Assembly: GCF_014205295.1 (NCBI RefSeq)
Contig: NZ_JACHNF010000001.1
Coordinates: 5,270,001 to 5,334,000 of the forward strand
DNA length: 64,000 nt
Direction: 5' to 3'
Origin: Kribbella solani
GTDB lineage: Bacteria; Actinomycetota; Actinomycetes; Propionibacteriales; Kribbellaceae
Shown here: positions 1 to 64,000 of the stretch, in pieces
Position numbering within the stretch: position 1 is the first letter of the stretch
Layout: every line of letters begins with the position of its first letter
The notes under the pieces: model-generated
Told to the model about the DNA's origin: nothing
Seen by the model: only the letters and a program-made list of their open reading frames with translations
Databases searched by the model: none
Position numbers and translations under genes: made by a program

Positions 1-1054
1 CGTCGCGGCTGTAGCCCTTGGATTGGGTGCCGTCTTGCCAGCGGTGGTTCCTCGGGGTGATGTCGAATTCCTTCAGCAGAACGGCAAGCCGCCGAACCGT
101 CAGACCGGTCGGGCTGGGCTGCTCCTGCCACGGCAACTCATCGTCGCCCCGCAGCCGCTGCACGATGACAGCCGACGACAGCGCGCGAGCCTCACCGAAC
201 ACGGTCCGGCAGTCGCTGAGCAGCCGCACCGACTGCGAAACCTCACTGGAGTCCTGCAGTTCAGCCAGCAGCGTCAACGCGGCTTCACGGGCCGCCTGTG
301 GCCAGCGACCGCCTGCCAGATCAGCCAGCGCGATCAGCGGTTCCCAGGTGTCGGCCGCGCGGTCTTCGAGCGGCATCGCCGGTTCGGAGTCGGCCAGCTC
401 TTCCAGATGAGCAGAGACCCACAGAGCAAGCCGTTCACGCAGGTCGGTCAGCACCGGCTTGTCCCGCCGGACCCGGTACGGGGCAACGAACTCACCGGCC
501 GCCCGGCGACGCATCCGGATGACGGCGGCGCGGTCTTCGATGGTGTCAGGCATGACCCCGATCCCGGCCAGTGCAGCCATGGCGAAGGTTTCGATGTGCT
601 CGACGTTGTTGGTTCCGGCGTCGTAGCGCAGGGTCGGGCGTCCGCGCTGGTGACCTGCGTTCAGCAGGCCACGTAGGGATTCGTTGTCGCCTGCCTTGGG
701 GCCAAAGATCGTGTCGGCCTCATCGATCAGCAGCGTGGGTGGATCGGACGGCATCAGCCCGATCGACCGGTAGACCGCTGACGGGGATGCGTTGGTGGTC
801 ATCAGCGGCCGGTGCACCATGCCGTCTGCCATGTCCAGCAGCCGCGATTTCCCGCACCGCTTCTCCGGTGCCCGGATCACTAACCGGGGCGCGCAGTTCC
901 ATGCCGGAACACCATGCGTCGCAGCGATCCACAGCACCACAGCAGTCAGCGCGGCCTCGCTGGGCAGGACAACATACCGGGTGATGGTCGCTGCTACCTC
1001 GTCCAGCAGCTCAGCACCATTGATGCGCTCGGGGATGTTGGTGGGGGTGGTCAT
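1..1054 (-). CDS. DUF3631-family P-loop protein of the AICE (C-terminus outside window)
   Basis: Reading leftwards from the ATG at 1054 the frame stays open to base 1, about 351 codons, so the C-terminus is missing. A P-loop-like APEKRCGKS lies at residues 62-70 and a Walker B-like LLIDEAD at 108-114, followed by a sensor-like region and a C-terminal part typical of DUF3631. In AICEs these proteins sit directly after a primase-polymerase and are thought to act as the helicase half of the element's replication initiator. The start overlaps the stop of the primase gene by ATGA (1051-1054), so the two are translationally coupled. Family assignment is from remembered motifs; the exact biochemical role is inference. 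Confidence 0.85.
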   Translation of the reverse strand, partial: MTTPTNIPERINGAELLDEVAATITRYVVLPSEAALTAVVLWIAATHGVPAWNCAPRLVIRAPEKRCGKSRLLDMADGMVHRPLMTTNASPSAVYRSIGLMPSDPPTLLIDEADTIFGPKAGDNESLRGLLNAGHQRGRPTLRYDAGTNNVEHIETFAMAALAGIGVMPDTIEDRAAVIRMRRRAAGEFVAPYRVRRDKPVLTDLRERLALWVSAHLEELADSEPAMPLEDRAADTWEPLIALADLAGGRWPQAAREAALTLLAELQDSSEVSQSVRLLSDCRTVFGEARALSSAVIVQRLRGDDELPWQEQPSPTGLTVRRLAVLLKEFDITPRNHRWQDGTQSKGYSRD

Positions 1055-1956
1055 GCGGCGATCCCTTCGTCACGGAAGCCACCGGTGATTGCGGCTTGGA
1101 TGTCGCGGGCGGTTTGGTCGGCTTGCTGCCCCACAGCGGTCAGTGCGGCGACGGCGTCGGCACGCTGGATGGCACCGGCGGCGACCATCCGCGCAACGCC
1201 TCGTGCGGCGCCGTAGAGGGTGGTTCGGCGCTTCCCCTGGCCTGCGTTGCGGACGGCGTCCAGGTGCGCGTCTAGCAGCCGTTCAGGGTGGGAGATGCCC
1301 CCGCCTCCGGGCTTGGAGGTAGTCCGGATCGGCCCGGCCGGGTGAGCGGGTATTTCGGCCGGCAGGGGCGGCAGGCATGCGTGGATCAGCGCGGGGGGCA
1401 TCTCGTACGGTTCGCCCAGTCCTGCTCCCCACTGGTAGGGCTGGCGGGTGCGGTGGTGGATCGACGGCGGCAGCACGACGTACCCGCCATCGGCCTTCAC
1501 ATCGATCCCGGCACGACCCGGCATCGGCCGCGACCCGACCTCCTGCCCGGGGTGCCGGTAGTACAGGTGCACCCCGCCCGACCCGGTCTGGACCCACAGG
1601 GTGCGCGGCACCAGCTGGTGCGCCACCAGTTCGGAGAGGCTGGGCCAGCCGCCGTGGGCGGGGTCGACGTCGACCACCACCAGCCCGGACCCTCCACGCG
1701 CCACGGCGCCGGTGCGGACGGCGAGCTGCCCAGCCGGGACAGCAGCCACAATCGCGGCGACACGGTCGGGGTCGGTGGTAGCGGCGTAGAACCCGTGGCA
1801 GGTCAGGTGCCCACAGGCCGCCGGATCGTGCGCAGAGTCGTTCGCCTGGTCGCGGCAGTCGTTGCAGTTGGCAACGGGCCGCTTCGAACGTCCGAGCATG
1901 AACACTGGCCAGCCGCGTCCGGCGGCTGCGAGAGCTGCGGTGAGTACGTCGTTCAT
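1051..1956 (-). CDS. Bifunctional DNA primase/polymerase (prim-pol) of the AICE
   Basis: A 301-residue protein with the archaeo-eukaryotic primase fold seen in plasmid and AICE replication proteins. The metal-binding motif VVVDVDP, the GGVHLYYR motif and the later GIDVKADGGYVVLPP block are all present, so the catalytic core looks complete. The ATG at 1956 is preferred over longer frames because an AGGAGG lies about 8 bases upstream and the family begins in the same way (short helix, then GWPVFML). It follows the zinc-protein gene by 17 bases and overlaps the DUF3631 gene. Together the two would prime and unwind the excised circular element. Some AICEs use RepAM or RepSA instead; this element is of the prim-pol type. 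Confidence 0.9.
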   Translation of the reverse strand: MNDVLTAALAAAGRGWPVFMLGRSKRPVANCNDCRDQANDSAHDPAACGHLTCHGFYAATTDPDRVAAIVAAVPAGQLAVRTGAVARGGSGLVVVDVDPAHGGWPSLSELVAHQLVPRTLWVQTGSGGVHLYYRHPGQEVGSRPMPGRAGIDVKADGGYVVLPPSIHHRTRQPYQWGAGLGEPYEMPPALIHACLPPLPAEIPAHPAGPIRTTSKPGGGGISHPERLLDAHLDAVRNAGQGKRRTTLYGAARGVARMVAAGAIQRADAVAALTAVGQQADQTARDIQAAITGGFRDEGIAA

Positions 1957-1973
1957 CGGGCCTCCTGTTGGGG

Positions 1974-2396
1974 CTAGGCGGCTAGGCCGTGGGTGGTGGC
2001 GTCGATGCAGTCGTTGCAGCGGCCGTCTGAGGTGGGGATGCAGTAGTCCTGCTCGGTGCGGCACTGTCCGCAGGTCCGGCGAGCTGCCATGGCCTTGTCC
2101 AGTGCGTTCAGCACAGCGGGAGTCGGTGTGCGCGACGGGCGGGCGAGGTCGAGTCGGTACAGCCAGGCCCACCGCTTCCCGTTCCGCCAGACCAGCAGCG
2201 CGTACGGTTCCTGACCGCCCGGCGACATGCGCATCGCGCGGAGCTGTCGGCGGGTGGCCAGCCCTGCGGGCGCCCATCGGAACCGGAACACCGGCGTCCC
2301 GTAGTAGTCCCAGCCCAGTGCCTGCCGGCCGTTCCACAGCTCGATCCAGCACGACTTGGCGGGGTGAACGCTGAGGCCTTGCAGTGCGGCGGGCAT
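1974..2396 (-). CDS. RRQRL-motif zinc-binding protein
   Basis: A 140-residue protein with the block TRRQLRAMRMSPGGQEP followed by an aromatic stretch (RWAWLYRLDLARP) and a C-terminal CGQC...YCIPTS...CNDC cluster, which forms a likely zinc site. This layout matches the small RRQRL-motif zinc-binding proteins found in Streptomyces AICEs and plasmids; here the motif reads RRQLR. Its function is unknown. The start ATG shares one base with the stop of the upstream small membrane protein gene (TGATG at 2394-2398), so it belongs to the replication operon. Confidence 0.8.
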   Translation of the reverse strand: MPAALQGLSVHPAKSCWIELWNGRQALGWDYYGTPVFRFRWAPAGLATRRQLRAMRMSPGGQEPYALLVWRNGKRWAWLYRLDLARPSRTPTPAVLNALDKAMAARRTCGQCRTEQDYCIPTSDGRCNDCIDATTHGLAA

Positions 2397-2710
2397 CAGC
2401 GGTCTCCTTTGCGTAGGAGGCGTCGGCCTAGTCGTTCGCGGCGGCCGGTGCCTTCGCAGCGCGGGCAGTTGCGGAACTTCTTGCCGCCCGGGGATCGGGA
2501 CTTGCCCGACCCCTCGCAGCGCGGGCAGTTCGCGTACGGCCAGACCGTGCAGGCCAGCAGGTAGATCCCGGTCAGGACGAGTGCGGCGATGACCAGCACG
2601 GCGATCTGTTCGGGGCGGCTGAGGGTGTCGGCAGCGTTGGCGGCTGAGGCAAGCCCAGCCAGGACGACGCTAGAGCCGCCGAGGAGTACGGCGTGGACAG
2701 GATCAGACAT
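2396..2710 (-). CDS. Small membrane protein with two CPRCEG zinc knuckles
   Basis: 104 residues. The N-terminal half has one or two hydrophobic segments, the clearest being AVLVIAALVLTGIYLLACTV. It is followed by CPRCEGSG and CPRCEGTG knuckles of the DnaJ zinc-finger type, and the C-terminal tail is very basic. The layout suggests a cytoplasmic nucleic-acid or protein-binding tail anchored to the membrane. Such small proteins are common next to tra and rep genes in AICEs, but I know of no assigned function. ATG at 2710 is chosen over the preceding GTG; a clear Shine-Dalgarno is not visible. It is the first gene of the replication operon. Confidence 0.75.
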   Translation of the reverse strand: MSDPVHAVLLGGSSVVLAGLASAANAADTLSRPEQIAVLVIAALVLTGIYLLACTVWPYANCPRCEGSGKSRSPGGKKFRNCPRCEGTGRRERLGRRLLRKGDR

Positions 2711-2713
2711 CAC

Positions 2714-2959
2714 TCGCTACTTTCTGTAGTCGAATGTGGGTGTGGCGGGCCGAGGCAGTGACCGTGGGCCGGGCTGCCTGAGGTGGTGAGGTGGGACGGT
2801 TAGGTGCCGGTGATCGGGTTAGGTTCCTAACTCGGTCCGTCCCGCGGGGCTAATGTGGCCGTGACCTGCGGAAAGTTAGCGAGTGAGCCGAGTTAACCGG
2901 GGGCCGGAAACCGCCTGATCAGGGCCTGATTCGCGGGCTTCCGGCCCCCGGTCGTGGGG
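2714..2959. promoter_or_regulatory. Intergenic control region between traB-like gene and rep operon
   Basis: No gene fits in these 246 bases. They contain repeated GGTTAGG words at 2798-2804 and 2817-2823, the second forming the inverted repeat GTTAGG-TT-CCTAAC (2818-2831), further GTTAG/CTAAC words near 2850, 2875 and 2892, and a long hairpin at 2897-2951. It must hold the promoter of the leftward rep operon. The repeats could also be a regulator operator or the clt/TraB-recognition locus; the sequence does not decide between these. Confidence 0.5.
2897..2951 (-). terminator. Hairpin after the traB-like gene
   Basis: A 13-base perfect inverted repeat (CCGGGGGCCGGAA at 2897-2909 with its complement at 2939-2951) encloses a GC-rich loop. 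It lies 9 bases beyond the stop of the traB-like gene and before the rep operon, as expected for a terminator separating the two leftward units. There is no long T tract, as is common in high-GC actinomycetes. Confidence 0.6.
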
Positions 2960-5248
2960 CTAACTCGCCAGCTCGCCGGCGTCTCCGCTGCCGTCCTCGT
3001 CGGTCGTGATGCCCTGCTCTCGCCGCACGATTGCATCACGGACCGTGACAGGGTCGAGCGGGTAGCGGTTCCCGGTCGACGGGACTTTGATGCTGTGCTC
3101 GCGCTCCAGCAGCTCGCGCAGCGCCTTCCCAGTCAGCCCCTGGTACGGGGTCCAGGTCGGTGCATGCCGCTTGAGCAGTGCGGGCACGTCCGCGATCGGC
3201 CGGACCTCGTCACCCAGGACCTGATCCAGGTCCGAGAGCAGGTCACGGGTCTCGATCTCGACCGGCTGGGAGTCCGGGATGGTCTTGCCGAGCTTGGCGA
3301 TGGCGTCCAAGGATCGCTTGATCAACGGGGTCACTTGGTCGTTGTTCTTCGACACGTCGAGGTAGTACCACTGGAGGATCTCCGAGCGTTCGCCGGTGAA
3401 GCCCTTGACGACCGACGTTCCCCGGTCGGTGCCCGGGATCAGCTCGGTGGCGCGGTGACCGGCGGCGTAGGCGCCTTGCCCGAGGAGACCGTCGTTGGCG
3501 ACGTGGTCCCCCACCGCGAACGCGATGCCGTTGGAGCAGTTCCGGGTCACGTCGCGCGGCATGGAGTTCCCGGTCGGCGCCTGAGTCGAGACGATGAAGT
3601 GGATACCGCGCTTGCGGTCCAGTTTCACGATGTCGATCAGGAGTTTCGCGATCTCCTTGCCGTGCTCGGGGTGCTGGATCGCCACGTGTGCCTCTTCCAG
3701 CAGACACACCAGCGGGTGCAGCCCGACACCGGCGGAGGCGAGTTCACGAGTCACCGACGGCACCTCGTACTTGAGGAGCAGCTCACCGCGCCGCTGGACC
3801 TCTTCATGAATGTTCACGAGCTGGTCACGGATAGCTTTCATGGAATCGTCGTCGGCGCCCATGATGTAGTTGGAGCAGCGGGGCTTGAACACCTCGAAGT
3901 CGAAGTTCGTATCCGGTACCCAGATCCGCATCTCAGCGGTCGGGTCCAACGCGACCCCGGCCATGATCGCCCGGGCTGATGATGACTTGCCCTGACCGGG
4001 CATGCCACCGGTCATCGTGTTGCGTTCCATGATCGGCGCGAGCATCGCCTCACCCCGCAGCGTCCGGCCCGCCGGGACGCCCTTGAACACGTCCACCAGC
4101 CCATCGGTCAGCAACGGGTAGTCGCCCGCGCCTTCGGCCAGCGCGCCCTTGTCCGCGATCCACAGATCCAGGATTCCGGCCTCCGACCCGGTCGTCGGCC
4201 ACACCTCCTTCGCGGCCCGGTGCAACCCGGTCGCGAGCTGACCACGACGGCGCGCGATCAGCTCCGCCGTGACACCGGCCGGCAGCCTCACCACGGCGTG
4301 CGTGCCGCGACCATCGACCCGGGCCGGGGTGATGAACTGGAGCTTCAGACCGGACTTCAGGTACTGCGTGATGGCAGCAATCCGCAGCGCCTGCAGAGCG
4401 TTCGCGATCGTGGTTTCATCAATCGCTGCGTCCCACTCGGTGTCGGCGGTGGTGACCAGCCATGCGGGCGGTTCCGCGCGGCGTTTGCCTTCGCGCCAGG
4501 CGGCGAGCACGATCAGGAACGGGGCCGCGATCGACACCCCGGACCAGGCCAGCGCGCCGGCCGCGATCAGGAACCCGACGAACGCGAAGAACCCCAACCA
4601 CACACCGGTGAACGAGCCGTGCCCAGTCATCTTGGTGAGGATCGCGATCAGCAGCACCAGGAACGGCACCCCCACCGCCGCCGCCACGGTCACCTTCAAC
4701 ACACCCCAGGCCAGCTTCGGCAGGTCCATCAGCCGCTTGTGGCGGCGTTCAGTCGCGGACTCCTTCCGGTCCGTCCACTCCTTCAGCTCTTCGCGGTCCC
4801 CGACCGCTTCGGCGGCCTTGATCTGGCGCCGGTAGACACCCTGCGTGGACGCATCCCACGCCCGCTTGAACCACGACTCCAGGCCCTGCACGACGGTGAA
4901 CCCCTCCCGCAGCACCACCTTGCCGGCTGTCTTGGTCCGGTCGTGCGTCGCGACCGTCTTCGATGCCCGCGCCACCACCTGACTGGTCGTCACCGCACGC
5001 CGCACGAGCGCGCCCCGGTTCGCCAGACGTTCATCCAACGCGGCCGACTCCTCATCGGACAGGATCTCGCCCTCAATCACCTCAGCGTCAACCACCTCGC
5101 CGGTGGCGTCGACCCGTACGGCCGACTCGTGAACGATGCCCTCAGCAACATCCTGCACCGAGTCCTGCACGTCGTCCTGTGGGCGGTCGCTACCGTCGTT
5201 GTCGGGGTGAAGCTTGTGCACATTACCCATGCCATCCGTGCCGTCCAT
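2960..5248 (-). CDS. TraB/FtsK-like conjugative DNA translocase
   Basis: 762 residues. An acidic N-terminal 80 residues is followed by a basic region, then hydrophobic segments near residues 180-204 and 215-250 that anchor the protein in the membrane. The FtsK/SpoIIIE motor carries Walker A GMPGQGKSS (415-423) and Walker B LVCLLEEAH (513-521). The last 70 residues look like a small winged-helix DNA-binding domain. Proteins of this type move double-stranded plasmid or AICE DNA between mycelial cells as a single transfer protein. An alternative start at 5230 (MGNVHKL) is possible; neither has a strong ribosome binding site. It closes the long leftward transfer operon. Confidence 0.93.
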   Translation of the reverse strand: MDGTDGMGNVHKLHPDNDGSDRPQDDVQDSVQDVAEGIVHESAVRVDATGEVVDAEVIEGEILSDEESAALDERLANRGALVRRAVTTSQVVARASKTVATHDRTKTAGKVVLREGFTVVQGLESWFKRAWDASTQGVYRRQIKAAEAVGDREELKEWTDRKESATERRHKRLMDLPKLAWGVLKVTVAAAVGVPFLVLLIAILTKMTGHGSFTGVWLGFFAFVGFLIAAGALAWSGVSIAAPFLIVLAAWREGKRRAEPPAWLVTTADTEWDAAIDETTIANALQALRIAAITQYLKSGLKLQFITPARVDGRGTHAVVRLPAGVTAELIARRRGQLATGLHRAAKEVWPTTGSEAGILDLWIADKGALAEGAGDYPLLTDGLVDVFKGVPAGRTLRGEAMLAPIMERNTMTGGMPGQGKSSSARAIMAGVALDPTAEMRIWVPDTNFDFEVFKPRCSNYIMGADDDSMKAIRDQLVNIHEEVQRRGELLLKYEVPSVTRELASAGVGLHPLVCLLEEAHVAIQHPEHGKEIAKLLIDIVKLDRKRGIHFIVSTQAPTGNSMPRDVTRNCSNGIAFAVGDHVANDGLLGQGAYAAGHRATELIPGTDRGTSVVKGFTGERSEILQWYYLDVSKNNDQVTPLIKRSLDAIAKLGKTIPDSQPVEIETRDLLSDLDQVLGDEVRPIADVPALLKRHAPTWTPYQGLTGKALRELLEREHSIKVPSTGNRYPLDPVTVRDAIVRREQGITTDEDGSGDAGELAS

Positions 5249-5267
5249 GGCGTCTCGCTCCTATCGG

Positions 5268-6326
5268 TCAGGCCGCGACCGGGACGGTTACGTCCGGTGC
5301 GCCTGCGTCGTCAGTGCTCGTTTGAGGGGTGGAGGTGCTGGTGCGCAGATCGGCGCGGACAGCCGTCGCGACCTTCGCTGACAGGCCGGTTGAGCAACCG
5401 GTCGTGTGCCGTGCCCAGGCAGGCGTGATGTCGTCGGCCGCTGTCCCCGGCTCGACCGCCGCCAAGGCTTCGGTGACGTAGTCGGCCAGCAACTTCCGGC
5501 CCGTCGTCCGGCCGGTCTTCGGGGTCTTGGTGGGCTTCCTGCCCGGCCGTGTCGTCTTCGGCACAACCTTGGGCTTGGGTTTCGTCGCCGGGGCGGTCTC
5601 GACCGCCTCAACGGGCTTACCAGCGCCATCTGCACTGGCTGTGCCGTCGGTGCTCTTGGCGGTGTCAGTCGGGTCGGAGGTGTCGGCCGGCGGGGGCATC
5701 TCGACCGGTGCCGCAGCAACCGCGGGAGTGGTGCCGTGGTGAGATGCCCCCTCCGCCGCGACTCCTTCGGCCGCGAGCGCTGCCGTGCGTTCGGCGCGGA
5801 GGACAGCTTCGGTCAGCCGGTCCCGTAGCACCGGGGCGGTCTCGGCCGCGCAGAACACCAGCAGCGGCGGCACCGAGTGCAGCACGATCCCGGCCACATC
5901 CGCACTGATGATCGAGTGCCACGTGTTCATTGCGTACGTGGCGGCGAACGCGAACCGCTTCGTGCGGCCGATCCACCGCGTGTGGTCGCTGACCTGGTAC
6001 CGGGCCGTGATCTGCTCCGCCCGCAACACCGCGATCAGCACCAGCGACACCATCGGGTCCAGCAACCACGCAGCCACCCACGGCAGCGAACCGAACACCG
6101 CGCCCTGGGCGGCGAAGGCCTGGACGTTGACCATCGTGAACGCCAGCCCCAGCACGATCCCGACCCACATACACCGGTCCACCTGCGTCCGCACCGACTC
6201 CACCCGCAACGCCACCACATCCGGATGCGTGGACAACGCCCGCACCTGCGACGCCTCGGCCGCTGCCGTGTGGAGACGCTCGACCGCGCCCGGCTTGGTC
6301 TGCCTGGTCTGTGATGCCGTGGTCAT
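5268..6326 (-). CDS. Spd-like multi-span membrane protein of the AICE
   Basis: 352 residues starting at the ATG at 6326, which has GGAGGACC upstream and overlaps the previous stop by ATGA. The N-terminal half contains three to four membrane segments (around MWVGIVLGLAFTMVNVQAFA, SLPWVAAWLLDPMVSLVLIA and a later VAGIVLHSVPPLLVFC). A long Ala/Pro/Thr/Lys-rich linker and a basic C-terminal domain that could bind DNA follow. Membrane proteins of this build directly upstream of traB are the spread (Spd) type that help intramycelial plasmid spreading. The assignment rests on position and topology, not a diagnostic motif; DUF2637-like membrane proteins are an alternative. Confidence 0.75.
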   Translation of the reverse strand: MTTASQTRQTKPGAVERLHTAAAEASQVRALSTHPDVVALRVESVRTQVDRCMWVGIVLGLAFTMVNVQAFAAQGAVFGSLPWVAAWLLDPMVSLVLIAVLRAEQITARYQVSDHTRWIGRTKRFAFAATYAMNTWHSIISADVAGIVLHSVPPLLVFCAAETAPVLRDRLTEAVLRAERTAALAAEGVAAEGASHHGTTPAVAAAPVEMPPPADTSDPTDTAKSTDGTASADGAGKPVEAVETAPATKPKPKVVPKTTRPGRKPTKTPKTGRTTGRKLLADYVTEALAAVEPGTAADDITPAWARHTTGCSTGLSAKVATAVRADLRTSTSTPQTSTDDAGAPDVTVPVAA

Positions 6327-6538
6327 CGTCGGTCCTCCGTTCCCGGGCCGCTGCCCGTGTCGGTCCACCGCAACGGCCGCGCCGCGTCCAGCCCGGCGAC
6401 CAGCTCGGCCAGCAGTTCGGCCGGCAGGACCCGCACCACGAACGCCACCAGGTAGCCGCCGGTGAACGGCGCGGCCTGATCCACGTGCCGATCAAGCGCG
6501 CGGCGCGCGTCCTCACGGAACTCCTTCTCCCCGGTCAT
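6323..6538 (-). CDS. Small AICE protein of unknown function (71 aa)
   Basis: A 71-residue, mostly helical and mildly acidic protein. It begins MTGEKEFREDARRALDRHVD and has a moderately hydrophobic centre (YLVAFVVRVLPAELLAELV). It overlaps both neighbours by ATGA quadruplets (6323-6326 and 6535-6538), which is strong evidence that it is translated. I do not recognise a family. Confidence 0.7.
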   Translation of the reverse strand: MTGEKEFREDARRALDRHVDQAAPFTGGYLVAFVVRVLPAELLAELVAGLDAARPLRWTDTGSGPGTEDRR

Positions 6539-6795
6539 CGCGCCGCACCCCCGGTGAGCTGGTCAGTGACCCAGTCGCCCGCATGGGGCAACGTGTCGGT
6601 GGTGTGCAAGAGGTGATCGCCGTGCCACACGATCCACGCCGTTCCCAGCGCCGTACGCGGCGACGCGACCTGGACCAGGTCGTAACCCGCGACCTTCCAC
6701 CACCCGAAATCGACCCGGACGAGATCCACCACCGGCAACTCAGCCGCCTGCCCTGGCACCGGCCCGCGCACCTGCTCTGTCATCAGCGTGGTCAT
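6535..6795 (-). CDS. Small AICE protein of unknown function (86 aa)
   Basis: 86 residues from the ATG at 6795, which overlaps the stop of the upstream gene by ATGA. The sequence contains VDFGWWKVAGYDLVQVASP, WIVWHGDHLLHTTDTLPHAGDWV. It resembles its upstream neighbour (6792-7010) in layout: a short beta-rich domain with a GYD-V/L motif and a V-I/V-W segment, ending in a DAWQWV or AGDWV helix. The two look like diverged tandem copies of one fold. Function unknown. Confidence 0.7.
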   Translation of the reverse strand: MTTLMTEQVRGPVPGQAAELPVVDLVRVDFGWWKVAGYDLVQVASPRTALGTAWIVWHGDHLLHTTDTLPHAGDWVTDQLTGGAAR

Positions 6796-7010
6796 CGGGA
6801 ACCACCGCCGTTCACGGCCTGCCCGACCCACTGCCACGCGTCCCGCAGCCGGTCGGTCGCGGCGACCGTCCGGCCGTGCCGGCGGATGACCCAGACCGGC
6901 CGACTCGAAAAGTCCGAGTGGAACCGCAGCACGTCATAGCCCTCGATCAGCCAATGACCCGGCTCAACACACGACGCCTCCAGCCCCAGCGCCTCGTAGT
7001 GCTCGCTCAT
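6792..7010 (-). CDS. Small AICE protein, probable paralogue of its neighbour (72 aa)
   Basis: 72 residues from the ATG at 7010 (MSEHYEALGLEASCVEPG), again in an ATGA overlap with the gene upstream. The pattern EGYDVLRFHSDF...VWVIRRHGRTVAATDRLRDAWQWV parallels the GYDLVQV...WIVWHGDHLLHTTDTLPHAGDWV pattern of the next gene, suggesting duplication. No known domain is recognised. Position inside the transfer operon suggests a supporting role. Confidence 0.7.
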   Translation of the reverse strand: MSEHYEALGLEASCVEPGHWLIEGYDVLRFHSDFSSRPVWVIRRHGRTVAATDRLRDAWQWVGQAVNGGGSR

Positions 7011-7489
7011 GAGGCACCCCCGGACAGCAACACCGTGACCAGCGCCGCCACGAACAAGCACAGGTGGTGGAACGACTGATCCAGCGCATACCCAGCGGTC
7101 CCGAGCGACGGGTTGTCGTCATACGGCCGGCCGTCGCGGTCAACACCGGACCGAGGGACACCGAGCGCCAGGAAACCGCCCTTGCCGATCCAGCGAGCGA
7201 ACCGCTCCAGATGCACCCGACGATCGGCCAGGTAGTGCGTGCCGGCCGACAACACCTGACCGGCCACGAACCCCAGCCAGGACACGTGCAGGTCCAGTAC
7301 CTGCCAGACCAGCAGCCCCAGCAGCGCCGTGGTCGCGGTGTAGGTGGCGACGTGACGAAGGCAGGCCAGCCGACCCGCCCAGCCGGGCTTGCCCTTGCAC
7401 AGGGCCTGGGTGTGGGTCTGAATCCAGTGGTCGCCCACCGTGTGAGCGGCCAGCAGAGCCGCGAGGTAGGCGGCGAACGCGGCGGTCAT
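7007..7489 (-). CDS. DUF3307-like small integral membrane protein
   Basis: 160 residues. The N-terminus (FAAYLAALLAAHTVGDHWIQT) carries the His...GD...Q pattern near the first membrane helix that is characteristic of DUF3307-like proteins. Two or three further hydrophobic segments follow (ATYTATTALLGLLVWQVLDL, LGFVAGQVLSAGTHYLADR, HLCLFVAALVTVLLSGG). Streptomyces AICEs often carry such a protein a few genes upstream of traB. Its function is unknown; a role in membrane passage or spreading is inference. Both ends overlap neighbours by ATGA. Confidence 0.75.
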   Translation of the reverse strand: MTAAFAAYLAALLAAHTVGDHWIQTHTQALCKGKPGWAGRLACLRHVATYTATTALLGLLVWQVLDLHVSWLGFVAGQVLSAGTHYLADRRVHLERFARWIGKGGFLALGVPRSGVDRDGRPYDDNPSLGTAGYALDQSFHHLCLFVAALVTVLLSGGAS

Positions 7490-7734
7490 GCGACAACCTC
7501 CGTTCCCTGGTTGCGGTTGGCCAGCTCCCGACTGATCTTCTGAACGCGCTGCTCCGCGCGGCGCACCCGCCGCCGCGCCAGCTCCAGCGACTCCGGACCC
7601 GCCGAGTCCAGCGCCGTCTCGGCCGCCTGCAGCTCCATATCGGCCTGGATCAGCGGCATCTCCCGATCGATCGCCGCCAGCTCGGCCGCCGTCGGCTCAT
7701 CGCCAACGACCGGCGAAAGGTGGATGATGTTCAT
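7486..7734 (-). CDS. DUF6284-family protein
   Basis: 82 residues from the ATG at 7734, with AAGGAG about 12 bases upstream. The segment PTAAELAAIDREMPLIQADMELQAAE is the conserved core of the DUF6284 family, known from Streptomyces AICEs. The remainder is a charged helix (RRRVRRAEQRVQKISREL). It is the first gene of the overlapping leftward transfer operon. Function unknown. Confidence 0.8.
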   Translation of the reverse strand: MNIIHLSPVVGDEPTAAELAAIDREMPLIQADMELQAAETALDSAGPESLELARRRVRRAEQRVQKISRELANRNQGTEVVA

Positions 7735-7832
7735 CAGGGTTGTGCTCCTTCTACGCAATGGAAATGTGTGCGACCCCGGACGCCTCGGCGGGTGCAACCG
7801 CCGGGGCGTCACTCATGTGCGGCGATTCGTCG

Positions 7833-8012
7833 TCAGCGACGCCACCACGACACCTTCTGTGCGGCCTTGCTCGCAGCGCCGTTGAGCTTCAAGTACGTCG
7901 GGTCATCAGCGGACTCACAGCGGTGCGAGTGCAGCGCCTTCAGCGCCTTCTTGTACTCCGCAACCGCCTTCTGCTGCTGGGCCTTGCTCGCCTGACGGTC
8001 CTTACTCGCCAT
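7833..8012 (-). CDS. Small basic AICE protein (59 aa)
   Basis: 59 residues from the ATG at 8012, with GGAGGT upstream. It begins MASKDRQASKAQQQKAV and is rich in Lys and Ala, with an isolated His-Cys pair (HSHRCES). It looks like a short coiled helix. No family recognised. It lies between the Lys-rich gene at 8054 and DUF6284 and is probably an early gene of the element. Confidence 0.6.
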   Translation of the reverse strand: MASKDRQASKAQQQKAVAEYKKALKALHSHRCESADDPTYLKLNGAASKAAQKVSWWRR

Positions 8013-8053
8013 GACTACCTCCGGTGGGTTCGAAAGCTCGTACACACAGGGAT

Positions 8054-8254
8054 TCAGAGCCAGCCGCTACGCTTCTTGGCCACCTTCTTCGCCTGCTTCG
8101 CGGCCTCCTTCTTCACGGCCTTCTTCAGCGCCTTCTCAGCAGCGTTGATCGCCGCCCACTTCGCCTGAGTCGCCCTGATGCACTGCATCCACTCCGCCTC
8201 AGAGACGTACTCAGCCTTGCCATTGCGGTACACAAGCTTCTTTCCGTTGCTCAC
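8054..8254 (-). CDS. Small Lys/Ala-rich AICE protein (66 aa)
   Basis: 66 residues starting with GTG at 8254, behind a GAGAGGACC stretch. The first half has mixed composition with two Trp (EAEWMQCIRATQAKWAAIN). The second half is an extremely basic Lys/Ala helix ending KKRSGWL, reminiscent of histone-like tails and probably nucleic-acid binding. It is the first leftward gene facing the GntR regulator across the shared operator region. Family unknown. Confidence 0.6.
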   Translation of the reverse strand: MSNGKKLVYRNGKAEYVSEAEWMQCIRATQAKWAAINAAEKALKKAVKKEAAKQAKKVAKKRSGWL

Positions 8255-8280
8255 GGTCCGGTCCTCTCATCGGCTACATC

Positions 8281-8387
8281 CTGTACCAACAAATCTGTAC
8301 CAACAGGTGGTACTGAGAACAGTCACATGGAAACGCTCTGTGAGTCAAGCGCTACGGGTAGAGTTGTTGGTACAGATCTGTTGGCAC
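8281..8387. promoter_or_regulatory. Operator repeats of the AICE GntR repressor
   Basis: The divergent region contains the words CTGTACCAACA at 8281-8291 and 8295-8305 and the inverted copy TGTTGGTACAG at 8365-8375, followed by a degenerate CTGTTGGCAC at 8378-8387. These are two pairs of half-sites facing each other across about 60 bases. Arrays like this between a GntR repressor and the divergent element genes are typical autoregulatory operators (KorSA-like control). The repeats are seen directly; the bound protein is inferred. Confidence 0.7.
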
Positions 8388-8405
8388 TGATCAAAGGAGC
8401 GTCAG

Positions 8406-9185
8406 TTGACGACCGATGGACCAGCTCGAACTGCAGCCGGGGTGCATCTGCACGAGGCGATGGCTGCTGATCTGAGACGAGCTATCGAGACTGGCCAGCT
8501 CCCGCCCGGCGCGGCCTTACCGAGTGAGGCGGAGCTGATGCAGCGCTACGACGTGTCGAGGAACACGGTTCGTGGTGCCTTGCGCACGTTGGAGAACGCC
8601 GGACTCGTGACAAGCGTTAAGGGGCGTGGACGACGCGTCAGCCGACGCGAGCCGGTGGAGATCTGGGCGTCGCGGTCGGAGAGCCGTGCACGTCGGCGCC
8701 CGACCGGGGTGGACTCCTGGGTGGACGATGTGGAGGCCCAGGGCAGGACGGCACGAACCGACATCAAGGTTGCCGTAGTGCAGCCGCCAGCCGACGTTGC
8801 CAAGCGCTTGCAGCTCGAACCGGGCGGCCTAGCCGCAGTCCGGCAGCGCGTGCGGCTCGTCGACGGTCAGCCGTGGAACCTCAACGACTCGTACTACCCG
8901 ATGGAACTCGCACAGGAGGTTCCGGCGATCCTCGATCCGGCGGACGTAGTCACGGGGCTTACAGTGCACCTCGCGGACCGTGGTCACATTCAGGTGTCTT
9001 ACCTAGACGAAATCGCCAGCCGGATGCCCACCCCCGACGAGGCGAAAACCCTTGAAATTGGACCCGGCGTTCCAGTCACGGTCCAAACTCGTACCGGCAG
9101 CGCAAAAGACGGAACACCGATCCGATGCACCATCAGCGTACTGCCGGGCGATCGCCATATTTTGCTTTATGAGGTTTCAGCGTGA
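8406..9185 (+). CDS. GntR-family transcriptional repressor with UTRA domain
   Basis: 259 residues from TTG at 8406, chosen because AAGGAG ends 8 bases upstream. Residues 14-80 are a winged helix of the GntR type (LRRAIETGQLPPGAALPSEAELMQRYDVSRNTVRGAL). Residues 95-258 match a UTRA ligand-binding domain (VRQRVRLVDGQPWNLNDSYYP). AICEs use such proteins (KorSA, Pra-control type) to repress excision and transfer. Its operators lie immediately upstream, and the next gene overlaps by GTGA, so both are cotranscribed. Confidence 0.9.
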   Translation: MTTDGPARTAAGVHLHEAMAADLRRAIETGQLPPGAALPSEAELMQRYDVSRNTVRGALRTLENAGLVTSVKGRGRRVSRREPVEIWASRSESRARRRPTGVDSWVDDVEAQGRTARTDIKVAVVQPPADVAKRLQLEPGGLAAVRQRVRLVDGQPWNLNDSYYPMELAQEVPAILDPADVVTGLTVHLADRGHIQVSYLDEIASRMPTPDEAKTLEIGPGVPVTVQTRTGSAKDGTPIRCTISVLPGDRHILLYEVSA

Positions 9186-9712
9186 CGAACATCCGGAGGG
9201 CCGAACCGTCTAATCTTGAAGCCTTCCTTGACGTACTAGCAACTGCGACAGCGCGTCTGCATGCACGCGGCATCCAGCAATGGCCAAAACGATTTGCGTC
9301 GACCAAGGTATTACCCGACATCGAATCCGGCAACGCATACATCGTTTGGGACGGACGAGATGCGGTCGCCACAACGATCCTCAGCCCGAACGGTGATAGA
9401 GACTTCTGGACGCCGGAGGAATTGAGCGATTCGGCGTACTACGTCAGCAAGATCTCAACCGCCGGCGGCTACGGTGGCCTCGGGTCAGCCGTACTCGACT
9501 GGTGCGGCAGGAAGGCTGCACAGCAGGGCGGGGAACTACTGCGCCTCGACGCTTGGCGTACGAACTTCGATTTGCAGAAGTACTACCTCTCGCAAGGCTT
9601 CCGTCACGTGCGGACCGTGGAACTCGGCCACCGCAACTCCGGCGCACTGTTCGAGCGGCCTGCCCGCGATATCGTCACGGGAGCAATGCTCAAGTACGGG
9701 CTCAGTGCCTAG
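9182..9712 (+). CDS. GNAT-family N-acetyltransferase
   Basis: 176 residues starting with GTG at 9182 inside the stop of the GntR gene (GTGA). The order of elements is GNAT-like: an N-terminal beta-alpha unit, AYIVWDGRDAVATTILSP, the acetyl-CoA loop region GGYGGLGSAVLDWC, then LRLDAWRTNFDLQKYYLSQGFRHV. The loop lacks the usual Arg/Gln, so cofactor binding may be weakened. Base composition is somewhat less GC-rich than the chromosomal genes further right. As last gene before the att site it is probable cargo; the substrate is unknown. Confidence 0.8.
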   Translation: MTNIRRAEPSNLEAFLDVLATATARLHARGIQQWPKRFASTKVLPDIESGNAYIVWDGRDAVATTILSPNGDRDFWTPEELSDSAYYVSKISTAGGYGGLGSAVLDWCGRKAAQQGGELLRLDAWRTNFDLQKYYLSQGFRHVRTVELGHRNSGALFERPARDIVTGAMLKYGLSA

Positions 9713-9872
9713 GCCGCGAACCCTGGGTATTCATGACCCCCAACCCGCCCGATCATGGTCTCAGTTTTGGTCTCATTCATCGTCGTTCGCGACCGTTCAG
9801 AGTCGTTCGGCCACCCGCCCTGCTAAGTCGCGCTGAACGCACAAATGACCCCACGAACAGATCTCCAAGGAA

Positions 9873-9928
9873 TTGGAAAGCGTGTTGGGGGCAACCCCTC
9901 ACGAGTTCGAATCTCGTATCCTCCGCCA
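9873..9928 (+). other. Right attachment site: 3' fragment of a tRNA-Ser(GGA) gene
   Basis: The 56 bases from TTGGAAAGCGTG through the variable arm, the T-arm ACGAGTTCGAATCTCGT and the acceptor strand ATCCTCC-G-CCA are the 3' part of a tRNA-Ser, including the GGA anticodon. The 5' half (acceptor GGAGGAT and D-arm) is absent upstream, so this copy cannot make a tRNA. This is the duplicated core left when an element integrates into the 3' end of a tRNA gene. The complete gene should lie at the left end, outside the window. Confidence 0.85.
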
Positions 9929-9946
9929 CTCTCCGAGACAAACGGG

Positions 9947-9974
9947 ACCACGCTTCTGCAGGTCAGAGCGTGGT
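9947..9974 (+). terminator. Hairpin downstream of the tRNA fragment
   Basis: An 8-base stem (ACCACGCT with AGCGTGGT) and a 12-base loop lie 19 bases after the tRNA fragment. With the palindrome at 10003 it probably served as the original tRNA terminator region. Confidence 0.45.
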
Positions 9975-10002
9975 TTCAGTCCTTCTGAGGGCAGACAACA
10001 GC

Positions 10003-10034
10003 CGGGGCGGTTCCCAGATCTGGGAACCGCCCCG
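10003..10034. terminator. 32-bp perfect palindrome, probable bidirectional terminator
   Basis: Two 16-base arms (CGGGGCGGTTCCCAGA and its exact complement) meet with no loop. The site lies between the tRNA-Ser 3' fragment and the convergent TetR gene, so it could end transcription from both sides. Such long perfect palindromes are typical terminators in high-GC actinomycetes; no T tract follows. Confidence 0.55.
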
Positions 10035-10133
10035 AGTCGTTCAGTCTCAATCCACCGGATGGGAGTTCCCTCCAGGTGAATGAGTTCTTGGAACTCTAGG
10101 GCTCGCGACGGTTGAGGTGCGAGCCGTTGTCGT

Positions 10134-10691
10134 TCAGTGGAGGGTTTGGACGAGGGTGGTCATGAGGTCGACCGCCTGGGGGTTGGTTAGGGCCTGGTCT
10201 CGGCATAGCGAGCGCCAGGTGGTGAAGGATGCGGCGTGGGCGACGGCGGCTTGGCGGAGTGGGTTGGCGGGAGGTGGCCAGGCGGCGGTGAGTACGGCGA
10301 GGTGCTGCTTGGTGATTGCCTCGCGGGCGGCGCGGATCGGCTGGGGAATTGCGTGGGCGTCGCGGGCGACCAGCGTCAGCATTTGCTCGGCGTCGCGGTA
10401 GAAGCGGTAGAGGTCGGCTAGGCCGACGCGAAGTCGTTCGAGGGGGTCCTCGATCGCGCTCCATTTCTCGGGCGCAGGCAGCTTCTGCTGTGACATCCAG
10501 TGTCCGGAGCACGCCTGGAACAAGGCCGTTTCGTCTGGGAAATGCCGGTACACCGTCAGCCGGGTGACGCCGGCGCGCTCGGCGATCGCTGCGATGCTTG
10601 TCAACGCCGGGCCGGCAGTGCCGTGCAGCTCTACGGCGGCCTCGACGATGCGCCGGCGGGTCCGGCCCACATCGTCGGCACGTTTGCGCAT
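10134..10691 (-). CDS. TetR-family transcriptional regulator
   Basis: About 185 residues from the ATG at 10691. The N-terminal helix-turn-helix is clear (RRRIVEAAVELHGTAGPALTSIAAIAERAGVTRLTVYRHFPDETALF). The C-terminal part is an all-helical ligand or dimerisation domain with DPLERLRVGLADLYRFYRDAE. A longer form from ATG 10748 or GTG 10754 is possible; no start has a good Shine-Dalgarno. It is divergent from the cupin gene at 10806 and probably controls it and itself. Confidence 0.85.
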   Translation of the reverse strand: MRKRADDVGRTRRRIVEAAVELHGTAGPALTSIAAIAERAGVTRLTVYRHFPDETALFQACSGHWMSQQKLPAPEKWSAIEDPLERLRVGLADLYRFYRDAEQMLTLVARDAHAIPQPIRAAREAITKQHLAVLTAAWPPPANPLRQAAVAHAASFTTWRSLCRDQALTNPQAVDLMTTLVQTLH

Positions 10692-10805
10692 CTCGTAGCC
10701 GCGAGATTTCGTAGTACGCGGATGTTCACTCAACTCTTGACGCCCCATGGTCACGGGTGAAAGCTATTTGAGAGAACGCCAGTGTATCGCCAAAGGGGGA
10801 TCGTC

Positions 10806-11324
10806 ATGACAGAACCGATGGCTCCACCGCTCACGATCGTTCCGCCTGGCGACGGTGGGGAGGGTTCGCTCGGCTCCATCGGGGTCGCGTTCAAGTTGTG
10901 GGGTGCCGACACCGGTGGCGCCGTTTCCGTGGTCGAGCATCCGTTCCCGGTCGGGGCGTTGGTACCGCCACATCTTCATACCCGCGAGGACGAGTACTCG
11001 ATCGTCACCGCGGGCGAGATCGGATTCCGTTCCGGCGATCGCGAAGCGGTGCTGGGCGCCGGCGGGTACATCACCAAGCCGCGCGGAGAACTGCACACGA
11101 TGTGGAATGCCGGTGCCATCCCGGCCCGGATGATCGAGATCATCACTCCGGCCGGATTCGAGCACTTCTTCCGCGAGCTGGCCGAAATGCTCGCCGACGG
11201 GCCACCGCCCACGGAGGACGCGATCCCGGCACTCGGCGCCAAGTACGGGCTCGAGTTCGGCAGGCCAGCCTGGCTCCCCGACCTGATCTCCAGGTTCGAT
11301 CTGACACCGCCGCCTGGCATGTGA
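10806..11324 (+). CDS. Cupin-domain protein
   Basis: 172 residues from the ATG at 10806, which has GGGGGA upstream. The central barrel contains PPHLHTREDEYSIVTAGEIGFRSGD, with the His-X-His and Glu metal ligands of cupin motif 1, and GGYITKPRGELHTMWNAG, the motif 2 Gly/Pro and His. The C-terminal 50 residues are a helical extension. It could be a small metal-dependent oxygenase, isomerase or ligand-binding cupin; the substrate cannot be told. The divergent TetR is its likely regulator. Confidence 0.85.
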   Translation: MTEPMAPPLTIVPPGDGGEGSLGSIGVAFKLWGADTGGAVSVVEHPFPVGALVPPHLHTREDEYSIVTAGEIGFRSGDREAVLGAGGYITKPRGELHTMWNAGAIPARMIEIITPAGFEHFFRELAEMLADGPPPTEDAIPALGAKYGLEFGRPAWLPDLISRFDLTPPPGM

Positions 11325-11391
11325 CGCTCCAGACCAACAGAGCGCCCAGCCGTCGCAGCATGCGCGGCCTGAACGCGACGTCCGCAGGGAG

Positions 11392-12237
11392 TTAGGGGAG
11401 GTTTCGCAGGGCCTCGTCGAGGAAGTCGTTTCGGCGGAGGGTGGCAGTGGGGGTCCAGCAGGTGGTCGGGGTGTTCAGGGCGGCTACTGCGTCCCAGTAG
11501 GCGACGTGGGGAGCTGGGTGACCGGTGGCGTGTTGGTAGCCGGTCAGGACTTCGGTGGGGGCCTGGGGACCGAAGGTGATGGCTACCTGCTTGCGGAGTT
11601 CGGAGAGGTCTACGCCCAGGGCTCCTACGCCGGCGGTTTTCCAGTCGATGAAGGCGGTGACCTGGTGGTTGGACCAGAGCATGTTGCCGGGCCAGACGTC
11701 GCCGTGTAAGTAGACGGAGGGTTCTTCGGGAAGGCCGTGGGCTCTGATCAGGGCGTCGGCTTGCTGGAGGAGCGGCGTGGTTGGCATGCGGCCGGTGCGG
11801 CGGTCGGTGGCGAAGTCGTCTACGGCTATGGGGCGGGGGCGGAACGGCAGGTGCTCGCGCGGCGCCATGGGGATCGTGTGAAGCCGGGCCAGTGCGGCGC
11901 CGGCGGCTCGGAGGCGTTCGGGTGAGCTGTTGGGCCAGTTGGTGGTGCCTGCGACTGCGGTTTCGAGGCTGGCTGGTGTGCCGGATTGATTGCCTGCGAG
12001 GTCGGCGGCGATCAGGCGTGGGGCGGGTAGGTCGTGGTGCTCGGCTAGCTGTAGGGCGGTTGCATTTGTGGCGATCATGGATTGGTCGATGCGGGACGTT
12101 GGAGCGCGGAGGATGTACTGGCGGTTGACGCCGTTGTGTATGGCGTGCAGCCGCCATGGACCCTCGTCGCCATGCAAGGGGTTTACGGCGATAACACGAC
12201 CGGTCGCAGTGGTTGCCCAGTTGATTAATTCCCTCAT
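11392..12237 (-). CDS. Aminoglycoside phosphotransferase-family kinase
   Basis: 281 residues with the APH-type kinase core. The catalytic loop YLHGDVWPGNMLW (HGD...N) and the following metal-binding FIDWKTAGVGALGVDL are both intact. The N-lobe carries a beta-sheet with a YILRAPTS segment. APH-fold proteins phosphorylate antibiotics, choline, homoserine, sugars or unknown small molecules, and this one lacks features that point to a specific drug. It reads leftwards into the cupin end, and the nucleotidyltransferase gene at 12273 diverges from it by about 35 bases. Confidence 0.88.
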   Translation of the reverse strand: MRELINWATTATGRVIAVNPLHGDEGPWRLHAIHNGVNRQYILRAPTSRIDQSMIATNATALQLAEHHDLPAPRLIAADLAGNQSGTPASLETAVAGTTNWPNSSPERLRAAGAALARLHTIPMAPREHLPFRPRPIAVDDFATDRRTGRMPTTPLLQQADALIRAHGLPEEPSVYLHGDVWPGNMLWSNHQVTAFIDWKTAGVGALGVDLSELRKQVAITFGPQAPTEVLTGYQHATGHPAPHVAYWDAVAALNTPTTCWTPTATLRRNDFLDEALRNLP

Positions 12238-12272
12238 GGCTGAGTTTAGGTGACTGGTAGGAAGTCAGGGTG

Positions 12273-12740
12273 ATGACTGCTGAGCGGGTTTTGGGGTTGG
12301 TGGGGGCGTTGGAGGGGCTGGGGGTTTGGGTGGATGGCGGGTGGGGGGTGGATGCGTTGGTGGGGCGGCAGACTCGGGTTCATGGGGATTTGGACTTGGG
12401 GGTGGTGCGGGATGAGCTTGAGCGGGTGGTGGGGGTGCTCAACCGGCTGGGGTACGAGGTGACCGACGCGCGCTACCCGGATGTGACGTTGCAGTTGACG
12501 CATGTGGCCGAAGGGCATCGGGTGGATTTGCATCCGAGTACGGCGGTTGATGGGGGTACGGAGCAGGTCGACTTTGATGGGGATGTTCGGGTGATTCCGC
12601 CGGCGGTTGAGGGGTGGATTGGCGGGGTGAAAGTGCGGTGTATGCCGGTTGAGGCGCAGCGGCGGGCTCGTCAGGGGTATGTGTTGCGGGCGCAGGATCA
12701 CCACGATCTGCGGCTGCTTGATGCGCTTGAGCAGGACTGA
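12273..12740 (+). CDS. Lincosamide/aminoglycoside nucleotidyltransferase-like protein
   Basis: 155 residues from the ATG at 12273, behind an AGGAAG. The nucleotidyltransferase signature GGWGVDALVGRQTRVHGDLDLGV has the GGW...D-x-D pattern of LinA/LnuA-type and related enzymes. YPDVTLQLTHVAEGHRVDLHP supplies the further acidic residue. The C-terminus RRARQGYVLRAQDHHDLRLL is also typical. Transfer of a nucleotide to an antibiotic is the family reaction; the actual substrate here is unknown. It is extremely G-rich on the coding strand at the 5' end. Confidence 0.85.
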   Translation: MTAERVLGLVGALEGLGVWVDGGWGVDALVGRQTRVHGDLDLGVVRDELERVVGVLNRLGYEVTDARYPDVTLQLTHVAEGHRVDLHPSTAVDGGTEQVDFDGDVRVIPPAVEGWIGGVKVRCMPVEAQRRARQGYVLRAQDHHDLRLLDALEQD

Positions 12741-12785
12741 TTGCAGTTGCTCGGCGCTTGATCAAGGCTGGTTGCGGTCGTTCGA

Positions 12786-12879
12786 CGCTTGAGCAGCGGT
12801 TGCTCAACGCTTGAGCATTGCGGTTGCTCGGCGCTTGAGCATTGCGGTTGCTCGGCGCTTGAGCATTGCGGGTGCTCGG
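12786..12879 (+). repeat. Tandem 24-bp repeat upstream of the methyltransferase gene
   Basis: Three copies of a 24-base unit beginning CGCTTGAGCATTGCGGTTGC follow one another at 12808-12831, 12832-12855 and 12856-12879 (the last with one change), preceded by a 22-base variant at 12786-12807. The unit length is a multiple of three and the frame through it is open into the downstream gene, encoding an LEHCGCSA octapeptide repeat, but no good start precedes it. Confidence 0.8.
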
Positions 12880-12941
12880 GGCGTTTGAGTTGGGCTGATT
12901 TTTGGTTGCTTGGTGAGGGGTGGGTGGGGCTGACTGGGTGT

Positions 12942-13700
12942 ATGGATGACGTGGTCGCGGGTAATCGGGTGGTTTGGGAGCAGGCTTCTGTGAAGCACGT
13001 GAGGGAGTATGGCGAGCTGTTGGAGGCGGCTCGTTCGGGTGAGTTGTTGGTGGAGCGGGAACAGCAGTTGCTCGCGCCTCTGTTGGCTGAGGGGCCGTTG
13101 GTGGTGCATTTGCAGAGTGGGCATGGGCTGGATGATGTGGGGCTCGTGAGGGCGGGGGCTCGGGTGGTTGTGGGGGTGGACTACAGCTCGGTTGCGGTGG
13201 GAGCGGCACGGCAACGGGCCGACGAGCTGCACGTTCCTTGTCGCTACGTGGTGGCCGAAGTGCCTGGTGTGCCGTTGAAGGACGACTCGGCGGACCTTGT
13301 GTACACGGGTAAGGGCGCGCTGATCTGGATGCGCGACATCGACGCCTGGGCGCGGGACGTGGCGCGGGTCGTACGGCCGGGTGGGCATTTGTTCGTGTAC
13401 GAGGCGCACCCGGCCGTACCGTTGTGGAGTTGGGACGAGGATGACGTACGCGTTCGCCCGGACCGGAGCTACTTCGCCGAGTCGCACCTCAACGACACGT
13501 ACCCGGCGAACGGTGCGCGTGAGTGGCAGTGGACGCTCGGGCAGATCGTCACTGCGATCACCTCGGCCGGCCTGCAGTTGCAGGTACTGGAGGAGTACGC
13601 CGAACCGTTCTGGCGTCCGCAGAACGGTACGAACGCAGCAGCGTGGTCCGGCCGGCTGCCCAACTCCTACGCACTACTGGCCCGTCAACCGTCGCAGTAA
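12942..13700 (+). CDS. Class I SAM-dependent methyltransferase
   Basis: 252 residues from the ATG at 12942. The Rossmann core includes VVHLQSGHGLDDVGLVRAGA (motif I with an atypical QSGHG instead of GxGxG), VVVGVDYSSVAVGAAR (acidic end of strand 2), SADLVYTGKGALIWM and VVRPGGHLFVYEAHP. The last third, with aromatic and Trp-rich pieces, resembles the small-molecule methyltransferases of actinomycetes. The frame stays open upstream to a TTG at 12789 through the tandem repeat, so a longer product with Cys-rich octapeptides cannot be excluded. Substrate unknown. Confidence 0.85.
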   Translation: MDDVVAGNRVVWEQASVKHVREYGELLEAARSGELLVEREQQLLAPLLAEGPLVVHLQSGHGLDDVGLVRAGARVVVGVDYSSVAVGAARQRADELHVPCRYVVAEVPGVPLKDDSADLVYTGKGALIWMRDIDAWARDVARVVRPGGHLFVYEAHPAVPLWSWDEDDVRVRPDRSYFAESHLNDTYPANGAREWQWTLGQIVTAITSAGLQLQVLEEYAEPFWRPQNGTNAAAWSGRLPNSYALLARQPSQ

Positions 13701-13728
13701 GGCCGAACGTCATCCATAGGGCCGAGCG

Positions 13729-14529
13729 TCATAGATAAGGCAGCAGCTCCGCCTCCTCGCGGTCCAGGTGCGCAGTGAGCTGTCCGATCAACTCGTCGAC
13801 CTGTGGCAGCACATCGGCACCCGATACCTCAACCAAACGCTCCAGCTCTGCCAGTACCACTGCGATCTGGTCGTGCTCCTTCTGCAGTACGCCAACCACC
13901 TCGGTCAGCTCCGGGTGCTGTGCAACCAGTGCCGGGAACAGTCCGGTTGATTCACCGGTGTGGTGGTAGTGCAGGCCCTGGCACATCGTCAGGCAGTTGA
14001 TCCGGAGCTGTGCGCCGAGTGTCCCCGAAGCCGCGACCTCGTTGCGTACGAGGGAAAGCTCGCGCCGGAACGCGTTGTGGATGGTAATGAGCATTTCGGC
14101 CAACGAACCGCCCGGTGGTGGGCCTGGTTGCCGGGTCAGTGCGACGACCGGGAGCGTACGGGTGGTGTGCTGCTGGTAATCGCCCCACCCGGAGTCGGCC
14201 TCGACGAGGCGGGCAAAGACGTCGTCACGTTCGGCGCCTTGCAGTACGACCGCCGTGGCCGTGTAAGTGAAGGCACCGTCCTCAACGGTGACTTCGGGAT
14301 GCGCGAGCAGGTTGTGGTACCAGTCCGGGTGCTTCGGGCTGCCGCCGGCCGAGCCGATGATCAGTACCCGCTCGCCGTCGGGGTAGTACGCGAGCAGCAC
14401 GGTCCGTTGCTGACCGGACCGTGCGCCTGTGGTTGTCAAAAGCAACAACCTGGAGTTCTCGAACTGGCCGGAGAGCCGGCCGCCGTTCGCGCGGTACTCC
14501 GCGATGAGTGCTGCGGTGAAATCGTTCAG
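13729..14529 (-). CDS. Ddn-like F420/flavin nitroreductase fused to a hemerythrin domain
   Basis: About 266 residues. Residues 1-130 match the deazaflavin-dependent nitroreductase (Ddn) family (LLLLTTTGARSGQQRTVLLAYYPDG...GSAGGSPKHPDWYHNLLAHPEVTVE). Residues 150-266 are a hemerythrin-type four-helix bundle with the expected ligands in LHYHHTGESTGLFPAL, KEHDQIAVVLAEL and LTAHLDREEAELLPYL. The family start would be LNDFTAALIAEYRANGG; the only codon there is CTG at 14529, preceded by GAGAGAAG. No ATG, GTG or TTG occurs nearby in frame, and the next upstream starts add an unconserved leader. The fusion joins a redox enzyme to a di-iron O2/NO-binding domain. Confidence 0.85.
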   Translation of the reverse strand: MNDFTAALIAEYRANGGRLSGQFENSRLLLLTTTGARSGQQRTVLLAYYPDGERVLIIGSAGGSPKHPDWYHNLLAHPEVTVEDGAFTYTATAVVLQGAERDDVFARLVEADSGWGDYQQHTTRTLPVVALTRQPGPPPGGSLAEMLITIHNAFRRELSLVRNEVAASGTLGAQLRINCLTMCQGLHYHHTGESTGLFPALVAQHPELTEVVGVLQKEHDQIAVVLAELERLVEVSGADVLPQVDELIGQLTAHLDREEAELLPYL

Positions 14530-14897
14530 GGTTCGCTTCTCTCTGAGTCGTGGAAAGGGACGAAACAGAGAAGCGGGCGGGGCCCGCGCGGCGCTCAGAA
14601 CGCGGCCGGGTGCCCCACTCGTGAATGGCCAAAGGCCGACCCGGCAGTCACGCGGGAGATCGTACCCAACGAACCGGGCCAACCCAACCGCTGCCGACCG
14701 GCCGGGAGCGAGAACCGCACCCAGGCGGTGATTCCATTGACTACCGAGAGTAATCGTTTGCATTCAAGGCGAATAAACCTCACGAACGCTGTAACGACCG
14801 GCACACAGGCCCGATAAACGGTTGAGTGACCCAGCCGGGGGGACCGAGTGGGAAGCTCCGGTGTTTCTTCGGGACCACCGCATGGAGGGGGCCTCGC
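14530..14897. other. Non-coding stretch between the fusion gene and the ABC operon terminator
   Basis: I see no gene in these 368 bases. The part to about 14760 is open in frame with the nitroreductase but lacks family similarity. The region around 14740-14815 is locally AT-rich (TAATCGTTTGCATTC, GAATAAACCTC) and is the best candidate for the nitroreductase promoter. Confidence 0.4.
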
Positions 14898-14927
14898 AGG
14901 TGCTCACCCGGGGCGGGGTGAGCACCT
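14898..14927 (-). terminator. Hairpin after the sugar ABC operon
   Basis: A 12-base perfect stem (AGGTGCTCACCC and its complement) with a 6-base loop lies about 24 bases beyond the stop of the last permease gene, on the expected side of the leftward operon. Confidence 0.7.
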
Positions 14928-14950
14928 GACAGAGGATCTACCAGGTGCTT

Positions 14951-15853
14951 TCAGCCCTTGATCCCCACGTTCGCCATTCCTTCCACGAACCGTTTCTGCG
15001 CGAACACGAACAGTACGATCATCGGCAGTGTCGCCAGCGCGGTCCCGGCCATCAGGTACGGCCACTGGATCTCGGCCGGGTTCTGCGAGAAGATCGCCAG
15101 CCCGAGTTGCAGCGGCCGCATTTCGTCGGATGTGGTGATCATCAACGGCCAGAGGAATCCGTTCCAGGCGGCCTCGATCTGGAAGACCGCGATGGTGATC
15201 AGGGCCGGCTTGATCAGCGGCGTCATGATCCGCCAGAAGATCCCGAACTCCCCCAGCCCGTCCACCCGCGCCGCCTGCGCCAGCTGATCCGGCAGTGAGA
15301 CGTAGAACTGCCGGGCCAGGAAGGTGAACAGCGGCGCCGCGCCGAGCGGGATGATCAGGCCCCACCACGAGTTGAGCCAGCCGATGCCGCCCTGGCCGAC
15401 GATGTTGTTGCCGCCGAACAGTGGCACCGACTTCACGATCAGGAACAACGGCACCAGGATGATCTGGAACGGCACCGTCAGCAGCACGATGAAGTAGTTC
15501 AGCAGTGCCTTCCCGCCGCGCAGGGGCAGTTTCGCCAGCGCGTACCCGGCCGTCGTACACACCGCCAGCGTGAACAGCGTCTCGCCGACCGCGATGAACA
15601 GGCTGTTCCGGAAGTAGCGCAGGAACGGCGCGGTCTGCATCGCCTCGACGAAGTTCCGCCAGCGCAGTTCGGTCGGCAGCCAGCTGAACTTCGCGATCTC
15701 CGCGTTGCTCTTGAACGCGGTCAGCAGCATCCAGACGAAGGGCGTGATCATCAGGATCGCGCCGGCGGCGAGTACGACGTACAGCAGAATCCGGCCGCCC
15801 CGGAGCATCGGCGGTTTCGCGGCACCGGCCGCCGGCAACGAGACGCTAGTCAT
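14951..15853 (-). CDS. Carbohydrate ABC transporter permease, MalG type
   Basis: 300 residues with six membrane helices. The cytoplasmic EAA loop near residue 200 reads DQLAQAARVDGLGEFGIFWRIMTPLIKPAL (an EAA---G-----I-LP equivalent), which docks the ATPase. The N-terminus has the short cytoplasmic tail and first helix ILLYVVLAAGAILMITPFVWMLLTA typical of the second permease of CUT1 importers. It overlaps the MalF-type gene by 8 bases. The operon contains no ATPase gene, so a shared MsiK-type ATPase elsewhere is expected from what is known in actinomycetes. The sugar cannot be read from the sequence. Confidence 0.93.
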   Translation of the reverse strand: MTSVSLPAAGAAKPPMLRGGRILLYVVLAAGAILMITPFVWMLLTAFKSNAEIAKFSWLPTELRWRNFVEAMQTAPFLRYFRNSLFIAVGETLFTLAVCTTAGYALAKLPLRGGKALLNYFIVLLTVPFQIILVPLFLIVKSVPLFGGNNIVGQGGIGWLNSWWGLIIPLGAAPLFTFLARQFYVSLPDQLAQAARVDGLGEFGIFWRIMTPLIKPALITIAVFQIEAAWNGFLWPLMITTSDEMRPLQLGLAIFSQNPAEIQWPYLMAGTALATLPMIVLFVFAQKRFVEGMANVGIKG

Positions 15854-16784
15854 TGGTGTCCGCCTTCTGGAGCAGGCGCCCGGCCGCGATGAAGATCGCG
15901 ATCACGATCATCATGATCACGGTTTCCGCGGACGCGTAGCCGAGTTTCAGGTTCTGGAAAGCGTTCTGGTAGATGTCCATCACCAGCACCCGGGTGGACG
16001 AACCCGGACCGCCCTGCGTCATCACGTAGACCAGATCGAACACCTGGAACGTACCGACGATCGACGTGATCAGTACGAAGAACTGAACCGGGCCGATCGC
16101 CGGCCAGGTGACGTTGACGAACTTCTGCCACCGGCCGGCGCCGTCCAGCTGCGCCGATTCGAGCAGATCCCGCGAGACGCCCTGCAACGCGGCCAGGTAG
16201 ATGATGATCTTGGTACCCAGGCCCTGCCAGATGCCGACCACCATCAGCGACGGCAACGCGGTCCCCGGGTCGGCCAGCCAGCGGTTCGGCGCGAAGCCGA
16301 ACAGGCTGAGGAACCCGTTCGCCAGGCCGGAACCCGGGTTGTAGATCCACAGCCAGATGGTGGCGACGGCGACCGTCGCGGTCACGGTCGGGATGTAGAA
16401 CGCGGTCCGGAAGAAGCCCAGGCCGCGGATCTTCTGGTTCAGGCCGATCGCGACCGCGAGCGAGATCGCCATCGAGATCGGGATCACCACGATCGCGTAC
16501 AGCACGGTGTGCCACAGCGACGCGAGGAAGTTCGGATCGCGGAACAGGTCGGTGTAGTTGGTGAAACCGACCCATTCGAACGAGTCGCCGAAGCTGTAGT
16601 CGGTCAGGCTGAGCACCAGCACCGCGATCACCGGGACGACGATGAAGATGCCGGAGTGCAGCAGCGCGGGCGTGAGCAGCGTCCAGCCGGCCCGGACCTG
16701 GCCGCGGATCAGCGTACGGTCGCCCTTGGCCGGCGCGATTTTGCCGGTGGACGCCGCCGCCGGACGTTCAAGAGTTGTACTCAT
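15846..16784 (-). CDS. Carbohydrate ABC transporter permease, MalF type
   Basis: 312 residues with six membrane helices and the EAA-type loop DLLESAQLDGAGRWQKFVNVTWPAIGP near residue 220. A Pro/Ala-rich cytoplasmic leader precedes the first helix (LHSGIFIVVPVIAVLVLSLTDYSF). The start overlaps the stop of the binding-protein gene by ATGA and the end overlaps the MalG gene, so the three are translationally coupled. It forms the heterodimeric channel of a CUT1 sugar importer with the downstream permease. Confidence 0.93.
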   Translation of the reverse strand: MSTTLERPAAASTGKIAPAKGDRTLIRGQVRAGWTLLTPALLHSGIFIVVPVIAVLVLSLTDYSFGDSFEWVGFTNYTDLFRDPNFLASLWHTVLYAIVVIPISMAISLAVAIGLNQKIRGLGFFRTAFYIPTVTATVAVATIWLWIYNPGSGLANGFLSLFGFAPNRWLADPGTALPSLMVVGIWQGLGTKIIIYLAALQGVSRDLLESAQLDGAGRWQKFVNVTWPAIGPVQFFVLITSIVGTFQVFDLVYVMTQGGPGSSTRVLVMDIYQNAFQNLKLGYASAETVIMMIVIAIFIAAGRLLQKADTND

Positions 16785-18076
16785 CGGGACTGTCCTGCCA
16801 GGTTGTGCAGCACTTTCGCCGGGTCCTTCTGTCCGAGGACGGCCTGGGTGAGCTGGATGTCGAAGTTGCCGCGCATCTCCAGCCAGTTGGCCGGCACTTC
16901 GTTCTCGTTGGCCGCGTACACCAGGCCGTCGGCGACGAACTGGCTGAGCGGATTCGACTTCGCCGCCGGTGAGTTGCCGGCGTCCTTGTAGGCCGGGACC
17001 TTCTTGTTCAGCTTGGCGATCGCGTCCAGCGTGGCCGGTTTGGTCAGGGTCTGGATGAACGACCAGGCGGCTTCCTTGTGCCGGCTGCGTGATCCGATCG
17101 AGGCCAGGTCACCACCGACGTACTCGATCTCCTTGCCGCTGTTGAAGCGGAAGAACTTCAGGTCGTCGCAGTTCTTCTGCCCGATGCCGTCGGCGGAGCA
17201 GTCCACACCACCGTTGACGATGCCCATCGCGGCCTCACCGGTCAGTACGAGCGGCTGCTGCGCCGCGTTCGTCTGCCCGTACGGCTGGACGTTGTTGATC
17301 ATCGACTTGATCCACAGCAGCGTGTCGAGGCCTGCCTTGTTGTCGAAGTTCGGTTCGCCCTTCACGTACAGCGGCGTGCCGGTCGAGGCGAGGAAGGTGA
17401 CGAACGACTGCCGGAATCCGGTCGCCGAGTTGAGGTCGAACCCGGTGCGGGTGATGTTGCCGCTCTTGTCCCGCTTGGTCAGTTTCTCCGCCGCGACCTT
17501 GATCTCGGCCAGCGACGCCGGCGGCTTGTCCGGGTCCAGGCCGGCCTCGATGAACGCGCTCTTGCGGAGCGCGACGGCGCGGGCGTCGGCGATCAGCGGG
17601 TACGCGTACAGCTTGCCGTCGTACGTGGCGGCCGGGATCAGCGCGGCCGTGCTCTTCTCCTTGATCACGTCCGGCGTCACGCCGTACTTGCCGAGGTCCT
17701 CGAAGATCCGCTTCGACGCGAACGGCTGGATCCAGCCGACCCCGGTGACCACCACGTCGTACGGGATGCCGGCCGCGATCGACGTGGACAGCTTCTCGTT
17801 CAGGTTCTTGTACGTCGCGAAGTCCGGCTCGACCTTCATCTTCGGATAGGTCTGCTGGAAGTCGTCCACAACCTTCTGGAACGCGTCCCGGCCCTTCGTA
17901 CTGGGCGGGAAGGACGGGATCAGGACCCGCAGCGTCCCGGTCGCCTCGGCCGGCGGTACGCCGTCGGTGTTCTTGTCGATCACCCCGTTGCCGCAACTGC
18001 CGACCAGCAGGCTGAGCGCAGCCGCCAGCACGGTCAGTCCCACACCATGTCTCACACCGCGTCTCACCGGTCTCAC
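16781..18076 (-). CDS. Extracellular sugar-binding lipoprotein of the ABC importer
   Basis: 431 residues from GTG at 18076, preferred because GGAGT lies 7 bases upstream. The N-terminus has a basic stretch, a hydrophobic core and the lipobox LLVGSC, so the protein is an exported lipoprotein. The body is a family 1 solute-binding protein (LRVLIPSFPPSTKGRDAFQKVVDDFQQTYP at the start; YDVVVTGVGWIQPFASKRIFEDLGKYG; later GEAAMGIVNGG and HKEAAWSFIQTLTKP). It captures an oligosaccharide or sugar for the two permeases. The divergent-type repeats upstream are probably bound by the DeoR-LacI regulator next door. Confidence 0.93.
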   Translation of the reverse strand: MRPVRRGVRHGVGLTVLAAALSLLVGSCGNGVIDKNTDGVPPAEATGTLRVLIPSFPPSTKGRDAFQKVVDDFQQTYPKMKVEPDFATYKNLNEKLSTSIAAGIPYDVVVTGVGWIQPFASKRIFEDLGKYGVTPDVIKEKSTAALIPAATYDGKLYAYPLIADARAVALRKSAFIEAGLDPDKPPASLAEIKVAAEKLTKRDKSGNITRTGFDLNSATGFRQSFVTFLASTGTPLYVKGEPNFDNKAGLDTLLWIKSMINNVQPYGQTNAAQQPLVLTGEAAMGIVNGGVDCSADGIGQKNCDDLKFFRFNSGKEIEYVGGDLASIGSRSRHKEAAWSFIQTLTKPATLDAIAKLNKKVPAYKDAGNSPAAKSNPLSQFVADGLVYAANENEVPANWLEMRGNFDIQLTQAVLGQKDPAKVLHNLAGQSR

Positions 18077-18179
18077 AGGGCAACTCCTTCGCTGACTGGT
18101 GCGCAGCCGGGCCGGTAGACCCACCCAAGTGCAGCGAAAGTATGGGAAAGGGCTTTCCTCGTCAATACCTCGGCGCTCG

Positions 18180-18199
18180 AATGATCACAATCGATCATT
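18180..18199. promoter_or_regulatory. Inverted repeat operator upstream of the sugar ABC operon
   Basis: AATGATC-6-GATCATT is a perfect inverted repeat between the regulator stop and the binding-protein start. The same TGATC/GATCA half-sites recur with a 4-base spacer at 19349-19362 before the regulator and the DUF624 gene, which suggests one regulator for all three units. Confidence 0.6.
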
Positions 18200-18223
18200 T
18201 ACGGAACGAGATCGATCAGAGTT

Positions 18224-19303
18224 CTATCCGACGGAAATCTCAGCGGGTGACTCTTCGACCGCGCCGCAGGAGGTCCGGATGTTCAGCGTGGGCAGCAGGC
18301 TCAGGTGCTGAATCGACGCGGGACCGCCCTGCAGTTTGCGGATCAGCAGGTCGCACGCGGTTTCACCGAGGGCGTACCGCGGCGGGCAGACCGCGGTCAG
18401 CGGAACGACGGCGAGCGCGGCGGTGACGTCGTTGTACGCGATCACGGCAAGGTCCTCCGGTACGCGCAGACCGAGCTCCATCGCGCGTTCGACCAGGCGG
18501 GCGCCATGCTCGTCGGAGTGGATCAGGACCGCGCGGCTGCCGAACGCCTCGCACTCGGCCAGAAACGCGTCCAGCTGGGCGACCGCGCCGGGGTCGTCGC
18601 CGCGCATCGGCAGGTCGACGGGCGACAGGAAGATCTCGACGCCAAGTGCCTTCGCGGCGGTCTCGATACCGCGGCGCAGCCAGTACGCGGTGACCGTGGC
18701 CTGCAGGTTGATCGCGATCCGGCGATGACCGAGGGCAGCGAAATGACGGAGGGCGAGCATCGCGCCGTACGCGTGGTCCGTACGCACGTGGTCGTATTCG
18801 CGCGCGACATGGGGGAAGCCGAACGCGCGCTCCATCAGCACCACCGGTACGTCGACGTCGTCCAGCCGGGAACCGATCCGGTCCGCGGCGCCGTCGCCGA
18901 GCGCGGTGCTGATCAGCAGGCCGCCGACGCCGATCCCGAGCACCTTGTCGATCCGTTCGAGCTCGGTGGTCGCGTCGTACCCGGACACGCCGAGCACCAG
19001 GCGCGTGTCGTACCGGGCGGCCATCGCCTCGGCGCCGCGGATCACGTCGGAGTAGTACGCGGCCGCGCTCGGTACGACGATGCCGATCGTCTGCCGGCTG
19101 CCCGGCGTACCCTGCTCGGCGCCGGCGGTACCGATCGCGCCGCCGTGCACCCGGCGGAGCAGGCCGGCCGAGTCCAGTTCGGCCAGGTCGCGGCGTACGG
19201 TGATCGCGGAGACGCCGAGCTCGGTGACCAGATCGGTCACCCGAAGCCGCCCGTGCCGCCGTAGGCTGCGCAGGATCAGCTCATGGCGCTCCTGTGCAAG
19301 CAT
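18224..19303 (-). CDS. DeoR-type HTH fused to a LacI-type sugar-binding domain (regulator)
   Basis: 359 residues. Residues 1-57 are a DeoR N-terminal domain (RHELILRSLRRHGRLRVTDLVTELGVSAITVRRDLAELDSAGLLRRVHGGA). Residues 70-345 are a periplasmic-binding-protein-like LacI/GalR effector domain (TIGIVVPSAAAYYSDVIRGAEAMA; VPVVLMERAF; FAALGHRRIAIN; VIAYNDVTAALAVVPLTAV). Classic DeoR proteins have a phosphosugar-isomerase-like C-terminus, so this is the hybrid type. It lies just upstream of the sugar importer and divergent from the DUF624 gene, and is the probable sugar-responsive repressor of both. Confidence 0.9.
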   Translation of the reverse strand: MLAQERHELILRSLRRHGRLRVTDLVTELGVSAITVRRDLAELDSAGLLRRVHGGAIGTAGAEQGTPGSRQTIGIVVPSAAAYYSDVIRGAEAMAARYDTRLVLGVSGYDATTELERIDKVLGIGVGGLLISTALGDGAADRIGSRLDDVDVPVVLMERAFGFPHVAREYDHVRTDHAYGAMLALRHFAALGHRRIAINLQATVTAYWLRRGIETAAKALGVEIFLSPVDLPMRGDDPGAVAQLDAFLAECEAFGSRAVLIHSDEHGARLVERAMELGLRVPEDLAVIAYNDVTAALAVVPLTAVCPPRYALGETACDLLIRKLQGGPASIQHLSLLPTLNIRTSCGAVEESPAEISVG

Positions 19304-19348
19304 GCGGTCCCCTGCCGTGTCGACTGATCCGGTTGTGTGATTGGTTCG

Positions 19349-19362
19349 TGATCATACGATCA
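19349..19362. promoter_or_regulatory. TGATC-4-GATCA operator in the divergent regulator/DUF624 promoter
   Basis: The inverted repeat TGATCATACGATCA sits between the divergent starts of the DeoR-LacI regulator (19303) and the DUF624 gene (19394). It shares half-sites with the repeat at 18180-18199. Autoregulation and control of the DUF624 gene are inferred. Confidence 0.55.
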
Positions 19363-19393
19363 AGGCACGCCCGTACGGAACGAGGAGGTGCCC

Positions 19394-20011
19394 GTGCCGA
19401 ACACCAGCCGGACGAACACGGTGCTGGCGAAGCTGTCGGTTGCCGGTGACCTGCTGATGCTGCAACTGGTGTTCCTGGTGATCAGCTTCGGCATCCTGAC
19501 CATGTTCCCGGCCGCGTTCGCGCTCCAGCGGGTGCTGCCGGATGCGATCAGCCAGGAGCGGCCGAAGCTGTTGCGGCGGTTCTTCCGGGAGTTCCGCTGG
19601 GCGATGAAGCGGTTCTGGCTGTCCGGGTTCGGTCTGTACGCCGGCGGGCTGATGCTGGCGTTCGGCATCTCGTTCTGGGCGTACGCCTCCGGGCCGATGC
19701 GAGTTGTCGCGCTGGCTGTACTGATACCGCTGGCCGGGATGGTCCTGGGGCTCTACTTGAGCGGTCTGGCCATCCTGCCGGACGCACCGGTGGAGTCGAC
19801 GCTCAAAACGCTCTTCCGGTCAGCCACTACGTTCCTGATGGGCAGACCGCTTCCGGTGGCTGGTGGAGTGGTCGTACTGCTCACCTGGTTCGCCCTGGCG
19901 TCGCAGCTGCCCACACTGCTGTTTGCCGGTTCCGGACTGGTGCCCGCACTCACGGCGTACGCGCTGGGACGGACGCGGCGCGAAAAAACTTCGGCGGACG
20001 TGTCAATCTGA
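19394..20011 (+). CDS. DUF624 / YesL-family membrane protein
   Basis: 205 residues from GTG at 19394, with AGGAGG 5 bases upstream. Five or six membrane segments are visible (LLMLQLVFLVISFGILTMFPAAFAL; WLSGFGLYAGGLMLAFGISF; VALAVLIPLAGMVLGLYLSGLAIL; VAGGVVVLLTWFALASQLPTLLF). The N-terminal half with FPAAFALQRVL and a basic loop (KLLRRFFREFRWAMKRFW) is the YesL/DUF624 pattern. These proteins are regularly found next to CUT1 sugar importers; an accessory role in that uptake is inferred. The shared operator half-sites support the link here. Confidence 0.85.
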   Translation: MPNTSRTNTVLAKLSVAGDLLMLQLVFLVISFGILTMFPAAFALQRVLPDAISQERPKLLRRFFREFRWAMKRFWLSGFGLYAGGLMLAFGISFWAYASGPMRVVALAVLIPLAGMVLGLYLSGLAILPDAPVESTLKTLFRSATTFLMGRPLPVAGGVVVLLTWFALASQLPTLLFAGSGLVPALTAYALGRTRREKTSADVSI

Positions 20012-20071
20012 GCTCTCCGAGTTCGACGTAGAGGTGTAAGGCCACTACGACGGACTGCAAGGAGAACCGGA

Positions 20072-21547
20072 ATGTACGCGACGACCGACACCCTGGCGAC
20101 CACGCCGGCCACGCAGGGCGGCCGCTCGCGCTGGCTGGCTCTCTACACGCTGTGCGCGGGCATGTTGATGATCGTGCTCGACGTGACCGTGGTGAACGTG
20201 GCCCTACCGGCCATTCAGGACGACCTCCACTTCACCAGCTCCTCCCTTGCCTGGGTGGTGAACGCGTACCTGATCGCATTCGGCGGCCTGCTCCTGCTGG
20301 CCGGCCGTCTGGGCGACCTGCTCGGCCGACGGAACGTCTTCACCGCCGGACTGATCGTTTTCACCGCCGCCTCCGTGCTGTGCGGGCTGGCGCGGACCCA
20401 GGAGCTGCTGGTGATCGCCCGGTTCATCCAGGGCGTCGGCGGTGCACTGACCTCCGCGGTCATCCTGGGCATGATCGTGACCCTGTTCCCCGAACCGCGC
20501 GAGCAGGCCAAGGCGATCGGCATGTACGCGTTCGTCGCATCGGCCGGTGGCTCGATCGGTCTGCTCGCCGGTGGCGTACTTACTCAGGCCATCAGCTGGC
20601 ACTGGATCTTCTTCGTCAACCTGCCGCTCGGCGTACTGACGACCGTACTGGCCGTCAAGTTGATCGAGAAGGACAAGGGCCTCGGACTGGCGCGCGGGAC
20701 CGACGTACCGGGTGCTGTGCTGATCACTGGTGCGCTGATGGTTGGTGTGTTCACCATCGTCAAGCCAGCCGCCGAGCTGGGCTGGACCGCGCCGCGTACG
20801 TTGCTGCTGGCTGCTGTGACGCTGGTGCTACTGGCCGGCTTCATCGTGCGAGAGGCCACTGCGGCCACACCGCTGGTGCCGCTGCGGATCTTCCGCTCCC
20901 GCACCCTGACCGGCGCCAACCTGATCCAGGCACTGTCCAGCTCCGGGATGTTCGGGATCTTCTTCCTCGGGTCGCTGTACCTGCAGCGCGTACTCGGCTA
21001 TGACGCACTGGAGATCGGACTGGCGTTCCTGCCGACCACACTGCTGATGGGGCTGCTCTCGGTTCGGTACTCCGAGAAGCTGGTGATGCGCTTCGGCCCG
21101 CGGCGCCCGCTGATCGCCGGCCTGTCGCTGATCGTGGTCGGACTGGCACTGTTCACGCAGGCACCGGTTGGTGGCAACTACTTCATCCACGTGTTGCCCG
21201 TACTGGCTCTGCTGGGTCTTGGTGGAGGTATCTGCTTCCCCGCGCTGATGGGACTGTCGATGGCTGATGTGAAGCCCGAGGACGCCGGTTTGGCATCCGG
21301 CCTGATCGGCACCATGGGCGAGGTAGGCGCCGCCCTCGGCCTCGCCATCCTGGCCACCCTCTCAGCCACCCACACCGCCGCCAGCCCCAAGTCCCCCCTC
21401 CAGGCACTAACGGACGGCTACCACTTCTCCTTCGCCATCGCAGCCCTCATCGTCGCCGCCTCAGTAGCCATCGCCCTCACCGTAATGCGCCCAAAGCCCC
21501 AACCCGAGCCAACCACCACCGAAGACCTCATCTGCGAAGCCGCCTAA
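20072..21547 (+). CDS. MFS drug exporter, DHA2 (EmrB/QacA) family
   Basis: 491 residues, 14 predicted membrane helices. Motif D1-like [14 protein letters not shown] is in helix 1, motif [12 protein letters not shown] follows helix 2, and a motif C-like [13 protein letters not shown] lies in helix 5. These define proton-driven multidrug exporters of the DHA2 group. AAGGAG precedes the ATG at 20072. No regulator is adjacent; it lies 60 bases after the DUF624 gene and may be read with it. The last 250 bases use almost only C-ending codons, unlike the rest of the gene. Substrate unknown. Confidence 0.92.
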
Positions 21548-21740
21548 CCCCGCACTACGACGAGGGGCCGCCGTCCACCTCGGACGCGCTCATGTTCCCC
21601 TCCCGGGGGGGGATGATCGCATGGGGTTGTCCACAGGGGGAGGGGATCGGGTTTCCGGGGTGGGGGTGGGATGGGGAAGGATATGGGGACTGGCCGGGAC
21701 AGAATGCTCGGTGGTTGTTGTCGGTAGAGGGGAACGGACA

Positions 21741-24290
21741 GTGGTGGTGCAGTCGATCGAGCAGCGGATCGCCGGCGAGCTGGAGGTCGGTGACAACCAG
21801 GTACGAGCGGCGGTGGCGTTGCTCGACGAGGGGTCGACGGTCCCGTTCATCGCGCGGTACCGCAAGGAAGTCACCGGGATGCTGGACGATGCCCAGCTCC
21901 GGACCATCGAGGAACGGCTGCGGTACCTGCGGGAGCTCGAGGAGCGCCGGCAGACCGTGCTGGACTCGATCGAGAGCCAGGGCAAGCTGGATGACGCGCT
22001 GAAGGCGCAGATCCTCGCCGCGGACACGAAGTCCCGGCTGGAGGACATCTACCTGCCGTACAAACCGAAGCGCCGGACCAAGGCGATGATCGCCCGCGAG
22101 AACGGTCTGGAACCGCTCGCCGACGGCCTGATGGCGGACCCGGACGTCGAGCCGTTCGCGGCCGCGGCGGTGTTCGTGAACGCCGAGGTGCCGGACCCGC
22201 AGGCCGCGCTGGACGGCGCCCGCGCGATCCTGGTCGAGCGGTTCGCCGAGGACGCCGACCTGATCGGTGAGCTGCGTGAGCGGCTCTGGTCACAGGGCCG
22301 GCTGGCGTCCGCGGTGCGCGAGGGCAAGGAGACCGACGGCGCGAAGTTCTCGGACTACTTCGACTTCGACGAGCCGTTCACCAAGATGCCGTCGCACCGG
22401 ATTCTCGCGCTGTTCCGCGGCGAGAAGGAGGACGTGCTGACGATCACCGTCGAGCCGCTGCCCGCGGGCGTGGAAGCCGACGGACCGACCGAGTACGAGT
22501 CGACCATCGCCCGCAAGGTCGGCATCGAGAACCAGGGCCGCGCCGCCGACAAGTGGCTGGTCGAGACGGTGCGCTGGGCGTGGCGTACGAAGATCCTGGT
22601 GCACCTCGGCATCGACCTGCGGATGCGGCTGCGCCAGGTCGCCGAGGACGAGGCGATCCGGGTCTTCGCGGCGAACCTGCGCGACCTGCTGCTGGCCGCG
22701 CCGGCCGGCACCCGCGCCACCATGGGCCTCGACCCGGGCTTCCGGACCGGCGTGAAGGTCGCCATCGTGGACGCGACCGGCAAGGTGGTCAACACCGGCG
22801 TCATCTACCCGCACGTCCCGCAGAACCAGTGGGACAAGTCGATCGCCACCCTGGCCGCGCTGGCGGCCGCGCACCACGTCGACCTGATTGCCATCGGCAA
22901 CGGTACGGCGTCGCGCGAGACCGACAAGCTGGCCGCGGAGCTGATCGCCAAACACCCGGAGCTGAAGCTGACCAAGGCGGTCGTGTCGGAGGCCGGAGCG
23001 TCCGTGTACTCGGCGTCCGCCTTCGCGTCCCAGGAGCTGCCCGGGATGGATGTTTCGCTGCGCGGCGCAGTCTCGATCGCACGCCGGCTGCAGGATCCGC
23101 TGGCCGAGCTGGTGAAGATCGACCCGAAGTCGATCGGCGTCGGTCAGTACCAGCACGACCTCCCGGAGAACTCGCTGTCCCGCTCCCTCGACGCGGTCGT
23201 CGAGGACTGCGTGAACGCGGTCGGCGTCGACCTGAACACCGCGTCCGCGCCGCTCCTCACCCGGGTCTCCGGAATCACGCCGGGCCTGGCCGACAACATC
23301 GTCCTGCACCGCGACCAGAACGGTCCGTTCAAGTCCCGTACGGCGCTGAAGGATGTCGCCCGGCTCGGCCCGAAGGCGTTCGAGCAGGCGGCCGGGTTCC
23401 TCCGGATTCCCGACGGTGACGACCCGCTGGACGCGTCGAGCGTGCACCCGGAGTCGTACCCGGTGGTCCGCCGGATCCTGGACGCGACCGGGTCGGACGT
23501 GAAGGCGCTGGTCGGCTCGGCCGAGCTGAAGCGGCTGAAGGCGGCGGACTTCGTCGACGACATGTTCGGCCTGCCGACCGTCACCGACATCCTGGCCGAG
23601 CTCGAGAAGCCGGGCCGCGACCCCCGCCCGGCCTTCAAGACCGCCGTCTTCGCCGAAGGCGTGGACAAGATCGCCGACCTGAAACCTGGGATGCGCCTGG
23701 AAGGCCAGGTCACGAACGTTGCCGCTTTCGGGGCGTTCATCGACATCGGCGTACACCAGGACGGGTTGGCGCACGTGTCAGCCTTGTCGAAGAACTACGT
23801 GAAGGACCCCCGCGAGGTGGTCAAGCCCGGCGACATCGTGACCGTGAAGGTCCTCGAGGTCGACATCCCCCGGAACCGCATCTCCCTGACCCTCCGAATG
23901 GAAGACGAGCCCAGCACCACCTCCGGCCGCCCCAACCAGGGCAACCGCTCCCAGTCCAACCGCCCCAACCGCGGCACCGACGCACGCGGCGCGGGCGGAC
24001 GCGGCGATGGACGCGGTGCCGACGGTCGCGGCGGCCGCGGGTCTGACGGCAACCGCGGCGCGGCTGGTCGCGGTGCCGACGGCAATCGTGGCGCGGGTGG
24101 CGGTACCGACGGCAATCGCGGCACGGGCGGACGCAGCTCCGACGGCGGCCGCGGCGGACGCGGCGGTTCAGGCGGCCGTGGTGGATCGGGCGGTCCGGGC
24201 GGACGCGGCTCCGGCGGCCAGTCCGACACCCCCATGGACGAAACCTCCCTCGCCGACGCCTTCCGCAAGGCAGGCTTCACCGTCCGCTAA
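21741..24290 (+). CDS. tex: Tex-family RNA-binding transcription accessory protein with Gly/Arg-rich tail
   Basis: 849 residues from GTG at 21741, behind GAGGGGA. The N-terminal Tex region ([23 protein letters not shown]), the YqgF-like RNase H fold ([23 protein letters not shown]), the double helix-hairpin-helix ([20 protein letters not shown]) and an S1 RNA-binding domain at about 649-720 ([24 protein letters not shown]) are all present in order. Residues about 725-835 form a Gly/Arg/Asn/Asp-rich tail of repeated GADGNRG and GGRG pieces, longer than in most Tex proteins. Tex acts on nascent RNA in transcription and stress tolerance. The tail is probably disordered and RNA binding. Confidence 0.95.
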
Positions 24291-24300
24291 CTACACCCAG

Positions 24301-24332
24301 CCCGACGTCCCACCCACCACCGGGACGTCGGG
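24301..24332 (+). terminator. Terminator of the tex gene
   Basis: An 11-base perfect stem (CCCGACGTCCC and its complement) with a 10-base loop begins 11 bases after the tex stop codon. Confidence 0.75.
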
Positions 24333-24595
24333 CACCCCTCACCTCCAGGCCTACCAGCGCCGTACGCCCGCCTCCGCTCCGGCGCATCCGCGGAGACGTC
24401 GCGTACGCGTCAACTCAGTGCCCCACACCGGCAGCCGGCGCCAACCATTCACGCACCGCTCAGCACCCACCGGTACCAGCGGGTACTTCCGCTACGCATG
24501 CGCTTGCAGGCAAGGCGCGCCCCACTCGGCGGCCGCTGGTACGCGAAGCGCGCTTCCGCTCGGCGGCCGCGGGTGCGTACCTGAGGCCTGCTCCC
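24333..24595. other. Non-coding stretch with a repeated GCGGCCGC-rich word
   Basis: No gene is visible. Two imperfect direct copies of CTCGGCGGCCGC followed by a GGT(A/G)CG-like word lie around 24525 and 24560, and pieces of GGCGCGC recur. The stretch leads into the long inverted repeat at 24596-24691. Confidence 0.4.
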
Positions 24596-24691
24596 GTGCC
24601 ATTTGAGAGGTGAACCTCTCAAGGTGACTGTTCACCACCCGCATGCTGGTAGTGAACGGACAACGGCGCACGTTCACCTCTCAAATGGCAC
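24596..24691. repeat. 96-bp element bounded by 20-bp perfect inverted repeats
   Basis: GTGCCATTTGAGAGGTGAAC at 24596-24615 is repeated as its exact complement at 24672-24691. Inside the left arm a smaller inverted repeat (GAGAGG-TGAA-CCTCTC) can also fold. The unit contains no gene and lies just after the end of the metal-binding protein gene. It may be a miniature mobile element or a large transcript-end structure. Confidence 0.65.
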
Positions 24692-24707
24692 CGCGTGAAG
24701 GGCGCAT

Positions 24708-24947
24708 TCACACGGCGTGGGCAGGCGCGCTTCCGGGGGCTTTGAGGGTGTAGCCGGCGGCTTCTACTGCGGTTTGGATTTTGGTGGGGGTGATGGGGCG
24801 GTCGGTGGTGATGGTTAGTTTGCCGGTGGGTAGGTCGATGGCGATCGTGGTGATGCCGGGGACGGTTTGCAGCTCTTCGGTGATGAAGCGGACGCAGTGG
24901 GCGCAGGTCATGCCCAGTACGTGGAAGGTTTTCGTCTCGGTCGTCAT
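24708..24947 (-). CDS. CopZ-like heavy-metal-associated (HMA) protein
   Basis: 79 residues with the ferredoxin-like HMA fold and the metal motif GMTCAHC at residues 12-18. Size and motif match copper chaperones and single HMA domains. The Cys pair followed by His/Val-rich VRFITEELQTVPGI is also typical. It overlaps the stop of the NTF2-like gene by ATGA, so it is the second gene of a two-gene unit opposite a TetR regulator. No copper ATPase or CsoR gene is nearby, which is unusual for CopZ. Confidence 0.9.
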   Translation of the reverse strand: MTTETKTFHVLGMTCAHCVRFITEELQTVPGITTIAIDLPTGKLTITTDRPITPTKIQTAVEAAGYTLKAPGSAPAHAV

Positions 24948-25432
24948 GCCGTGCTCGGATCGGTGGGTTGGGGTTTTAGTTCGCGGGTGGACTGGGTGGT
25001 GTGGCGGAAGCGGTTGTCGGGGGTCAGTTCGCCGAAGAGGAAGACTTCGGTGGAGATGGTTCGGGTGTGCCGTAGTTCGGCGTGGATGGTGAAGTGGGCG
25101 GCCAGTTGATCGCCGGAGCGGAGGGCCTCGTGTACCTCGTACCGGCAGCCGGTGAGGTTTTTTCGGACCGGGTGTAGGTGGTCGATCAGGCGCTGGCGGT
25201 CGAGGGTGATGCCGTCGGCGATCTGGGTGATGCCGGGGGCGAAGTACCGGTCGACGACCGTGCCGGCGTCGCCGCCCGCGACCACCTCGCGGGTGAAGGA
25301 TTCGTAGAAGTCCGCGATGAACTCGGGTGCGGCGGCGTTGGGGTTGGTCGGCGTCCAGGCGCCCACTTCCGCGCCGGAACCGACCGTCGGCGGCGCCGCG
25401 GGTGCTGTCCGTGGAGGAGTTAATTTTGACAT
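24944..25432 (-). CDS. NTF2/SnoaL-like protein
   Basis: 162 residues. After a Pro/Ala-rich leader of about 30 residues comes an NTF2-like cone fold (FIADFYESFTREVVAGGDAGTVVDRYFAPGITQIADGITLDRQRLIDHLHPV; then CRYEVHEALRSGDQLAAHFTIHAEL). SnoaL-like proteins serve as small hydrolases, isomerases, cyclases or ligand carriers; nothing here selects one. The TTGAC-5-GTCAA operator overlaps its start codon, so the divergent TetR protein most likely represses it. The HMA gene follows in overlap. Confidence 0.8.
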   Translation of the reverse strand: MSKLTPPRTAPAAPPTVGSGAEVGAWTPTNPNAAAPEFIADFYESFTREVVAGGDAGTVVDRYFAPGITQIADGITLDRQRLIDHLHPVRKNLTGCRYEVHEALRSGDQLAAHFTIHAELRHTRTISTEVFLFGELTPDNRFRHTTQSTRELKPQPTDPSTA

Positions 25433-25440
25433 GTCGTCAA
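25426..25440. promoter_or_regulatory. Operator TTGAC-5-GTCAA overlapping the NTF2-like start codon
   Basis: TTGACATGTCGTCAA is an inverted repeat that covers the ATG of the leftward NTF2-like gene and lies 30 bases from the start of the divergent TetR gene. The whole intergenic gap is only 37 bases, so both promoters must overlap this site. Confidence 0.6.
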
Positions 25441-25469
25441 AGATAGGCAGGTGGGTTAAGGTTTACAAG

Positions 25470-26036
25470 GTGTCAGAGAATGGGCGTAGGCGGCGGGCGG
25501 ATGCGGATCGGAGCCGGGCGGCGATCCTGGCGGCGGCGGTCACGGTGCTCGACGAGCGGGTTGATGCCGGGCTGGAGCGGGTTGCCGAGGTGGCGGGGGT
25601 GACGCGGCAGACGGTGTACGCGCACTTCCCGTCCCGCGATGCACTCGTCAACGCCGTGGTGGACGAGCTGACCCGCGAAACCGTCCAGGCGATCGACGCC
25701 CTCGATCTCGACGAAGGGCCTGCGCTGGAGTGCATTCAGAAGCTGGTCGGTCTGGGCTGGCGCGCGTTCGAGGAGCATCCGCTACTGCTGCAGTTGCCAC
25801 CGTCGGGTACCTCGGATGAGCGGCATGACCCAGTGACCGATCGTTTCGAGAAGGTGATTCGTCGCGGTCAGCGCGCTGGTGAGATCACGAGTGAGCTGCC
25901 GGCCGGCTGGTTGGTCACGTCGCTGGTCGGGCTCGGGCATGCGGCAGGCGAGGCAGTAGCTGCCGGGCGGATGACGCCGAGAAAGGCCAGTTCGGTACTG
26001 CGTACGAGCATCACCCGGCTACTACGAGCCGAGTGA
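25470..26036 (+). CDS. TetR-family transcriptional regulator
   Basis: 188 residues from GTG at 25470. The HTH is clear (RSRAAILAAAVTVLDERVDAGLERVAEVAGVTRQTVYAHFPSRDALVNAV). The C-terminal domain is helical with LDEGPALECIQKLVGLGWRAFEEHPLLLQLPPSG. No Shine-Dalgarno precedes GTG 25470, so a leaderless message is possible given the very short divergent gap. It probably controls the NTF2-HMA pair and itself. Confidence 0.87.
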   Translation: MSENGRRRRADADRSRAAILAAAVTVLDERVDAGLERVAEVAGVTRQTVYAHFPSRDALVNAVVDELTRETVQAIDALDLDEGPALECIQKLVGLGWRAFEEHPLLLQLPPSGTSDERHDPVTDRFEKVIRRGQRAGEITSELPAGWLVTSLVGLGHAAGEAVAAGRMTPRKASSVLRTSITRLLRAE

Positions 26037-26098
26037 GCAACAACTCCCGTCGCGTAGTACAACTCGGACCTGATTCCTGCTGTCGGCGGGTGTTCGGT

Positions 26099-26872
26099 CT
26101 AGCGGAGGTCGGCGAGGTGGCCGCCGGGGTCGCCCAGGTGCACGGCGGTGGCTTTCGGGGCGTAGCCGAGGCGGCGGTAGACGCGGTCGGCGCCGTCGTC
26201 GCCGGGGGTCAGCCAGGCGAGGGTCGCGCCGGCGAGCGTGAAGGCCTGTTGGGTCGCGTACGCGGTGGCGAGCGCGCCGTGGCCGCGGCGGCGGTGCGAA
26301 TGGATCGTGCCGACACCGGCCACCTCGGTCACGCCGTCGGCGATCGCAGTCCAGGCAGCGGTCGCGACGGGCACGTCATCGGCGTACACCAGGACCGCGC
26401 CGCCATCGACCGGGTCCGGTTTGAAGGTGAAGTCGGCGTCATCCATCTCGTACGCCGCCGCCGACACCGCGTTCGCGACCTTCTGGTCGGCGGCCGAGGC
26501 GACCACCTTCACGGTCACCCCGGACGACTCGGGTACGACGAGCTCGGCCGGCTCGACCACCAGCAGCGGGAGCTGCGAAACGATCGTCATGCCGTTGGCC
26601 TCGAGCGCCTGCGCCAGGCCAGGGTTCGCCTCGTCGACCAGCTCGGCGCTCACCCAGCGCCCTTCCGCGGCGAACGCCTGCCGGATCGTGTTGAGCGCCC
26701 ACTCGACGTCGCCGGCTTCGAACGGCTGACCGGGCTCGGCGGCGAGTACGCCGGACAGGTACCAGGCATCGCTCTCGTGCAGGAGGCCGACCAACGGCCC
26801 GGCGACGATCTGCCGTTTCGACCGCGCCGCGCCGGTCAGTTGGGCAGTTGCGATCCGCGTACCGATGTCCAT
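26099..26872 (-). CDS. GNAT-family N-acetyltransferase
   Basis: 257 residues. The C-terminal half is a GNAT domain with VAGVGTIHSHRRRGHGALATAYATQQAF, containing the RRRGHGA acetyl-CoA loop, followed by LAWLTPGDDGADRVYRRLGYAP. The N-terminal half (residues 1-125) is a degenerate second GNAT-like domain, a double-domain layout common in actinomycetes. A truncated relative lies at 60043-60297. Substrate unknown. Confidence 0.87.
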   Translation of the reverse strand: MDIGTRIATAQLTGAARSKRQIVAGPLVGLLHESDAWYLSGVLAAEPGQPFEAGDVEWALNTIRQAFAAEGRWVSAELVDEANPGLAQALEANGMTIVSQLPLLVVEPAELVVPESSGVTVKVVASAADQKVANAVSAAAYEMDDADFTFKPDPVDGGAVLVYADDVPVATAAWTAIADGVTEVAGVGTIHSHRRRGHGALATAYATQQAFTLAGATLAWLTPGDDGADRVYRRLGYAPKATAVHLGDPGGHLADLR

Positions 26873-26895
26873 GCCCGGACCCTACGGTGCCCCGG

Positions 26896-27333
26896 TCACG
26901 CGAGTTGGAGCAGGTCGAGCAGGCGGCTCAGGTCGGCGGCGTTCGGCGGGCGGCCGAGGACCGTACCGAGCGCGTCGAGGGTCGCGATCAGATCCCGCCG
27001 GACGGCCGCGCGCGACCTGCCGTCGGCCACGGCCGCAACCACCGCGTCGACCCGCGCGGACGCGGCCACCAGCCCGGCTGCACCCACCAGCTGAGCCCCG
27101 GCCACCAGCTCGGCTCCGACTGACGCAGGCGCCGGCGGCTCCTCGCCGATCCGCACCTCGAGCTGTGCCCCGAGCGCGGTCGCGAGCCGCTCGAGCGCCG
27201 CGAGCGTCGGATTGCCACGACCGTTCTCCAGGTTCGCGATGTACGGCACGGACAGCCCGGCGTCGACGGCGACCGACGCGATCGTCCGTCCGGCCGCCTT
27301 GCGCCGATCACGCAACACCTCACCCAACTCCAT
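26896..27333 (-). CDS. XRE-family transcriptional regulator
   Basis: 145 residues from the ATG at 27333; a GTG at 27348 is an alternative. Residues 3-60 form a Cro/CI-type HTH (LGEVLRDRRKAAGRTIASVAVDAGLSVPYIANLENGRGNPTLAALERLATAL). The Ala-rich C-terminal half with two helices could mediate dimerisation. It diverges from the MFS gene at 27396, and the 62-base gap contains an inverted repeat that is the likely operator. Confidence 0.87.
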   Translation of the reverse strand: MELGEVLRDRRKAAGRTIASVAVDAGLSVPYIANLENGRGNPTLAALERLATALGAQLEVRIGEEPPAPASVGAELVAGAQLVGAAGLVAASARVDAVVAAVADGRSRAAVRRDLIATLDALGTVLGRPPNAADLSRLLDLLQLA

Positions 27334-27366
27334 ACCGACTATCTTCACAGAACAGACTTGCCGATG

Positions 27367-27385
27367 TCTATCTTCTGAGGATAGA
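27367..27385. promoter_or_regulatory. Inverted repeat TCTATC-7-GATAGA between XRE and MFS genes
   Basis: The repeat lies 11 bases before the MFS start. A further CTATCTTC word at 27339-27346 repeats its left half. Binding by the divergent XRE regulator is inferred. Confidence 0.5.
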
Positions 27386-27395
27386 TTCCCGCTCC

Positions 27396-28580
27396 GTGAG
27401 AAACCGAGACTTCCGTCGGCTGTGGCTCAGCGGAGCAGTGTCCGGCATCGGATCGTGGCTGCTGGTGGTCGCGATCCCGTTCTATGTGTTCACGCTGACC
27501 GGCTCGACGGTCGCGACCGGACTGACGCTCGCACTGGAGGCCCTGCCCGCGCTCACCATCGGCCCCTGGGCCGGCGTCCTGCTCGACCGTTGGGATCTGG
27601 TCCGAGCAATGTGGATCGCGGACCTGGTCAGCGCGGCCGCGGTCGGACTGATCTTGTTCGCCGACCGCGACCAGCTCTGGCTGATCTACGTCGCGATCCT
27701 GCTCGAAAACACCGCCACCACCGTCTTCCGTCCGGCGGCCCGCGCCCTACGCCCGACCGTCGTCGGCACCGGCGACGAACTGGCATCGGCCAACGCCCTG
27801 ACCGCGGTGACGAGCAGCGCGATCCGGCTCGCCGCACCGCCGCTCGGCGCGCTGCTGCTGGCCGGCCCTGGAATCAAGTTCGTCCTGGCTGTGGATATCG
27901 CCAGCTACCTGATCTCGGCGGTCGTCATCGCAACGATCCGTACGCGTCGACGCACGACCACCACCGAACCACCACGCGCACTCGAAGGGCTTCGCGTCGT
28001 CGTACGACACCGAGCGCTTCGCGGCGTACTCATCGGCCAAACCGCCTTCCTGACAGCGAACGCGGGCCTGACCGCGCTCCTCGTACCGTTCACCGTCGAC
28101 CGCCTGCAAGCACCCGGGTACGTCGTGGGCTACCTGATCTCCGGACTCGGAGCCGGGTACTTGATCGGCGCGGCCCTCAGTACGAAGGCGAGCCGCCTGC
28201 TCGGCATCCGCGAACTACTGGCGATCACCCAACTCGCCACGGCCGCGGCGTTCTTCGCGCTCTTCAACGCCCCGAACGTCCCGATCGCCGTCGCGGCCAC
28301 CGTGCTGATCGGGCTCCCCGGCAGCATCCTGCTCATCACCGCCGAAACCACCATTCAGCGATCCGCGCCGGCCGAAGTACTCGCCGGCGTCGGCGCGCTC
28401 TTCTTCGCCGCCGACTCACTCGCGCTACTCGTCGGAGCACTCGCCGCGCCCGCGACCACGCTCGCTCTCGGCCTGCCCCTGACCCTGAACGTGATCGCCG
28501 CACTCGCGTTCATCGCCGCCGGGCTGACGCTGATCGTCGTACCGCGTCACCCGGCGCACTTCACGAAGACGGCACGCTAG
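27396..28580 (+). CDS. MFS transporter, 12-span (enterobactin/macrolide exporter-like)
   Basis: 394 residues from GTG at 27396 (RNRDFRRLWLSGAVSGIGSWLLVVAIPFYVF). The opening with its FRRLWLS motif is typical of the MefA/EntS-like MFS group. Motif A is present in the form WAGVLLDRWD. About 12 membrane helices follow. The stop overlaps the end of the convergent HxlR gene by 20 bases. Export of a drug or siderophore-like compound is the usual role; the ligand is unknown. The adjacent XRE gene and operator suggest inducible expression. Confidence 0.88.
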   Translation: MRNRDFRRLWLSGAVSGIGSWLLVVAIPFYVFTLTGSTVATGLTLALEALPALTIGPWAGVLLDRWDLVRAMWIADLVSAAAVGLILFADRDQLWLIYVAILLENTATTVFRPAARALRPTVVGTGDELASANALTAVTSSAIRLAAPPLGALLLAGPGIKFVLAVDIASYLISAVVIATIRTRRRTTTTEPPRALEGLRVVVRHRALRGVLIGQTAFLTANAGLTALLVPFTVDRLQAPGYVVGYLISGLGAGYLIGAALSTKASRLLGIRELLAITQLATAAAFFALFNAPNVPIAVAATVLIGLPGSILLITAETTIQRSAPAEVLAGVGALFFAADSLALLVGALAAPATTLALGLPLTLNVIAALAFIAAGLTLIVVPRHPAHFTKTAR

Positions 28581-29010
28581 CGGTGTCGTACCGGGCCTGG
28601 GCCGACGCGTCGGCGTCGTACCGGGCGCGGGCCGTGGCGATCTCGGCCTGGTGGGTTTCGGTCCAGGTGACGAGTGACTGGATCGTCGCGTGCAGCGTGA
28701 CGCCGAGCGGCGTGAGCTCGTAGTCGACCCGCGGCGGCACCACCGGATGTACGGTCCGCTTGACCAGACCGTCCCGCTCCAGCTGGCGCAACGTCACGGT
28801 CAGCATCCGCTGACTGATCCCGTCGATCGTGCGCTTCAGCTCGGTGAACCGCATCGACTCGCTGTCCAGCAGCGCGACGACCAGCAACGACCACTTGTCG
28901 CCGATCCGATCCAGGATCTGCCGGACGTCACAATCCTCGCGGGTGTCCCACTGGAACGCCTCCTCGGTGCAGCAGGAGTTACTCGGTTCCTTCAAAGTGC
29001 CTTCTTCCAC
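28561..29010 (-). CDS. HxlR-family transcriptional regulator
   Basis: 149 residues from GTG at 29010. The HxlR winged helix is evident (DCDVRQILDRIGDKWSLLVVALLDSESMRFTELKRTIDGISQRMLTVTLRQLERDGLVKRTVHPVVPPRVDYELTPLG). Cysteines at NSCC near the N-terminus and in REDCDV could sense redox state or electrophiles, as known for several HxlR/DUF24 regulators. It diverges from the DHA2 exporter at 29076, which it probably represses. Inverted CCTTCAA/TTGAAGG words at about 28988 and 29063 flank the shared promoter. Confidence 0.9.
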   Translation of the reverse strand: MEEGTLKEPSNSCCTEEAFQWDTREDCDVRQILDRIGDKWSLLVVALLDSESMRFTELKRTIDGISQRMLTVTLRQLERDGLVKRTVHPVVPPRVDYELTPLGVTLHATIQSLVTWTETHQAEIATARARYDADASAQARYDTASVPSS

Positions 29011-29075
29011 AAGTCGCCATGGTTCCTCAAGATGGGGTCAGTTACAAGAGAGAACCGACCCTTGAAGGAGCAGTT

Positions 29076-30476
29076 GTGGCGGCAACCATTACCCAGGAAC
29101 GGATCACCGGACGGGGCTGGGCAGTCCTGTTCGTGCTGTGCGGCGCGATCTTCCTGGAAGGCATCGACGTCTCGATGATGGGCGTCGCGCTGCCGTCCAT
29201 CCGCGCCGAGCTCGGCCTCGCGACCGGCGAACTGCAGTGGATCGTCAGCGCGTACGCCCTCGGCTACGGCGGTTTCGTACTGCTCGGCGGCCGCGCCGCT
29301 GACCTGCTCGGCCGGCGGCGGATGTTCGTCGGCTGGCTGGCGATCTTCCTGATGTTCAGCGGCCTGGGCGGGTTCGCCACCGAGGGCTGGGTGCTGATCC
29401 TGGCCCGGTTCGTCACCGGAATCGCGGCGGCGTTCATGACCCCGGCCGGCCTGTCGATCATCACCACCACGTACACCGAAGGACCGCAGCGAGACCGGGC
29501 GCTGCTCGTGTACGCCGGTACCGCGGCCGGCGGCTTCTCGCTCGGCATGGTCACCGGCGGACTGCTCAGCTCGATCGACTGGCGCTGGGTGTTCTTCGCG
29601 CCGGTACTGGTGTCCGCGATCGTTCTTGCCGGCGCGCTCGCGCTGATCCCGCGTGATGTACGTACGCCCGGACCGCGCCACGGTTTCGACATCATCGGCA
29701 CGCTGACGCTGACCGGAGCGATGATGCTGCTGATCAGCACGGTCGTACGCGCACCCGACGTCGCCCGCGGCCAAACCGTAGGCACCGGGATCGCCGGACT
29801 GGCCGTACTCGCACTGTTCATCCTGATCGAGCGGCGAGCGAAGTCGTCGCTGATCCGGCTCGGCATCCTCCGGAACGCCGGCCTGGTCCGCGCGAACCTC
29901 GGCGCGATCCTGCTGGTCGGTTCGTTCGTCGGATTCCAGTTCGTGGCCGTCCTGTACCTGCAGGAGCTGCGGCATTGGTCCGAGCTGGAGACCGGGCTCG
30001 CGCTGATGGTCATCGGTATCGATTCGGTGCTCGCGCCGACGCTGACGCCGTGGCTGGTGAAGCGTTTCGGCAATCCGCGGGTGGTTTTCGGCGGTTTCGC
30101 ACTCGCCACACTGGCCTATGCCGCATTTCTTCCACTCAAAGCGGACTGGACCTATACCGCGATGCTGCCGGCATTCATTCTGCTCGGCCTCGCATTCGCG
30201 CTCACGTACGGGCCGCTGACGATTGCCGCCACCGATGGAGTACTGGAGAACGAGCAGGGATTGGCGAGTGGCGTACTGACGACGTCGTTCCAGTTCGGGT
30301 CCGCGCTCGGACTCGCCGTGGTCGCTGCCGTACTGACCGCGACGGATGTATTGACGGTCGATCGTTTCCGCGCCGGGCTCGTGGTTCCGCTGATCGCGGC
30401 CGTGCTCGGCTTACTGATCGCCGGTCGCGGACTCTTGGTGATCGCCCGCCCGCGTGAAGTTAGCAGGACGTCATAG
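29076..30476 (+). CDS. MFS drug exporter, DHA2 family
   Basis: 466 residues from GTG at 29076, with GAAGGAG 5 bases upstream; longer frames to 29019 cross the promoter. 14 membrane helices are predicted. LEGIDVSMMGVALPSIR (helix 1), GGRAADLLGRRRM (motif A) and AGGFSLGMVTGGLLS (motif C-like) mark a proton-coupled multidrug exporter. The HxlR gene next door suggests induction by a quinone, aldehyde or oxidant, which is inference. Confidence 0.92.
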   Translation: MAATITQERITGRGWAVLFVLCGAIFLEGIDVSMMGVALPSIRAELGLATGELQWIVSAYALGYGGFVLLGGRAADLLGRRRMFVGWLAIFLMFSGLGGFATEGWVLILARFVTGIAAAFMTPAGLSIITTTYTEGPQRDRALLVYAGTAAGGFSLGMVTGGLLSSIDWRWVFFAPVLVSAIVLAGALALIPRDVRTPGPRHGFDIIGTLTLTGAMMLLISTVVRAPDVARGQTVGTGIAGLAVLALFILIERRAKSSLIRLGILRNAGLVRANLGAILLVGSFVGFQFVAVLYLQELRHWSELETGLALMVIGIDSVLAPTLTPWLVKRFGNPRVVFGGFALATLAYAAFLPLKADWTYTAMLPAFILLGLAFALTYGPLTIAATDGVLENEQGLASGVLTTSFQFGSALGLAVVAAVLTATDVLTVDRFRAGLVVPLIAAVLGLLIAGRGLLVIARPREVSRTS

Positions 30477-30746
30477 ATTTCGGCCCTGATCGAATAACCC
30501 GGGGCGTCGCCGAATCGTTACCGGTAAATAGCTGCAAACATTCTTGACAGCGATTCGCTTGCGGTTGCCGAAGGTTCGGTGACGCTGCGGAGACGGCGTT
30601 GACCTGCACGTTCGAAGGTTTCCCTACTCTGCGTTAGGCCTCTGTAAAGGTCCCTACCGAAGTGTTCCGAAGGCAGCCACCGGTGCGGTCTTCTATTCCT
30701 ACCGGACAAAGCCGTCCGGTACCGAGACGGCCGAAGAGGAATCGCG

Positions 30747-30929
30747 ATGACCGAGACGCTGGAGAACCCCATCACGCACCGCCGGGTGCGAGTCTGGTTC
30801 GGCGCTCATCCGATCGCGGACCACACCGCCGACGCGGAGCACGCCGTCCAGTACGAGGAAGCCATGCGCCGCCGCTTCGCCTCCCTCCGGGTGACGAGCG
30901 AGCCGGTACCGGTGAAGAGCACCCGATGA
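30747..30929 (+). CDS. Small protein coupled to a resolvase-like protein (60 aa)
   Basis: 60 residues from the ATG at 30747, behind GAAGAGGAA. The sequence has a VRVWFGAHPIADHTADAEHAVQYEEAMRR core. It overlaps the next gene by ATGA, which supports translation. I know no function for it. Its constant linkage to a resolvase-like partner would be worth checking. The 270 bases upstream contain no gene. Confidence 0.65.
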   Translation: MTETLENPITHRRVRVWFGAHPIADHTADAEHAVQYEEAMRRRFASLRVTSEPVPVKSTR

Positions 30930-31264
30930 CCACCCGGCCGACGTTGCTCGGGTACGTACGGGCCGACGCGCTGAGCTGCGCGGAGGAGCTGGCCGCGGCG
31001 ACCGATTCACTGGTCGCCTTCGCCAGCGCCGAGGGATTCACCCTCGGCACCGTCTACACCGAACGCGACGCGGCCGAGTCCGCCGCCTTCCACGCACTGC
31101 TCGACGAGGTCAAGCGGTCCGAGGTACGCGCGGTGGTGGTCCCGACGATGAACCATCTCGGCCTCGGCGCCCCGGGCGGTACGCCGGCGGAGATGCGGCA
31201 GCACCTCGAGTTCCACCACGCGCAGGTCTGGGCGGCCAGAACCGTAGAGCACAGAACTCCATAG
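30926..31264 (+). CDS. Resolvase-fold protein lacking the catalytic serine
   Basis: 112 residues from the ATG at 30926 in the ATGA overlap. The pattern LLGYVRADALSCAEELAAATDSLVAFASAEGFTLGTVYTERDAAESAAFHALLDEVKRSEVRAVVVPTMNHLG follows the N-terminal domain of serine recombinases (GYaRvS...E.....F..ll..v......vvv..l..L.). The position of the nucleophilic Ser after YVR is Ala-Asp here and the DNA-binding domain is missing. It is therefore probably not a recombinase; a regulatory or structural role is inferred. Confidence 0.7.
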   Translation: MTTRPTLLGYVRADALSCAEELAAATDSLVAFASAEGFTLGTVYTERDAAESAAFHALLDEVKRSEVRAVVVPTMNHLGLGAPGGTPAEMRQHLEFHHAQVWAARTVEHRTP

Positions 31265-31360
31265 ACAAGCGGAGCTGACGTCTTGACCCCTGCATCGGCG
31301 TCGGTTCCGCTCTCCACCTCCACAGCTGCACCGGGGATGCCCGGGCGGTAGTGGACCACC

Positions 31361-31392
31361 AAGGCCCCACCGGCTGCTACCGGTGGGGCCTT
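31361..31392. terminator. Strong bidirectional terminator hairpin
   Basis: A 13-base perfect stem (AAGGCCCCACCGG and its complement) with a 6-base loop and short A/T flanks lies between the convergent resolvase-like gene and the peptidase gene. Confidence 0.85.
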
Positions 31393-31432
31393 GTCGCGTA
31401 CCCGGCCCTGTCACGTACCTGGCGCCGTGTAC

Positions 31433-32185
31433 TCAGGCGACGATGGTGTACCCGTACTTCTTCATCACGCCGGCGACCGCGGGGTTGAAGATCCCGGTCA
31501 CCTCGAGCTTGAAGTGCATTTGCACCTTCCGGATCACCCGCTGGAAGTGCAGGTGCCACGGTACGCCGGCGGCCGGCACCGTCTCCGCCTTGGTGATCGC
31601 GCCGACCCGCGGATGCGCCGCCCAGGCGACCACTCGGGCCCGATCCGCGCCCCACACCCCGGTCATCGCGTCGTGCGTGCGCGCGTACGCCATCGCCGCC
31701 AGCGAAATGGTCGAGTCCGGAACCGGTTCCTTCGGCGGATGCGCCTTCAGGTACAGCTCCCAGGTCATCCCGTAGTACCCGGGCGGGCCGTCGTCCTTGC
31801 CGCGATTGGCCAGGCCGTTGCGCTTGCGGTGGTACTCCACGACCTGCAGCGCCGCGCCGCGGGACAGGTCCTTGTCGCCGACCGCGATCGCGTGCACGTG
31901 GTACGGCCAGTTGCCCTGCGCCGGCGTCCGTAACCAGGCGGCGAACCCGACCTGGCGGAGCGCCTTCACCACCGCGACCCGCTGCGCGGCGCTCTTCGTC
32001 CGCACGTCCACGTCGACCGCGCCGCCGCCGTCATGCGTACCCGCGGACGCGTCCACGCCGCCGGCGTTGTACGACCCCTGCAGGATCGCGAACTTCGAGT
32101 GATAGAGCTGCTCGGCGGCCTCGACCATCGACACGGTGCGCTTGTTCATGGTGAACCCACGCCACCGAATCCTTGCCTCAGGCAT
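31433..32185 (-). CDS. VanY/M15-like peptidoglycan peptidase with C-terminal peptidoglycan-binding region
   Basis: 250 residues. The N-terminal half has SAGTHDGGGAVDVDV, equivalent to the S-x-H-x-x-G-x-A-x-D zinc motif of D-Ala-D-Ala carboxypeptidase-like M15 enzymes, and WPYHVHAI, the second HxH ligand pair. The C-terminal 40 residues (VQMHFKLEVTGIFNPAVAGVMKKYGY) resemble a PG_binding_1 repeat. No signal peptide is visible, so export or release is unclear. The start overlaps the small acidic gene upstream by 8 bases. Cell-wall cleavage is the likely activity, on family knowledge. Confidence 0.75.
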   Translation of the reverse strand: MPEARIRWRGFTMNKRTVSMVEAAEQLYHSKFAILQGSYNAGGVDASAGTHDGGGAVDVDVRTKSAAQRVAVVKALRQVGFAAWLRTPAQGNWPYHVHAIAVGDKDLSRGAALQVVEYHRKRNGLANRGKDDGPPGYYGMTWELYLKAHPPKEPVPDSTISLAAMAYARTHDAMTGVWGADRARVVAWAAHPRVGAITKAETVPAAGVPWHLHFQRVIRKVQMHFKLEVTGIFNPAVAGVMKKYGYTIVA

Positions 32186-32354
32186 CTTTCTGTCCAGCCA
32201 CGTCCTGTCCGGTCATGTCCGGTCCGGTCACGTTCTGTCCGGCTACCGGACCGAGGATCTGCTCCGCGTCCTCGGCCGCGCCGAGCGCCTCCAGCTCGTC
32301 CAGCTGGTCCTCGGTCAGCTCCTCCGCGAACTGCTCGTCGGGCACTTCCGCCAT
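32178..32354 (-). CDS. Small acidic protein coupled to the peptidase gene (58 aa)
   Basis: 58 residues from the ATG at 32354, behind GGAAGGAA. The first 35 residues are a strongly acidic helix (EELTEDQLDELEALGAAEDA). The last 25 are a neutral Gly/Gln/Val/Thr tail with a repeated TG-x-D-x-x-GQ pattern. It overlaps the peptidase start. The helix-plus-tail form resembles some peptide-precursor leaders, but there is no modification enzyme nearby and the tail lacks Cys or Ser. Function unknown. Confidence 0.6.
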   Translation of the reverse strand: MAEVPDEQFAEELTEDQLDELEALGAAEDAEQILGPVAGQNVTGPDMTGQDVAGQKDA

Positions 32355-32387
32355 CGCCGTTCCTTCCCCCTTGATGGATCGCCGCAC

Positions 32388-32722
32388 CGGCCCCCGCTGG
32401 GCGAAATCGGCACCCAGCGTACGGCGGCGGATGGGTCAGATCGTGGGCGTTACAGTCCTGAACGTTCGAAGTATGTGAAGTTTTCCGGCCGAACCGCGTG
32501 CCGATAGGTGTGCGAACCCGATCCCTGGGGTACCTCTAGGTGGTCCCGCGGTTCGGTCAGTGCCATTCGGGCATGGGTGGTGTTCACCGAGCCGCGAGTT
32601 CTCCCACTGAGGGGCGGGAGAACGACCGGCCCGGCGGGTGCGTCTCTCCCAGGGTGCACCCGCCGAGTCCGTACCTCCTCAAACCCACCCCGCGATCGCC
32701 TGGCGATCGGTAGGTTGGCCGG
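32388..32722. other. Non-coding promoter region between the acidic protein and the kinase
   Basis: I see no gene. The region holds CCGAACCGCG near 32489 with its complement near 32548, GGCGGGTGC/GCACCCGCC at about 32635-32670, and CGATCGCC/GGCGATCG just before the kinase start. It probably contains the divergent promoters. Confidence 0.4.
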
Positions 32723-33580
32723 GTGATCGAGCTACCGGCGGAGTTCTTGGCAATGCCGCGCTGGTGGAATGAAGGAGAAGGGTGGTTACGGGGGCTGCCT
32801 GCCGCGGTTGAGCGGCAGTGTGAGCGGTGGGACTTGGAGATCGTGGGAGCGGTTGCACACGGGTCGAATGCTGTCGTTGTGCCGGTATCGCGGGGCGGTG
32901 ATGCCTTTGTGCTGCGGATGTCGCCGCCTGGGGGCGAGGTGGTCGAGCAGGTCTGGGCGTTGCGGTGGTGGGCGGGGCGGGGCATGGCGCTGTTGTACGA
33001 CGATGATGCCGACGCCGGCGCGATGCTGCTTGAGCGGTTGTCCACACCGTTGACAAGCCGGCCGGTCGACGAGGCGGTCGCCGTCCTCGGACAACTGATG
33101 CGCCGCCTCGCCGTACCTGCCCCGGACGAAGCGCGGTCGACCGAGGACCTCGTGCGTACGCGAACCCCGGAACTCGAACCGGAATGGGAACGGCTCGGCC
33201 GCCCGTTCGACCTGGCGATCCTCCGCGAGGCGATCCGGGTCGCGCCGGACGCGACGCACTCGACCCTCGCGGTGAACGGCGACCTGCACTCGGATCAGGT
33301 CCTCGCCGGTACGCGTGAGGACTGGTTGACCGTCGATCCGGTGCTGTTCAAGGGCGATATCGAGTACGACCTCGGCCGCGTGCTGTGGACGCGCCTGGAC
33401 GAGATGCCCGACATCGTCGAACACTTCGACCTCGCCGTCCACGAAGCCGGTCTGGACCGCGACCGCGCCCGCGACTGGGTCATCTGGCGAACCGTCGACT
33501 ACTGGCTCTGGGGCCTGGCCGCCGGCCTGACCGAAGACCCGATTCGCTGCGCCCGCCTCGTCAACTCACTCCTCCCCTGA
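32723..33580 (+). CDS. APH(6)/StrB-type aminoglycoside or hydroxyurea kinase
   Basis: 285 residues from GTG at 32723. The sequence follows the APH_6_hur family: an N-terminal lobe with HGSNAVVVPVSRGGDAFVLRMSPPGGEVVEQVWALRWWAGRGMALLYDDD and a catalytic loop LAVNGDLHSDQVLA, followed by WLTVDPVLFKGDIEYDLGRVLW. The loop has NGDLH where many kinases have HGDLH. Family members phosphorylate streptomycin or hydroxyurea; resistance in this host is inferred, not shown. The last bases use C-ending codons heavily. Confidence 0.9.
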   Translation: MIELPAEFLAMPRWWNEGEGWLRGLPAAVERQCERWDLEIVGAVAHGSNAVVVPVSRGGDAFVLRMSPPGGEVVEQVWALRWWAGRGMALLYDDDADAGAMLLERLSTPLTSRPVDEAVAVLGQLMRRLAVPAPDEARSTEDLVRTRTPELEPEWERLGRPFDLAILREAIRVAPDATHSTLAVNGDLHSDQVLAGTREDWLTVDPVLFKGDIEYDLGRVLWTRLDEMPDIVEHFDLAVHEAGLDRDRARDWVIWRTVDYWLWGLAAGLTEDPIRCARLVNSLLP

Positions 33581-33660
33581 AAACCCAGCCGGCCCGAGAA
33601 CTCAGCTGCGCTCGCCTCACCGACCCACTCCGCACCTGAAACCCCAACCGGCCCGAGAAC

Positions 33661-35079
33661 TCAGCAGGTTTTCGTTGGGAGCTTTCCCTTCAGTAGATAG
33701 TCCGCGATGCCGTCCCGGGCGCAGGCAGAGTTGAAGTACGCGGTGTGACCGACGGCGTCGGCGGTCAGCAGGCGACTGCCGTCTATCTGCCGGTTCAGGC
33801 TGCGAGCGTTGGTAACCGGCGTCGACGGGTCGTGCAGCGTCGAAGTGATCAGAATCGGTGCCGCGCCATGCACCGGCGTCGCCTGCCACGGGTTGCTCGG
33901 CGGAATGGGCCAACCGGAACAGGCTGCGGTGAGCGCCCAGCCTTCGACCGACGCGCCGAGGCGTGGCGCGACGGACTTGGCGAGAGCGAGCCGGGCACGG
34001 GCATCGGCGTACCCGCGCAGTTCGCCGGGAAGGTCCATACAGGACACGGCCGCGTACGCGGTCTCCGGATCGCCGAGATAGCTCACGTTCGCGAAGTCGG
34101 TGCCATCGCCCTTCGCCGCCTTGGCCAGCGCGGTTGCCAGCGCGGGCCAGTTGTCCGAGACCATCGCGGTCAGGGGCAGCAGCGTCGGTACTGCCATCCG
34201 GATCACGTCGCCGGTGACCGGACCCTTCGGGCCCTTCAGCGGCGTCTTGTCGGCGGTCCGGAGCGTCGCGTCGTACACGTCCCCGACGTCCTGCCCGTGC
34301 AGCGCGCACGCTGTGTCCTTCGCGCACCAGGCGGCGAAGCGGTTGAAGCTGTCCTCCATCGTCCGCGCCTCGTCGAGCATGAACTTCAGCGCACCCTGCT
34401 TGTGGTCGACGATCCCGTCCAGGACCATCCGGCCGACCCGTTGCGGGAACTGCTGCGCGTAGATCGTGCCCAGGTACGACCCGTACGACAGGCCGATGTA
34501 GTTGAACTTCGCTTCGCCGAGCGCGCCGCGGATCGCGTCCATGTCGCGCGCGACCGAACGCGTGTCCAGGTTTCGCATCAGCTCGCCGTGCTGCTTCAGG
34601 CATTGCTCGCCGGTCGCGCGGCTGGACGCCACCATCGCGTCGTACTCCGCGGCCGACTTGGGGAACACCGGTACGCCCTGGCGCAGCACCGGTCCGCAGT
34701 CGAGTTGGCTGCTGCTCCCGGTCCCCCGCGGGTCGAAGCTGATCAGGTCGTACTTGTCCCGGAACTGCGGCAGGATCACGTCCGCGAGCCCGGCGGCGAA
34801 GATCGAGCCGCCGGCGCCACCCGGCCCGCCCGGGTTGAAGAACAGCGCGCCGAGCTTGTGTTTCTGGTCCTTCGCCGGCACCTTGGCGACGAACACGTCG
34901 GTGGTCGAACCGGCGGGTTTCGACCAGTCCAGCGGTACCTTCAAAGTCGCGCATCGCTCGATCGCGCCCGGTTTACAGGCTTTCCAGTCCAGGGTGCCCG
35001 CGGCGGCCGCCGTATTCACACCAACGGCGGCCACCAGCACGGCTCCTGCTATCGATGCCGCTGTCAACGATTTCCACAT
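33661..35079 (-). CDS. Secreted tripeptidyl aminopeptidase (TAP family alpha/beta hydrolase)
   Basis: 472 residues. A Sec signal peptide (MWKSLTAASIAGAVLVAAVGVNTAAAA) precedes the mature chain, which begins with the family hallmark LDWKACKPG...CATLKVPLDWSKP. The oxyanion region is FNPGGPGGAGG, the nucleophile elbow is YIGLSYGSYLG (Ser), the Asp lies in TLHDPSTP and the His in DAVGHTAYF. These are the SlpD/SlpE/Tap enzymes that remove N-terminal tripeptides from extracellular peptides. The C-terminus has the paired Cys of the TAP-like domain. Confidence 0.95.
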   Translation of the reverse strand: MWKSLTAASIAGAVLVAAVGVNTAAAAGTLDWKACKPGAIERCATLKVPLDWSKPAGSTTDVFVAKVPAKDQKHKLGALFFNPGGPGGAGGSIFAAGLADVILPQFRDKYDLISFDPRGTGSSSQLDCGPVLRQGVPVFPKSAAEYDAMVASSRATGEQCLKQHGELMRNLDTRSVARDMDAIRGALGEAKFNYIGLSYGSYLGTIYAQQFPQRVGRMVLDGIVDHKQGALKFMLDEARTMEDSFNRFAAWCAKDTACALHGQDVGDVYDATLRTADKTPLKGPKGPVTGDVIRMAVPTLLPLTAMVSDNWPALATALAKAAKGDGTDFANVSYLGDPETAYAAVSCMDLPGELRGYADARARLALAKSVAPRLGASVEGWALTAACSGWPIPPSNPWQATPVHGAAPILITSTLHDPSTPVTNARSLNRQIDGSRLLTADAVGHTAYFNSACARDGIADYLLKGKLPTKTC

Positions 35080-35193
35080 GCCTGCAACCTAGGCGGCGGC
35101 GCGGCCGGGTCGCATCCGCCGTTCGGCGACAACAAGATCAGCCGGAAGTCTGACAAGATCCCGGTACGTCGCGACGCCGGCTGTGATACCCGC

Positions 35194-35556
35194 TCAGTGC
35201 GCCGGCGCGAAGTCGTGGAAGCCGATCAGCTTCTGGATCTTCCCGTCGGCAGCCAGGATCACGATGTCGGTGCCGCCGGCGACCGGCTCCTGGCCCTCGG
35301 CCTTGAGGTGCCAGGTCCAGCGCAGGTACCCGTGGTGCTCGTCGATGTTCCCGACCCGGACGAACGACAACCCCGGGAACAGCTGCTGCGCGGCGCCGAT
35401 CAGCTTGTTCAGTTCGTCCGGACCGGTGGCCTCGAAGCTCGGGTCCTGGAAGGTCGCGTCGGCGGTCCAGGTACTGGCGATCAGCTCTGCCCGGCGGTCG
35501 GCGTCGGCCGCGTTCCAGGTGGCGAAGTACTGGTCGGCCAGGGTGCTTGCGGTCAT
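35194..35556 (-). CDS. NTF2/SnoaL-like protein
   Basis: 120 residues, a single NTF2-like domain (LADQYFATWNAADADRRAELIASTWTADATFQDPSFEATGPDELNKLIGAAQQLFPGLSFVRVG; later YLRWTWHLKAEGQEPVAGGTDIVILAADGKIQKLIGFHDF). The family includes small isomerases and proteins of unknown role. It is divergent from an XRE regulator at 35669, which likely controls it. Confidence 0.87.
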   Translation of the reverse strand: MTASTLADQYFATWNAADADRRAELIASTWTADATFQDPSFEATGPDELNKLIGAAQQLFPGLSFVRVGNIDEHHGYLRWTWHLKAEGQEPVAGGTDIVILAADGKIQKLIGFHDFAPAH

Positions 35557-35668
35557 GGTGTTTCCTCCTCGATCGGTTCCGTTGAGCAGAACTCTGCCGC
35601 CGGACCGGCATACCGTCGATGACCTCGGAGGTAATGGCCTTGTCTATGCCACCCGCTACCGTCGGAGC

Positions 35669-36463
35669 ATGGCAGCGACGATCGAGGAGACCTTCCAGCG
35701 CCCGGTGGGCGAGCTTCTGCGCGGCTGGCGGGAGCGCCGGCGGTTCAGTCAGCTCGAGCTGGCGAACCGGGTCGAGGTGTCCACCCGGCACGTCAGTTTC
35801 GTGGAAACCGGTCGGTCCCGGCCGAGCCGGGAGATGGTGCTGCGACTCGCCGAGCAACTCGACGTACCGCTCCGGGACCGGAACCAGCTACTGCTCGCCG
35901 GTGGTTTCGCGCCGATCTACAGCGAGGCGTCGCTGCACTCGCCGGCGATGCTCGCGATCCGTACGACCCTGCGCCGGCTGCTCAAGGCACACGAACCGTA
36001 CCCGGCGCTGGTGGTGGACCGGTGGTGGAACATCGTCGAGGCGAACGCCGGGATCGGCATCTTCACCGCCGGCGTCGACGAACAGTTGCTCCAGGCACCG
36101 ATCAACGCGCTCCGGCTGACCCTGCACCCGGACGGTCTGGCCCGGCGGATCGACAACATCGCGGACGTCCGCGCCGCGGCGCTCGGCGCGCTGCAACGGC
36201 AGGTGGCGAGTACCGCGGATCCGGAGCTCCAGGACTTGTACGACGAACTGTGCGCGTACGCCGCGGCTGATCAACCGACGCAACCCGGTAGCGCGGAAGT
36301 CGTGATCCCGTTCAAACTCAGGCACGACGGGAAGGAGCTGTCGTTACTGACCACGATCGCCACGTTCGGTACGCCGCTCGACGTCACCGTGTCGGAGTTG
36401 ATGATCGAGTCGTTCTACCCGGCCGACGACGAGACCGCCGAGTACCTGCGGGCGGGGTCGTGA
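35669..36463 (+). CDS. XRE regulator with MmyB-like ligand-binding domain
   Basis: 264 residues from the ATG at 35669. The HTH is at residues 11-68 (VGELLRGWRERRRFSQLELANRVEVSTRHVSFVETGRSRPSREMVLRLAEQLDVPLRDRNQLLLAGGFAP). The remaining 190 residues match the PAS-like MmyB ligand-binding domain (YPALVVDRWWNIVEANAGI; ELSLLTTIATFGTPLDVTVSELMIESFYPADDETA). Such proteins are common in actinomycetes, often beside small-molecule enzymes. The DinB gene overlaps its stop by GTGA. Confidence 0.92.
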   Translation: MAATIEETFQRPVGELLRGWRERRRFSQLELANRVEVSTRHVSFVETGRSRPSREMVLRLAEQLDVPLRDRNQLLLAGGFAPIYSEASLHSPAMLAIRTTLRRLLKAHEPYPALVVDRWWNIVEANAGIGIFTAGVDEQLLQAPINALRLTLHPDGLARRIDNIADVRAAALGALQRQVASTADPELQDLYDELCAYAAADQPTQPGSAEVVIPFKLRHDGKELSLLTTIATFGTPLDVTVSELMIESFYPADDETAEYLRAGS

Positions 36464-36963
36464 AGCCCGGGCGGGAGGTTGCCGACACGATCGAGCTGCA
36501 TCTTCAGTACCTCGACCGGTACCGCGGGATCGTCGAGAACAAGCTGACCGGGTTGAGCGAGACCGAGCTGCGTACCAGCCGGATGCCGTCCGGGTGGTCG
36601 CCGTTGGAGCTGCTGAAACACCTTGTTTTCATGGAGCGCCGGTGGTTGCGGTGGGGATTCACCGCGGAGCAGGTCGAGCATCCGTGGGGCGACTCCGGCG
36701 ACGACCCGGACGGGCGGTGGGAGCTCGCACCTGGTGACACGCTCGAGAGTCTGCTGGCGCAGTTGCACGCGGGTGGTGAGTACACGCGGCACGTGGTCGC
36801 GGGGGCCGACCCGGCGACGGTCGCGCCGGCCGGTGGCCGTTTCGGGACCGACGACCGGCCGACGCTGAACTGGATCCTCTTCCACGTACTTCAGGAGTAC
36901 GCGCGCCACGCGGGCCACCTGGACGTGGCCCGCGAACTCGCGGATGGCGTCACCGGCGAGTAG
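36460..36963 (+). CDS. DinB-family (DUF664) protein
   Basis: 167 residues from GTG at 36460 in a GTGA overlap with the regulator. The four-helix DinB fold shows its three His/metal positions in SPLELLKHLVFMERRWL, around the central helix, and in ILFHVLQEYARHAGHLDVARELA. Family members include mycothiol- and bacillithiol-dependent transferases and many unassigned enzymes. A thiol-dependent detoxification role is possible but unproven. Confidence 0.88.
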   Translation: MKPGREVADTIELHLQYLDRYRGIVENKLTGLSETELRTSRMPSGWSPLELLKHLVFMERRWLRWGFTAEQVEHPWGDSGDDPDGRWELAPGDTLESLLAQLHAGGEYTRHVVAGADPATVAPAGGRFGTDDRPTLNWILFHVLQEYARHAGHLDVARELADGVTGE

Positions 36964-36993
36964 ACCCGCAGGGTTGGTCCACTCGCCGGTGAC
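36949..36993 (+). terminator. Terminator overlapping the DinB stop codon
   Basis: A 13-base perfect inverted repeat (GTCACCGGCGAGT and its complement) begins inside the last codons of the DinB gene. The loop contains a further short ACC/GGT pairing. It faces the convergent Pro-rich protein gene. Confidence 0.6.
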
Positions 36994-37102
36994 CGGAATC
37001 CCAACCGGCCGGAGGAGGGGTGGCCGGTTGGAGAACGCACTCGGAGCTACCGGTCGGGCGCGCTCGGCCTGCCGGTTGCCAGGTCGGACGGCACGCTCGG
37101 GT

Positions 37103-38338
37103 TCACCGGTGGGCGGGGAGGGTGGTTGGGAAGGCCGGCGTCGGGACGGTCGGCTTCGCTGACGGGAAGCTGGGGGTCGCGGCCGGGAGAGTCGGCTTGG
37201 CCGGGTGGGTGGGCTTGGCCGGGAGGGTGGGCTTGGCGGCCGGTTTGCCTGGGTCGACGGTCACCTCTACCTTGGCAGTGACGTGACCGGTCGGCTTCCC
37301 GGCGGCAGGCACGGACGGGTTCGCGGTCGGCTTGCCGGGGAGCGCCGGGAGCTGCGGTGCGGTCGGCTTCGGGGCGGACGGCTGCGCGGTCGGTACGCCT
37401 TGTACACAGTCCGGCAGCTGAACCGACGGGGCGCCGGTCGGGAGCTTGCCTGGGAGGGTCGGCTTGGCCGACGGGAGGCCCGGCTTCGCGGGCAGCGTCG
37501 GCGTACCCGGCACGTTCGGCTTCCCGGGCAGCGTCGGCTCCGGGAGGCTCGGCTTGCCGGACGGCAGCGTCGGCTTGCCCGGGAGGGTCGGCGTGGCCGG
37601 CACGTTCGGGTGACCAGGCAGGGTGGGCTTGCCGGACGGCACGCTCGGCGCTCCGGTCGGCTTACCCGGCAGCGTCGGCCGAGCCGTCGGCACGCCGGTG
37701 GGCTTGACCGAGGGCAGCGCCGGCTCGCCGGTGGGATGACCCGACGGCAGGGTCGGCTTGCCGGACGGCGGCGTCGGCATACCCGGCAGGCTCGGGTGGC
37801 TGGACGGCAGCGTCGGCTTCCCCGACGGCACGCCAGGCTTACCCGGCACACCCGGCACACCCGGCTGGCCCGGCACGGTTGGCTTGCCGGAAAGGGTCGG
37901 CTTGCCAGGCAGCGTCGGGTTGGCCGGCTTGCCCGGGAGGGTTGCGGTCGGGAAGGACGGCGTACCCGGCAGGTTCGGCTTCCCGGGCAGCGTGGGTGTG
38001 CCCGGCTTCCCTGGCAGGGTTGGGTTGTTCGGGTCGACGGTTACTGTTGCCTTGGGCAACCGAGGGACAGTTGGCAGACACGTCGGGTCGACCGACGGGC
38101 TGGCTGCCGGCACGACCGGCTTCCCGCTGCCCGCCAGCAGGTTCTTGACCTGTGCCGGTCCACCCACGGCTGCCGACACGGTCGCGACCGTCCCGGCCAG
38201 CGCGGTCACCCCGGCCGCGGCCAGGCCCCGGCGCAACCACGCCAGCCGCTTGCCGCGCCGCATCAGGTCGGCGGCGTCCGGTTGCCACGGCTCCATCTCG
38301 TACGTGAGCGCGTCGCGCACCCGCTGCTCGTCACCCAT
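37103..38338 (-). CDS. Single-span protein with long P-T-L-P-G-K repeat region, coupled to SigE-type sigma factor
   Basis: 411 residues. The first 30 are acidic and cytoplasmic (RVRDALTYEMEPWQPDAADLMRRG), followed by one membrane helix (about 33-58). About 330 extracellular residues are built largely from TLPGKP, SGKPTLP and GVPGKP units. Pro, Gly, Lys and Thr make up most of the chain. It starts inside the stop of the sigma factor gene (TGATG). Position and topology suggest a sensor or anti-sigma-like partner, but no zinc anti-sigma motif is present. The repeat region could span or bind the cell wall; this is inference. Confidence 0.8.
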   Translation of the reverse strand: MGDEQRVRDALTYEMEPWQPDAADLMRRGKRLAWLRRGLAAAGVTALAGTVATVSAAVGGPAQVKNLLAGSGKPVVPAASPSVDPTCLPTVPRLPKATVTVDPNNPTLPGKPGTPTLPGKPNLPGTPSFPTATLPGKPANPTLPGKPTLSGKPTVPGQPGVPGVPGKPGVPSGKPTLPSSHPSLPGMPTPPSGKPTLPSGHPTGEPALPSVKPTGVPTARPTLPGKPTGAPSVPSGKPTLPGHPNVPATPTLPGKPTLPSGKPSLPEPTLPGKPNVPGTPTLPAKPGLPSAKPTLPGKLPTGAPSVQLPDCVQGVPTAQPSAPKPTAPQLPALPGKPTANPSVPAAGKPTGHVTAKVEVTVDPGKPAAKPTLPAKPTHPAKPTLPAATPSFPSAKPTVPTPAFPTTLPAHR

Positions 38339-38853
38339 CAGTTTCCTCCAACTCCGCTGTCGATCAGATCAGGTGCCAGCCGCAACTTGGCCAGCGCGCG
38401 GGACGCCGTGCTCTTCACGGTCCCGGCCGCCATGCCAAGCAGGTCGGCGGTCTCGGCCTCGGAGAGATCCTGCGAGTAGCGCAGCGCGACCACGGCTCGT
38501 TCCCGGACGGTCAGGCCGGAGAGCGCCGCGAGCACGGCCTCCCTGGTCTGTACGTCCGCGGCGAAGTCCGCCACCGCTCGCTGGTCCCAGTCGTTGTGCA
38601 CCGGGTCGCTGGGTACTTCGTTGTTCCAGCGCCGGCGGGCCTGACTGAGGAACCGGTTCACCAGCACCCGGCGGACGTACCGCAGTGGGTCGCCCTCCAG
38701 CCGGTGCCATTTCGGGTACGACCGCATCAACGCCTGCTGCACCAGATCCTCGGCGGTATGCCGATCGCCGCACAGCATCTCCGCGAACCGGAGCAAGGGG
38801 GTCGACTGCGCCACGACGAAACGCTCGAAGTCGGCGTCCGCGGTCCCGGTCAT
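38338..38853 (-). CDS. SigE-family (group 4) RNA polymerase sigma factor
   Basis: 171 residues. Region 2 (FERFVVAQSTPLLRFAEMLCGDRHTAEDLVQQALMRSYPKWHRL) and region 4 (ALSGLTVRERAVVALRYSQDLSEAETADLLGMAAGTVKSTASRALAKLRL) are complete. The length and the AEDLVQ and MAAGTVKS motifs match the SigE-like ECF subgroup of actinomycetes. The downstream gene overlaps by one base. A paralogous pair lies at 41652-42179 / 40888-41655. Confidence 0.93.
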   Translation of the reverse strand: MTGTADADFERFVVAQSTPLLRFAEMLCGDRHTAEDLVQQALMRSYPKWHRLEGDPLRYVRRVLVNRFLSQARRRWNNEVPSDPVHNDWDQRAVADFAADVQTREAVLAALSGLTVRERAVVALRYSQDLSEAETADLLGMAAGTVKSTASRALAKLRLAPDLIDSGVGGN

Positions 38854-39020
38854 CGATTCTCCTCAGCCTCTGTCACACCGGTCCAAACCCGCTGAGCAAC
38901 CGATCAGGTTCTGTTCTGTCACCAACTCCTGGGAGGAAATTTATTGACGGGCTAGCCAGAGGTGAAGTTTATGAGTCACATTGGATGCACACACCTTCAC
39001 CGCCCCGGAGGTTTCCGCCC

Positions 39021-40256
39021 ATGCGTACCACTCGTAGGTTCACCCCTGCCCTCGGTCTGACCGCGGCAGCGGCAATCCTTGCCGCGACCTTTACCCTCGC
39101 CCCACCAAGCACCGCCGCACCAAGCACCGTTGCTCCGGCGAGCACCACGGCCCCGGTCGCGGTCTCCCCGCAGCCGATCGCCGGCTCCAGCAACGTGAAA
39201 CAGGACGGCAACCGGATCGTCCTCGGCGACGCCGCCGCCGCGATCGGTGCGTCCGAGCTCAAACAGCGCTCCGGCCTCGCCGAGCTGACCCCGGTCCGTT
39301 TCAGTACGCCGGCATCCAGCGTGGTCGTCGGCTACACGGCCAGTACGCCGGACGGTTCATCGGCCGAGGTTCTCGTACGCGCCTGGGTGCACGGCCGATG
39401 GTCCGAATGGACCCCGACCAAGGCCGGTACGCCGACCGCGCTGCCCGGCGCCAGCGACCAGGTGCAGCTTCGGATCATCGTCCTGGCCCCGCCGACCGGC
39501 GCGAAACCGTCGGTCGGTGACGTCAGCGTGCAGCCGGCCGACAAGGTTGCCGCCAGCAACATGACGGTCCAGGCCGCGCCGCTGAAGTCCAAGGTGTTCG
39601 CCACCCGCGAGGGCCTGGTCGGCGGTACGACGGCCAACGGCCACGTGATCGTGGACCGGGATCACTTCGTCGCCCTGCCGTCCCGGCGCGGCCTGTCCGG
39701 CAACGGCTCCGGCACGTACTCGGTCAAGGTCTGCACCGCCTCGCGCTGCGCCTTCGAACCGGTCTGGGACGTCGGGCCGTGGAACACCAAGGACGACTAC
39801 TGGAACCCGAGCGCGACCCGCGAGATGTGGAAGGACCTCCCGCAGGGCAAGCCCGAGGCACAGGCCGCGTACCAGAACGGCTACAACGGCAAGAAGGACC
39901 AGTTCGGGCGTACGGTCGCCAACCCCGCGGGGATCGATCTCGCCGACGGCGTCTTCTGGGATGCGCTCAAGCTGGCCGACAACTCCTGGGTCGACGTCAC
40001 GTACCTGTGGACCGGCGACGGTGGTCGCGGAACGGTGTCGATTTCGTCCGGGTACCTGAACGTACGCAACGCGCCCAACTCGGCCGGCGCGGTGGTCGGA
40101 ATGGCCGGGAAGTCGGCGCAGGTCACCGTCGAGTGTCAGACCACCGGTGAGAACGTGACCGGATCACAGGGCACGAGCAACGTCTGGCTCCGGGTCAACG
40201 CCGGGATGTACGTCGCGAAGGCGTGGATCTCGGGCGGCACGTTCGGCGCCTGCTGA
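39021..40256 (+). CDS. Secreted protein with C-terminal SH3b-like domain
   Basis: 411 residues from the ATG at 39021, with GGAGG about 9 bases upstream. A Sec signal peptide (RRFTPALGLTAAAAILAATFTLAPPSTAAP) is clear. The middle has beta-rich regions (VVVGYTASTPDGSSAEVLVRAWVHGRWSEWTPT) and VCTASRCAFEPVWDVGPWNTKDDYWNPSATREMW, a pattern seen in secreted wall-associated proteins. Residues about 340-411 form an SH3-like domain (SSGYLNVRNAPNSAGAVVGMAG...VWLRVNAGMYVAKAWI). Cell-wall binding is likely; no catalytic motif is recognised. It is divergent from the sigma factor gene at 38853. Confidence 0.85.
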   Translation: MRTTRRFTPALGLTAAAAILAATFTLAPPSTAAPSTVAPASTTAPVAVSPQPIAGSSNVKQDGNRIVLGDAAAAIGASELKQRSGLAELTPVRFSTPASSVVVGYTASTPDGSSAEVLVRAWVHGRWSEWTPTKAGTPTALPGASDQVQLRIIVLAPPTGAKPSVGDVSVQPADKVAASNMTVQAAPLKSKVFATREGLVGGTTANGHVIVDRDHFVALPSRRGLSGNGSGTYSVKVCTASRCAFEPVWDVGPWNTKDDYWNPSATREMWKDLPQGKPEAQAAYQNGYNGKKDQFGRTVANPAGIDLADGVFWDALKLADNSWVDVTYLWTGDGGRGTVSISSGYLNVRNAPNSAGAVVGMAGKSAQVTVECQTTGENVTGSQGTSNVWLRVNAGMYVAKAWISGGTFGAC

Positions 40257-40287
40257 ACCTCCAGCACTGTCCAAGTGCCACACGCAT

Positions 40288-40331
40288 CGCAGCCGCACGC
40301 TCGCCGACGTACTCGGTGAGGTGCGGCTGCG
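40288..40331 (+). terminator. Terminator of the SH3b protein gene
   Basis: An 11-base perfect outer stem (CGCAGCCGCAC and complement) encloses a second stem (CTCGCCGA with TCGGTGAG). It lies 32 bases after the stop codon. Confidence 0.8.
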
Positions 40332-40356
40332 GTGTTGTGATGGGCTGGAGATCCGC

Positions 40357-40800
40357 CTACTTGCCGCGCGGGGCGACGGTCGGCGTCTGCGACGGGTAGG
40401 TCGGGGTCGCCGAGGGCGGGTAACTCGGCGACGCGCTCGGCGGAAGGATCAACGGGTGGGTCGGGGATGATGCCGGCGGCGGCGGTGCGGTCGGCGGAAC
40501 CATCCGCGGTGTCTGAGCGACCGGGATGCTGGTACTGATCGGGCTGGGCGTTGCTTCCGTCGGCGTCGCGCTCGTCGGTGACTGCGACGGGACCGGCGTC
40601 ATCGAGGGCGGCGGCTGCACTGTCGGCGTTTGGTCAATGGGCGTCGGACTCGCGCTGGTCGGCGTCGCGGCCGGTCCGCCGTCGGAACCGTTGCTTCGAG
40701 CCATCGCCGAACCGGCGAGCGCCACGCCACCTACCGCGGCGACCGCCACCCCCGCCAGCACCATCCGCGTCAGCCGCCGCTTCCCGTGATCCTGATTCAT
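40357..40800 (-). CDS. Membrane-anchored Pro/Thr/Ser-rich protein
   Basis: 147 residues. A basic N-terminus (MNQDHGKRRLTR) is followed by one hydrophobic helix (MVLAGVAVAAVGGVALAGSAMA) and then about 110 residues made mainly of Pro, Thr and Ser (SPTPIDQTPTVQPPPSMTP). It resembles the C-terminal part of the anti-sigma-like protein upstream (40888-41655). It may be a companion or stalk-like wall protein. No enzyme motif is present. Confidence 0.7.
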   Translation of the reverse strand: MNQDHGKRRLTRMVLAGVAVAAVGGVALAGSAMARSNGSDGGPAATPTSASPTPIDQTPTVQPPPSMTPVPSQSPTSATPTEATPSPISTSIPVAQTPRMVPPTAPPPPASSPTHPLILPPSASPSYPPSATPTYPSQTPTVAPRGK

Positions 40801-40887
40801 TCGTTGCCCTCCGCACCTGTTCGATGAGCTTGTCAGGCTGAAGGACGCGGCCGGTACGGGAAAAGGTTCTGCCCGCCCGACTCCCTT

Positions 40888-41655
40888 TCAGACCGGCGTG
40901 CTGGTCGCCGGTGTGGCGGTCGCCGGGGCGCGGGTGGCCGGTGGGCTCTGGAATGGAGCTGAGGTTGACGGGCCGGTGGGGGTTGCGATCTCGGCTGCCG
41001 GGGTCGACCGAGCGGCGTGGGTCGGTTGCCTGGTCGGGCTGAGCGGCTGGGTTGGTGGTACCGACGGCGGGCTGGTTTCGGTCGGTGAACCGGTCGGGCT
41101 CGGTGGAACGCCGCCGCTCGATTGGATGCTGTTGCTCGGTTGGATGCTGTTGTTCGGTTGGGCGGATTGGTTCGGTCCCGTGCTGGTCGGCGGCATGGTC
41201 GGGGTTGGCGTCGTGGAAGGCAGGTCCGGGCTGCTTGGGGTGACGGATGGAACCGGGCCGGTCGGAGGCGTGTACGGCACGCTGGGGGTCTGTGGATAGG
41301 CCGGCGGGCTCGCCGGCTCGGGCGCCTCGCCGCGGAGCAGTCCGCTGCCGACGACTCCCCCGATCACGACCGCCACGGTCGCCGCCGCCGCGGCTCCCAC
41401 CGCCGCCCGCTCCCGTACCCGCCGCCGACGCGCCCGAGTGATGACCCGGGCCGGATCGAGCGACCTGACCGAGTAGTCCGGCGCCAACGTGGCGCGCAGC
41501 TCCTCCTCCACCACCCGCCGTCGCTCATCACGCGACCAATCCACCCCACTACCCCCGTCCACCTCACCCGAGGCTCCCCTCGCGCCCCCCAGGCGCGGCT
41601 CACCCGGCGCACGGATCCCCTCCGGCGTTCCCGGCTCTTCGGGTGTGCTGTTCAT
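40888..41655 (-). CDS. Anti-sigma-like single-span protein with Pro/Ser/Thr-rich exterior
   Basis: 255 residues. A cytoplasmic part of about 80 residues contains RRRVVEEELRATLAPDYSVRSLDPARVITRARRRR, and one membrane helix follows (AAVGAAAAATVAVVIGGVVGSGLL). The exterior, about 140 residues, is rich in Pro, Ser, Thr and Asn, with short NSIQPSNSIQSS repeats. The gene starts inside the stop of the SigE-type sigma factor (ATGA). It is the counterpart of the TLPGKP protein at 37103. An anti-sigma role is inferred from coupling and topology. Confidence 0.78.
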   Translation of the reverse strand: MNSTPEEPGTPEGIRAPGEPRLGGARGASGEVDGGSGVDWSRDERRRVVEEELRATLAPDYSVRSLDPARVITRARRRRVRERAAVGAAAAATVAVVIGGVVGSGLLRGEAPEPASPPAYPQTPSVPYTPPTGPVPSVTPSSPDLPSTTPTPTMPPTSTGPNQSAQPNNSIQPSNSIQSSGGVPPSPTGSPTETSPPSVPPTQPLSPTRQPTHAARSTPAAEIATPTGPSTSAPFQSPPATRAPATATPATSTPV

Positions 41656-42179
41656 GCGTGCCCCCTCACGCTGGTCAGTTCGGGGGCGGCCCGGAGTTTG
41701 TCGAGCGCGCGGGCGTTGGCGCTCTTCACGGTGCCGACAGCTACACCCAGTACCTCGGCAGTTTCGCGTTCGGTCAGGTCTTCCACGTAGCGAAGCACGA
41801 CGACCGCGCGCTCGCGGCGGCTGAGCGCGGCCAGCGCCGCGCCCATTGCCACCTGACGATGAACGGCGCCTGCTTGGTCAGGTTCTACCGGGTCGACATA
41901 CAGGTCGATCTCGGACGCGTGCCCGCTCGGGCGCTCACGCCACAGCCGGCGGCGCAACCAGGAGAGATGCTGGTTGACGACGGCTTGGCGTACGTACGCG
42001 AACGGGTCCGCCAACTCGATGCGATCCCAGCGTAGGTACGCCTTTTCGAGTGCGTTCTGGACCAGGTCCTCGGCGAGTTCGAGGTCACCGCAGAGCATCC
42101 GCGCGAAGTGCACCAGGCGGGCGGATCTGGCCAGGACAAAACCCGTGAAGTCGTCGTCGCGACTCCCCGTACCCGGCAT
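41652..42179 (-). CDS. SigE-family (group 4) RNA polymerase sigma factor
   Basis: 175 residues from the ATG at 42179, with CGGAG upstream. Region 2 reads FTGFVLARSARLVHFARMLCGDLELAEDLVQNALEKAYLRWDRI and region 4 reads ALSRRERAVVVLRYVEDLTERETAEVLGVAVGTVKSANARALDKLRA. It is clearly paralogous to the sigma factor at 38338. Overlap with the downstream single-span protein supports a sigma/anti-sigma-type unit. Confidence 0.92.
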   Translation of the reverse strand: MPGTGSRDDDFTGFVLARSARLVHFARMLCGDLELAEDLVQNALEKAYLRWDRIELADPFAYVRQAVVNQHLSWLRRRLWRERPSGHASEIDLYVDPVEPDQAGAVHRQVAMGAALAALSRRERAVVVLRYVEDLTERETAEVLGVAVGTVKSANARALDKLRAAPELTSVRGHA

Positions 42180-42266
42180 CTGCACTCCGTTCTTGCTGGC
42201 CCCCACACTTGAAGACGCCGCCCACCCGTAAAAGGTTCTCTCCACCGAACAACCGAGGGTGACTGT

Positions 42267-43808
42267 TCAAGGGCGGTCGGTCGGGGTGACGCCTGAGGCG
42301 AGGGGGCGGTCCGCGGAATGCGCGGTCGGGGCGGCGATTCCCCGGTCTGCGGAATGCGCGGTGGGAGCGGTGATGCCGCGATCCGCCGGGCGGTTGGGGC
42401 CCTGGGTGGTCGGGTGCTCGGTGGTCGGGTGTGCGGTGGTCGGGTGTGCGGTGGTCGCGCGGTTGGCGTTGGGCCTGACAACCGTCGCCGCGGTGCCATC
42501 GGCTGGGGTCGGGCGATGGATGGGGTGGGATGCCAGCGACGCGATCGGGACCGTGTCGGCGGCCAGGCGGACTCGGTTTCGGCCGGCGGCTTTGGCCGCG
42601 TACATGGCTCGGTCGGCGCGGAGCAGGAGGTCGTCGACGGTGCCGCCGTCACCTGGATACACGGCGACGCCGATGCTGACGGTGAGGTGGAACGTGTCCG
42701 GGTCCAGATCGGGATCATCGAGGACGCCGGCGCACATCGCGGCGAGTGGGCTCGCGGCGACGGCGTTCCGGAGGCGGTCCGCGGTGACGGTCGCCTCGTC
42801 GATCCCGGTGTCCGGGAGCGCGATCACGAACTCCTCGCCGCCGAACCGCCCGATCACGTCCTTGACCCGGATCGCGCTGCGCAGGATCGTCGCGACCGCG
42901 CGCAGTGCCTCGTCGCCGACCAGGTGGCCGTGCCGGTCGTTGACCAGTTTGAAGTGGTCGATGTCGATCAGCAGGACCGCCATCGGTTCGCGCTGGTTCC
43001 GGGACGTACGCAGCATCTGATCGGTGCGCCGGCGCCACCAGTCGACGCGAGTCAGGCTGGTCTTCGGGTCGGTCTGCGCCTCGGTTTCGAGCTGCCCGAG
43101 GAGCAGCGAGCGTTGCGCGGTCAGCGTGATCGGGATCGCCGCGAACGCGAACCACGGGCTGATCAGGCAGGCGCTCCCGAGCAGGACGCCGAAGGTGGCG
43201 GCGGTCGCGTCGATACAGACGTCGTCCCGGCCGCCGACCGTCTCACGCCGGCTGCTGCCCGGGACGATCAGCGAAATCGCCAGCCCGCACAGCAAAGTGT
43301 CAGTCACCACGTAGGCGGCCGCGCCGCCGATCATCGACACGACCAGGCCGAGCCCACTGTCCCCGGTCAGCTGCCGAGCCGAGACGAACACCGCGTGCGC
43401 CGCGCCGACCGCGAGCACGTGGACGGCGGTGGAGAACGCCCAGCGGTACGGAATGCACTTCCCGGCGCGGATCCGCCACCAGATCCGCAGCAGCAGCGCG
43501 ACCAGGATCGCCAGCGCCGGGTGCAGGATCACCGCCGCCGCGATCATCCAGGCGGGCGCCAGGTCCTTGTGCAGCGCGCCGCCGCGGCGCCGCCGGTTCT
43601 CCACCCGGCGGGCGCCCTCGACCGAGATCAGCGCCGCCACGGTCAGCGCGACCACCACATCGAGCCCGCGCCAGTCCGGCCGGCCGGCGAAAGCGTGCGC
43701 GGCGTACCCGATGGCGGCGAGGTCGACGAGCACGACGAGGGCGAACGCCGGAACCGTCAGGGTCCAGAGCGCCCAGGATCGTACCGCTCGCCTACTCTGC
43801 GCAACCAT
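42267..43808 (-). CDS. Membrane diguanylate cyclase (GGDEF)
   Basis: 513 residues. The N-terminal 230 residues contain six or seven hydrophobic segments forming a MASE-like membrane sensor. The catalytic domain has GGEEF at 323-327, DIDHFKLVND for metal binding, and the inhibitory I-site RVKD at 314-317, exactly five residues before the signature. It should make c-di-GMP with product inhibition. The residues before the domain (TDPKTSLTRVDWW) deviate from the usual D-x-L-T-G-L-x-N-R. The last 90 residues are a low-complexity tail with TTAHPTT and DRGI(T/A)APTAHSA repeats. Confidence 0.93.
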   Translation of the reverse strand: MVAQSRRAVRSWALWTLTVPAFALVVLVDLAAIGYAAHAFAGRPDWRGLDVVVALTVAALISVEGARRVENRRRRGGALHKDLAPAWMIAAAVILHPALAILVALLLRIWWRIRAGKCIPYRWAFSTAVHVLAVGAAHAVFVSARQLTGDSGLGLVVSMIGGAAAYVVTDTLLCGLAISLIVPGSSRRETVGGRDDVCIDATAATFGVLLGSACLISPWFAFAAIPITLTAQRSLLLGQLETEAQTDPKTSLTRVDWWRRRTDQMLRTSRNQREPMAVLLIDIDHFKLVNDRHGHLVGDEALRAVATILRSAIRVKDVIGRFGGEEFVIALPDTGIDEATVTADRLRNAVAASPLAAMCAGVLDDPDLDPDTFHLTVSIGVAVYPGDGGTVDDLLLRADRAMYAAKAAGRNRVRLAADTVPIASLASHPIHRPTPADGTAATVVRPNANRATTAHPTTAHPTTEHPTTQGPNRPADRGITAPTAHSADRGIAAPTAHSADRPLASGVTPTDRP

Positions 43809-43927
43809 TACCTCACACGGTACGACGAGAGAGCGTCAGGTCCCAATCCGCGACGGCGCGGCTGTGGATGACGACTTGGAAACGATCGACAATCGTTCCG
43901 TATTCAGTCGTTTGATCAACTATCAGT

Positions 43928-43961
43928 GCGGGTTTTCCCTTGCAGCGCAGGAAAAACCCGC
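43928..43961 (-). terminator. Terminator after the HerA-like gene
   Basis: GCGGGTTTTCC pairs with GGAAAAACCCGC (one bulged A) around an 11-base loop, directly beyond the stop of the leftward ATPase gene. Confidence 0.75.
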
Positions 43962-43969
43962 TTTCGGAC

Positions 43970-45514
43970 CTACTTCCGGCGCGCCGCGCCGAACAGGCCG
44001 CGGACGATCTCCCGGCCGGCCGTCCGGGCGAACTGCTTGAACGCGGTCGACCCGATCACCTGCTCGACCATCGACTTCTCCGGCTTCTGCGCCCGTGGCC
44101 GCGACTCCGGCTCCGGCTTGGCCTGCTCCTTCGCCTGTTCCTCGGCCGCCGCCTGCTCGGCTCCGGCCTGGACCTTCGCCGCCAGGATCTCGTACGCCGA
44201 CTCGCGATCGACCGTCTCCGAGTACTTGGCGTTGTTCGGCGAGGCCTGCACGGTGGCCGTGAGCTGTTCCGCGCTGGCCGGCGCCATCAGCGACTGCGGC
44301 GCCCGCAGCCGGGTCCAGGCGACCGGGGTCGGCGCGCCCGACTCGTTCATCACGGTCACGATCGCCTCGCCGATCCCGAGCTGGGTCAGCACCTCACCGA
44401 GGTCGTACGACGAGCTCGGGAACGTCGACACGGTCGCCTTCAGCGCCTTCGCGTCGTTCGGCGTGTGCGCCCGGAGCTGGTGCTGGACGCGCGAACCGAG
44501 CTGCGCCAGAACCGCGTCCGGTACGTCCTTCGGCGTCTGGGTGACGAAGAAGACGCCGACGCCCTTCGACCGGATCAGGCGGACGGTCTGCGCGATCGAG
44601 TCCAGGAACGCCTTCGACGCGTCGTTGAAGAGCAGGTGCGCCTCGTCGAAGAAGAACACCAGCTTCGGCTTGTCCACGTCGCCGACCTCGGGCAGGTCGT
44701 GGTACAGGTCCGCGAGCAGCCACATCAGGAAGGTGGAGAACAGCGCCGGCCGGTCCTGCAGGTTGGGCAGCTCGAGCAGCGAGATGACGCCCTTGCCGTC
44801 GCGCTGCTGGAGCAGGTCGGCGGTGTCGAACTCGGGCTCGCCGAAGAACGCCTCGGCACCCTGGTCGGCGAACCCGATCAGCGCCCGCAGGATGACGCCC
44901 GCGGTCGCCGCCGACAGTCCGCCGAGATCCTTCAGGTCCGCCTTGCCCTCGTCCGAGGTCAGGTGCTGGATGACGGCCCGCAGGTCCTTCAGGTCCAGCA
45001 GCGTCAGGCCGGCCTTGTCGGCGTAGTGGAAGATCAGCCCGAGCGACGATTCCTGTACGTCGTTCAGCCCGAGCACCTTGGACAGCAGCACCGGCCCGAA
45101 CGAGGTGATGGTGGCTCGGATCGGGATGCCCGTACCCTGCCCGCCGAGCGCGTAGAACTCGGTCGGGAAGCCGGTGGCGGTCCAGTCCTGGCCGATCGCC
45201 TTGGTCCGGGCCAGCAGTTTGTCGCCGCCCGCGCCCGGCTGGGAGATCCCGGACAGGTCGCCCTTCACGTCGGCCGCGAAGACCGCGACGCCGGCCGCGG
45301 AGAGCTGCTCGGCCATCAGCTGCAGCGTCTTCGTCTTACCGGTACCGGTGGCGCCCGCGACCAGGCCGTGCCGGTTCATCATCCCGAGCGGGATCCGGAC
45401 CGCCGCCTCCGGTTCCGGCGTACCGTCGATCAGCAGCGCGCCCAGCTCGAGCGCCGCCCCATCGAACGCGTACCCCTGCTTGACGGTCTCCACCACGTCG
45501 GCTTTCTCGGCCAT
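43970..45514 (-). CDS. HerA-like (DUF853) P-loop ATPase
   Basis: 514 residues. Walker A GATGTGKT is at 54-61, just after the family-typical MMNRHGLVAGATGTGKTKTLQLMAEQLSAAGVAVFAADVKGDLSG. Walker B is KLVFFFDEAHLLF, followed by FFVTQTPKDVPDAVLAQLGSRVQHQLRA. This is the DUF853/HerA-like group widely conserved in actinobacteria; cellular function is not established. The last 90 residues are charged and Glu/Ala-rich. Confidence 0.92.
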   Translation of the reverse strand: MAEKADVVETVKQGYAFDGAALELGALLIDGTPEPEAAVRIPLGMMNRHGLVAGATGTGKTKTLQLMAEQLSAAGVAVFAADVKGDLSGISQPGAGGDKLLARTKAIGQDWTATGFPTEFYALGGQGTGIPIRATITSFGPVLLSKVLGLNDVQESSLGLIFHYADKAGLTLLDLKDLRAVIQHLTSDEGKADLKDLGGLSAATAGVILRALIGFADQGAEAFFGEPEFDTADLLQQRDGKGVISLLELPNLQDRPALFSTFLMWLLADLYHDLPEVGDVDKPKLVFFFDEAHLLFNDASKAFLDSIAQTVRLIRSKGVGVFFVTQTPKDVPDAVLAQLGSRVQHQLRAHTPNDAKALKATVSTFPSSSYDLGEVLTQLGIGEAIVTVMNESGAPTPVAWTRLRAPQSLMAPASAEQLTATVQASPNNAKYSETVDRESAYEILAAKVQAGAEQAAAEEQAKEQAKPEPESRPRAQKPEKSMVEQVIGSTAFKQFARTAGREIVRGLFGAARRK

Positions 45515-45701
45515 CTCAGCGTGCCTTCCCCGGTTGCCTGACGGTTGTCGGACTTGTGCCTGACTTACCCGTCGGAATGTTAGTCCTCCGGCGCCGCTGG
45601 GAGACGCCTGACGGCGCCGAAAGGTTGCTTCGGGTCACCGGACTATTCCGGTGACATTGCCTACCTCTCGTACGACCTGGAACCCCGCTAGACTTCGGGG
45701 G

Positions 45702-45995
45702 GTGATCTTCAAGCGTGTCGGGGACGACAAGCCGTACCCGGACCACGGGCTGCGGCCGAAGGACTGGTCTTCGCTGCCGCCACGGCAGGTGCGGCTGGAC
45801 GAGCTCGTCACGACCAAGGGCACCCTTGACCTGAACGCGCTGCTGGACGAGGACTCGACCTTCTACGGCGACCTGTTCGCGCATGTAGTGGAGTGGAAGG
45901 GCGACATGTACCTCGAGGACGGGCTGCACCGGGCGCTGCGCGCCGCGCTGCAGCAGCGTCAGGTCCTGCACGCCCGGGTCCTGGTAGTGGACTGA
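45702..45995 (+). CDS. Conserved actinobacterial protein (97 aa)
   Basis: 97 residues from GTG at 45702. The sequence VIFKRVGDDKPYPDHGLRPKDWSSLPPRQVRLDELVTTKGTLDLNALLDEDSTFYGDLFAHVVEWKGDMYLEDGLHRALRAALQQRQVLHARVLVVD matches a short family found across actinobacteria next to LytR_C proteins. The C-terminal DGLHRALRA core is reminiscent of ParB-like or phosphoprotein-type small domains, but no function is known to me. It is followed closely by the LytR_C gene. Confidence 0.85.
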   Translation: MIFKRVGDDKPYPDHGLRPKDWSSLPPRQVRLDELVTTKGTLDLNALLDEDSTFYGDLFAHVVEWKGDMYLEDGLHRALRAALQQRQVLHARVLVVD

Positions 45996-46027
45996 CCAAT
46001 GGCTGCCGCTCACGGGGGGTGGAGCAG

Positions 46028-46588
46028 ATGACAGCGATACATCCGCAACCGAGGCCGCACTCGCGGGCCCGGTGGCGTACGCCGATCACGATGGTGATCC
46101 TGCTCGGCATCCTGGCCGGCGGCGGCTGGTGGGGCTGGAAGGCGATCAGCAGCAGCGCCGACCCGACCTGCGTCGCGCAGAAGCTGCCGAACAACCGCCT
46201 GGTGCCCAAACAGGTGGTCCTGAACGTGTACAACGGCGGCGCCCGGGCCGGATCGGCCGGCCGGGTCGCGGAGGTGCTGAAGAAGTACGGGTTCAACATC
46301 AACAAGATCTCGAACGAGCCCAAGGGCGACAAGGTCGACGTGGTGTCGCTGCGCGGCGCGAGCGCGAACGCGCCCGAGATGCTGCTGGTCGCCGGTCAGC
46401 TGAACCAGAAGGCGGTGATGGTCGCCGACGGCCGCACCGACCACACCGTCGACCTGGTGATCGGCGCCGGCTTCGGCTCGGTCAAGCTCAAGGGCATCCC
46501 GTCGGTCTCGGTCCCGGCCGGCACCGAGGTCTGCCTGCCGGTGATCCGTACCCCGCAGCCGATCCCCTCCGGCCAGAACCCGAACTGA
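46028..46588 (+). CDS. LytR C-terminal domain membrane protein
   Basis: 186 residues from the ATG at 46028. A short basic cytoplasmic tail and one membrane helix (PITMVILLGILAGGGWWGWKAI) precede an extracellular LytR_C domain (VVLNVYNGGARAGSAGRVAEVLKKYGFNINKISNEP...VDLVIGAGFGSVKL). Such proteins are paired with the preceding small conserved gene in many actinobacteria and are assumed to act at the cell envelope. Confidence 0.9.
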   Translation: MTAIHPQPRPHSRARWRTPITMVILLGILAGGGWWGWKAISSSADPTCVAQKLPNNRLVPKQVVLNVYNGGARAGSAGRVAEVLKKYGFNINKISNEPKGDKVDVVSLRGASANAPEMLLVAGQLNQKAVMVADGRTDHTVDLVIGAGFGSVKLKGIPSVSVPAGTEVCLPVIRTPQPIPSGQNPN

Positions 46589-46604
46589 CCCTGCCCAGCA
46601 CGCG

Positions 46605-48116
46605 CTAGTGCTGTTCCCGGCCGCGTTCACCGAACCAGCCGGCCAGGCGACCGGCCCGGGAGACGGCACGCAGGCGGCTCACGGTCTGCTCGCGGACCGG
46701 GCTCGGAGCAACCACCAGCAGTGAGTCGGCGGCCCGCAGGACGGTCCGCCGATCGGGTACGAACGTCTGCTTGTTGCGGATCACCAGCGACACCGACACG
46801 CCTGGCGGGAGCCGGAGCTCGCCGATCTCCACCCCGGCCAGTTTGGACTCGCTCGGGACGTGTACCTGGAGCATGTCCGCGCCGAGCGACTCGAGCGGCG
46901 CCACGTCGATGTCCACTTCGTGCGCCGCGTTCTCGTCCAGTACCTTCAGCCGGGCCGCCAACCAGGGCAGGGAGGGGCCTTGGAGTAGCGTGAACACCAG
47001 CACGAGCACGAACACCACGTCGAAGATCCGGTCCGCATGCGGTACGCCCTCGGCCAGCGGGATCGTCGCCAGCACGATCGGTACGGCGCCACGCAGGCCC
47101 GCCCAGGCGATGAATGTCTGTTCGCGCCACGGCAATCGGAACGGCGTGGCCGAGATCGCCACCGACGCGAACCGCCCGACCACCGTCACGGCCACACCGA
47201 TGACCAGCGCGACCACCACATCGTTCAATACGAAGCGCCCTGGCGACGCCAGCAGGCCGAGCATCACGAACAACCCGATCTGAGCCAGCCAGGCGATCCC
47301 GTCGACGAACGACCGGGTCGCCATCCGGTGCGGCAGCTCCGCCCGTCCGAGTACGAGCGAGGTCACGTACACCGCCGCGAACCCGGAGACATGCAGCAGG
47401 ACGGAACCACCCGCGTACGAGATGAAGGCGACCGACAGCACCGTCAGTGGGTAGAGCCCGGCCGAGCCGAGTGCCATCCGGCGGATCAGGCGGACGCTCA
47501 CCCAGCCAACGGCCAGACCGAAAAGCGCGCCGACCACCAGCTCGTACAGGACCAGGCCGCTGAACGCCAGGAGGCCCTTTTCGCCGACCTCGCCCGTGCT
47601 CACGAGTGTGACGAGCAACACGGTCGGGGCGTCGTTCAGCCCGGACTCGGCTTCCAGCGCGCCGCGGAGGCGCGGCCGGATCGGCACTTTTCGGAGTACG
47701 GAGAACACCGCGGCTGCGTCCGTGGGGGAGGTGATCGCGCCGAGCAGCACGGACAGCTGCCAACTGAGCCCGAGGACGAAATGCGCTACACAGGCGACCA
47801 CGCCGACGCTGACGGCGACACCGAGTGTTGCCAGTACGAGCCCAAGTGGCATCACCGGGCGTACTTCGTTCCATCTGGTGGTCAGACCGCCCTCGGTCAG
47901 GATCACCACCAGCGCGGCGAACCCCAGAGCGTGCGCGAGCTGGGCGTTCTCGAAGTCGATGTGGCCCGGGCCGGACTCGCCGAGCAGCAGGCCCATCCCG
48001 AGGTAGATCAGCAGCGACGGAAGCCCGATCCGGCCCGACAGGCGCACGGCCACCACGGCGACCAGCAGGATCGCCGCACCGGCCAGCAGAATCCGGTCGA
48101 GCTCGGCAACGTCCAT
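46605..48116 (-). CDS. Potassium/proton antiporter, CPA1 family with TrkA_C domain
   Basis: 503 residues from the ATG at 48116, with AGAGG upstream. About 13 membrane helices make up residues 1-395 (LGMGLLLGESGPGHIDFENAQLAHALG; GAITSPTDAAAVFSVLRK is the conserved ion-site helix pair). Residues 410-480 contain a TrkA_C-type domain (LESLGADMLQVHVPSESKLAGVEIGELRLPPGVSVSLVIRNKQTFVP). This build matches the K+/H+ antiporters of the NhaP2/CvrA type, regulated by a ligand at the C-terminus. Confidence 0.92.
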   Translation of the reverse strand: MDVAELDRILLAGAAILLVAVVAVRLSGRIGLPSLLIYLGMGLLLGESGPGHIDFENAQLAHALGFAALVVILTEGGLTTRWNEVRPVMPLGLVLATLGVAVSVGVVACVAHFVLGLSWQLSVLLGAITSPTDAAAVFSVLRKVPIRPRLRGALEAESGLNDAPTVLLVTLVSTGEVGEKGLLAFSGLVLYELVVGALFGLAVGWVSVRLIRRMALGSAGLYPLTVLSVAFISYAGGSVLLHVSGFAAVYVTSLVLGRAELPHRMATRSFVDGIAWLAQIGLFVMLGLLASPGRFVLNDVVVALVIGVAVTVVGRFASVAISATPFRLPWREQTFIAWAGLRGAVPIVLATIPLAEGVPHADRIFDVVFVLVLVFTLLQGPSLPWLAARLKVLDENAAHEVDIDVAPLESLGADMLQVHVPSESKLAGVEIGELRLPPGVSVSLVIRNKQTFVPDRRTVLRAADSLLVVAPSPVREQTVSRLRAVSRAGRLAGWFGERGREQH

Positions 48117-48167
48117 GGGGGCCTCTCGTCGAGCGTCAGGTCCCGAGTCAGGTCCAGAGAGACGAAA

Positions 48168-48195
48168 ACCCTGACGCATCACACAGCATCAGGGT
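48168..48195 (-). terminator. Terminator of tRNA-Ser(CGA)
   Basis: Read on the minus strand, ACCCTGATGC pairs with GCGTCAGGGT and is followed by TTTTC, a true T-tract terminator about 30 bases after the tRNA 3' end. Confidence 0.8.
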
Positions 48196-48226
48196 CTTCG
48201 ACTCTCTGCCGCCCCTAAAGGCGGTT

Positions 48227-48317
48227 TGGCGGTGGCGGAGGGATTTGAACCCTCGGACGGGGGTTGCCCGTCACGCGCTTTCGAGGCGCGCTCCTTCGGC
48301 CGCTCGGACACGCCACC
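48227..48317 (-). tRNA. tRNA-Ser (CGA anticodon)
   Basis: On the minus strand the acceptor GGTGGCG pairs with CGCCACC, the 3' G-CCA is encoded, the T-arm contains GGTTCAAATCC, and the anticodon loop is CCTCGAAAG with CGA. The long variable arm confirms a class II tRNA. 91 nucleotides including CCA. Confidence 0.97.
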
Positions 48318-48330
48318 GCCGAGGACACTA

Positions 48331-48798
48331 TCAAGATCTGTGGCCGATGAAGAAATCGCGCAGCCTGGCACCCGCCTCGTCGGCCAGCACCCCGCCCACT
48401 ACCTCGGGCCGATGGTTCAGCCGACGGTCCCGGACCACGTCCCAGAGTGATCCGACCGCGCCCGCCTTCTCGTCGTACGCGGCGAACACCAGCCGGTCCA
48501 GCCGGGACAGCACGATCGCCCCCGCACACATCGTGCACGGCTCCAAGGTGACCACGAGGGTGCAGCCGGTCAGCCGCCACTCACCGACGTGTTCGGCGGC
48601 CGCCCGGATCGCCAGCACCTCGGCGTGCGCGGTCGGGTCGCCGGTCGCCTCGCGCTCATTGTGACCGCGGCCGATGATCTCGCCCTCCTCGGTCACCACC
48701 AGCGCACCGATCGGTACGTCCGGCAGCGCCAGCTCGCCCTCCTCCAGGGCCAGCGCCATCAACCGCGACCACTCCCGCCGCAGCAATGGGCTAGCCAA
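48331..48798 (-). CDS. tadA: tRNA adenosine(34) deaminase TadA
   Basis: 155 residues from TTG at 48798. The zinc site is complete: TAHAEVLAIR (His and catalytic Glu) and TLEPCTMCAGAI (two Cys). The substrate loop GRGHNERE is also conserved. It converts A34 to inosine in tRNA-Arg(ACG). The start overlaps the end of its usual actinobacterial partner by 8 bases. A shorter start at the internal ATG (ALALEEGEL) would lose the first helix. Confidence 0.95.
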   Translation of the reverse strand: MASPLLRREWSRLMALALEEGELALPDVPIGALVVTEEGEIIGRGHNEREATGDPTAHAEVLAIRAAAEHVGEWRLTGCTLVVTLEPCTMCAGAIVLSRLDRLVFAAYDEKAGAVGSLWDVVRDRRLNHRPEVVGGVLADEAGARLRDFFIGHRS

Positions 48799-49282
48799 GG
48801 GCTTCGAGCGCGTCGTGGAACTGGTTGCCGAACCCGAGCTCCTCGGCGATCTCCTCCAGCATCTCCTCCGGGAGCAGGTCGACGTCGTCGCAGAGCGCGC
48901 CGAGGTCCATCGCGTTCATGCCCAGGTCTGCGATGATCGTCAGGTCGCCGGCCGGGACCTGCTCGTCGTCGTCATCGGCCAGCGGGATGTCCAGCTCGTC
49001 CACGATCTGCCGGGCCAGCGGCCATTCGGTCGCCGCGGTGACGTCGGAGATCAGCAGCCGGGCGCGGCCGCCGAGCACCCGGACCAGGACGAAGAAGTCC
49101 TCGTCGACGGACACCATCCCGAGTACGCCACCCTCGCCCGGGTAGCGGCGCAGCGCCGACACCAGCGTGGAGAGGTCCGGCTCGCCGCGGAGCACGAGTG
49201 GAGTCACCGTCCAGTTCCCGTCCTCGGTGTACGCGGCAACCGCGAAGTCGAGGTCAGTGGTCCCAGCCAAGGCATCAGACAC
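48791..49282 (-). CDS. tRNA adenosine deaminase-associated protein
   Basis: 163 residues from GTG at 49282; the open frame extends further but the family begins here. The sequence (LDFAVAAYTEDGNWTVTPLVLRGEPDLSTLVSALRRYPGEGGVLGMVSVDEDFFVLVRVLGGRARLLISDVTAATEWPLA) is typical of the protein found directly upstream of tadA across Actinobacteria. The central acidic loop DDDDEQ is also characteristic. Function is unproven. Confidence 0.9.
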   Translation of the reverse strand: MSDALAGTTDLDFAVAAYTEDGNWTVTPLVLRGEPDLSTLVSALRRYPGEGGVLGMVSVDEDFFVLVRVLGGRARLLISDVTAATEWPLARQIVDELDIPLADDDDEQVPAGDLTIIADLGMNAMDLGALCDDVDLLPEEMLEEIAEELGFGNQFHDALEALG

Positions 49283-49390
49283 GGCCTCATCGTCCCAGAC
49301 TCGGACGATCCAGGGGAGATTCCGGATCGTCAGCCCATCACAATTACATCTCGCCGCCCTGCGGGCGGACCCGCCACGACGGGGTGTCAC

Positions 49391-49414
49391 CCACCCCAAA
49401 CCGGTTTGGGGTGG
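49391..49414. repeat. 24-bp perfect palindrome with CCCCAAACCGGTTTGGGG core
   Basis: A fully symmetrical 24-base site in the non-coding stretch between the tadA-associated gene and the IS110 element. The same 18-base core recurs 75 bases further on at 49469. Confidence 0.8.
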
Positions 49415-49468
49415 GTTCTGTCCGTGGAGCGGGGAAGGTTGTACCCCTGGAATGGACCGCTAGGCGCC

Positions 49469-49486
49469 CCAAACCGGTTTGGGGGC
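49469..49486. repeat. Second copy of the CCCCAAACCGGTTTGGGG palindrome
   Basis: An 18-base perfect palindrome identical to the core of the site at 49391-49414. The pair brackets about 54 bases that contain AGCGG/CCGCT inverted words, giving a REP/BIME-like look. Confidence 0.8.
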
Positions 49487-49519
49487 TGTGGCGGCGGCGG
49501 GGGATGCTCCTATGGATGG

Positions 49520-50587
49520 TCAAGGGGTTTGTGGTTTGGTGAGGACGTAGTAGATCTCGCGTGCGATGAGGCGTTTGAGGCATCGGATGATGTCTTTCTT
49601 GGACAGTCCGTTGGTTGTGCGGCGTTCGAGGTAGGCGCGGGTGCGTGGGTCCCAGCGGAGTCGGCTGATGACGATGGTGTAGAGGGCTGAGTTGGCTTGG
49701 CGATCGCCGCCGCGGTTGAGTCGGTGGCGGTGGGTCTGGCCGGATGATGCGGGGATGGGGGCGACTCCGCAGAGCATCGCGAAGGCGCCTTCGGAGTGGA
49801 TGCGTTCTGGGTTTTGTCCGATGGTGACCAGGAGTTGGCCGGCGACATCGGGGCCGACGCCGTTGAGGGTGAGCAGTTCGGGGTTGATCGTGTTGATGAG
49901 TTCGGTGATGAGTTGATCGAGCTCGGCGATCTCGTGCTGGGCTGCGAGGTGACGGCGGGCCAGGGAGCGTAGCGCGGTTTTGACGGCGTGTTGTGGGATC
50001 GCGATCTGATTAGGGTCGGGTCGCAGGTTGTGGCAGGTGTCGATCAGGCGCGGGTTGGTGAGGCCGCGTAGTTGCTGGCGCAGGTCGTGTGGTGCGGTGA
50101 CGATCAGGGCCTTGATTCTGCGCAGGCAGTCAGCGCGCTGGCTGACGGCGCTGTTGCGGGCGATGCGCAGGTTCCGTAGTGCCTCGACCTGCCCGTCACG
50201 GTTCTTGGGGATGCCGGTGCGTACTTTGCCCAAAGCGGCTCGGGCGGCTGCTTCGGCGTCGATCGGGTCGGACTTGCCTGCTGTCCGGCGGGTTTTACGA
50301 CTGGGCCGGTCGATCTCGACCACGGTCACACCCTGCCCGGTCAGGTAGCCGGTCAGGCCCGACCCGTAAGCGCCGGTGCCCTCGACACCGATCAGAACGA
50401 CCGGCCCGAACGAGCCCAGCCAGGCCAGCAAAGCCGCATAGCCGGCACCAGTGGCGGGAAAGGTCTGGTGACCGAGCATCCGGCCCGTCTGGTCGATCGC
50501 AGCCGCCGTATGGGTATCGCGGTGAGTGTCGACACCACCGGTGATCTCGGCCTGGGACACGGCATCTGGCTGTGCGATGGTAGACAT
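49520..50587 (-). CDS. IS110-family DEDD transposase
   Basis: 355 residues from the ATG at 50587, with GGAAGGA upstream. The N-terminal DEDD RuvC-like domain has GGVDTHRDTHTAAAID, VVLIGVEGTGAYGSGL and KSDPIDAEAAARAAL (the D, E and D/D positions). The C-terminal Transposase_20 domain has LLTLNGVGPDVAGQLLVTIG, GAFAMLCGVAPIPASSGQTHRHRLNRGGDRQANSALY with the conserved catalytic Ser. Both halves are intact, so the enzyme looks active. IS110 recombinases are guided by an RNA from the element's non-coding end. Confidence 0.95.
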   Translation of the reverse strand: MSTIAQPDAVSQAEITGGVDTHRDTHTAAAIDQTGRMLGHQTFPATGAGYAALLAWLGSFGPVVLIGVEGTGAYGSGLTGYLTGQGVTVVEIDRPSRKTRRTAGKSDPIDAEAAARAALGKVRTGIPKNRDGQVEALRNLRIARNSAVSQRADCLRRIKALIVTAPHDLRQQLRGLTNPRLIDTCHNLRPDPNQIAIPQHAVKTALRSLARRHLAAQHEIAELDQLITELINTINPELLTLNGVGPDVAGQLLVTIGQNPERIHSEGAFAMLCGVAPIPASSGQTHRHRLNRGGDRQANSALYTIVISRLRWDPRTRAYLERRTTNGLSKKDIIRCLKRLIAREIYYVLTKPQTP

Positions 50588-50800
50588 CGCCGTCCTTCCA
50601 TTCGACACGGTCAGGGCGGCACGCACCAGCCGAGCGACGGACAAAACAGTGATGGGTGCCTGCTGGCACAGGCTCCTATGAAGTCACGAGTTCTCGCCGA
50701 GTGAGTGCAAGCGAACCCCGCAGCAGGTCGACCGACAGATCCCGTTCAAGACCCGAAGTCAGTTAGGGGCCGAGTCAGGACGACCACTGCGGGGTCCACG
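50588..50800 (-). ncRNA. Candidate IS110 bridge (guide) RNA leader
   Basis: On the minus strand the 213 bases before the transposase start contain no gene but strong structure. CCCCGCAG-T-GGTCG (from 50794) pairs with CGACC-TG-CTGCGGGG (ending 50716) around a loop of about 50 bases with further short stems, and a second hairpin around GTGCC-AGCA-GGCAC lies near 50663. IS110-group elements encode their bridge RNA in this position, with two internal loops for target and donor. The structure is seen; the RNA and its loops are inferred. Confidence 0.45.
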
Positions 50801-50815
50801 CCTACATCCTCACTG

Positions 50816-50977
50816 TTAGTGGTGGAAGGTGGCTCGGCGCATTGCTTCGCGGAGTTGGCGGACCTTGGCTCGGCGGGGGGCGATCCGGTCGCGGAGGGCG
50901 CGGGCCTCGTCGCGTTCGCGCAGGAACGCGGCACGGCGGCGCAAGCGGTCCAGCTGCTCAGGGCTCTTCTCGGCCAT
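50816..50977 (-). CDS. Small very basic protein (53 aa)
   Basis: 53 residues, from the ATG at 50977 behind GGGAG. The chain [19 protein letters not shown] continues as a highly charged Arg/Glu/Ala helix ([21 protein letters not shown]) and ends FHH. It is divergent from upp and ends just where the IS110 leader begins. The good ribosome binding site and regular codon use support it as real. No family recognised. Confidence 0.6.
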
Positions 50978-51084
50978 CGGCGTACTCCCTGGGGGGCGAG
51001 GTCAGGGCAGATTCCGGTGCAGCTCCAAGTCTGGCAGCGAGCGCTGTTTCCGGTCGCGAATCGCCGACGGTACCGTTCGGGCTT

Positions 51085-51726
51085 ATGCAGATCCTCGTTG
51101 TGGACCACCCGCTCGTCGCTCACAAGCTCACCGCGCTACGCGACGAGCACACGGACTCACCCACGTTCCGGCGGCTGACCGAGGAACTCGTCACGCTGCT
51201 CGCCTACGAGGCGACGCGGGACGTCCGGACCGGTCCGGTCACCGTCCAGACCCCGGTCGCGGCCGCGCCGGGCGTCAAGCTGACCTCACCGAAGCCGCTG
51301 GTGGTACCCATCCTGCGCGCCGGGCTCGGCATGCTGGAGGGGATGACCCGGTTGCTGCCGACCGCCGAGGTCGGGTTCCTGGGCATGATCCGGAACGAGG
51401 AGACGCTGACCGCGTCGACGTACGCCGAGCGGTTGCCGGAGGACCTGTCCGGCCGCCAGTGCTACGTACTCGACCCGATGCTCGCCACCGGCGGCACGCT
51501 CGCGGCGGCGATCCAGTTCCTGGTCGATCGCGGCGCCGACCACATCACCGCGATCTGTCTGCTGGCCGCGCCGGAGGGCGTACAGCGGGTCGAACGCGAA
51601 CTGACCGACCTGGACGTCCCGTGCAACCTGGTGGTCGCCGCGATGGACTCCCACCTGAACGAGAAGGGCTACATCGTGCCGGGGCTGGGCGACGCAGGTG
51701 ACCGTTTGTATGGGGTAGCGCAGTAA
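51085..51726 (+). CDS. upp: Uracil phosphoribosyltransferase
   Basis: 213 residues from the ATG at 51085. [23 protein letters not shown] opens the family; [14 protein letters not shown] is the conserved uracil-phosphoribosyl region and [18 protein letters not shown] is the PRPP-binding loop. [10 protein letters not shown] at the C-terminus is the uracil-binding end. It makes UMP from uracil and PRPP. There is no Shine-Dalgarno, so it may be leaderless. The last 13 codons use A/T-rich third bases, unlike the rest of the gene, and a GC-rich synonymous duplicate of them follows at 51752. Confidence 0.96.
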
Positions 51727-51790
51727 GAAAAGACGGTTGGGGGGAGGGTTGGGCGACGCCGGCGATCGGCTGTACGGCGTCGCCCAGTAG
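51688..51790 (+). repeat. Synonymous duplicate of the 3' end of upp
   Basis: The last 13 codons of upp including the stop (51688-51726) are repeated at 51752-51790. Both encode [12 protein letters not shown] and a stop, with 10 of 39 bases different, every change synonymous. The upstream GGG(C/T)TGGGCGACGC context also matches. The attached copy carries low-GC codons and TAA; the detached copy carries the host-like GC-rich codons and TAG. Confidence 0.9.
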
Positions 51791-51796
51791 GTCCAG

Positions 51797-52768
51797 CTAG
51801 ACCAGCGTGTTGCGGTAGAAGAGGTTGGCTCGGCGGGCGCCGGTGACGCCGGAGGCGAAGCCGAAGTACAGGCGGGCGGTCGCATCGGTGGAACCGTAGA
51901 CTGCCATCCCTTCAGCTTCCCGGTACGTCAGGCTCTTCCCGGCCAGGGTCAGGAACGAGTCGACGATCTCACCGGCATTGATGTCGTAGCACCACAGCTT
52001 CGAGTTCGCCTTGGTCTCGTCAGGCTCACCCGGATACGCCTCGCCTTCCCAGAAGTACGCGTACGACCCGTACAACGTCCAGCCCTGGAAGTCGATCCCC
52101 GGCGTCAGCGCGGGCTGCTTGAACGATGCGAGCACGGTGGAGAAATCACCGGCCCGCGCCGCCGCCAGCGAGTACACGTTGATGTGCATCCCGTCCGCGA
52201 GCGCATAGCGTACGCCGAGTCGCCCGAAGCGCTGATCGGTCGCGGGGGTGAAGATCGTTCCGTTCGAGACCGGCTTCCACTTGGTCACCGACGCCGTCGT
52301 CAGCGTTTTCCCGCTCTGCCAGGGGAATCGGCAGATCTGGCGGCCGCGTCCGTTCGTCGTGTCGACATCGGTCTCGGTCCAGATGTACGTCGTGCTGCCG
52401 GATGCTTCGGCGCCGATCGAGACGGCATGACCGAAGCCGGTCAGGTACATGTACCCGAGCTCGTTGCCGGCGAAGTCGAGCCGGGTCAGGGTCAGGTCGC
52501 CACCGTTGCTCACGCTGCCGCCGCGTACCTGCGCGGCGAACAGCCGGTTGTTGGGCGTGTCGAACGCGAACGACTGCATCACGGTCGCGTCGTGCAACGG
52601 CTGACTGCGAAAGAACTCGTTGGTGGTCGCGCTCATCTTGAAGCGCTTGGTCGTCGGTAGGGCGGTCGGGGACAGGTTCCGGGCGGTGGCCGTCGGCAGC
52701 CCAAAGGTGCCGGCGGCAACAACTGCCCCGGCACCCGTCAGCAACCCACGACGGGAGAGTTTGTCCAT
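51797..52768 (-). CDS. Tat-exported P68 RBP/TagC-like beta-propeller protein
   Basis: 323 residues. The N-terminus has a Tat-type signal (SRRGLLTGAGAVVAAGTFGLP). The mature part is rich in beta strands with repeated blades (HDATVMQSFAFDTPNNRLFAAQVRGG; LTLTRLDFAGNELGYMYLTGFGHAVSIG; YIWTETDVDTTNGRGRQICRFPW). Such proteins are often labelled phage baseplate or TagC-like because of the P68 receptor-binding-protein fold. Here the export signal and chromosomal setting indicate a host-encoded secreted protein. Function unknown; glycan binding is plausible. Confidence 0.85.
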   Translation of the reverse strand: MDKLSRRGLLTGAGAVVAAGTFGLPTATARNLSPTALPTTKRFKMSATTNEFFRSQPLHDATVMQSFAFDTPNNRLFAAQVRGGSVSNGGDLTLTRLDFAGNELGYMYLTGFGHAVSIGAEASGSTTYIWTETDVDTTNGRGRQICRFPWQSGKTLTTASVTKWKPVSNGTIFTPATDQRFGRLGVRYALADGMHINVYSLAAARAGDFSTVLASFKQPALTPGIDFQGWTLYGSYAYFWEGEAYPGEPDETKANSKLWCYDINAGEIVDSFLTLAGKSLTYREAEGMAVYGSTDATARLYFGFASGVTGARRANLFYRNTLV

Positions 52769-52894
52769 GCATTCAGACGGTAAGTGATTTACCGCGAACT
52801 GTCACCAGTTCGAACTATGTTTCCTGTGAAGATCACGGTGAGTGATGTTAAGAAGGAATCGAAGCAATCCCGTCAAACAAGTTGCCCAAGGCAT

Positions 52895-53797
52895 CTAGAA
52901 CGCGTACGGGTACGGTGACCAATCAGCCGGACGCTTTTGCAGGAAGGAATCCCGGCCCTCGGCCGCCTCGTCGGTGCCGTACGCCAACCGGGTCGCCTCG
53001 CCGGCGAACAGCTGCTGCCCGACCAGACCGTCGTCGATCAGGTTGAACGCGTACTTGAGCATCCGCTGCGCGGTCGGCGACTTCGCGCAGATCTTCTTGC
53101 CCCACTCCAGCGCCACCGTCTCCAGCTCGGCGTGCGGCACCACCTTGTTGACCATGCCCATCCGGCAGGCGTCGTCGGCCGTGTACTCGTCGCCGAGGAA
53201 GAAGATCTCCCGGGCGAACTTCTGCCCGACCTGCCGCGCCAGGTACGCCGAACCGAACCCACCGTCGAACGACGCCACGTCCGCGTCGGTCTGCTTGAAC
53301 CGCGCGTGCTCCGCCGACGCCAGCGTCAGGTCCGCGACCACGTGCAGGCTGTGCCCGCCACCCGCGGCCCAGCCCGGAACGACACAGATCACCACCTTCG
53401 GCATGAAGCGGATCAGTCGCTGCACCTCAAGAATGTGCAGCCGGCCGGCGCGCGCCGGGTCGATCGTGTCAGCCGTCGTCCCCTCGGCGTACTTGTAACC
53501 GTCCTTGCCCCGAATCCGCTGATCGCCACCGGAGCAGAACGCCCAGCCGCCGTCCTTCGCGGACGGTCCGTTGCCGGTGAGCAGTACACACCCGACATCG
53601 CTCGACATCCGGGCGTGGTCCAGGACGCGGTACAACTCGTCGACCGTTTGCGGCCGGAACGCGTTCCGTACCTCGGGGCGGTTGAAAGCGATCCGTACGA
53701 CGCCGGCGTCGACCGCGCGGTGGTAGGTGATGTCGGTCAGCTCGAAGCCGTCCACCTGCTTCCAGGCCGACGGGTCGAAGATCTCGGAAACAGTCAC
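52895..53797 (-). CDS. menB: 1,4-dihydroxy-2-naphthoyl-CoA synthase
   Basis: 300 residues of the crotonase fold. The oxyanion loop GWAFCSGGDQRIRGKDGY and the signature VVPGWAAGGGHSLHVVADLTLAS and QTDADVASFDGGFGSAYLARQVG are those of MenB. The C-terminal RPADWSPYPYAF is also MenB-like. It closes the naphthoate ring in menaquinone synthesis. No other men genes are in the window. Confidence 0.96.
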   Translation of the reverse strand: MTVSEIFDPSAWKQVDGFELTDITYHRAVDAGVVRIAFNRPEVRNAFRPQTVDELYRVLDHARMSSDVGCVLLTGNGPSAKDGGWAFCSGGDQRIRGKDGYKYAEGTTADTIDPARAGRLHILEVQRLIRFMPKVVICVVPGWAAGGGHSLHVVADLTLASAEHARFKQTDADVASFDGGFGSAYLARQVGQKFAREIFFLGDEYTADDACRMGMVNKVVPHAELETVALEWGKKICAKSPTAQRMLKYAFNLIDDGLVGQQLFAGEATRLAYGTDEAAEGRDSFLQKRPADWSPYPYAF

Positions 53798-53824
53798 CCA
53801 GGCAGCATATTTCAGCCCACCTAC

Positions 53825-54838
53825 TCAGCCCCGGGCGGTGCTCTCCCGCAGCACTACCTCCGCCTTGAACGTCTCGGTCGTCACGTCGCCGCCCTCGACC
53901 GCCAGTTCCAGCGCCCGGCGGCCCATCTGCTCCAGTGGCAAGCGGACCGTCGTCAGGCCGGGCCACACGTCCCGCAAGGTCGCGATGTCGTCGAATCCGG
54001 CCACGCCCAGCTTGCCCGGTACGTCGACGCCCCGCGCGCGCAACGCGGACATCGCGCCGACCGCCATCACGTCGTTGACCGCGAACACACAGTCCAGGTC
54101 GATATGCCGGTCCAGCAGTTGTTCAGCCGCCGCGTACCCACCGTCCCGGGTGAAGTCGCCGGCCTCGACCGCCACCGGCCGCAGGCCCGACTCGGCCAGC
54201 CCGGCGACGAAACCGTCACGCCGATCCCGCGCGGTGGCGAGGCTCTCCGGACCACCGAGCACGGCGAACTTCCGCCAGCCCAGCCCGACCAGCGCGCGGG
54301 CCAGATCCGCTGAGCCGGCCCGGTTGTCCGGCTCGACCGTGTGCGCCGGCATCCCGGACTGGCTGACCAGCGCCAGACCCGCGCCGGAGTTGAGGAAACT
54401 CTCCACCTCCGCCGCCGTCCGGGACAGGCTCTCCTGGTCGGTCCGGCGGCTGCCGATCATCACCGCGGCCCGGGCCCGCTGCGCCCGCAACGACGACAGG
54501 TAGGCGATCTCACGATCCGAGTCGCGGAACGTACTGGCCATCATCACCAGCAGGTTGCGTTCGTCGGCGGCGCGCATCACGCCGTTCGCGATCGCGGCGA
54601 AGTACGGATCCTCGATGTCGTGGACCAGGATGCCGACCACGTTCGTCGACGACTTGGCCAGCGCCTGCGCCTGCGCGTTCGGCGTGTAACCGAGCTCGTC
54701 GGCCGCCGCCTTCACGCGTTCCTGCAGTTCGGGACGCGGGACCCGGTCCCCGCCGTTCAGCACCCGGGAGGCGGTCGCGACCGACACTCCCGCCCGCTGC
54801 GCGACGTCCAGCAACGTCACTGGTGCTCGCAGATTCAT
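53825..54838 (-). CDS. LacI-family transcriptional regulator
   Basis: 337 residues from the ATG at 54838. The LacI HTH is at 7-28 (VTLLDVAQRAGVSVATASRVLNG) with a hinge helix ADELGYTPNAQAQALAKS. The effector domain follows (VVGILVHDIEDPYFAAIANGVMRAADE; CVFAVNDVMAVGAMSALRARG; VAGFDDIATLRDVWPGLTTVRLPLEQMG). No sugar genes are adjacent, so the regulon lies elsewhere; the X-Pro peptidase gene diverges from it. Confidence 0.93.
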   Translation of the reverse strand: MNLRAPVTLLDVAQRAGVSVATASRVLNGGDRVPRPELQERVKAAADELGYTPNAQAQALAKSSTNVVGILVHDIEDPYFAAIANGVMRAADERNLLVMMASTFRDSDREIAYLSSLRAQRARAAVMIGSRRTDQESLSRTAAEVESFLNSGAGLALVSQSGMPAHTVEPDNRAGSADLARALVGLGWRKFAVLGGPESLATARDRRDGFVAGLAESGLRPVAVEAGDFTRDGGYAAAEQLLDRHIDLDCVFAVNDVMAVGAMSALRARGVDVPGKLGVAGFDDIATLRDVWPGLTTVRLPLEQMGRRALELAVEGGDVTTETFKAEVVLRESTARG

Positions 54839-54995
54839 TGGCCTACCCTTTCGTGCGTCCCCCCGGTGGGCGGTGGCGGTCACCCTACCGAATCACCTGA
54901 TCCCACCGCCGCTATCACGCTGAGTATCGGGCAGGTCGCTGCCAATCTCGGCAGAACCTGGCTTTGCGGCCCGGGAGTGACTAGCCTTCCCAGCC

Positions 54996-56939
54996 ATGAC
55001 GACCGTCCGCGCCAGGGTGACGATCCTGGTTTCGTCCGCCGTGCTCAGCCTCGCGACCGTGACCGGTCCGGCGGTGGCCGCGCCGATCCCGGACGTACCC
55101 GACGCGCCGGGCGTCAAGGCGGCCCCGGCCGCTCCCAGTGCCCCGCAGCACGTCGACACGCGTACCAAGAGCACGCAGCCGGTCTACGACTACTCCGACG
55201 CGATCCGCGAGTCGGTGTACGTCGACACCGATCTGGACACCGACTCCGACGGCAAGAACGACGTCATCGCGGTCGACATCGTCCGGCCGAGCGAGCCCGC
55301 TCTCACCGGCGTGAAGATCCCGGTCATCATGGACGCCTCGCCGTACTACTCGTGCTGCGGACGCGGCAACGAGAACGAGAAGAAGACGTACGACAGCGAC
55401 GGCACGATCCGGAAGATGCCGCTGTACTACGACAACTACTTCGTACCGCGCGGGTACGCGATGGTCGGCGTCGACGTGCTCGGTACCGGGCGGTCCACCG
55501 GCTGCGGCGACGTCGGCGGTCCGGACGAGATCCAGTCCGTCGTCGACGTGATCGACTGGCTGAACGGGCGCAACACCGCGCACACCGCCGACGGGCGGCC
55601 GGTGAAGGCGACCTGGACCACCGGCGCGGTCGGCATGATCGGCAAGTCGTACGACGGCACGCTCGCGAACGGTGTCGCGGCGACCGGAGTACAAGGCCTG
55701 AAGACGATCGTGCCGATCTCCGCGATCTCGTCCTGGTACGACTACACCCGCTCCGGCGGCGTCCCGTACTCGGACGACTACATGCCCTGGCTCGGTGGGT
55801 ACGTCGGCCATCAAAGCGCGGCCTGCGACGACGTACGCGGACAACTCGGCGACAACGACGAGGACGAAACCGGTGACTACACGTCGTTCTGGGCCGAACG
55901 GGACTACACCAAGAACGCGTCCAAGGTGAAGGCATCGGTCTTCATGACGCACGGGCTGAGCGACTACAACGTACAGACCAACCACTTCTCGCAGTGGTGG
56001 TCCGCGCTGTCGCGCAACAACGTGCCGCGGAAGCTGTGGCTCGGGCTCGAGGATCACGTCGACCCGTTCGAGTTCCGGCGGGACGCGTGGGTGGACGAGC
56101 TGCACAAGTGGTTCGACTACTGGCTGCAGGGTCTGCAGAACGGTGTGATGAAGGAGCCCGCGGTCTCGATCGAGACGTCGCCGGACGTATGGCAGAACTA
56201 CAAGACCTGGCCGGCCGTGAACCGTCCGGTCCAGGTGCCGCTGGCGGCGGGGAAACTAGGTGCCGCCGGCAAGGGTTCGGTGACGATCACCGACGATCCC
56301 GGGCTCACCGAGGACGACATCGTCGCGGACCCGACCGAGGTGATCGCCGGCCGGCAGATGTTCCTGTCCGCGCCGCTGACCACACCGCTGCGGGTGAGCG
56401 GCACGCCGTCGGTGACGCTCCGCGTGAAGTCCGACTCCGCGACCACGCCGGTGACGGCGCGCCTGATCGAGTACGGCAACGCGGAACGGTATTCAGGCAT
56501 CCGCCGGACCAGCAACAGCACATGCGAGGGCTCGAGCACCGACTACGACGACAGCTGCTACTACACGGTCGACAAGGTCACGACCCAGAGCGACCACGGC
56601 ATCATCAGCCGCGGCTGGATCGACGCCGCCCACAGCAAGTCCCTGTCCAAGCCGACCCCCCTCACCCCCGGCAAGTGGACCACCGTCACCGTCCCCCTCC
56701 GCGCCCAGGACGAGATCATCCCCAAGGGCCGCGTGGTGGGCCTCGCCATCACCCTCTCCGACCCCGAATGGACCACCCCCAACGACACCGGCGCCACCGT
56801 CGACATCGACGTCTCCGCCAGCAAACTCAACATCCCCGTCACCACCGGCAAACTCACCGCCCCCACCAAACTCACCCCCATCGACGTGGACATCACCACC
56901 CCCACCCAACGCCCCAACCTCCACGACCCGAAGAACTAG
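54996..56939 (+). CDS. Secreted X-Pro dipeptidyl-peptidase (S15/CocE-NonD family)
   Basis: 647 residues. A Sec signal peptide (MTTVRARVTILVSSAVLSLATVTGPAVAA) is followed by the S15 hydrolase domain: VIMDASPYY, GTGRSTGCGD, nucleophile elbow MIGKSYDG, acidic region THGLSDYNVQ and a His in LEDHVDPFE. The C-terminal half is the jelly-roll PepX_C domain (VSGTPSVTLRVKSD...PGKWTTVTVPLRAQDEIIPKGRVVGLAI). It removes X-Pro dipeptides from extracellular peptides. The last 300 bases switch to almost exclusively C-ending codons. Confidence 0.94.
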   Translation: MTTVRARVTILVSSAVLSLATVTGPAVAAPIPDVPDAPGVKAAPAAPSAPQHVDTRTKSTQPVYDYSDAIRESVYVDTDLDTDSDGKNDVIAVDIVRPSEPALTGVKIPVIMDASPYYSCCGRGNENEKKTYDSDGTIRKMPLYYDNYFVPRGYAMVGVDVLGTGRSTGCGDVGGPDEIQSVVDVIDWLNGRNTAHTADGRPVKATWTTGAVGMIGKSYDGTLANGVAATGVQGLKTIVPISAISSWYDYTRSGGVPYSDDYMPWLGGYVGHQSAACDDVRGQLGDNDEDETGDYTSFWAERDYTKNASKVKASVFMTHGLSDYNVQTNHFSQWWSALSRNNVPRKLWLGLEDHVDPFEFRRDAWVDELHKWFDYWLQGLQNGVMKEPAVSIETSPDVWQNYKTWPAVNRPVQVPLAAGKLGAAGKGSVTITDDPGLTEDDIVADPTEVIAGRQMFLSAPLTTPLRVSGTPSVTLRVKSDSATTPVTARLIEYGNAERYSGIRRTSNSTCEGSSTDYDDSCYYTVDKVTTQSDHGIISRGWIDAAHSKSLSKPTPLTPGKWTTVTVPLRAQDEIIPKGRVVGLAITLSDPEWTTPNDTGATVDIDVSASKLNIPVTTGKLTAPTKLTPIDVDITTPTQRPNLHDPKN

Positions 56940-56940
56940 C

Positions 56941-56989
56941 GCATGTCTCCCAATTCCCCGCCGTAGCGAGGAGATGCTGGGAGACATGC
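56941..56989. terminator. Bidirectional terminator between the peptidase and hipA
   Basis: GCATGTCTCCCA and its exact complement form a 12-base stem across 25 bases, immediately after the stop codons of the two convergent genes. Confidence 0.75.
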
Positions 56990-56990
56990 C

Positions 56991-58256
56991 CTAGCTCAAC
57001 TGTCGGAGGACGTTCTCGCAATGGGTGCGGAGTTGTGGAAGGGTGCGGCCGGCAACCTCATCGGCACCAGGCACCTCCGCAACCGCGGCGAGGGCCGTCT
57101 CGAACGCGTCGGGATAGCGCTCGGCCAGTACGCGGACCCGGCCGATCATCAACTCGGCCGGAACATCGAGCGACCGCGCCATCTTCTCCCACTGTCTGCG
57201 CCTGATTCGGCTGAAGACGCGTTCGCCGCCGATCGACAGCGCAACTGATCTGTCCACCCGCTTGCTGTCGTACGACAGGCCGGTGGCAAGGTCGTACAAC
57301 GGCGCGATCCACCGCGAACCGGTCGAATCCAGAAGTAGCGAGATGTTCTTCGAGTGTCCGTCCGGTGCGCCCGCAACGAGGTTGACGGCAGCGAAGTCGG
57401 CCAGCGCCAGCAGGTCATCCTCAGGTTCTGTCAGCTGCCGCCGGACCAGTGCGACCAGGTCGGACAGCCGAGGCCCTCCCCTGCTCTCGTACTTCGCGGC
57501 GGGCAGTCGGCCGAGGGCCTGACAGAAGTCCTCCTGATGAATCCGTCTGACTGCCGCACCGTCCACCACGCGGTCGAAACGCTCGACCACGATCGCCCAC
57601 TGATCCTCGAATCGCAGCATCCGGCTGGACGCGACATCAACTGCCAGTTCCGCCGCGGCGGCCATCGTGACGTGCTCGATCAGCGCCTGGTGCAGAAGCG
57701 CCTTGATACCTGGCTTGACGATGTGCGTCGTAGCGGCCGATCCGCGCGCCTCGTACCACTGTCCGTCGATCGAGGTCAGCGCGAACTTCTCCTGCTGACC
57801 ACCGAGCGACCAGTGTTCGGCGGGCATCGACCAGGTCGCGGGCTGGTCCACCAGCCGACGCAGCCGCTCGGCGATCTCCGCTTCCCCCACGGGGTGCGTC
57901 TGAGACCCTCGGTTCCGTAGTTCTTCCAGTCGCTCAGGTGCGCAGAACTGGACGGCACCAGGGCAGTCCCAACCCATTTCGGCGAGGATTCCGAAGATGT
58001 CGTCCGCTGTCGTGTTCAGGCGGTCGGCCCATTGACCGAGCGTCTGCGGGTTCTCCGGCAACAGGCCCCGGAGGTACGGTTCGACCCGGCCGGCCGGGTA
58101 CGTACGCGATCCGATCGGCAGTCGAAGCGACAGCGGGATGGTTCCGGAGCCGACGTAGTCGTCGGTGTAGGTGAAGGTCGGCATGACGTCCGTGCCGGCA
58201 CGCTCCAGGTGTCCGGCGACTTCGTCGTACAGCACAACCGCGAGTCGCTCAGTCAT
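56991..58256 (-). CDS. hipA: HipA-type serine/threonine kinase toxin
   Basis: 421 residues. The N-terminal HipA domain contains GLLPENPQTLGQW and the substrate/ATP region SLGGQQEKFALTS. The catalytic region has APDGHSKNISLLL (the conserved D...KN) and the metal-binding APLYDLATGLSY. HipA kinases phosphorylate a tRNA synthetase and induce persistence; the target here is assumed by homology. It overlaps hipB by 8 bases. Confidence 0.93.
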   Translation of the reverse strand: MTERLAVVLYDEVAGHLERAGTDVMPTFTYTDDYVGSGTIPLSLRLPIGSRTYPAGRVEPYLRGLLPENPQTLGQWADRLNTTADDIFGILAEMGWDCPGAVQFCAPERLEELRNRGSQTHPVGEAEIAERLRRLVDQPATWSMPAEHWSLGGQQEKFALTSIDGQWYEARGSAATTHIVKPGIKALLHQALIEHVTMAAAAELAVDVASSRMLRFEDQWAIVVERFDRVVDGAAVRRIHQEDFCQALGRLPAAKYESRGGPRLSDLVALVRRQLTEPEDDLLALADFAAVNLVAGAPDGHSKNISLLLDSTGSRWIAPLYDLATGLSYDSKRVDRSVALSIGGERVFSRIRRRQWEKMARSLDVPAELMIGRVRVLAERYPDAFETALAAVAEVPGADEVAGRTLPQLRTHCENVLRQLS

Positions 58257-58575
58257 TTCCGGACGGCTCCTCGTCGCCGTACCAGGCCCGGCGCCGGTTC
58301 GCGGCGCGGAGAAGGCGGCGGTCGGTCAGATGTTGGTCCGAACCGGCTTCGGGGGCATTCGACGCGCGGAACACCATGGTCAGCCCCAGCGCGGCCAGCA
58401 GACGCATCAACTGTTCCAGCTCGACGCCGCGGTGCCCGCTCTCCACCTTTGCCAGCCAGGACCGGGAGACCCGTGCACGCGCGGCGGCCTCGGCCTGGCT
58501 GAACTCGAGCCGCAGTCGTTGCGCGCGGACCGTCGAGCCGAGCTTCGACCAGTCACCGATGACGATCTCGTCCAT
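58249..58575 (-). CDS. hipB: HipB-type XRE antitoxin/repressor
   Basis: 108 residues. The HTH lies at about residues 13-66 (KLGSTVRAQRLRLEFSQAEAAARARVSRSWLAKVESGHRGVELEQLMRLLAALGLTM). The C-terminal tail is polar and would contact HipA or stay flexible for proteolysis. It is the first gene of the operon, and three operator repeats lie 14 to 91 bases upstream. It should repress the operon with HipA as co-repressor. Confidence 0.92.
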   Translation of the reverse strand: MDEIVIGDWSKLGSTVRAQRLRLEFSQAEAAARARVSRSWLAKVESGHRGVELEQLMRLLAALGLTMVFRASNAPEAGSDQHLTDRRLLRAANRRRAWYGDEEPSGND

Positions 58576-58588
58576 GGCATCCGTCCTT

Positions 58589-58666
58589 TGTCTACGTTCG
58601 TAGACATTCTCGCATTGTCCTCGTTCGAAGACAATCCACGTTTGTCTACGTTCGTGGACAAACGTG
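58589..58666. promoter_or_regulatory. Three HipB operators spaced exactly 27 bp apart
   Basis: TGTCTACGTTCGTAGACA (58589-58606), TTGTCCTCGTTCGAAGACAA (58615-58634) and TTTGTCTACG-TT-CGTGGACAAA (58641-58662, symmetry continuing outwards to 58637-58666) share a TTGTC-(T/C)-(T/A)CG-TT-CG-(T/A)-(A/G)GACAA pattern. Their centres are 27 bases apart each time. Multiple evenly spaced operators are characteristic of cooperative HipB binding. Confidence 0.85.
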
Positions 58667-58729
58667 CCCCGGAGTACTGCGCATTGTGGAGTAGTGTGCG
58701 TGGGGGAGTTCCGGGGAGGTGGAGGGTCG

Positions 58730-59059
58730 ATGGATACGAGTCAGTTGCTCAAGGGTGTGCTGGATCTTGCGGTGCTGGCGGTGTTGCGGGAGGGGGACGG
58801 GTATGGGTATGACGTGTTGCGGCGGTTGCGGGCGGCGGGGCTGGTGGATGTCGCGGATGCGTCGGTGTACGGGACGTTGCGGCGGCTGTTCGCGGCGGGG
58901 GTGCTGACTTCGTACGTGCAGCCGAGTGAAGAAGGGCCGCATCGGAAGTACTACGGGCTGAACCAGGACGGGCATGAGTTGCTGGCCCGGTCCACCCAGA
59001 CGTGGAACCACTTCGCCGGCGCGATGTCCGTGTTGTTGCTGGCGAAGGAGGCCGCGTGA
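58730..59059 (+). CDS. PadR-family transcriptional regulator
   Basis: 109 residues from the ATG at 58730, with GGAGG upstream. The winged helix (LLKGVLDLAVLAVLREGDGYGYDVLRRLRAAGLVDVADASVYGTLRRLFAAGVLTSYVQPSEEGPHRKYYGLNQDGHELLAR) is complete and typical of PadR subfamily 2. The next gene overlaps its stop by GTGA, a layout common for PadR regulators that control a coupled membrane protein. Confidence 0.93.
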   Translation: MDTSQLLKGVLDLAVLAVLREGDGYGYDVLRRLRAAGLVDVADASVYGTLRRLFAAGVLTSYVQPSEEGPHRKYYGLNQDGHELLARSTQTWNHFAGAMSVLLLAKEAA

Positions 59060-60042
59060 ACAGCACGCCGCCGCGTTCGCCGGCCAGCAGCCAGAGCCAA
59101 CTCGACGCCGGCTGGAACGCGCTGCGCTGGGGCGCGCTCGCCGGTACGGTCGGGCCGTTCTTCGTCGCGGTCGCGATCTTCGCGTGGTCACGGCAGCAGA
59201 CCGCGTTCTTCGGCGTACTCGGGCTCGGCGTACTCTTCGGCGCCGGGTTCCTCGGTGTCCACTCGTTGCGCGGCAACGACCCGCGGATCGTGCTCGACAC
59301 CCCGCAGGGCGCCCGCGGCGCGACGTCCGTACGCGGCTGGATCGACCAGATCCCGGCGAACCTCCGGCACGAACTGGTGACGATCGGCCAGCCGGTCTGG
59401 TGGGCTGTCCGCGGCGTGATCGGCGCGGGCGGGTTCTTCGCGCTGTTCGGCGCCACCTCGGTGACCGTGGTCGCCGCGATCGCCGGCGCCGCCGCGTCGA
59501 TCTGGATCGGCCGCAAGACCCAGCAGGACCGGCGCTTGCTCTGGTACGTGGTGCCGCTGAACGTGGTCGCGGCGATCGCGGTGCCGTCGTTCCTCGCGGC
59601 CGCGTACTCGGGGGCGTCGTTCGGATTCCTGAAGAACTACAACGACTTCCGCGGCCATCCGACGAGGACGGCCCAGGCGCAGCCGGTGGACGGCTTGACG
59701 CTGAACGGGGTCACGGTCAGCAACATCTACCCATTTGATGCCCAGGGCAAGCAAATCTCGGTCCGGCTGTACGACCAGGACGGGAACCTGATCGCCCTGG
59801 ATCCGCAGGACTGCGCGAACGCGTTCGGGTCGAGCCGGCGGGAGCCCAGCAACCTGTTCCCGCAGGCGGTGGTCACCCCGGACGCGAACGGCTACTCGGG
59901 GCCGGAGAACTGCAAGGAGAGCACCAAGGCTCCGTTCCCACCCCCGAAGCCCCTGCCCACAAAGGCCACCCCGCCCACACCGAAGCCGACAACGAAGCCC
60001 ACCGCCAAGCCCAGTACGCCTGCCGTAACACCGACCCGGTAA
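59056..60042 (+). CDS. Membrane protein coupled to PadR, with Pro/Thr-rich tail
   Basis: 328 residues from GTG at 59056. Five membrane segments are visible (LAGTVGPFFVAVAIFAW, FFGVLGLGVLFGAGFLGVHSL, GVIGAGGFFALFGATSVTVVAAIAGAA, LLWYVVPLNVVAAIAVPSFLAAAYSG). The C-terminal 125 residues are extracellular (LTLNGVTVSNIYPFDAQGKQISVRLYDQDGNLIAL), ending in a Pro/Lys/Thr-rich tail. This arrangement, PadR plus membrane protein with a short extracellular domain, occurs in many actinomycetes; its function is not known. Confidence 0.82.
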   Translation: MNSTPPRSPASSQSQLDAGWNALRWGALAGTVGPFFVAVAIFAWSRQQTAFFGVLGLGVLFGAGFLGVHSLRGNDPRIVLDTPQGARGATSVRGWIDQIPANLRHELVTIGQPVWWAVRGVIGAGGFFALFGATSVTVVAAIAGAAASIWIGRKTQQDRRLLWYVVPLNVVAAIAVPSFLAAAYSGASFGFLKNYNDFRGHPTRTAQAQPVDGLTLNGVTVSNIYPFDAQGKQISVRLYDQDGNLIALDPQDCANAFGSSRREPSNLFPQAVVTPDANGYSGPENCKESTKAPFPPPKPLPTKATPPTPKPTTKPTAKPSTPAVTPTR

Positions 60043-60297
60043 CTACCGCAGTCGGGCCGCGGCAACCTTTCGGTACGTGTAACCCAACCGCTCGTACACG
60101 GCCGCGTTGTCACCATCCACCATCAACGCGGCCCGCCCGTGGCGCTTCACCAGCTCGGCGGTGGCGAATCCACACACCTGCCGCGACAATCCCTTGCCCC
60201 GGGCAACCGGATTCGTCGCGACCCCGGCCAGGAAGCCGACCTCCGGCGCGCTCCACGCATCCGCCGCCACGCTCACGACGATGGCACCGAGCAGCAA
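60043..60297 (-). pseudogene. Truncated GNAT acetyltransferase
   Basis: 84 residues with only the C-terminal acetyl-CoA half (VGFLAGVATNPVARGKGLSRQVCGFATAELVKRHGRAALMVDGDNAAVYERLGYTYRK). The N-terminal 120 or more residues expected for this family are missing upstream. A TTG with AGGAGG before it could still start translation. It is related in layout to the intact gene at 26099. It probably is a degraded copy, though a small functional protein cannot be excluded. Confidence 0.65.
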
Positions 60298-60396
60298 CTC
60301 CTCCTACCTGGCGCACCTAAGGACAGGAGGTGGTCGGGCCTGACCTAGTGCACCTGAGCGTGGACGGGGATTTGTGTACGGCGTCTCGGCGGTGCA

Positions 60397-61419
60397 CTAC
60401 CTGTTCTTCGGTACACCATCGGCGCGCTGGACGGCGTAGGGGACCAGGTGGCGGTAGCCGCGGACCGCGACGCGGCGGAGGCGGTGCAGGTTGTACGCGG
60501 GGTGGCCGTCGAGGGCGGCGGCGAGTTCGCGGTCGGCGAGGACGCGGCCGGGTTTGCATTCGGTGGTCAGGCGGGCGGCCAGGTTGACCACCTCGCCGTA
60601 CACGTCGCCGAGCCGGATCAGGATCGTTCCGTACGCGAGCCCGATCCGCAGCTCGGGGAGATCCTCGTCCGCGGTCACCGCGTCCTGGAGCGCGAGCGCG
60701 ACCGCCGCGCCCTGCGCCGCGGTGTCGGCGACGAACAGCACTTCGTCGCCGATCGACTTGATCACCCGGCCACCGTTCAGCGCGACCACGTCGGCGGCCG
60801 TCCCCTCGAACCGTTCGATCAGGCCGCCGAGCTCGGCCTCGGTCAGGCGGCGGGTGAGCCGGGTGTAGCTGACGATGTCGGCGAAACCGACCGCGCGTAC
60901 GCCGCGGGCCAGCTCGTCCGACCCCGCGACCGCTCGGCCGGCCGCGGCGGCGAGGTGGCGGCGCCAGACGTACGTCTGCAACCGTTCCATTGCTGGAAGC
61001 AACAATCCGGCGACTTCGATCGCTTCGTCCGGCGGGAGTTGGGTACCGCCCAGGAACTCCAGGAACATGGCGGACTGCCAGGACGCCAGCCGCGACTGGG
61101 TCTGTCCGAGTTTCCGGGCCAGTGACGATTCCATCTCGGGCTCGATGAAACCGTCGTCCTCCAGCGCGGCCACCAGCCGCAGCGCCTCGACGTCGTCGTC
61201 GGTGAACGCCACCTCGTCGTCCGGTACGGTCGCGAACCCGAGCGCGTGCCACATCCGCTCGGCCCGCTCCATCGAAATCCCGGCCCGCTCGGAAACCTGT
61301 ACCCGAGTGAACTTCCGCTCGCCCCCGAGCAGCGTCCGCTCGAACTCGCGCTGCACGGCACTCAGATCCACCCGCCCAGCCGCGCCGGAACCACTGTCGT
61401 TCGACTCAGGCGTGTTCAT
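60397..61419 (-). CDS. Class III adenylate cyclase with N-terminal regulatory domain
   Basis: 340 residues. Residues 1-165 form a helical domain like the pH-sensing autoinhibitory domain of mycobacterial Rv1264 (EREFERTLLGGERKFTRVQVSERAG-like opening). The catalytic domain carries both metal Asp (D181 in VGFADIVSY, D225 in KSIGDEV), the adenine-specifying K221 and D272 (GDVYGEVVNL), and the transition-state N279 and R283. All key residues are present, so an active homodimer making cAMP is expected. The cyclic-nucleotide-binding protein lies 12 bases upstream in the same direction. Confidence 0.93.
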   Translation of the reverse strand: MNTPESNDSGSGAAGRVDLSAVQREFERTLLGGERKFTRVQVSERAGISMERAERMWHALGFATVPDDEVAFTDDDVEALRLVAALEDDGFIEPEMESSLARKLGQTQSRLASWQSAMFLEFLGGTQLPPDEAIEVAGLLLPAMERLQTYVWRRHLAAAAGRAVAGSDELARGVRAVGFADIVSYTRLTRRLTEAELGGLIERFEGTAADVVALNGGRVIKSIGDEVLFVADTAAQGAAVALALQDAVTADEDLPELRIGLAYGTILIRLGDVYGEVVNLAARLTTECKPGRVLADRELAAALDGHPAYNLHRLRRVAVRGYRHLVPYAVQRADGVPKNR

Positions 61420-61431
61420 TTCGTTCAGGAG

Positions 61432-61824
61432 CTAACCGCGGCGTTCTTGGATGGTGGCGTCGATGGCGTCGCGGAACGCAGGCAGGCGGCGGGTGAGGTC
61501 GTCGAACTTCTCCCGGGTGAAGTGCAGCAGCTGGAGCCGCGACTTCGCCGTGACGGTTGCCGTCCGCAACGTGTTCTTCCGGACCGCGACCTCGCCGGCG
61601 ATGTCACCCGGGCCGAGTTCGGCGATCTCCTGGCCCTTCTCGCGGACCGCGGCGGTACCACTGAGGATCAGGTACGCGGCGTCCGGCGGCGTCTGCTCAA
61701 GGATCAGCGACCACCCGGCCGGTACCGAAACCTCTTCGCCGGCCCGGAAGATGTCCCGGATGTCCCGCCCGGACAGATCCGCGAACAGCGGCAGATCCCG
61801 CGGGGATGTCCTACCCAGTGCCAC
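61432..61824 (-). CDS. Cyclic-nucleotide-binding domain protein
   Basis: 130 residues from GTG at 61824, with GGAGGAGC upstream. A single cNMP-binding barrel is present (FADLSGRDIRDIFRAGEEVSVPAGWSLILEQTPPDAAYLILSGTAAV...ELGPGDIAGEVAVRKNTLRTATVTAKSRLQLLHF). The phosphate cassette is GEVAVRKNTLRTATV. There is no HTH, so it is not a CRP regulator but a stand-alone receptor, probably acting with the adjacent cyclase. Confidence 0.9.
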   Translation of the reverse strand: MALGRTSPRDLPLFADLSGRDIRDIFRAGEEVSVPAGWSLILEQTPPDAAYLILSGTAAVREKGQEIAELGPGDIAGEVAVRKNTLRTATVTAKSRLQLLHFTREKFDDLTRRLPAFRDAIDATIQERRG

Positions 61825-61891
61825 GACGCTCCTCCTCGTCCCCCCGCCGATGTTTCCAGTCGGTAACTCTAACGGCTCCCACCCGCCACGG

Positions 61892-62614
61892 TCACGTACT
61901 CAGCGCGCGGGCCGCGACCAGGAGGACGGGCGGGCGGCGGCGGTGGATGGCAAGGTGGGGGTGGGCGGCTACCTGTTCCGGTGTCGGGAGTGGTTCGTCG
62001 AGCACTTCCAGCTGGAACCCATGGCGCCGGAGGGTCGCGACGATCGAGCCGATCGTCCGGTGGTACTTCACCACCCTGTCCACGAACCACGTCCGCTCCC
62101 GCCGCCCCTCGTCCGCGTAGTCGTCCACCACACCGTCCGCGGCCACCATCGGGGCGGTCATCACCGGATGCTCCACCGAGAAGACAAACACCCCGGACGA
62201 CAGCCAGCTCGCTGCTCGGCTGACCAGGATGTCGAAGTCCTCGACGTAGTGGAGAGCCATGCTGCTGACGATCAGGTCCGCGGACCCTGACGGTAGGTCG
62301 AAGGTCGCGAGGTCGGCACGCTGGTACCGAACGCGCGGATGCGGGGTAGCCGCCGCGAGCATCTGTTCCGAGGCATCAACAGCCAGCACCTCAGCAGCGC
62401 CCGCCATCGCCAGCCGAACCGCGAGACCACCTTCGCCACAGCCCAGATCCACGACCCGAGCCCCGGCGACCGGCAGCGTCGCGAGGACGGCGTTCATCGC
62501 CGGGATCTCCAGTTCGTCGTTGATCCCCTGGCCGGTACGGCGCAGGTGGCGGTATCCGGCAAGGAAGTCCGGGTCGTCGTACAACCCGGCACCGTCACGC
62601 GGTCGCCCGGTCAT
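61892..62614 (-). CDS. Class I SAM-dependent methyltransferase
   Basis: 240 residues from the ATG at 62614 in an ATGA overlap with the riboflavin fusion gene. The SAM motifs are clear: VVDLGCGEGGLAVRLA (motif I), VLAVDASEQML, RADLATFDLPSGSADLIVSSMALHYVEDF and RRHGFQLEVLDEPLP. It resembles small-molecule methyltransferases of the UbiE/Methyltransf_11 group. Translation coupled to riboflavin genes suggests a substrate linked to that pathway, but this is speculative. Confidence 0.9.
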   Translation of the reverse strand: MTGRPRDGAGLYDDPDFLAGYRHLRRTGQGINDELEIPAMNAVLATLPVAGARVVDLGCGEGGLAVRLAMAGAAEVLAVDASEQMLAAATPHPRVRYQRADLATFDLPSGSADLIVSSMALHYVEDFDILVSRAASWLSSGVFVFSVEHPVMTAPMVAADGVVDDYADEGRRERTWFVDRVVKYHRTIGSIVATLRRHGFQLEVLDEPLPTPEQVAAHPHLAIHRRRPPVLLVAARALST

Positions 62615-63813
62615 AACCAGCGGGCCAGGTCGTGAATGTCGATCATCGGTAGCTCCCATCGGAGGGCGAACTGTTCGAGGTCGGACGCGCCGGCCATCAC
62701 CCCGTCCGGGCGCATCACCTCGCAGCACACCCCGACCGGCGCCAGCCCGGCGGCCACGCACAACGCGACAGTCGCCTCGGTGTGACCGCAACGCTCGGCC
62801 AGCAAACCAGGTCGCGCGGCCAGCGGGAACACGTGCCCGGGCCGTAAGAAGTCGGACGGTACGGCATCCGCCGACGCGAGCCGCCGAATCGTCGCCGCCC
62901 GGTCGGCCGCGGACACCCCGGTCCCGTCCGACGAGGCGAGATCGATCGGCACATGCATCGCCGTACCCTGCCGGTCGCCGCCGCCCGGGATCGGCCCGAT
63001 CTCCAACCGCTGCAGTACGTCGGCCGCGCACGGGATCGTCGTATGCCCGCAAGCCTGGGTCAGCAGGAACCGCATCGCCTCCGGCCGGAACCGCTCGCCC
63101 GCGAAGACCACATCGCCTTCACCTTCCGCGGTCGGGTCCCACACCACTACCCCACCACCCGCGGCGATCTGTGCGACCACCTTCTGGACGCCGGTCTCAC
63201 CGCTCAGCTGTCCGGCCCACGGCAATCGCGCCACCGCCCGCTGGAACTCCGGCCCGTGTCCTTCGCGCGCCATCCGGACGAGCAAGTCGCTCTCCAGGTT
63301 GACCCGGCTGCCGGCGGTAAGCGCGCCGAGTTTCGTCTTCGCCAGCGTGGCCGGTACGAGCACGACCGAGAACCGGTCCTTCAGTACCTCGGCGACCGTG
63401 ATGCTGACCCCGTCGATCGCCACCGAGGTCTTCGCCACCAGCCGGGCCAGGAGCCGCTCTGGCGGCTTGATCCAGACCCGGTGCCCGGCCGGCTCCACGT
63501 CGACCCGCAGTACCTTGCCGACGCCCTCGACGTGCCCCTGGACGAGATGTCCGTCGATCCGGTCGCCGATGGCAACCGGCAGCTGGACGTGCAGCACCGT
63601 GCCGGCGCAGATCCGGTCGAAGGTCGTACGGCGGCGGGTCTCCTCGGTGACCACGACCTCGATCTCCCCGGGCGAAATCGGTTCGGCGCTGAACCTGATC
63701 CCGTCGAGGCAGACCGCGCCACCCGGCGCGACCGTGATCTCGGTCCGGACCCGCAACAGGTCGCCCGCGATCCCGGCGACGGTGCCTACCTGCTCGATCA
63801 ATCCTGTGAACAT
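62611..63813 (-). CDS. Riboflavin synthase - DHBP synthase fusion
   Basis: 400 residues. Residues 1-200 are a complete riboflavin synthase alpha chain with both barrels (MFTGLIEQVG; GHLVQGHVEGVGKV; TSVAIDGVSITV). Residues 205-400 are a 3,4-dihydroxy-2-butanone-4-phosphate synthase with WDPTAEGEGDVVF (metal Glu), GTGVSAADRAATIRRLA, RPGHVFPLAA and RCGHTEATVALCVAAGL. It therefore joins the last and the butanone step of riboflavin synthesis in one chain. The fusion partner is usually GTP cyclohydrolase II, so this order is uncommon. The methyltransferase gene follows in overlap. Confidence 0.93.
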   Translation of the reverse strand: MFTGLIEQVGTVAGIAGDLLRVRTEITVAPGGAVCLDGIRFSAEPISPGEIEVVVTEETRRRTTFDRICAGTVLHVQLPVAIGDRIDGHLVQGHVEGVGKVLRVDVEPAGHRVWIKPPERLLARLVAKTSVAIDGVSITVAEVLKDRFSVVLVPATLAKTKLGALTAGSRVNLESDLLVRMAREGHGPEFQRAVARLPWAGQLSGETGVQKVVAQIAAGGGVVVWDPTAEGEGDVVFAGERFRPEAMRFLLTQACGHTTIPCAADVLQRLEIGPIPGGGDRQGTAMHVPIDLASSDGTGVSAADRAATIRRLASADAVPSDFLRPGHVFPLAARPGLLAERCGHTEATVALCVAAGLAPVGVCCEVMRPDGVMAGASDLEQFALRWELPMIDIHDLARWL

Positions 63814-64000
63814 GCTTCGCTCTCCGCCACTCGTTCATGGCCAGGGACCTCAAGCGTGCCAGTTACCGGGCACTTGGTCCGAGCTGAAGCGGGGTATCAC
63901 CGCGTGGCCCCGGTCGCACCGGGTTGCTCCGCCTTCCGGCAGAGTCGACGGGCCTGGACCAGGTCCAACCGTCACACCGTGGAATCGCACCAGGCGGCAT
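63814..64000. other. Upstream region of the riboflavin fusion gene
   Basis: No gene start is visible. On the minus strand two frames run in from the right edge and stop at 63863 and 63850. Neither has a recognisable family, so they may be the end of an upstream gene or nothing. GGTG...ATTCC and GACGGT words on the minus strand near 63955-63990 faintly recall the FMN riboswitch, but the full consensus is not there. Confidence 0.35.

Follow-up and report, generated by a model that had tools for sequence, protein, structure and literature searches.

On balance we favour the view that hipBA promoters place their operators on a ladder of spacings, approximately 27 + 11.5k bp with k running from 0 to 4, which is kept while the operator sequences turn over and whose rung goes with the HipA clade. 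The spacing would then read out how HipA and HipB stack, as a chain bridged by the toxin, one clade departing from another by an integral number of steps, each close to a helical turn; E. coli (28/39/28) and Legionella (roughly 71 bp) would be special cases. The locus considered here lies in a window of 64,000 nucleotides from Kribbella solani (the whole stretch of DNA that was analysed), in which three inverted repeats stand before a hipB gene. These repeats are probably hipBA autoregulatory operators, each taking a HipB dimer, with neighbours coupled at set distances, most likely by HipA-HipA contact. Judged from its sequence, the window locus is probably a variant of hipBA autoregulation, and its point of interest is the broader spacing ladder. 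Among persistence toxins HipA is the founding member, and crystal structures from E. coli have revealed its assembly with HipB on the promoter. Control sites at fixed distances suggest how toxin and antitoxin may stack along the DNA; were the spacing quantised by clade, DNA could reveal the quaternary arrangement of many systems that await testing. The window locus, having three sites and two equal spacings, is a simple test case.

Table 1. Features of the hipBA-padR region, in window coordinates.
Feature	Position	Strand	Description
hipA	56991..58256	-	421-aa full-length HipA kinase toxin (by homology)
hipB	58249..58575	-	108-aa XRE/Cro-type helix-turn-helix antitoxin
Operator 1 (putative)	58588..58607		TTGTCTACGTTCGTAGACAT, built TTGTCTACG-TT-CGTAGACAT; closest to hipB, 12 bp 5' of hipB ATG
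Operator 2 (putative)	58615..58634		TTGTCCTCGTTCGAAGACAA, built TTGTCCTCG-TT-CGAAGACAA; perfect match to pattern
Operator 3 (putative)	58642..58661		TTGTCTACGTTCGTGGACAA, built TTGTCTACG-TT-CGTGGACAA
CGGAGTACTGCG	58670..58681		variant of palindrome GCGGAGTACTCCGC recurring before padR across the genus (by eye)
padR	58730..59059	+	divergent from hipBA; 109 aa counted from ATG

The gene pair next to the repeats has the parts expected of its kind (Table 1). hipB lies directly upstream of hipA, with 8 bp common to the end of the one gene and the start of the other. The hipB product matched PF13560 (1.8e-9) and PF01381 (1.2e-8), both above cut-off, and TIGR03070 with 51.8 bits (5.8e-14), below its curated cut-off of 71.65; a C-terminal RRRAW (or RRRSW) was seen in 5/6 aligned relatives. 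HipA carries PF07804 (3.3e-43, 148.3 bits) and PF13657 (1.7e-22, 80.2 bits), both above cut-off, and matches the E. coli HipA chain 2wiu at 2e-28. Its S150, K181, D299, N304 and D322 align with S150, K181, D309, N314 and D332 of E. coli HipA, which we take to be the kinase residues of that protein, and all except S150 stand in invariant columns of a five-protein alignment. With an XRE antitoxin, a two-domain HipA, the kinase residues and the gene overlap, the pair is a predicted hipBA type II toxin-antitoxin module. At the far end of the module, an inverted repeat at 56941-56989 (GCATGTCTCCCA ... TGGGAGACATGC) between the ends of hipA and the convergent S15 peptidase gene looks like a terminator shared by these two genes.

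The three repeats, each 20 bp long, lie between hipB and the divergent padR gene. The original prediction held that they share a pattern and are spaced exactly 27 bases from centre to centre, and the coordinates bear this out: the pattern is TTGTC-NN-CGTTCG-NN-GACAA, with a final T for A in copy 1, and the centres at 58597.5, 58624.5 and 58651.5 give start-to-start distances of 27 and 27. Operator 3 can be extended to an imperfect palindrome at 58637-58666 (93%), and a Shine-Dalgarno-like AAGGACGG (58588-58581, minus strand) abuts the edge of operator 1. At up to three mismatches the pattern matched six times in the window, namely the three sites on both strands, against a mean of 0.60 and a maximum of 5 in 100 dinucleotide shuffles of the window. 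In the array scan described below the window array scored 41.5; of 3020 shuffled promoters one reached at least 16, the largest score being 22. The gaps between the repeats (TTCTCGC and TCCACGT) are unrelated to each other, which argues against a simple 27-bp tandem duplication. No consensus sigma-70 promoter was found at 58500-58800. To call the operators "phased", as had been done, is misleading, since at 10.5 bp per turn a distance of 27 bp comes to about 2.57 turns and adjacent repeats are therefore rotated by about 206 degrees, off a single face of the helix.

A search of the genome for solitary sites had also been proposed, and in the window's own genome no other site with at most one mismatch was found, the best solitary site having two. 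The 28 matches consisted of six from the array, one with two mismatches and 21 with three; a reversed control pattern gave five, but its CpG content differs from that of the real pattern, so a HipB regulon is neither claimed nor excluded. The sole operator-like site elsewhere in the genome within two mismatches lies at G000:C1:2228409-2228428.

As the repeats fall within an intergenic region common to both genes, and as PadR proteins bind inverted repeats too, the sites might instead be operators of padR, or of a regulator common to padR and hipBA. We regard this as extremely improbable in view of the padR orthologues. The search for padR covered 39 genomes, 25 of them the own genome or members of the same genus and 14 others; padR was present in 25/25 of the former (85-90% identity in the others of this group) and matched in 2/14 of the latter. 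We examined 20 of the 27 matched places, of which L226, at the edge of a contig, was unassessable, leaving 19. Repeats were found near padR in three of these, in the own genome (G000), G003 and G018. In G003 hipBA is present, with three sites likewise 27 bp apart, and the distance from the repeats to padR differs between G000 and G003. In G018 (L220) two operator-like sites 26 bp apart lie about 210-165 bp upstream of padR, next to a hipA remnant covering residues 224-420; hipB and hipA residues 1-223 were without a match there. By this remnant the G018 locus is a decayed hipBA whose putative sites still stand beside padR. In the other 16 of the 19 loci, no site with up to five mismatches was found in 600 bp, and the retrieved flanks gave no match to either hipA or hipB. 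In one genome, G022, the end of the S15 peptidase gene (found beyond hipA in the window) is about 120 bp upstream of padR, apparently a hipBA-free site. Sites thus occur near padR only together with hipBA or its remnant, which indicates that the repeats belong with hipBA, and PadR was rejected as their owner. Moreover, the separate palindrome GCGGAGTACTCCGC, recognised by eye, recurs before padR; its variant CGGAGTACTGCG in the window is perhaps padR's own control site outside the hip array. Similar arrays precede hipB in other genomes with different upstream sequence. The assignment of the repeats to the hipBA promoter, as originally predicted, is well supported by these comparisons of padR orthologues and of arrays before hipB elsewhere.

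The spacing ladder itself emerges from a survey of HipA-linked loci. Discovery loci were taken from a HipB search, from the HipA N-terminal family (by phylum and class), from a named-genome scan and from E. coli K-12; they comprised 169 helix-turn-helix frames, 145 of them HipA-linked, and 151 loci (131 HipA-linked) after removal of redundant ones and of those with short upstream regions. The scan was consensus-free and looked for uniformly spaced palindromes in 2-5 copies at spacings of 18-65 bp, with a threshold score of at least 16. Arrays were found at 94/131 HipA-linked loci, with spacings of 26-29 bp (70 arrays), 37-40 bp (11), 49 bp (1) and 59-62 bp (12), and none between; as a control, coding stretches of the discovery loci reached 16 in 2/148 cases. 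The allowed bins (26-29, 36-40, 48-51 and 59-62) were fixed in advance of a test set from other actinobacterial groups, viral contigs and plasmids (194 loci, 169 HipA-linked helix-turn-helix frames), of which 134 loci were kept once short regions and duplicates, including those of the discovery set, were removed. Arrays were detected at 98/134 test loci, and 86/98 fell on the pre-fixed bins. Since the plasmid loci, which hold six test arrays, were already known when the bins were fixed and had helped to set the 48-51 bin, we also counted without them, which gave 82/92. Under stricter thresholds 74/78 (score 20) and 36/36 (score 30) of the test arrays were on bins, and under a looser one 93/111 (score 12). 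When both sets are taken together, palindromic arrays of two to five detected sites precede hipB at 192/265 non-redundant HipA-linked loci, 73/265 being without an array at score 16, and the 192 spacings cluster near 27, 38, 50, 61 and possibly 72 bp.

The 12 test arrays off the bins had spacings of 30 (twice), 31, 32, 42, 52, 53, 55 (twice), 71 and 73 (twice) bp. Two of them, the related loci L402 and L424, have three sites at 30 bp; L326, at 55 bp, has one more site within its pair and one 28 bp beyond it. Some low-scoring arrays, such as L361 and L420, look like chance. Among arrays with at least three sites in both sets, 143/145 were on bins, the remaining two being at 30 bp. Searching with each array's own matrix added 17 sites beside 157 arrays of score at least 20. 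Twelve gave nearest distances of 28 (five), 29, 39 (two), 50, 60, 61 and 62 bp, four gave second-neighbour distances of 54, 54, 55 and 78 bp, and one lay inside the pair of L326; most of the 12 distances deviate by at most 2 bp from the spacing of the array concerned and therefore add little as a test of the ladder. L104 combines 40 and 29 bp, two rungs in one promoter, as E. coli combines 28 and 39.

A ladder of this kind could arise as an artefact, from the way the scan works, from relatedness among the sequences or through tandem duplication. Many loci belong to common clades, the discovery and test sets overlap in clade, and the bins take in 17 of the 58 possible spacings. Nevertheless, the best spacings of shuffled promoters fell on the bins in 290/1060 cases (27%), and 0/1060 reached score 16. 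With one representative per 40%-identity HipA cluster (177 loci), 31/32 were on bins, and 16/17 for test loci only; these clusters replaced single-linkage clustering of HipB, which had merged nearly all proteins. The gaps also speak against an artefact. In first-rung arrays with at least three sites, the sites are 73% alike and the gaps 33% alike, so the spacing is kept and the gap sequence is not, and tandem duplication as the origin of the arrays is ruled out by the low gap similarity. Taken together, we consider the artefact very improbable.

The operator sequences themselves turn over. Half-sites differ strongly between groups, e.g., GTGTGGCCG, TGACTACGA, ATCGGCACG and ATTTATGCG, while the spacing holds. 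The original prediction that the window repeats give an operator consensus for an actinobacterial HipB therefore stands for the window's own clade (44 sites, 14 loci) and fails beyond it, as other actinobacterial HipBs have different half-sites at the same spacing. A search of viral contigs with the window HipB alone as query confirmed no relatives. Two MAG contigs labelled Bifidobacterium breve (L080 and L081) carry HipB relatives of 44-45% identity, those of Nocardiopsis having 49-52% and more; the two contigs may be mis-binned. It is conceivable that the operators act independently, each HipB dimer binding alone and extra copies merely raising promoter occupancy; the varying number of detected sites per array would suit this, and HipB binding is itself a prediction here. 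A fixed spacing would be unexpected on that account while site and gap sequences diverge, and we hold independent operators to be improbable. As the spacing is quantised, a spacing-dependent contact between neighbours is the likely cause.

From 20 cluster representatives, the step of the ladder is 11.6 bp (95% CI 11.2-12.0; best period 11.65), and the best period over all 192 array loci is 11.4 bp. At 10.5 bp per turn the rungs correspond to about 2.55, 3.6, 4.7, 5.8 and 6.9 turns. The angle between neighbouring sites is about half a turn on the first rungs only and drifts on the higher ones; because the step exceeds the B-DNA repeat, no single fixed helical phase holds for all rungs. A DNA superhelix is a possible basis for the 11.6-bp step.

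According to the reading that we prefer, autoregulatory operators coupled through the toxin, one HipB dimer would sit on each palindrome and cover the surroundings of the hipB start. Adjacent complexes would be joined by a contact that is possible at particular centre-to-centre distances only, as the quantised spacings suggest, and this contact would most likely be between HipA molecules, as reported between the E. coli HipA/HipB/operator complexes. With the equal spacings of the window, the middle complex could touch both of its neighbours and form a short continuous chain, as opposed to the two pairs of E. coli. Such a chain could give steep repression and hold several HipA molecules on the promoter in an inactive state. 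The cooperative filament of HipB and HipA that had been envisaged for this locus is in this sense plausible.

Alternatively, HipA may have no part in setting the spacing, which would instead come from contact between HipB proteins or from coupling by way of bent DNA, the toxin merely riding on the antitoxin. Several XRE genes bear on this reading. In an earlier XRE control, 5/40 loci had hipA, four of these five with an array (26 or 27 bp); among the 35 hipA-less loci, four reached score 16 (at 26, 26, 29 and a coding-looking 18 bp). Among the 20 discovery loci without a detected hipA there were five arrays, at 26, 27 and 28 bp (three near-copies at 28). Two or three sites at 26-29 bp were seen at some HipB-like genes without a detected hipA (L015, L016, L021, L089, L235, L240 and L259). 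The first-rung spacing may therefore not need HipA, which is unproven as the setter of the spacing. Four of these loci (L015, L016, L021 and L235) are HipB-like XRE genes of the genus, with two sites 28-29 bp apart. At L012, L015 and L235 the gene paired with the hipA-less XRE gene may be Fic-like, but Pfam gave no match for two 120-aa partner fragments (from L015 and L012). Among the five discovery arrays is that of L004/L075, a locus which by eye resembles a decayed hipBA, the frame downstream being broken; tblastn found no hipA there.

Reports of cooperative HipB binding and of an operator bent by 70 degrees (PMC3376134, PMC3920265, in the parts available to us) are also in favour of coupling without HipA. 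On the other side, one of two mobile-mystery XRE genes (L466, TIGR02612) carries three palindromes of similar sequence at 33-bp intervals, a spacing outside the ladder, and the spacing class tracks HipA clades. On a FastTree tree of HipA from 177/192 array loci, the rung changed 15 times with off-ladder loci grouped, against a mean of 71.8 after shuffling, and 11 times without those loci, a comparison made on the HipA tree only, which does not single out HipA; details of this tree are unsure, owing to long branches and a quick method. As spacing class follows HipA clades, the independent events are far fewer than the loci. Weighing these points, we regard a spacing set without HipA as rather unlikely and retain coupling through HipA-HipA contact as the better explanation.

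Comparison with other systems places the window locus within this range. HigBA also has an XRE-type antitoxin, but no array at score 16 was found in the 700 bp upstream of HigA at the 19 assessable loci of 30; weak XRE matches of other kinds gave one array in 26 assessable of 28 loci, resembling a GC-rich coding repeat. A literature search of listings and abstracts found no printed spacing rule; as the structural papers on E. coli were outside its reach, the novelty of the ladder is uncertain. In Caulobacter crescentus, repeats at intervals like those of E. coli had already been noted for the promoters of hipBA1 and hipBA2, and the parts of that paper available to us give no general rule of spacing (PMC7029023). 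The hipBA operators O1-O4 of E. coli K-12 (TATCC-N8-GGATA), spaced 28/39/28, fit the bins and were known before these were fixed. According to the portions of the reports at hand, E. coli HipB binds its four sites cooperatively (PMC3376134), and HipA-HipA contact occurs between HipA/HipB/operator complexes (PMC7029023). The window resembles this system in its XRE-type HipB, full-length HipA, several palindromes before hipB and a spacing close to the 28-bp neighbours. However, it has three sites of the form TTGTC-NN-CGNNCG-NN-GACAA at 27/27, and a reading of the array as an E. coli-type O1-O4 set was rejected, since half-site, site number and spacings all differ.

The three sites of the window are evenly spaced, as are those of Legionella hipBST, for which the accessible part of the report gives three HipB sites of 18 nt with 53-bp gaps (PMC10653801), by arithmetic about 71 bp from centre to centre; there, in contrast, the toxin is split. 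As far as that part goes, its authors suggest intermediate occupancy, unlike the cooperativity of E. coli HipB (PMC10653801), a reading that would count against a simple carry-over of the E. coli mechanism. Similar to Legionella are L283, L284 and L285 from another actinobacterial class: two sites stand 71-73 bp apart, and the HipA N-terminal part has a short reading frame of its own (about 110-120 aa), a hipBST-like arrangement. Together with Legionella hipBST, these 71-73 bp cases may represent a fifth rung of the ladder.
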